Below, piece by piece: positions 1-17,395 of a stretch of DNA of 17,395 bases. The DNA is from an uncultured Bacillota bacterium (GTDB lineage Bacteria; Bacillota_I; Bacilli_A; Erysipelotrichales; Erysipelotrichaceae): the NCBI GenBank assembly GCA_900321955.1, contig ONXX01000007.1, forward strand, positions 1 to 17,395, read 5' to 3'. The position numbers and the translations under genes are program-made. Numbering within the stretch: the first letter of the stretch is position 1; every line of letters starts with the position of its first letter. The notes below the pieces were generated by a model, which was given only the letters and a program-made list of their open reading frames with translations, was not told the DNA's origin and made no database searches.

Positions 1-1609
1 CGGTCTCTTCCGAAGCCCGGTCAGTATATAAGGCGATCATCTGCAGGTATTCATCCAAAGAAGAATCCGGATAATCCTGCGAGTATTGTTTAATATCATC
101 CAAGAGAGACTTGATGTTTTCCAGACGCTCGGTCTCCCCGTCTTTTTCCAGCATCGTGCGGTAACCCGAATCATCCAATACTTCCTGTAAAAGCAGTTCC
201 AGATCACCGTTTTTCATATCTTCGCGCCACTTTTCCACCATGCGGACAAAGCGGTCAAAGGTCTCCTTGTTTTTCGGATAGAGGCCCTGTTTGATGACCT
301 CATACATCGAGATGCCCTTCTCCATCGCCATCGCCTGAATGGCATCGATGGTCTTGGGACCGATGGCCCGTCTTGGCGTATTGATGATTCTGACAAACGC
401 CAGATCATCTGCCCTGGTGATCATTCTGAGATAGGAAAGGATGTCCTTGACTTCCATGCGTTCATAGAAACGAAGACCGCCATAGATGACGTAATTGATG
501 CGGTTTTCAATCAGGACCTTTTCAACTTCTCTGGAAAGATAGTTGGCCCGATACAAAACCGCCATGTCCTTGTAGTTGTAACCATCGCCATGTAACTTCA
601 TGATCTGGCTGATCACATAGTTGGCCTCACCGGTCTCGGACATGCAGGTCTTGTGAATGATCTTGCTGCCATCGCCGTTCTTGGAGAAGAGTTCCTTATC
701 CAGTCTGGCCTTATTGTTCTTGATCAAAGAGTTGGCGCCGGAAAGGATATTGTTGGTGGAACGGTAATTCTGATTTAAGATGATGGTCTTGGTGTTTTCA
801 AAGTCCCGGTCAAAGTGGACGATGATGTTGACATCGGCACCGCGCCAGGTAAAGATCGTCTGGTCCGGATCGCCGACCACATAGACATTGTCATGAACCG
901 TACTTAAAAGTTTGATCAGCTTGTACTGCTCCCTGTCGACATCCTGGAACTCATCGACATGGATGTAGTGGAACTTGCTTGACCACTTCTCCAGAATTGC
1001 CGGGAAGAGTTCAAAGAGTCTCGTCGTAAATAAGATCAGATCATCGAAATCCAGGGCATAGAGCTGATGCAGGCGCTTGTCGTAATATTCATAGACTTTC
1101 GCCCGATTGACGATCTTAGGCTCACCATAGGCAAACTCCATGGCCTTGGCCGGATCGACGTTCATATATTTGTTGTTGGCGATGTAATCCAACATGCCGC
1201 CATAAGGGTATTCTTTCTTATCGATGCCGATCTCCTTGTAGGCCTCTTTTAAGATCTGACGCTGATCGTCCGCATCGATGACCGTAAAGTTTTTCGGATA
1301 ATTGAGGGCGGTGATATCTTCCGCCAATATGCGCATGCATAAAGAGTGGATCGTCGAGATATGACAGCCGGTACCATTATCTCCCAGCATGTCATTGATC
1401 CTCGTCTTCATTTCCCTGGCTGCCTTATTGGTAAAGGTGATGGCCAGGATATGATAGGGTTTTACCCCTTTTTGTTCGATCAGATAGGCAATGCGCATCG
1501 TTAAAACGCGGGTTTTACCGGAACCGGCACCCGCGATTATTCTGATATGTTTTGATTCATCAGTGACTGCAGCCTTCTGATTTTCGTTAAGCTGTGAATA
1601 AGTGATCAT
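1..1609 (-). CDS. pcrA: ATP-dependent DNA helicase PcrA/UvrD (C-terminus beyond window)
   Basis: This is a superfamily 1A DNA helicase of the UvrD/PcrA family, which unwinds DNA 3' to 5' in excision repair, plasmid replication and clearing of RecA filaments. About 536 residues are visible from the ATG at 1607-1609; the family is usually about 720-780 residues, so the C-terminal part lies left of the window. Visible motifs are Walker A GAGSGKT (about residues 27-33), motif Ia TFTNKAAREM, motif II DEFQD, motif III GDPDQTIFTWRGA and QNYRST. The reading frame is open all the way to the left edge. The start lies three bases after the stop of the AAA-CYTH gene, with only a weak ribosome site, which suggests translational coupling in one operon. 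PcrA rather than Rep or UvrD is inferred from the Firmicute context. Confidence 0.95.
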   Translation of the reverse strand, partial: MITYSQLNENQKAAVTDESKHIRIIAGAGSGKTRVLTMRIAYLIEQKGVKPYHILAITFTNKAAREMKTRINDMLGDNGTGCHISTIHSLCMRILAEDITALNYPKNFTVIDADDQRQILKEAYKEIGIDKKEYPYGGMLDYIANNKYMNVDPAKAMEFAYGEPKIVNRAKVYEYYDKRLHQLYALDFDDLILFTTRLFELFPAILEKWSSKFHYIHVDEFQDVDREQYKLIKLLSTVHDNVYVVGDPDQTIFTWRGADVNIIVHFDRDFENTKTIILNQNYRSTNNILSGANSLIKNNKARLDKELFSKNGDGSKIIHKTCMSETGEANYVISQIMKLHGDGYNYKDMAVLYRANYLSREVEKVLIENRINYVIYGGLRFYERMEVKDILSYLRMITRADDLAFVRIINTPRRAIGPKTIDAIQAMAMEKGISMYEVIKQGLYPKNKETFDRFVRMVEKWREDMKNGDLELLLQEVLDDSGYRTMLEKDGETERLENIKSLLDDIKQYSQDYPDSSLDEYLQMIALYTDRASEET

Positions 1610-1612
1610 TTT

Positions 1613-2716
1613 CTAAAACTTCTGTGATTTTGCCAAATAATAATTCTTGTAGTTGAGATCATCGGAAACATCCTTGAGGACGTTGATGTAATCCGGAATC
1701 TCCACCTGTCTGCCGTCGCTTGGCTGGTCGACAGTCAAAATGCCCTTGGAAGTATCGAAATCGAAGACTTCCAGTTTGAAGAACAGGTTCTTGTACATAA
1801 AGGAATAACGGTTCTTGTCGATGACATTGAATTCCGGATCGATCTGATGGAAGTAGTCTTTATACTGTCTCTCCGTCAAAACACGGTCAACCTTGACACG
1901 CTCATTGGAGGAAAGATAGTTGGCCTCCGCATAGGAATACATGGTCTCGCCGTTCTTTTCCTTGGCACGGATACGCCTCTCGTAGCCGTTGTCGGAAAGC
2001 AGATAGTATTGAACGATGTGGCTCTTTGAATAGCTGGTTTCTTCTTTCATGCGGTTCAAAACATCGTCGTTGACTTCCACCAGATAACGGTTGAACTTCT
2101 CGACCGGCTCGTTGTTGCTGTCGAGGTATTCGAAGACCGACTGAATCGCCTTGATCATCTTGACTTCAAATTCCGTCTCGTTGTCGATGATGACGCGGTT
2201 CGGATGATTCTTCCAGGACATCAAAGCCATATCGTCCATCGCTCTGGCCTCTTCGATCGTCTCGTAGCGGGCAGCGTTGTTGGCTAAGGTATAGGCTTCT
2301 TCCTTGCCCTTGGCAGCGGTGACCAGATGAATGACCATGTCATAGCGGTCATTGAGCTCTTCCGGCACCATATTAAAATCCTTGAGGATCTTGCGGAAGT
2401 CTTCCTCACCGACATAGGCCATATCATCGAGGATGCCGCGGTCGATAAAGATCAGAACTTTCTCCCCTTCGATCTCCTGGGCTGCTTTGTAGCAGAGTTC
2501 CTCTTTCTTAAGCTGCAGGTCGATGCAGTACTTCTGGAAATCATACATGCCCATCGTCGCCGGAGAGATGCCGCCGGAGATCAGGTCGGTCGCCGATTCG
2601 TGGTCAATAATGACCCGATAGCCACGGTCGGAAAATACAGATTGGGCACGGGAAGTAAACGTCGTCTTGCCGGAGCACGGACCACCTGTAAAAACAATGC
2701 GCTTAATCGTCTTCAT
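1613..2716 (-). CDS. AAA family ATPase fused to a CYTH-like domain
   Basis: A 367-residue protein with two parts. The N-terminal half is a small P-loop NTPase/kinase-like AAA_28 domain: Walker A GGPCSGKT at residues 11-18 and Walker B IFIDRG at 89-94. The C-terminal half (about 205-345) resembles the CYTH/triphosphate tunnel fold: KFNRYLV near the domain start, then charged strands YERRIRAKEKNG (255-266), RVKVDRVL and NRYSFMYKNLFFKLEVFDF. The classic N-terminal ExExK signature is not clearly present, so catalysis by this domain is uncertain. The same domain order is known from the TTD14 protein of insects; bacterial members are largely uncharacterised. The gene overlaps the upstream NUDIX gene by 14 bp, has a good Shine-Dalgarno (GAAGGAG) inside it, and is followed three bases later by pcrA. 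The domain call is firm for the ATPase, likely for CYTH; the substrate is unknown. Confidence 0.85.
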   Translation of the reverse strand: MKTIKRIVFTGGPCSGKTTFTSRAQSVFSDRGYRVIIDHESATDLISGGISPATMGMYDFQKYCIDLQLKKEELCYKAAQEIEGEKVLIFIDRGILDDMAYVGEEDFRKILKDFNMVPEELNDRYDMVIHLVTAAKGKEEAYTLANNAARYETIEEARAMDDMALMSWKNHPNRVIIDNETEFEVKMIKAIQSVFEYLDSNNEPVEKFNRYLVEVNDDVLNRMKEETSYSKSHIVQYYLLSDNGYERRIRAKEKNGETMYSYAEANYLSSNERVKVDRVLTERQYKDYFHQIDPEFNVIDKNRYSFMYKNLFFKLEVFDFDTSKGILTVDQPSDGRQVEIPDYINVLKDVSDDLNYKNYYLAKSQKF

Positions 2717-3275
2717 AATTCTCCTTCAGCTTCTTATTCAGCTTGGCATATATATGTTCACAAAACCATTTTTCACTCGGTTTTTCGATCGCTTCCGCAA
2801 GAGAAAACCAGGCAACGCCGCTGTTTTCATCTTCCTTGGCTCTGACAGCTTCTTCTTCATCTGCTTCCAGCAGATACGTCAAATTCAAATGCAGGTGAGA
2901 AGGAACAAAGTTCCCCCGTTTCATGTGGGCAAAGACCGGCAAAACCTCCAAAGAGAAGATCTGATCGCTGATCGGCCGCACACTTTTCACGCCTGCCTCT
3001 TCCCTTACTTCCTTTAAGGCAACAGCCAGACAATCCTCATTACCGTCACAATGACCGCCCAGCCAGGCCCAGGAATCATAGATCTTATGATAGGCCATCA
3101 AAACCTTATCTCTGTTCTTGTTGACCACCCAGGCGGAAGCCGTCATGTGTCCCAGTTCGTTCTCCCTGTAAAAGGCATCCTCATACATAGATAGAAAAGC
3201 CAGGATCGTTTTCCTGTCTTTCTCTTCCTGTATGTTGTAAGGCTGATAAGCCTCGATATCGGCCCTTACTTTCAC
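2703..3275 (-). CDS. NUDIX hydrolase
   Basis: A 190-residue NUDIX hydrolase, expected to cleave a nucleoside diphosphate linked to another moiety using a divalent metal. The NUDIX box spans residues 74-96 (G, five residues, E80, then KEVREEAGV); it matches GX5EX7REUXEEXGU except that the first Arg is Lys88. The start is GTG at 3273-3275: an in-frame TAA lies four codons upstream, inside the proposed -10 hexamer, and no in-frame ATG precedes it. There is no Shine-Dalgarno; TAAAAT stands exactly six bases before the GTG, so the mRNA may be leaderless. It is the first gene of the operon with the AAA-CYTH ATPase and pcrA. The substrate cannot be told from the sequence; a house-cleaning nucleotide role is only a guess. 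Confidence 0.9.
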   Translation of the reverse strand: MKVRADIEAYQPYNIQEEKDRKTILAFLSMYEDAFYRENELGHMTASAWVVNKNRDKVLMAYHKIYDSWAWLGGHCDGNEDCLAVALKEVREEAGVKSVRPISDQIFSLEVLPVFAHMKRGNFVPSHLHLNLTYLLEADEEEAVRAKEDENSGVAWFSLAEAIEKPSEKWFCEHIYAKLNKKLKENYEDD

Positions 3276-3281
3276 ATCACT

Positions 3282-3287
3282 ATTTTA
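3282..3287 (-). promoter_or_regulatory. -10 element TAAAAT of the NUDIX operon, six bases from the start codon
   Basis: On the minus strand TAAAAT occupies 3287-3282, followed by six bases and then the GTG at 3275. With the usual -12 to -7 placement the transcript would begin at the G of the start codon. No convincing -35 element is present. The whole divergent gap is only 36 bp. Confidence 0.55.
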
Positions 3288-3299
3288 CTACAAGCATGT

Positions 3300-3305
3300 T
3301 AAAAT
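3300..3305 (+). promoter_or_regulatory. -10 element TAAAAT of the methyltransferase gene, six bases from the start codon
   Basis: TAAAAT at 3300-3305 is followed by six bases (TTATTT) and the ATG at 3312. There is no Shine-Dalgarno. The -35 position (about 3277-3282) matches consensus poorly and falls on the opposing -10 element, so the two divergent promoters would exclude each other. Confidence 0.55.
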
Positions 3306-3311
3306 TTATTT

Positions 3312-4175
3312 ATGATTACGAGTGAAAACTTCAAAGATTATATCCTCTTGGATGCAGGAGACAAAGAAAAGCTCGAGAACTGGAAAGGCATCATTCTGCG
3401 CCGTCCCGATCCGATGGCCTTATGGCCCAAAACCAAGCCGGAATTATGGGAAAAAGCCGATGCCTATTACCACCGTTCCAATAAGGGCGGCGGCTATTGG
3501 GAATACAAAAAGAAGCTGCCGGAATCCTGGAATGTTTCCTATGAAAATCTCACCTTCAAGGTCTCACCCACCAATTTCAAACACACCGGATTGTTTCCGG
3601 AACAGTGTGCCAACTGGGATTTCATCAGGGAGAAAGTCAAAACTCGTAAGGATGCCAGAATCCTGAATCTGTTTGCCTATACAGGCGCCGCGACAATGGC
3701 ATCTGCCGGAGCCGGCGCCAAGGAAGTCGTTCATCTGGATGCTTCCAAAGGCATCAATGAATGGGCGAAAGAAAACATGAAGCTTTCCGGCCTGGAAGAT
3801 AAAACGATCCGTTTCATCGTCGATGACGCCCTCAAATTCACTGCCAGAGAAATACGAAGAGGCCGGAAATACGACGGCATCATCATGGACCCGCCATCTT
3901 ATGGCAGAGGACCGGACAATGAACTCTTCCGTTTTGAAGATAAGATCAATCCGCTTTTGGATAACTGCATGCAGTTACTCAGCGATGATCCATTGTTTTT
4001 CATCGTCAATACCTACACGACCGGCTATTCCTCAACCGTCATGTACAATACTATGTCTGAACAGGCAAAGCTCCATCATCTAAGCGGCCATATCGAGGCC
4101 GATGAGATCGGCATCAGGATCGATGAAAGCGACTACGTCCTTCCATGCGGTCAGACGACCAGGTGGTACAAGTGA
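3312..4175 (+). CDS. class I SAM-dependent methyltransferase (RlmI/YccW-like, rRNA-type)
   Basis: A 287-residue methyltransferase of the Methyltrans_SAM group related to RlmI/RlmK, which methylate 23S rRNA. The SAM-binding motif LNLFAYTGAAT is at 118-128, the acidic strand end HLDASKG at 141-147, and the motif IV DPPSYGRG at 193-200. The upstream HTGLFPEQCANWD segment is typical of the subfamily. There is no N-terminal PUA domain as in E. coli RlmI. Cytosine C5 enzymes of this group need specific cysteines that I cannot assign here, so the target base is open. It overlaps the pseudouridine synthase start by a GTGA quadruplet, so two RNA modification enzymes are translationally coupled. The start ATG has TAAAAT exactly six bases upstream and no ribosome site. 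Confidence 0.88.
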   Translation: MITSENFKDYILLDAGDKEKLENWKGIILRRPDPMALWPKTKPELWEKADAYYHRSNKGGGYWEYKKKLPESWNVSYENLTFKVSPTNFKHTGLFPEQCANWDFIREKVKTRKDARILNLFAYTGAATMASAGAGAKEVVHLDASKGINEWAKENMKLSGLEDKTIRFIVDDALKFTAREIRRGRKYDGIIMDPPSYGRGPDNELFRFEDKINPLLDNCMQLLSDDPLFFIVNTYTTGYSSTVMYNTMSEQAKLHHLSGHIEADEIGIRIDESDYVLPCGQTTRWYK

Positions 4176-4813
4176 AAGTCATCTTTGAAGACAACCACTT
4201 GCTGGTGATCGAAAAGCCAGTCAATGTACCTATGCAGGCCGATTCTTCCAAAGACGAAGATCTTCTGACGATGGCCAAGGCCTACATCAAGGAGAAATAC
4301 GACAAACCCGGTGAAGTCTACTTGGGACTTGTCCATCGACTGGACCGTCCGGTCGGCGGCGTCTGTGTCTTTGCCAGGACTTCCAAAGCGGCAGCCCGTT
4401 TAAGCAAGCAGATTGCCGATCATGAATTTCAAAAGACATATCTGGCTGTCGTGCAAGACCATGGCCTTTCAGAACGTGGTCACTTCGAAGACCTCCTCTA
4501 TAAAGATCCTAAGACCAATATGGTCAAAGTCGATCCCCGCGGCAAGAAAGCCTCTTTGGATTATAAAGTCTTAAAACGCAAGGATGATCTTGCCCTGGTG
4601 GAAGTCGACCTTCATACCGGCCGTTCCCACCAGATCCGTGTGCAGTTTTCTTCCCGCAATCACCCGTTATGGGGTGATCAACGCTACAACAAAAAAGCGA
4701 TCAAGGGGCAGCAGATCGCTTTGTGGTCACACCGCATTTGTTTCAAACACCCGATCTCCAAAGAAGAGCTCACCTTCACCAGCGAGATCGACCGTTATCC
4801 GTTCAATATTTAG
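4172..4813 (+). CDS. RluA-family pseudouridine synthase
   Basis: A 213-residue RNA pseudouridine synthase (uridine to pseudouridine in rRNA or tRNA). The catalytic motif HRLDRPVGG has its Asp at residue 58, followed by FARTSKAAARLS; the second conserved block is HTGRSHQIRVQF, with ALWSHRI near the C-terminus. It lacks the S4 RNA-binding domain, as in the short RluA/RluC-like Firmicute members. I chose the GTG at 4172-4174, which overlaps the preceding TGA as GTGA and has AGGTGG five bases upstream, over an in-frame ATG at 4145 that would add nine residues with no ribosome site. The protein then begins MKVIFEDNHLLVIEKP, the usual family opening. Its stop overlaps the convergent lipoprotein gene by four bases. 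Confidence 0.93.
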   Translation: MKVIFEDNHLLVIEKPVNVPMQADSSKDEDLLTMAKAYIKEKYDKPGEVYLGLVHRLDRPVGGVCVFARTSKAAARLSKQIADHEFQKTYLAVVQDHGLSERGHFEDLLYKDPKTNMVKVDPRGKKASLDYKVLKRKDDLALVEVDLHTGRSHQIRVQFSSRNHPLWGDQRYNKKAIKGQQIALWSHRICFKHPISKEELTFTSEIDRYPFNI

Positions 4814-6060
4814 TTATTTGATTTATACGCGATACATTGATCGCCAAGGAATATACCGAGTGCTTCGGTATATTTTTCTTTTGATTCGATATTGGAATAG
4901 GCGCCGGTAAACGTGCCTTTATCTAAAAACACCGCTGTCGGATAATTGGCCAGGCCGAAGTTGAAGAAATCTTCCGGCATCCTGCCTAAGACCGAAACCA
5001 CCGGACAATTGAAGCGCACACTCATATTCTTTAAGGCAAAGGAAGAAGATTCCAGCCCCTCCACCAGAATGACGATGTATTTCTCATCGCTTTCCTGCTT
5101 CATCAGATCATTGATGAACTCCACCTTCTCAGTCTCACTGTTGTCCCTCAAATACGTATAGAGAAGAACCAGTTTTTCATTTCCATAAACTGAAAAATCA
5201 TCGACCTCCGAATAGAAATTATCACCCTGTGGTGTGTTGATCGTTTCCAGATCAGCCCTCTTCCCCATCAGCTGATAGGTCAGCTGGGCCGTGTAATCGT
5301 CGTTATCGAGCGCTTCCAGTTTTTCCCGATTCTCTTTGCTTAAATCGTTTTTCAGATCATCGATGCTGCGGCTGATGCTTAATAGATCGTTGCCGTACTT
5401 GTCTTTCAGGGTACTTACATCAATGACTTCTTCAAAGCCCAGTGTATTGAGCATCGCAAAACTGTCTTCATTGATCTCCCCGACCGCATCAAATGTCACT
5501 TTACCGTCTTTATAAGTCAATAAGGTCGGATAGGATTTCAAAGCCAGGTTCTCCTTGATGAAATCTTTCAGATTCTCATCGCGGCAAAGAACGATCATGT
5601 TTTCCGGCACGGAAAGTCCTTCTTCTTCATATAAGGAAAGGACCTCTTCCCTTGTGCCGACATTGAAGTACTGAACAAAAGGATATTCAGCATCCTTTGC
5701 CAGATTTACCATCAAAGGAAGCTGTTTCTTGCAATGGGAACATTCCACCGAAACCACTTCCAGATAAAAGTCCTTCAGTTGACTGAAATCAACATCATTG
5801 TCGTTGATGTCTTTGACAATGCCCTCATAGACCGGCTTGCCCAGCATCTTGAACTGGTAGTTGGCAAAGTCGGCATTGCAGTTGGCCTTTTTGATCTTAT
5901 ATTTGAGATCTTCTTTCAGCTCGCCGAAAATAAAAACGTCCTTGACAGGATCGATGTAGTCGATCGTCTCCTGCGGGATGTTTTCTTCTTCTTTCTTTTC
6001 TTCGCTGCAGCCTGTAAAAAGAAGGCACAACAAAAATAAAGTCAGTATTTTACGTATCAT
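4810..6060 (-). CDS. lipoprotein with two thioredoxin-like domains
   Basis: A 416-residue exported lipoprotein: a short basic N-terminus, a hydrophobic stretch and lipobox LFTGC with Cys18, followed by a Glu/Lys-rich linker. The first thioredoxin-like domain (about 88-215) has the redox motif CSHC at 107-110 and a cis-proline at 178 (SYPTL). A second region (about 300-410) repeats the fold pattern, with a hydrophobic strand and NYPTAVFLDKG (Pro374), but has no CxxC, so it is probably structural or substrate-binding. It should act outside the membrane as a thiol reductase, isomerase or chaperone. Its ATG overlaps the patatin stop codon (ATGA), so the two are translated together. The two-domain architecture is inferred by eye from the motifs. 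Confidence 0.82.
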   Translation of the reverse strand: MIRKILTLFLLCLLFTGCSEEKKEEENIPQETIDYIDPVKDVFIFGELKEDLKYKIKKANCNADFANYQFKMLGKPVYEGIVKDINDNDVDFSQLKDFYLEVVSVECSHCKKQLPLMVNLAKDAEYPFVQYFNVGTREEVLSLYEEEGLSVPENMIVLCRDENLKDFIKENLALKSYPTLLTYKDGKVTFDAVGEINEDSFAMLNTLGFEEVIDVSTLKDKYGNDLLSISRSIDDLKNDLSKENREKLEALDNDDYTAQLTYQLMGKRADLETINTPQGDNFYSEVDDFSVYGNEKLVLLYTYLRDNSETEKVEFINDLMKQESDEKYIVILVEGLESSSFALKNMSVRFNCPVVSVLGRMPEDFFNFGLANYPTAVFLDKGTFTGAYSNIESKEKYTEALGIFLGDQCIAYKSNN

Positions 6061-6911
6061 TTGATGCCTAAAAGGGAGAAGATCTCTTCCTTTTTATTTT
6101 CCATGTCGTTATAGCCCAGATGGAAGAGCTCATCAAGATCTTCCCGGCTGCCGCCGAGTCTGGTGACCTTGGAGTGCTTGCTTGGATAGACGTAGACCGC
6201 TTCCTTCTTTTCTTCCAGGCTCTTGATCAGATTGATCTGTTTTTCATAGTTGATATGACGGATCCGATAATCTTCCGAGATGTTGTCGCATTGCGGATAG
6301 GTCTTCTTCATCAGCCAGACGATCGCCGGCTTGGCCGGTTTGCGCTTGTAGTCGCCCGGTTTGGTCGTGATGACCAGATGGCGGTTGCAGCCATCATCCA
6401 CGGACTTCTGTATCGGAATCATGTCCGTGATGCCGCCGTCCATCACTTCTTCTCCATTGACATTGACGATGACGCCCAAGATCGGCAAAGATGTCGAAGC
6501 TTCCAGCATCTTCATCGTGATGTCCTTGGTGGAATGATAGAGGGTCTTGCCCTGTGAGAGATGATAAAGACCGATATAGCCGTCTTTACAGTTTTTCAAA
6601 GGTGAAATGTCAAACTGATCTTCCACCGTTAAGATGTGATCGAAAAGAAAGTCATAATCGACGATCCTGCCGCAGCGTAAAAACGGACGGACACCGATGA
6701 TTCTGGGATCCGTGATCTGATTGACCGGCAGTTCATAGAGATTATCTTTTAACTTCATCAGGAAATTGGCCAGATGCACCGCCCCTGTGGAGATGCCGTA
6801 GGAAGAATCAAATTCGATGCCCTGATCGATCAGCCAGGTCAAAGCGCCGGCCGTATAGGCGCCGCGTAAACCGCCGCCTTCCAGTACCAATGAAGTCTTA
6901 ATTTTACTCAT
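6057..6911 (-). CDS. patatin-like phospholipase family protein
   Basis: A 284-residue patatin-like serine acyl hydrolase. The oxyanion loop EGGGLRGAYTAG is at 11-22, the nucleophile motif GISTG at 39-43 (Ser41) and the dyad aspartate in MDGG at Asp158. These are all the residues the family needs, so it should be active as a lipid acyl hydrolase, though the natural lipid is unknown; RssA and YjjU-like cytoplasmic members are the closest in style. No signal peptide is seen. It leads a two-gene operon with the thioredoxin-like lipoprotein (ATGA overlap). The start ATG has no Shine-Dalgarno but has TAAAAT six bases upstream and TTGCGA 17 bases further, indicating a leaderless transcript. Confidence 0.92.
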   Translation of the reverse strand: MSKIKTSLVLEGGGLRGAYTAGALTWLIDQGIEFDSSYGISTGAVHLANFLMKLKDNLYELPVNQITDPRIIGVRPFLRCGRIVDYDFLFDHILTVEDQFDISPLKNCKDGYIGLYHLSQGKTLYHSTKDITMKMLEASTSLPILGVIVNVNGEEVMDGGITDMIPIQKSVDDGCNRHLVITTKPGDYKRKPAKPAIVWLMKKTYPQCDNISEDYRIRHINYEKQINLIKSLEEKKEAVYVYPSKHSKVTRLGGSREDLDELFHLGYNDMENKKEEIFSLLGIK

Positions 6912-6917
6912 GACTTC

Positions 6918-6946
6918 ATTTTAGTCTTTCTATACTGTTTTCGCAA
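6918..6946 (-). promoter_or_regulatory. sigma-A-type promoter of the patatin operon
   Basis: On the minus strand, TTGCGA (6946-6941), a 17-base spacer and TAAAAT (6923-6918) are followed by six bases and the ATG at 6911. The predicted transcription start coincides with the start codon. Confidence 0.6.
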
Positions 6947-6980
6947 ACCATAATCCATGATCAATTATCCGCTTCTGCGG

Positions 6981-6986
6981 TAAAAT
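6981..6986 (+). promoter_or_regulatory. -10 element TAAAAT of the rhomboid gene, six bases from the start codon
   Basis: TAAAAT at 6981-6986, then AAGGAT, then ATG at 6993. The AAGGA sits one base from the ATG, too close to serve as a normal ribosome site. The -35 position (about 6958-6963, TGATCA) is weak. Confidence 0.5.
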
Positions 6987-6992
6987 AAGGAT

Positions 6993-7556
6993 ATGAGAAA
7001 AAAGAAGTTTTTTATTTATCTGAATGCGCCGATCACGATGAGTTTTGTCGTCATCTGTATCACGGCGTTAGTCCTGGACATGCTGACAAACGGAAGATCC
7101 ACCGTCTTAGTCTTTTCCACCTACGGTTCTTCCTGGCTTTCCCCATTAACCTATGTCAGGCTGATCTGCCACGTCTTTGGCCATGGCGGCGTCCAGCATC
7201 TGATTTCCAATATGCTATACATACTTTTATTAGGACCGATCCTGGAAGAAAAGTATCATGACCGTCTCATTACCGTCATCTTAACGACAGCCTTAGTGAC
7301 CGGCATCATCCACAATATCATTCAGCCACATGTCATGTTGTTGGGGGCAAGCGGTGTCGTCTTCTCCTTCATCCTCTTGGCTTCCATCACCGGAAAAGAA
7401 AAAGGCATCCCGATCACATTGATCCTGGTTGCCTTGTTATGGCTTGGTCAGGAGATCTACAACGGCATCATCTCGGCAGACAATGTCTCGCAAATCACCC
7501 ACATCATCGGCGGTATCTCCGGTGCTGTCTTAGGTATGATGTTCAAGAAGCGTTAA
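6993..7556 (+). CDS. rhomboid family intramembrane serine protease
   Basis: A 187-residue polytopic membrane protein with about six hydrophobic segments, the minimal rhomboid size. The catalytic serine is in GASG (Ser120) and the catalytic histidine in QITHIIGG (His170). The HxxxHxxHLxxN-like segment HGGVQHLISNML includes Asn73, which normally helps the oxyanion hole. The protease should cut single-pass membrane proteins within the bilayer; its substrate is not evident. No cytoplasmic or C-terminal extra domain is present. It diverges from the patatin operon and converges tail to tail on the small minus-strand gene, with no bases between the two stop codons. Confidence 0.93.
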   Translation: MRKKKFFIYLNAPITMSFVVICITALVLDMLTNGRSTVLVFSTYGSSWLSPLTYVRLICHVFGHGGVQHLISNMLYILLLGPILEEKYHDRLITVILTTALVTGIIHNIIQPHVMLLGASGVVFSFILLASITGKEKGIPITLILVALLWLGQEIYNGIISADNVSQITHIIGGISGAVLGMMFKKR

Positions 7557-7808
7557 TTACTTGCGGTAGTAACGGTAATAGGCTTCGTCCTTTGTCTCAT
7601 CAATTTCAACAGATTCTTCGTAAAGATAGAATCTGTTTTTCTTATACAGGTCGGCAAAATCCTTTAAGTCCAGAGAAAAGCGGCTTCCATTATAGTAGCG
7701 GAAGACCTTCTCCCCTTTTAAGACGAACTGGTCTTTGCCATCGCTTGTCACGATGTCGCCTTCCCTTAAATAGGAAAGGACTTCGTTCATATCTCTTAAG
7801 AGTTCCAT
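7557..7808 (-). CDS. small protein of unknown function, 83 residues
   Basis: I do not recognise this protein. It is mixed charged and aromatic, has no membrane segment, and contains EGDIVTSDGKDQFVLKGEKV, which looks like a short beta-rich module, and an acidic, tyrosine-rich tail (DEAYYRYYRK). The chosen ATG at 7806-7808 is four bases after the mntP stop; an in-frame ATG at 7853 would extend it 15 residues into mntP coding sequence. No strong ribosome site is visible, so coupling to mntP is likely. Its stop directly abuts that of the convergent rhomboid gene, leaving no space for a separate terminator. Confidence 0.7.
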   Translation of the reverse strand: MELLRDMNEVLSYLREGDIVTSDGKDQFVLKGEKVFRYYNGSRFSLDLKDFADLYKKNRFYLYEESVEIDETKDEAYYRYYRK

Positions 7809-7812
7809 AGTT

Positions 7813-8370
7813 TTATAATACGCCCAAACCTTCCAGAAGCGTTTTAATCCCAAGCAAGATCAGAATCACGCCGCCAAAGGCCGTCGCCTTATCCTTCAAC
7901 AATAAAGCTGCTTTCTTGCCCAAACGGTGGGCAATCATGCAGATGATGAAGGTGACGATGAAGATGATGAAACAGGACAGGTATGGCGAAATCTTTAAAA
8001 GCGGCAAGGTCACGCCGGCTGACAAGGCATCGATCGCCGTCGCAATCGACTCCAGAATCAAAACCTTCAGTGTGAATTCTTTCGATCCTTCCTCAATCTC
8101 TTCCTTGGCAAACGATTCTTTGATCATATTGATGCCAAGAATGGATAAAACGATCAGGACCACCCAGTGATCATAACGCTCAATATAATGCAAGAAAGGA
8201 TACAAGACCAGATAGCCGATCAAAGGCATCAGGCCCTGGAAAAAACCAAAAGAAAAAGATGCTTCAAACATCTGCTTTGGTCCATAGTTTTTATAACGGA
8301 TGCCATTGACGATCGACATGGCCATGGAGTCCATGGCTAAGGCAACCGCCAACATTAATACTTCTGACAT
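7813..8370 (-). CDS. mntP: MntP-type manganese efflux pump
   Basis: A 185-residue, six-helix membrane protein of the MntP (DUF204) family, which exports Mn(II). Two related halves are visible, each with an acidic intramembrane motif: ALAMDSMAMSIVNGI near the N-terminus and ESIATAIDALSAGVTLP in the middle; GFFQGLMPLIGYL is also typical. I start at the ATG 8368-8370 (MSEVLML). The ATG at 8382, four codons upstream, lies inside the TATAAT of a strong promoter and could not be on that transcript. Many Firmicute mntP genes carry a Mn-sensing yybP-ykoY riboswitch; there is no room for one here. It is probably co-transcribed with the small gene downstream. Confidence 0.85.
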   Translation of the reverse strand: MSEVLMLAVALAMDSMAMSIVNGIRYKNYGPKQMFEASFSFGFFQGLMPLIGYLVLYPFLHYIERYDHWVVLIVLSILGINMIKESFAKEEIEEGSKEFTLKVLILESIATAIDALSAGVTLPLLKISPYLSCFIIFIVTFIICMIAHRLGKKAALLLKDKATAFGGVILILLGIKTLLEGLGVL

Positions 8371-8380
8371 AACAGTATCC

Positions 8381-8408
8381 ATTATAAGTCAAAAACAACA
8401 TATGTCAA
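8381..8408 (-). promoter_or_regulatory. consensus sigma-A promoter for mntP
   Basis: On the minus strand, TTGACA (8408-8403), a 16-base spacer and TATAAT (8386-8381). Both hexamers are perfect. Transcription would start near 8374, leaving a leader of only about four bases before the ATG at 8370. The -35 box directly follows the T-tract of the preceding terminator. Confidence 0.8.
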
Positions 8409-8409
8409 A

Positions 8410-8443
8410 AAGAAAAAAACACTACCGCAGGCTGATGCGGTAG
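8410..8443 (-). terminator. intrinsic terminator of the GNAT gene
   Basis: On the minus strand an eight-base-pair stem (CTACCGCA at 8443-8436, TGCGGTAG at 8429-8422) with a six-base loop is followed by TG and seven T. The TAG stop codon of the acetyltransferase is the end of the 3' stem strand. Confidence 0.85.
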
Positions 8444-8892
8444 CGGAAAATATACTTCGTTTTTTCACCGATGGTATAGAGCGGATGGCCCGGCGGCACT
8501 TTCACCAGATCGATCAGTTCTCCATCCAGTTTCTTCAAGGTCTTATAGGAAGCGATGTTCTCCGGCGAACAAGTGATGATCAATTCATCCATGCCAAACT
8601 CCTTCTTGGCCACTTTAAACAAAACCTTGCAGGCATGATAGGCATAATTGTTGCCGCGAAAATTCTTTAAGATGTTGTAGCCGATGTGACCGTAATAAAA
8701 CATATCGCCTTCGACCGTTAAACGCAGGTCGATCGTACCGACCTTTTCCTTGTTTTCGTGGTTGAGCACATCGTAGTAGACTGTCGGAACGCCGTCATAC
8801 GCACTTCTTTCATCGACGCGGTAACGTTCCCTCAGATCAACGACATCTCCTTCGATGAGCTTACGGTTACTGAACCAATCAAAGAGTCCCAT
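8422..8892 (-). CDS. GNAT family N-acetyltransferase
   Basis: A 156-residue GNAT acetyltransferase using acetyl-CoA. The acetyl-CoA binding region is around GHIGYNILKNFRGNNYAYHA, a variant of the R/Q-x-x-G-x-G/A loop, and the later CSPENIASYKTLKKL segment matches the usual C-terminal helix with Asn contacting the substrate. The N-terminal MGLFDWFSNRKL is amphipathic. I start at the ATG 8890-8892: an upstream in-frame ATG at 8937 would run the coding sequence through the terminator of the preceding gene. The substrate is unknown. It stands alone between two terminators and has TATAAT seven bases before the start with no Shine-Dalgarno. Confidence 0.87.
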   Translation of the reverse strand: MGLFDWFSNRKLIEGDVVDLRERYRVDERSAYDGVPTVYYDVLNHENKEKVGTIDLRLTVEGDMFYYGHIGYNILKNFRGNNYAYHACKVLFKVAKKEFGMDELIITCSPENIASYKTLKKLDGELIDLVKVPPGHPLYTIGEKTKYIFRYRISLR

Positions 8893-8899
8893 CAAAAAA

Positions 8900-8928
8900 A
8901 TTATACAACGTAAAAAGCCTTCACTGAA
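8900..8928 (-). promoter_or_regulatory. promoter of the GNAT gene
   Basis: A perfect TATAAT lies at 8905-8900 on the minus strand, seven bases before the ATG at 8892, with a weak TTCAGT (8928-8923) 17 bases upstream, inside the loop of the preceding terminator. The transcript is predicted to be leaderless. Confidence 0.5.
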
Positions 8929-8934
8929 GGCTTT
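8912..8934 (-). terminator. intrinsic terminator of the 524-residue membrane protein operon
   Basis: A nine-base-pair stem (AAAGCCTTC and GAAGGCTTT) with a three-base loop and a five-T tract, 12 bases past the TAA at 8946. Confidence 0.85.
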
Positions 8935-8945
8935 CACTTTTTGCG

Positions 8946-10520
8946 TTAACGGATAAACGAAGCGATGCGACCGTCTTCATCTGCCATGACTTTGACAGTA
9001 TCACCTTGTGCGATGAAAGAAGCGGCCAGGTCGCCATCCGACATATCATACCAGTAGATCGTATTATCTTCGCTTAAAAGCAGGATGATCGTATTGCCGT
9101 TTTGAACGATGCTTCTCACTTCTGCAACAACAAAGCTCTTCTCTGCCTGTTCCTTGCCGGAGATCGAACCATCCTCATTGTATAACTTCAGATAGTTGCG
9201 ATACGCTTCTTCGACGCTCGTGCCGGTCGCCACATTCTGATAGTTTTCGTAACTGACAAAGGCATAGCTCTTAATCAGATTTGCCCCGTCGACCAGACCC
9301 ATGAAGTAGGTCGGAATGCCCTTGACGTTGACCATCGACGGGAAGATCGCCGTGTAATGGTACTGCTGCACCGCACCTTCGGCTGAACTTCTGGCGGAAT
9401 ATTCCTCGGCGCCCGCTCTTCTGACATAATCGATCGAACCATCGCGCAGATCCACATAGGCAAAGCCGACATTGGATTCGTCCTTGCCGACACTGGTCAC
9501 GCCGGTGTAGATGTGGACGTGATCATTAAACTGGACGTAGGCATAATCATCGGTAAATTCGACGATGCCCTTCTTGGAGAAGTTGAACAAGCCGTTTTCA
9601 TAGCGCTTGCTCTGGGAAAACTGATCGTAGATGACATAGACCGGATAGATATTGTCGACCCATTCCGGTGCACTTTCCTTATCGTAGTAGGTGCAAGCCC
9701 CATCCACCGGATCGACGATGTAGATGCCTTTGACATCCCTGGTCTTATCGACCCAGGTCACCTTATAGACCGGAGCGATCCAATACGGTTTGCCCTCATC
9801 ATCCAGTTCGAATTTGGCAGAACCGATCATTGCGAACGGATCATGGAAGAACAGATGACGGTCGAGATCATGGAAGAAGTAAGCACTCTTCATGTATTTC
9901 ATGCCTTCGGAGCGGACCAGCTTCGCTTCGCCGCTGTTGCAGTCCACTAAGACATAACCCGGTGTCGTCTTGGTCACAAAATATTTGAATAAAGAACCAA
10001 AGTCAATCGGTGTTACACGGCTCAGATCTCCGTCGACGGAAATCTGCGTCCAATCGGAACCCATCTCGTATTGGGAGACTTCATCGGAGCCCAAAGTACC
10101 AAAAACACGATCACCCAATTGGGCAGCGGTGTCCTTATCGACCAGCTGCACCTGGGTCTTGTCAAATTCCGGTACGGTCGCAAAATCGATCTCCGTAATC
10201 TTGGACTGGTTCTTATAGTTGCCTAAGCCGCCCGTATAAGGTGAACCAAGTAAGGTCAACGCCAGGAATAAAACCAAGACCACCGCCGGGAAAATCAGCT
10301 GCTTGGTCAGCGTCATCTTGCCAGTAAAGATCTTCTTGTTTCCGACAGTGCATAAAAACACCGACAGTAAGAAGATCGTCAATTCGAGTACAAAGCCACC
10401 CGAATGGATATTGAACGGTGTGCAGAACAAGAGCTGGAAGAATACCAGCAGAGCTACAGTGACCAGAATCAACAGGATCCCTCTGAATCCGATGCTTCCC
10501 TTCTTTTTTACATTTGTCAT
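8946..10520 (-). CDS. membrane-anchored protein of unknown function, 524 residues
   Basis: I cannot assign a family. Three hydrophobic helices are near the N-terminus (about 15-35, 43-61 and 74-92), followed by roughly 430 residues that should lie outside the membrane. That part is beta-rich with repeated PepSY-like or beta-propeller-like strands such as GYVLVDCNSGEA and GIYIVDPVDGACTYYD. The last 65 residues, around AEVRSIVQNGNTIILLLSEDN and GDTVKVMADEDG, look like an OB-type barrel. It is the last gene of the operon with the LURP-one-like and DUF1836 genes, with AAGAGG eight bases before its ATG and one base between it and the DUF1836 stop. A sensor or envelope role is possible but unproven. 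Confidence 0.8.
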   Translation of the reverse strand: MTNVKKKGSIGFRGILLILVTVALLVFFQLLFCTPFNIHSGGFVLELTIFLLSVFLCTVGNKKIFTGKMTLTKQLIFPAVVLVLFLALTLLGSPYTGGLGNYKNQSKITEIDFATVPEFDKTQVQLVDKDTAAQLGDRVFGTLGSDEVSQYEMGSDWTQISVDGDLSRVTPIDFGSLFKYFVTKTTPGYVLVDCNSGEAKLVRSEGMKYMKSAYFFHDLDRHLFFHDPFAMIGSAKFELDDEGKPYWIAPVYKVTWVDKTRDVKGIYIVDPVDGACTYYDKESAPEWVDNIYPVYVIYDQFSQSKRYENGLFNFSKKGIVEFTDDYAYVQFNDHVHIYTGVTSVGKDESNVGFAYVDLRDGSIDYVRRAGAEEYSARSSAEGAVQQYHYTAIFPSMVNVKGIPTYFMGLVDGANLIKSYAFVSYENYQNVATGTSVEEAYRNYLKLYNEDGSISGKEQAEKSFVVAEVRSIVQNGNTIILLLSEDNTIYWYDMSDGDLAASFIAQGDTVKVMADEDGRIASFIR

Positions 10521-10521
10521 A

Positions 10522-11073
10522 CTATTTACCTCTTAAACCCGACAGATTCTTTTCGATCTGTTTCATACATTTTCCCGACAGGTAGGCATAGACCATGACC
10601 TTTAAAGCCATGATCAGCTTTTCCTTGATCGTCTCCTCTTCATTAAAGGACATCTTTTCAATGCTTTGTTCAATATCGGCAAAGTTCAAAGAATTGTCAT
10701 CAATATTGCGCACCGCCTCACAAAAGCGATCGTACAACACCGCTTCCGAGACGATATCATCGCTCTCATCATCGGTGTCGCCGTTGATCAGCTGCATCAG
10801 TTCACCGATGTCTTCGATGTTCATGCAGTCCCTCAACACCGCGATCAATAAGATGCGGGAAAGATGTCTCTCATAATACTTCTTGTGATCCGGCCGCTGG
10901 ACAAAGCCTCGTTTCACCCAATTTTGGATCGTCGAAGTCTGTAAATTCGTGATCCGGCAGATCTGCGACAGAGATAAGCCGCCGGTAATCTCGATCATCG
11001 GCCGTAAAACCGAGAACGCATCTTTACTGTTACCATATTCGATATTGGTTCCCGGAATGATCTTGCCTGCCAT
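10522..11073 (-). CDS. DUF1836 family HTH protein (putative transcriptional regulator)
   Basis: A 183-residue DUF1836 protein, a Firmicute family with a MerR-like helix-turn-helix. The HTH covers about 33-60 (LSLSQICRITNLQTSTIQNW then VKRGFVQRP), followed by KKYYERHLSRILLIAVLRD and the acidic family signature INGDTDDESDDI. The C-terminal half is helical and could oligomerise. I start at the ATG 11071-11073, just after GAAGGAGG, instead of an in-frame TTG at 11091 that would overlap the previous gene. It probably controls its own operon or a nearby target; no operator can be named from sequence alone. Confidence 0.87.
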   Translation of the reverse strand: MAGKIIPGTNIEYGNSKDAFSVLRPMIEITGGLSLSQICRITNLQTSTIQNWVKRGFVQRPDHKKYYERHLSRILLIAVLRDCMNIEDIGELMQLINGDTDDESDDIVSEAVLYDRFCEAVRNIDDNSLNFADIEQSIEKMSFNEEETIKEKLIMALKVMVYAYLSGKCMKQIEKNLSGLRGK

Positions 11074-11083
11074 AGTGCCTCCT

Positions 11084-11566
11084 TCACGCAACTGCTGCTG
11101 CCTCTTTTTCCTTTATGTATTGATTTAAGGCGACGATCAGTAAAATGATCATCTCCTCATCGAATTCATCATAGATCTCGATCCCGTATTGCCTTGATAA
11201 GACAGGCCCCTTCTTATCGGCGATGGCAATGAGTTCTTCTTTTTCATTCAGGATGTCAAACTTTTCGCAGAAGGCACCCCCTTCAATGCGCCAGCCGAGT
11301 TCTGGAATGGATAGCTGCGTCGAAGAAAGAGAAGAATTGACTTCCAGGACGCCGATCAGATCGGCGCCGTAGAAGATCTCATAGGAATGGTGAAGCAGCG
11401 AGAAGCGGCTTATGACATGACCGATATTGACGTCATATTTGAATAAGTCGATTCGCGGCTCCACCATGTGTGAGTTCTGATAGCGGTAGACGACCTGATC
11501 TTCTTCATCATAGATCTTCCCGCTTGCCTGAAAGAGGTGTGCATCCTCTTCAAATGAATATCTCAT
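11084..11566 (-). CDS. LURP-one-related / Tubby C-terminal-like (YxjI-type) protein
   Basis: A 160-residue cytoplasmic protein resembling the LURP-one-related (YxjI) branch of the Tubby C-terminal superfamily: regularly spaced beta strands, LIGVLEVNSSLSSTQLSIP in the middle, GWRIEG, then DILNEKEELIAIADKK and a terminal hydrophobic helix EMIILLIVALNQYI that fills the barrel in this fold. These proteins may bind phospholipid or membranes; no enzymatic activity is known. It starts three bases after the stop of a 52-residue membrane protein and ends ten bases before the DUF1836 start, so it is an internal operon gene. Confidence 0.78.
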   Translation of the reverse strand: MRYSFEEDAHLFQASGKIYDEEDQVVYRYQNSHMVEPRIDLFKYDVNIGHVISRFSLLHHSYEIFYGADLIGVLEVNSSLSSTQLSIPELGWRIEGGAFCEKFDILNEKEELIAIADKKGPVLSRQYGIEIYDEFDEEMIILLIVALNQYIKEKEAAAVA

Positions 11567-11569
11567 AAA

Positions 11570-11728
11570 TTAATAATAATATCTTCTGTATCTTCTTGGC
11601 CTAAAAAGATAATACAGGAGAATGAACGGGCTTAACCTAAAGCCGATCTTTAAGACCAGCGACAGAATCGCCATCACAAACGATAAAACGATATAAAACA
11701 TAAATACAGACCATAATAACATTAACAT
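11570..11728 (-). CDS. 52-residue membrane protein with Arg/Tyr-rich tail
   Basis: A small ORF with a clear Shine-Dalgarno (GGAGG at 11742-11738, nine bases from the ATG). Residues 4-26 form one hydrophobic helix, then a lysine, a second shorter hydrophobic part (PFILLYYLF) and a strongly basic aromatic tail RPRRYRRYYY. The tail should lie in the cytoplasm next to lipid head groups. It lies between the 21-codon ORF and the LURP-one-like gene and ends three bases before the latter. No family recognised. The ribosome site and placement in the operon are the support; conservation was not tested. Confidence 0.72.
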   Translation of the reverse strand: MLMLLWSVFMFYIVLSFVMAILSLVLKIGFRLSPFILLYYLFRPRRYRRYYY

Positions 11729-11752
11729 TTCTAATTACCTCCATAAATTTCT

Positions 11753-11803
11753 ATCAGCAGACTTATTTCTGAGATATCAGCGGGCTGCCACAAAACCGCT
11801 GAT
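11753..11803 (-). promoter_or_regulatory. competing hairpins in the operon leader
   Basis: On the minus strand ATCAGCGG (11803-11796) pairs perfectly with CCGCTGAT (11783-11776), or, with one G-U pair, with CTGCTGAT (11760-11753). The first hairpin is inside the 21-codon ORF; the second partner lies three bases past its stop codon and ahead of the next Shine-Dalgarno. Confidence 0.45.
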
Positions 11804-11828
11804 CCATACTACATTGATTTGGTTCCAT
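11763..11828 (-). CDS. 21-codon ORF behind a consensus promoter; candidate leader peptide
   Basis: This short ORF (begins MEPNQCSMDQRF, ends GSPLISQK) has the best translation signal in the window, AAAGGAGGTGGG about five bases before its ATG. It is the first ORF on the transcript from the promoter at 11856-11884. It has two cysteines and no hydrophobic segment. Codons 9-16 contain one arm pair of an 8-bp hairpin, and an alternative partner lies just after its stop. It could be a regulatory leader or a functional small protein; the sequence does not decide. Confidence 0.55.
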   Translation of the reverse strand: MEPNQCSMDQRFCGSPLISQK

Positions 11829-11855
11829 AGATCCCACCTCCTTTATGGTAATTTG

Positions 11856-11884
11856 ATTATATCAGAGGTTCATATGACTGTCAA
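11856..11884 (-). promoter_or_regulatory. perfect consensus sigma-A promoter
   Basis: On the minus strand, TTGACA (11884-11879), a 17-base spacer and TATAAT (11861-11856). This is an exact match at ideal spacing and the strongest promoter in the window. Transcription would start near 11849 and lead into the 21-codon ORF and the operon down to 8946. Confidence 0.88.
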
Positions 11885-11918
11885 CATATAAAATAAAAGA
11901 ACTGAAACCAGTTCTTTT
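11885..11918 (-). terminator. intrinsic terminator of the phosphatase operon
   Basis: A ten-base-pair perfect stem (AAAAGAACTG and CAGTTCTTTT at 11918-11909 and 11904-11895) with a four-base loop, then ATTTTATA, six bases past the stop at 11924. It runs directly into the next -35 box. Confidence 0.82.
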
Positions 11919-11923
11919 GCACT

Positions 11924-12322
11924 TTAGAGCCTTTGAATCCCCTCGCAAAGCTGTTCATAGACTTCTTCAAAGCGGTCCGTATACCATGGATCATCGATAT
12001 CTCTGTCACAGAGCTTATGAATCTTATGTTTAGGATCATCGAGAATTCTTAGGATATTGGACATATTGTAGCTATCCATGACATAGATTTCATCAAAACG
12101 GTCGTAATCCGCCTTGGTGATCCGTCTTGCCCGATGGCGTCCATAAGGGATCCCATGACGGTCCAGACAGCGTTTTGCGCTTGGATAGATGTCATTCCCC
12201 TCTTCCTCATAGGAAACGGCAGCCGACTCACAATATAAGTCAGGCCGCATGGCCTTACATATATATTCCGCCATGACGCTCCTGCAGATATTGCCATGAC
12301 AAACAAAGAGTATCTTCTTCAT
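11924..12322 (-). CDS. low-molecular-weight protein tyrosine phosphatase
   Basis: A 132-residue LMW protein tyrosine phosphatase. The phosphate loop CHGNICRS (residues 8-15) gives the CX5R signature with nucleophile Cys8 and Arg14; the general acid is Asp111 in DPWY. All catalytic elements are present. The ATG at 12320-12322 places the loop at the usual distance from the N-terminus and has AAGGAAG upstream; an ATG at 12349 would add nine unusual residues. LMW phosphatases act on tyrosine kinases of capsule synthesis or on protein-arginine phosphate (YwlE); no such partner is near. It is the last of three genes before a terminator. Confidence 0.93.
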   Translation of the reverse strand: MKKILFVCHGNICRSVMAEYICKAMRPDLYCESAAVSYEEEGNDIYPSAKRCLDRHGIPYGRHRARRITKADYDRFDEIYVMDSYNMSNILRILDDPKHKIHKLCDRDIDDPWYTDRFEEVYEQLCEGIQRL

Positions 12323-12361
12323 CTTATTTTTACTTCCTTCTCTTGTCATCTTAACATTTGC

Positions 12362-12766
12362 TTATTTTGCATACTTTTCATAACACCATTTTGCGATCTT
12401 CTCCAATAGCTTTACCGGAAGCGGCTTGTCATAGGACAATCGGATCGTTCCCTTGCTGACGCTGTAATCCGAAAGTTCTTCCGCAAAGGCGGCTGTTGCT
12501 TCATCGCCCGGATAGATTCCCAGATGCGTCTTTGAAGCGGCGAAATGGATAATATTTCTGCCTTTCCAGTATGTCGGCATGGACCAGGAAATGCGTTCTT
12601 CCGCTTCAGGCAATGCGTTTTTGAATATGGTACGGATTTCCGTAAGTTTTGGCTGAATTCCTTCCTCCTGTGCAGCGATATATTCATCTATGCTTTGAGG
12701 CTTGACACAGTAATGATCCTGATTCTGTCTGACGAATTCTCTTCCGCATTTTGGACACTTCCACAT
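12362..12766 (-). CDS. zinc-ribbon plus DUF1801 (YdhG-like) protein
   Basis: A 134-residue protein. The N-terminal MWKCPKCGREFVRQNQDHYC carries Cys4, Cys7, His18 and Cys20, a probable zinc ribbon. The rest (about 25-134) is a DUF1801/YdhG-like domain: SIDEYIAAQ, RISWSMPTYWKGRNIIHFAA, HLGIYPG and the closing SYDKPLPVKLLEKIAKW. DUF1801 members such as YdhG/FrataxinFra have been linked to iron delivery, but that link is weak for this branch. The start at the ATG 12764-12766 follows AGAGGTG; that ribosome site overlaps the end of the preceding small gene. Confidence 0.85.
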   Translation of the reverse strand: MWKCPKCGREFVRQNQDHYCVKPQSIDEYIAAQEEGIQPKLTEIRTIFKNALPEAEERISWSMPTYWKGRNIIHFAASKTHLGIYPGDEATAAFAEELSDYSVSKGTIRLSYDKPLPVKLLEKIAKWCYEKYAK

Positions 12767-12771
12767 AATGA

Positions 12772-12963
12772 TCACCTCTTTATCCTGCAATACAGTGTGT
12801 AACTGCACCCGCCAATCGCCATATTCACAACGGCCAGTAACAACAACAAAGCTGTTATGTCATCATCGATTTGTACAGCAGCATCCACGATTCTTATCAC
12901 GAATCTTGAAACGATCAACATGATGATCAAGGTTGCTGCTACACATGCTGTCTTTCTCTTCAT
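12772..12963 (-). CDS. two-helix small membrane protein, 63 residues
   Basis: A hypothetical protein with basic N-terminus MKRK, a hydrophobic helix at about 6-24, a short acidic loop (QIDDD) and a second helix at about 37-58. No family recognised. Its end (AGG ATA AAG AGG TGA) doubles as the Shine-Dalgarno of the DUF1801 gene, whose ATG lies five bases past the stop, which supports it as a real first gene of the operon. GAGAAG lies only two bases from its own ATG, so its start is less sure. No convincing promoter was found in 12964-13064. Confidence 0.6.
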   Translation of the reverse strand: MKRKTACVAATLIIMLIVSRFVIRIVDAAVQIDDDITALLLLLAVVNMAIGGCSYTLYCRIKR

Positions 12964-13064
12964 TTCTTCTCAATAAATCTCCATGAATCTTCTTCATGAC
13001 ATTGCTCGCTATATGGATCGTCTTTCAGGAGCGGTCCCGCCACATCTGACTATGATTTTCGGGC

Positions 13065-13093
13065 AAAAAAAGCCGGGATATCTCTACCTCGGC
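13065..13093 (-). terminator. intrinsic terminator of the Na/Pi symporter gene
   Basis: On the minus strand, GCCG and GGTA pair with TATC(C) and CGGC around a GAGA loop (one A-C mismatch), followed by seven T. It lies about 65 bases past the stop at 13158. Confidence 0.85.
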
Positions 13094-13157
13094 ACATTCA
13101 TACTCTCAAACTTTTATGCAAATATCAAGCGATATATTTTACTTGCGGTACAATTCG

Positions 13158-14834
13158 CTAATGGTTTAATACGTAATCCGTATCGATGAGATTGATCAGA
13201 TGTTCGCTCACCCTCTTGGTGTCGTTGCAGATCTTCAGATACTCACCGCTGCTGATTGGCGTCAGTTCGTTGTCATTCAGCCTCTTGATGTATTTCTTTA
13301 CCATGAGGTTGGACAAACTCAAAATGGAATCACGCAGGTCTTTGATTTCCTTATTGACCTTGTGTTTGTCTTCCTTATACAGATCGATGATCACTAAGAA
13401 AAGCTTGTTGATCAGATTACGCGTTCTTTCAATCTCTGTGCTGATCGTCTCATCGAAGGCATTTCCTTCCAGATTCTTGGCATAGGCCGACAGGTTCTGG
13501 GCATAGTCACCCACTCTTTCCAGATCGGCAATTGCCTTATAGCTGGATGAAAGATAACGCGTATCCTTTTTATTCAACTTCGAGCTTTGGCCCAAGCGAA
13601 CAATCAGTTCAACCAGTTCCTTATTCAAGAAGTTGAGCTCCTTCTCGTTGTCATCCAGTTCATTCTGACGGCTGAAATCCAGATTCTTGACCATATCGAT
13701 CGAAATATTGAAATTCTGAATGGCGATCGAAGCCATATTGACGATCTCCTGTTTAATCTGTTCAACCGCGATGGAAGGCGTCGACATGATGTCTTCGTTA
13801 ATGAAGTAGAAGCGTTCCTTCTTTTCAGTCGGTGCTTCATCCTTGATGAGGGCCTCCGATAAAGCAACCAGTTTTTCCGTCAAAGGCAAGACGATGATGA
13901 CCGAAGCGATATTGAAGATCGTATGGAACATGGCCAGCTGCGTATGCGGCAAGCCCGGGAACATGTTTTCAAAGATGACGCCGAAGGACAAGGAACCGCC
14001 GGTGACCAGTTTCATGATCGTATCGATGATATAGACCAGAACAACACCGCCGATATTGAAGATCAGCTGCATCAAAGAGGTCCTCTTGGCATTGACGCTG
14101 TCTGATTTCATGCCTGCCAGCATACCGGTTAAACAAGTACCGACATTGGCACCCAAGGTCAGATAGATACCCTGAGAGATACTGATCAGACCAACCGCTA
14201 CCATCGAGATGGAGATCGATGTGATCGCCGTTGAACTTTGAATGATCGCCGTCAAAATGGCGCCCAGAATGATCAGCACAAGAGAAGAATTCACACCGGC
14301 GATCGTATTCTTTAAAGCCGGTGATGCGGCAAATTCCGTCATCGCACCTGACATGATGTCTAGTCCGGCAAACAGCAAGCCAAAACCGGTCAATACCGAA
14401 CCAAAGAGCTTGACCTTCTCCTTCTTGGCAAACATGGTGATAAACACACCAAAGCCGGCCAGTGAAGAAAACAAGAAGTTCAGGTCGATCTCTTTGCCGC
14501 CCATCAAACCTAAGGCAACCAATTGACCGGTTAACGTTGTACCGATCTCACCGCCGAAGATTATGGTAGCTGCCTGCTTCAAAGAGATGATATGGGCATT
14601 GACAAAACCGATCGTCATGACCGTCGTCGCGCCGGACGAATTGATCGCAATCGTCGCAGCTGCACCGATCAGGACGCCGACAATCTTATTATTGGATACT
14701 TTGGCAAGTAATTCCTTTAAACGGTCGGAACAGACAGCTTCCAGATTGGAAGACATGATGTCACAGCCGGTAAGAAAGATTCCGATACCTGCCAGCAAAT
14801 GTAAGAATTGTAATAAACCACTCGTATTTACCAA
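13158..14834 (-). CDS. Na+/phosphate symporter with PhoU-like domain
   Basis: A 558-residue NptA/YjbB-type sodium-phosphate cotransporter (PF02690). Two inverted repeats carry the signature segments INSSGATTVMTIGFVNA (about 64-80) and QSSTAITSISIS (199-210), and GGEIGTTLTGQL and GANVGTCLTGML follow each. About eight hydrophobic helices precede a cytoplasmic PhoU-like helical domain (about 360-545) with the metal-site motif IADLERVGDYAQN. It moves inorganic phosphate with Na+. The start is TTG at 14832-14834, with AGAGG eight bases upstream; no ATG is available nearby in frame. It is monocistronic, between terminators at 14941-14967 and 13065-13093. No pho box was identified. Confidence 0.93.
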   Translation of the reverse strand: MVNTSGLLQFLHLLAGIGIFLTGCDIMSSNLEAVCSDRLKELLAKVSNNKIVGVLIGAAATIAINSSGATTVMTIGFVNAHIISLKQAATIIFGGEIGTTLTGQLVALGLMGGKEIDLNFLFSSLAGFGVFITMFAKKEKVKLFGSVLTGFGLLFAGLDIMSGAMTEFAASPALKNTIAGVNSSLVLIILGAILTAIIQSSTAITSISISMVAVGLISISQGIYLTLGANVGTCLTGMLAGMKSDSVNAKRTSLMQLIFNIGGVVLVYIIDTIMKLVTGGSLSFGVIFENMFPGLPHTQLAMFHTIFNIASVIIVLPLTEKLVALSEALIKDEAPTEKKERFYFINEDIMSTPSIAVEQIKQEIVNMASIAIQNFNISIDMVKNLDFSRQNELDDNEKELNFLNKELVELIVRLGQSSKLNKKDTRYLSSSYKAIADLERVGDYAQNLSAYAKNLEGNAFDETISTEIERTRNLINKLFLVIIDLYKEDKHKVNKEIKDLRDSILSLSNLMVKKYIKRLNDNELTPISSGEYLKICNDTKRVSEHLINLIDTDYVLNH

Positions 14835-14940
14835 AATTCAAACCTCTATAATTAAAACTATATCAAAGATAGACAAAAATAACATTGAAAAAGACTTTCT
14901 TTACACAAAAATTACATCCCCTTTTTATGCCAAAAGCCAT

Positions 14941-14967
14941 TAAAAAAGTCCCGGATTTCCGGGACTT
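14941..14967 (-). terminator. intrinsic terminator of the PrsW-family gene
   Basis: A nine-base-pair perfect stem (AAGTCCCGG and CCGGGACTT) with a four-base loop and six T, starting seven bases past the stop at 14974. Confidence 0.88.
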
Positions 14968-14973
14968 AAGTTC

Positions 14974-15687
14974 TTATTCCTGTGTAAAGATCGGCCTTGT
15001 GTACGCCGGATCGTCCTTCTTTTTTCTGAGGAAAAAGAAGAGCGTGTAATACGTGCAGATGGTCTCTACGGCAACCAAGGCAAGTTCGACCATCGCTGTC
15101 CATTCAGGCAAGCCATCCTTCAAAAGGAAGTTGTAAGTTCCATGTAAAAGGATCGGAAGCAGGAAAGCGAGAACCTTGTATACCGTCTTCTTTTCTTCAA
15201 CTGCCTTGGAGTAGAAGTGCGCCATGATTAAGGCTTCAGGCACATGGCCCATCAAAACACCGCGGACGATGATCTGACCGGCATTGGAGGAAATGGCATA
15301 GATGACATCTTCCAGTAAGGCAAAGGAAAGAGCGGCAATCGTGATATAGGCATAGACGTCCAGACGGGAAGTCTTGCCGGTATCTTTGTAGATGTACTTT
15401 CTGGCGGCCAGGAATTTAGCAGTCTCTTCACATAAAGCGTTGATCACAAAGCACATGAACAGATTCTCGAGCATCGGATTGTTCTTACCCAGACCGAGGA
15501 AGACCCATGGAAGTCTCAGAACCAGGCCAAACAACATGACCAGAGCACAGATACCGAAGCCTGAGAACAGCAGTTTCTGACAGTCTTTATGATATACTTC
15601 ATCGTCTTTCCTGAAACTGCGCAGATAGAAGAACGTCAGGATCGACGGTATGAATGATAAAGCGCAAAGACTAAGTTGAATAATCAT
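14974..15687 (-). CDS. PrsW family intramembrane metalloprotease
   Basis: A 237-residue membrane protein with about seven hydrophobic segments and the PrsW motifs: EExxK as EETAK (Glu87, Glu88, Lys91), FALLEDVIYA with Glu126, and HxxxN as HGTYN (His182, Asn186), which together form the metal site of this family. His148 and His157 are in the intervening helix. PrsW cleaves the anti-sigma factor RsiW in Bacillus subtilis; no anti-sigma factor is near here, so the substrate is open. It has its own TATAAT promoter and a leader of roughly 36 bases carrying a run of seven G in the Shine-Dalgarno, and ends at a strong terminator. Confidence 0.88.
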   Translation of the reverse strand: MIIQLSLCALSFIPSILTFFYLRSFRKDDEVYHKDCQKLLFSGFGICALVMLFGLVLRLPWVFLGLGKNNPMLENLFMCFVINALCEETAKFLAARKYIYKDTGKTSRLDVYAYITIAALSFALLEDVIYAISSNAGQIIVRGVLMGHVPEALIMAHFYSKAVEEKKTVYKVLAFLLPILLHGTYNFLLKDGLPEWTAMVELALVAVETICTYYTLFFFLRKKKDDPAYTRPIFTQE

Positions 15688-15729
15688 TTGTTTATCCCCC
15701 CCTTAACCGTAAGACATATGCTATCTTTC

Positions 15730-15735
15730 ATTATA
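15730..15735 (-). promoter_or_regulatory. -10 element TATAAT of the PrsW-family gene
   Basis: TATAAT at 15735-15730 on the minus strand gives a start near 15723 and a conventional leader ending in AAGGGGGGG before the ATG at 15687. No good -35 box is seen. Confidence 0.5.
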
Positions 15736-15771
15736 CAATTCTCTCTTGATTCATTTCGAATTACTATCGGA

Positions 15772-17395
15772 TCATTGAAGTTCTTCGTAGAGCGGCAAGA
15801 GTTCAGAGGTCTCCGTATTGAAGTAGCCCCGATCCGTCAGCTTTAAAGTCGGAATACAGGTCAAGGACATCAGGCAGAAGTTCATGATGGAATTGCTGTG
15901 GACATAGCCCTGCCTGTCAAAGGCCTCCCGCAAGGAAATAAAGTCTTTCGCGGTTTCTTCCACCGTTTTCTTGGATAAAAAACCGGCAATTTCCAAAGCG
16001 ATCTGACCGGTAATCTTTCCATCCAACGCCGTCACGATGCCGCCCTTTAAATCAATGACCCGATTGGCCGCCAGCACCATGTCTTCTTCCTCATTTCCCA
16101 TGACAATCAGATCATGGGAATCGTGGTTGTAGCTGGAAGCACAGGCACCCTTCTTGATGGTCGGACCCATCGCAAAGCCATAGCCAATATGGCCATCCCG
16201 GCCATGCCTTTCTTTGACTAAGACCAGCTGACAGCCTGATTCTTTCCATAAAAGCCTGTGATCTTTGACTTCCATCTTCACAAAGACTTCATCGGAACGA
16301 TTATTATTCGGATACAGCTTCATCACCCGGACATTGACCACGCGGTCTTCACCATCGACAGGAATGATCAGATCTTCCTTTGTCAGATGTGCACAGTGCA
16401 TCGTATCTTCAAAGCGATGATCGAGACTGTATTCCTTATTCTCTTCTTTCTTTTTAGATATATCAAAAATGCAGGTCCCCTTCTTATAAGTCTTGGCGAT
16501 CTTAAGAGTATTTAATTCATCCAACAAGACAAAATCCGCCAGTTTGCCCGGCGCAATGACCCCGCGGTCTGACAGATTCATCCTTCTGGCCGGCGTGCAG
16601 GTGGCGCAATACACCGCATCTTCGGCGCGCATGCCCAAACCGATTGCCTTTCTTACGATCGCATCAAGATGCCCCTTGCTGTATAAGACATCCGGCAAGG
16701 TATCGTCGGTCACAAAACTGAAGTATTCATATAAATGGTTTTGACAGACAAAGTCGATGACTTCCTTGGTCACCATGACATCCTGTAATTGCACAAACAT
16801 GCCGTTTTCAAAGCGCTGTTTGAGTTCTTCCATATCATGGGTACAATGGTCGCTGCCGATGCCCAGATAGAGATATTTGGCCAGATCGAGATCGACCAGA
16901 GCCGGACAATGTCCTTCCAAAGGATAAAAAGGCTCTTTCTCATGAATGGCTTCAATGAACTTGCCGACCTCAGAATCGTTGTCCTCAATGATCTCCCGAT
17001 AATTCATCACTTCGCCCAGACAGATGACATTCTCTTTTGTTTTGAGCTTCATCATATCTTCACAAGTGATCGTGCCGCCGCTGGTCTCATACTCCCTTCC
17101 TAAGATCGGCACATTCCTCGATCATCGCCAGTACTCCATCCAACCCGCAGACATTGGCGATCTCATGCGGCTCCGAAACGATGGTCGTCAGACCATTTCC
17201 TGCTGTGTAGTGACAAAAGGCGGATGGCGTCACCATCGAAGATTCGATATGCATGTGGATATCGATGAGGCCCGGGATCATGTAGCGGCCTTCGCCATCG
17301 ATCGTCTTCTCAGCATTCACTTCATTCGAAAACTTCTTATCAATGTATAAGAATTTTCCGTCTTTGATGTAGACATCCGCTTCGACAAAATTCCT
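15772..17395 (-). pseudogene. ade: adenine deaminase, frame broken by an internal deletion (5' end outside window)
   Basis: This is an AdeC-type adenine deaminase (adenine to hypoxanthine, purine salvage) in two reading frames. The first frame runs in from the right edge and holds the N-terminal part: metal motif DIHMHIESSM, PHEIANVCG, and ends with IEECADLRKGV at a TGA (17087). The second frame, offset by one base, begins near 17112 and holds ETSGGTITCEDM, LGEVMNY, EGHCPAL, IGSDHC and the C-terminal TDRGYFNTE. In intact relatives about 17 residues, including a MLPSCVPAT strand, lie between these blocks; here only about ten bases do. This fits loss of roughly 41 bases out of frame. All other metal ligands survive, so inactivation or a sequencing error is recent. 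If real, the enzyme is lost. Confidence 0.82.

Follow-up and report, generated by a model that had tools for sequence, protein, structure and literature searches.

Predicted leaderless starts and tight divergent gene pairs in ruminant-gut Erysipelotrichaceae

The window, a stretch of 17,395 nucleotides from an uncultured Erysipelotrichaceae bacterium (contig ONXX01000007.1), carries two divergent gene pairs, NUDIX/methyltransferase and patatin/rhomboid, as well as a GNAT acetyltransferase gene (Table 1). The start codons of the two pairs lie 36 and 81 bp apart, and all four genes have a -10-like hexamer directly upstream; the divergent pairing of these sites went unremarked in the earlier note on this DNA, and so did the tight divergent pairs that recur in relatives. 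The 19 closest methyltransferase loci, with 75-85% protein identity, come mostly from ruminant-gut MAGs titled Erysipelotrichaceae. A search of the whole window against Rfam at the gathering threshold returned no match.

Table 1. Coordinates of the genes, start codons and promoter-like elements in the window.
Feature	Position	Strand	Remarks
NUDIX-domain gene	2703..3275	-	Pfam PF00293; predicted leaderless
GTG start, NUDIX	3273..3275	-	predicted +1 at 3275; GTG with offset 6 in 19/19 near relatives listed
NUDIX -10-like TAAAAT	3282..3287	-	six bases 5' of GTG
Intergenic region, NUDIX/methyltransferase	3276..3311	.	36 bp; two divergent promoters back to back (predicted)
Methyltransferase -10-like TAAAAT	3300..3305	+	extended -10 TG at 3297-3298
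SAM-dependent methyltransferase gene	3312..4175	+	PF10672; predicted leaderless ATG
Patatin-like phospholipase gene	6057..6911	-	PF01734; predicted leaderless ATG
Patatin -10-like TAAAAT	6918..6923	-	offset 6
-35-like TTGCGA, patatin	6941..6946	-	17 bp 5' of -10; 9/12 consensus matches
Rhomboid -10-like TAAAAT	6981..6986	+	offset 6
Rhomboid-family gene	6993..7556	+	PF01694; predicted leaderless ATG
GNAT acetyltransferase gene	8422..8892	-	PF13302; leaderless or 1-nt leader, predicted
GNAT -10-like TATAAT	8900..8905	-	seven bases 5' of ATG; directly after terminator-like hairpin (by eye)

The upstream letters bear out the spacing described in the earlier note. TAAAAT is followed by exactly six bases and a start codon (offset 6) at 3275(-) (TAAAAT-AGTGAT-GTG), 3312(+) (TAAAAT-TTATTT-ATG), 6911(-) (TAAAAT-GAAGTC-ATG) and 6993(+) (TAAAAT-AAGGAT-ATG), and at 8892(-) TATAAT is followed by seven (TATAAT-TTTTTTG-ATG). 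Among the 17 window open reading frames (ORFs) of at least 100 aa, four have TAAAAT at offset 6, and none has it at any other offset from 0 to 59. The claim that these four starts have no usable Shine-Dalgarno (SD) site also stands, as none has an SD run of at least five bases and the longest run, of four, belongs to a single gene. A better promoter-like match for the NUDIX gene (10/12) lies inside the methyltransferase gene at 3364-3337 on the minus strand. It would give a leader of about 55 nt, with no SD before the GTG, and its -10 is intact in 10 of 19 sequences in an alignment read by eye.

All enrichment statistics were obtained from genome samples of relatives, of which G001, G002 and G003 are close relatives. 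We counted ORFs of at least 100 aa, taken from the first start codon after a stop and passed through a home-made overlap filter, and derived expectations from 100 dinucleotide shuffles. TANAAT stands at offset 6 in 16 of 366 ORFs in G001 (shuffle mean 1.04, maximum 4), 27 of 358 in G002 (1.24, maximum 6), 19 of 359 in G003 (1.47, maximum 7) and 20 of 163 in G007 (1.35, maximum 5). G001-G003 together have it in 62 of 1083 long ORFs, where about 1.0-1.5 are expected per genome sample. A count of the hexamer at that offset against shuffles had been proposed as a check on the idea, which passed it in these four relatives. Pfam matches were obtained for 28 of the 30 offset-6 proteins scanned (23 of the 27 of G002 and 7 of the 16 of G001), and include PriA, LigA, RNase III, RimM, guanylate kinase, alanine racemase and RelA/SpoT.

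The trait is unevenly spread: pronounced in G001-G003 and G007, it is weak in G005 (6 of 371 versus 1.08 expected, maximum 4) and not seen in G016 (1 of 151 versus 0.52 expected). A pooled family sample, made of 20 kb from each of 20 genomes on contigs chosen among the matches listed and overlapping the G007 and G016 samples by one stretch each, had 4 of 337 versus 1.23 expected, which equals the shuffle maximum. The G016, G005 and pooled family counts weaken a family-wide claim. No offset-6 peak was found in a phylum sample of 13 genomes, taken from off the family list plus G004, not all of which need lie outside the family (2 of 326 versus 2.10 expected). Across 57 family genomes, TGNTATAAT-N6-ATG occurs 504 times versus 201 times with nine bases, N6 exceeding N9 in 44 genomes, equalling it in 8 and falling below it in 5, as raw pattern counts that include repeats (for example 19 of the 25 matches in G045). 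Upstream hexamers also form a broad second group at offsets 18-44, as expected for leadered genes, which in G001, G005 and the phylum sample, though not in G002, rises above the average for offsets 10-17. In-frame internal starts in G001 and G002 have raised counts at offsets 6-7, and the phylum sample has similar numbers. The G003 assembly contains both locus L017 and locus L018 and may be a mixed bin.

Bacterial RNA polymerase usually prefers to start on a purine (+1) preceded by a pyrimidine (-1). A pyrimidine directly precedes the start codon in 81 of 82 offset-6 genes of G001, G002, G003 and G007, compared with 586 of 1164 other genes (p = 5e-22), and in 61 of 62 versus about half of the others when G001-G003 only are considered. 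Offset-6 genes were selected by the hexamer alone, the -1 base playing no part, and its pyrimidine bias provides independent support for transcription starting on the start codon. SD runs of at least five bases are found in 1 of 16 offset-6 genes of G001, 0 of 27 of G002, 0 of 19 of G003 and 0 of 20 of G007, versus about 36-44% of the others, and the two start modes in one genome suggested by the earlier note very likely coexist. Two marks of leaderless genes were found, a -10 that would put +1 at the start codon or no more than a few bases from it and the lack of a usable SD (run of at least five in 1 of 82 offset-6 genes of the relatives and 0 of 4 in the window).

Other promoter parts stand out less. 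The mean match to TTGACA at 17 bp is weak (2.1-2.2 of 6), and a 17-bp spacer gives the best such match among spacers of 12-23 in G001 and G002. There is no excess of the TG extension, which accompanies 9 of 43 offset-6 hexamers in G001 and G002 versus 23 of 120 hexamers further upstream. At the patatin site, 9/12 promoter matches are near chance (6 found versus 5.2 in shuffles), and many relatives have TTGCAC, judged by eye, at the position of its TTGCGA. A terminator-like hairpin lies at most 80 nt upstream of 19 of 81 offset-6 genes versus 126 of 1162 others (p = 0.002; genes with N upstream, 1 of 82 and 2 of 1164, are left out), which is only suggestive of a link with these genes.

Orthologue starts were placed by tblastn; among the loci, L084 is a repeat of L007, and L016 hardly differs from L017 at the sites shown. 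The NUDIX GTG keeps its hexamer at offset 6 throughout the near relatives listed (19 of 19), and the methyltransferase pattern TGn-TA[A/G/T]AAT-N6-ATG is present in 22 of 22 near relatives, three of which (L020-L022) lie outside the close group. The gap between the two genes measures 36 or 37 bp in the window and in all 19 loci with the region. By eye, the offset-6 hexamer was not seen in the farther methyltransferase homologues L023-L045; matches in L023-L046 begin at query residues 1-9, which indicates that the methyltransferase start codon is placed about right.

The other genes vary more among the relatives. For patatin, a start could be assigned in 16 close relatives, of which 15 have the hexamer at offset 6 and one has it at offset 7. 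It is absent from all three outside relatives listed; in L020 and L048 an SD motif precedes one candidate start, and L021 shows neither hexamer nor SD motif. In 14 of 16 relatives listed, the rhomboid hexamer at offset 6 reads AATAAT instead of TAAAAT; in L008 and L010 the offset is 7. Another in-frame start, a TTG six codons upstream, exists in 11 of these 16, and the ATG was taken as the rhomboid start over this TTG. Among the 11 relatives listed for the GNAT gene, four have offset 6, five have offset 7 and two have neither.

Enrichment, the pyrimidine at -1 and near-relative conservation make leaderless transcription from a sigma-A-like -10, the central claim of the earlier note, very likely. 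We assign a probability of about 0.9 to the reading that the -10 ends six bases before the start codon and that transcription begins with the initial A or G of the AUG or GUG, yielding leaderless mRNAs. A sigma-A polymerase would recognise the -10, open the DNA and start at the seventh base after it, where the start codon begins; the sigma factor and the actual 5' ends are deduced here from sequence. The resulting mRNA would be read from its 5'-terminal start codon, not via a Shine-Dalgarno site, by analogy with other bacteria in which this route, through the 70S ribosome or IF2, is established according to the sections of PMC6431027 drawn on here and to the wider literature. Initiation without a leader would presumably be carried out by 70S or initiator-tRNA-loaded ribosomes, and other genes of the same genome would use SD sites.

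Some transcripts could instead carry very short leaders of 1-3 nt and be near-leaderless, which we consider unlikely. Hexamers at offset 8 in G001 and at offsets 7 and 8 in G002 do exceed the mean of offsets 10-17, the GNAT gene itself lies at offset 7, and three of the five offset-7 genes of G002 have a G before the ATG. At offset 6, however, the canonical seventh base already belongs to the start codon, and even at offset 8 the codon is preceded by a pyrimidine in 15 of 15 genes of G001 and G002, 4 of 4 of G003 and 1 of 2 of G007, which suggests that these slightly longer-gap genes probably also start on the codon. Offsets 6 and 8 together account for 23 of 366 ORFs in G001, 35 of 358 in G002 and 23 of 359 in G003; from these counts, roughly 5-10% of genes appear to be leaderless in this ruminant-gut Erysipelotrichaceae group, an estimate from which background is not subtracted.

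It is considerably less probable that the hexamer acts as an A/T-rich translation enhancer within a normal leader, with transcription starting further upstream and translation initiating independently of SD sites, as is known for Bacteroidota. The A/T-rich upstream regions, the weak -35 matches and the promoter-like match upstream of NUDIX would suit an enhancer, but the spacing is exact, and the near-universal pyrimidine at -1 (81 of 82) suits a transcription start and not an enhancer. The TG extension of the methyltransferase hexamer is moreover kept in 22 of 22 near relatives, although TG is uncommon genome-wide, and the 36-bp divergent gap is too short for two leaders unless they start inside the opposite gene. 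That the enrichment is an artefact of the first-start-after-stop choice, TAAAAT and TAGAAT carrying an in-frame stop at offset 6, is already contradicted by our controls and barely credible: TAA/TAG hexamers do make up 33 of 62 at offset 6, and TATAAT alone has no clear peak in G003 (5 at offset 6 and 5 at offset 25), but this stop-free hexamer peaks clearly at offset 6 in G001 (8), G002 (12) and G007 (13), TAAAAT at the in-frame offset 9 occurs once each in G001 and G002 versus 4 and 8 times at offset 6, and the same method applied to the phylum sample yields 2 observed versus 2.1 expected.

The in-frame TAA within TAAAAT, which the earlier note took for a built-in stop, is present each time, whereas the notion that it was selected as such is unsupported. 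In G001-G003, TAA/TAG hexamers represent 33 of 62 at offset 6 versus 87 of 216 at offsets 18-60 (Fisher p = 0.08), a comparison in which the first-start-after-stop rule favours these hexamers at offset 6. We rejected a selected stop on these shares, and the in-frame TAA seems to be a by-product. A hexamer placed six bases ahead of a start codon is always in frame.

The start codons lie 11-45 bp apart in 8 of 45 divergent pairs in G001, 11 of 39 in G002, 8 of 35 in G003 and 7 of 25 in G007, and in the weaker samples in 4 of 65 (G005), 6 of 41 (pooled family), 1 of 20 (G016) and 1 of 39 (phylum). TANAAT lies at offset 6-8 on at least one side in 8 of 11 tight pairs of G002, 2 of 8 of G001, 5 of 8 of G003, 5 of 7 of G007 and 1 of 6 of the pooled family sample, and in none of those of G005, G016 and the phylum sample. 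Both sides have it in 3 of 11 (G002), 0 of 8 (G001), 4 of 8 (G003) and 1 of 7 (G007); this double form turns up repeatedly in G002 and G003 but seldom elsewhere, a picture that the home-made gene calls blur. Examples from G002 are a guanylate kinase/RlmA-like divergent pair (34 bp) and a YceD-like (below the Pfam cut-off)/nucleotidyltransferase pair with a 22-bp gap and the core ATTATATAAT. An identical 38-bp gap separates a divergent ORF pair in G001 and G002. The 22-bp symmetric pattern, considered as a family trait, was rejected as too rare, its exact form being found in 7 of 392 genomes at 9 places (reversed control 0).

In the window, the NUDIX and methyltransferase hexamers are 12 bp apart, and a polymerase on one promoter should thus cover the other. 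The two promoters would sit back to back in the 36 bp, each over the other's -35 region, so that two polymerases could probably not use them at the same moment. At locus L021, the 36-bp layout faces a 714-aa gene in place of NUDIX. This gene matches the window helicase, which we take to be UvrD/PcrA-like and which is the third gene behind NUDIX in the window; the comparison suggests that the promoter stayed while the gene behind it changed, in either direction.

Bidirectional promoters with symmetric -10 elements were reportedly described by Warman et al. in 2021. In the portions of the literature drawn on here, such promoters give two divergent starts from overlapping -10 sequences (PMC10268837, PMC12825309) and are defined by a distance of 7-25 bp between the start sites, 18 bp being the commonest (PMC10268837). 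The 22-bp gap of G002 with its core would be alike by prediction, and relatives' pairs with 20-23 bp between start codons would fall within 7-25 bp, by prediction only. The window pairs are wider, with predicted starts 37 bp (NUDIX/methyltransferase) and 82 bp (patatin/rhomboid) apart; symmetric bidirectional promoters share the -10, whereas in the NUDIX/methyltransferase pair the -10 is predicted to lie over the -35. The word "leaderless" is absent from the main texts of PMC10268837 and PMC12825309.

We tentatively propose, as a possibility we would not yet bet on, that the leaderless starts of this lineage serve genome compaction. Some 20-40 bp gaps between divergent housekeeping genes might consist only of two interlocked -10s and two six-base discriminators, one site giving rise to two mutually exclusive leaderless mRNAs, and the unit might persist unchanged when one of the two flanking genes is replaced.

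The statement in the earlier note that leaderless mRNAs are not usual in Bacillota was too strong. According to the sections of these papers drawn on here, about 9% of mRNAs were mapped as leaderless in S. pyogenes, S. agalactiae and S. pneumoniae, largely conserved between species (PMC6431027), and leaderless genes were predicted in Lactococcus-Streptococcus, Oenococcus-Leuconostoc and Mycoplasma (PMC3160421). From similarly partial sources, enterococci have less than 1% (PMC7724050), C. difficile 15 candidate genes (PMC7438776) and M. gallisepticum nine leaderless transcripts (PMC4245973). Erysipelotrichia are placed among the SD-using classes in the part of PMC10783764 considered, which fits the remaining genes here. 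The closest description is that of "TA-led" genes (Zheng et al. 2011, PMC3160421, in excerpt), in which the first T of TAtAAT stands some 12 bp ahead of the start codon, with no SD, and which coexist with SD-led genes; the first T here is at exactly -12. Within Firmicutes, the excerpted survey names Lactobacillales clades and Mycoplasma, whereas our cases are ruminant-gut Erysipelotrichaceae, and "Erysipelo" has no match in its main text. The streptococcal mRNAs belong to the same phylum, Bacillota, but to another order, and were mapped by RNA-seq whereas ours are predicted; divergent pairs are not the subject of that study in the sections used (PMC6431027). A search of the open-licence literature for leaderless genes or mapped start sites in Erysipelotrichaceae or Clostridium innocuum found no report of leaderless Erysipelotrichaceae genes. 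Leaderless initiation is known already; the lineage and the tight divergent leaderless pairs seem to be new, and the interlocked divergent leaderless pair may be worth a separate study.

Gene callers that rely on SD sites may misplace leaderless starts, and some antibiotics affect leadered and leaderless initiation differently, according to the part of PMC9581028 drawn on. Since the trait is patchy, the gain or loss of leaderless starts could be traced in orthologues such as those of patatin. The tight divergent pairs would make a small natural system in which to follow how polymerases exclude one another at two promoters, and the predicted leaderless starts sometimes appear to allow a gap as short as 20 to 40 bases between two opposite genes.

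Locus comparison showed that the geometry of the 36-bp divergent promoter is common to the window and to L021, a locus in a relative, whereas the first gene on one side differs: in L021 a helicase gene lies directly opposite the promoter, and the gene order beside it in the window is NUDIX–ATPase–helicase. We take the helicase to be UvrD/PcrA-like at both loci. In L150, another relative's locus, the palindrome provides a predicted −10 for each divergent gene, six bases before either ATG.

Coordinates of the promoter regions compared
Feature	Location	Strand	Sequence
36-bp divergent promoter (L021)	L021:9870-9907		
36-bp divergent promoter and neighboring genes	window 1609-3312		
Divergent gap, 22 bp (L150)	G002:C10:176216-176243		palindrome ATTATATAAT
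Hairpin, T-run and GNAT TATAAT	window 8900-8935	minus	

A terminator-like hairpin and T-run immediately precede the TATAAT of the GNAT gene, an arrangement also seen by eye in several relatives.

Since two differing methyltransferase loci, L017 and L018, share one MAG assembly (JAFRBQ, genome G003), this bin may be a mixture of two species. In genome G045, TGGTATAATTTAGCTATG accounted for 19 of the 25 matches to the hexamer-N6-ATG pattern search, and is perhaps a repeated or mobile element carrying this start layout.
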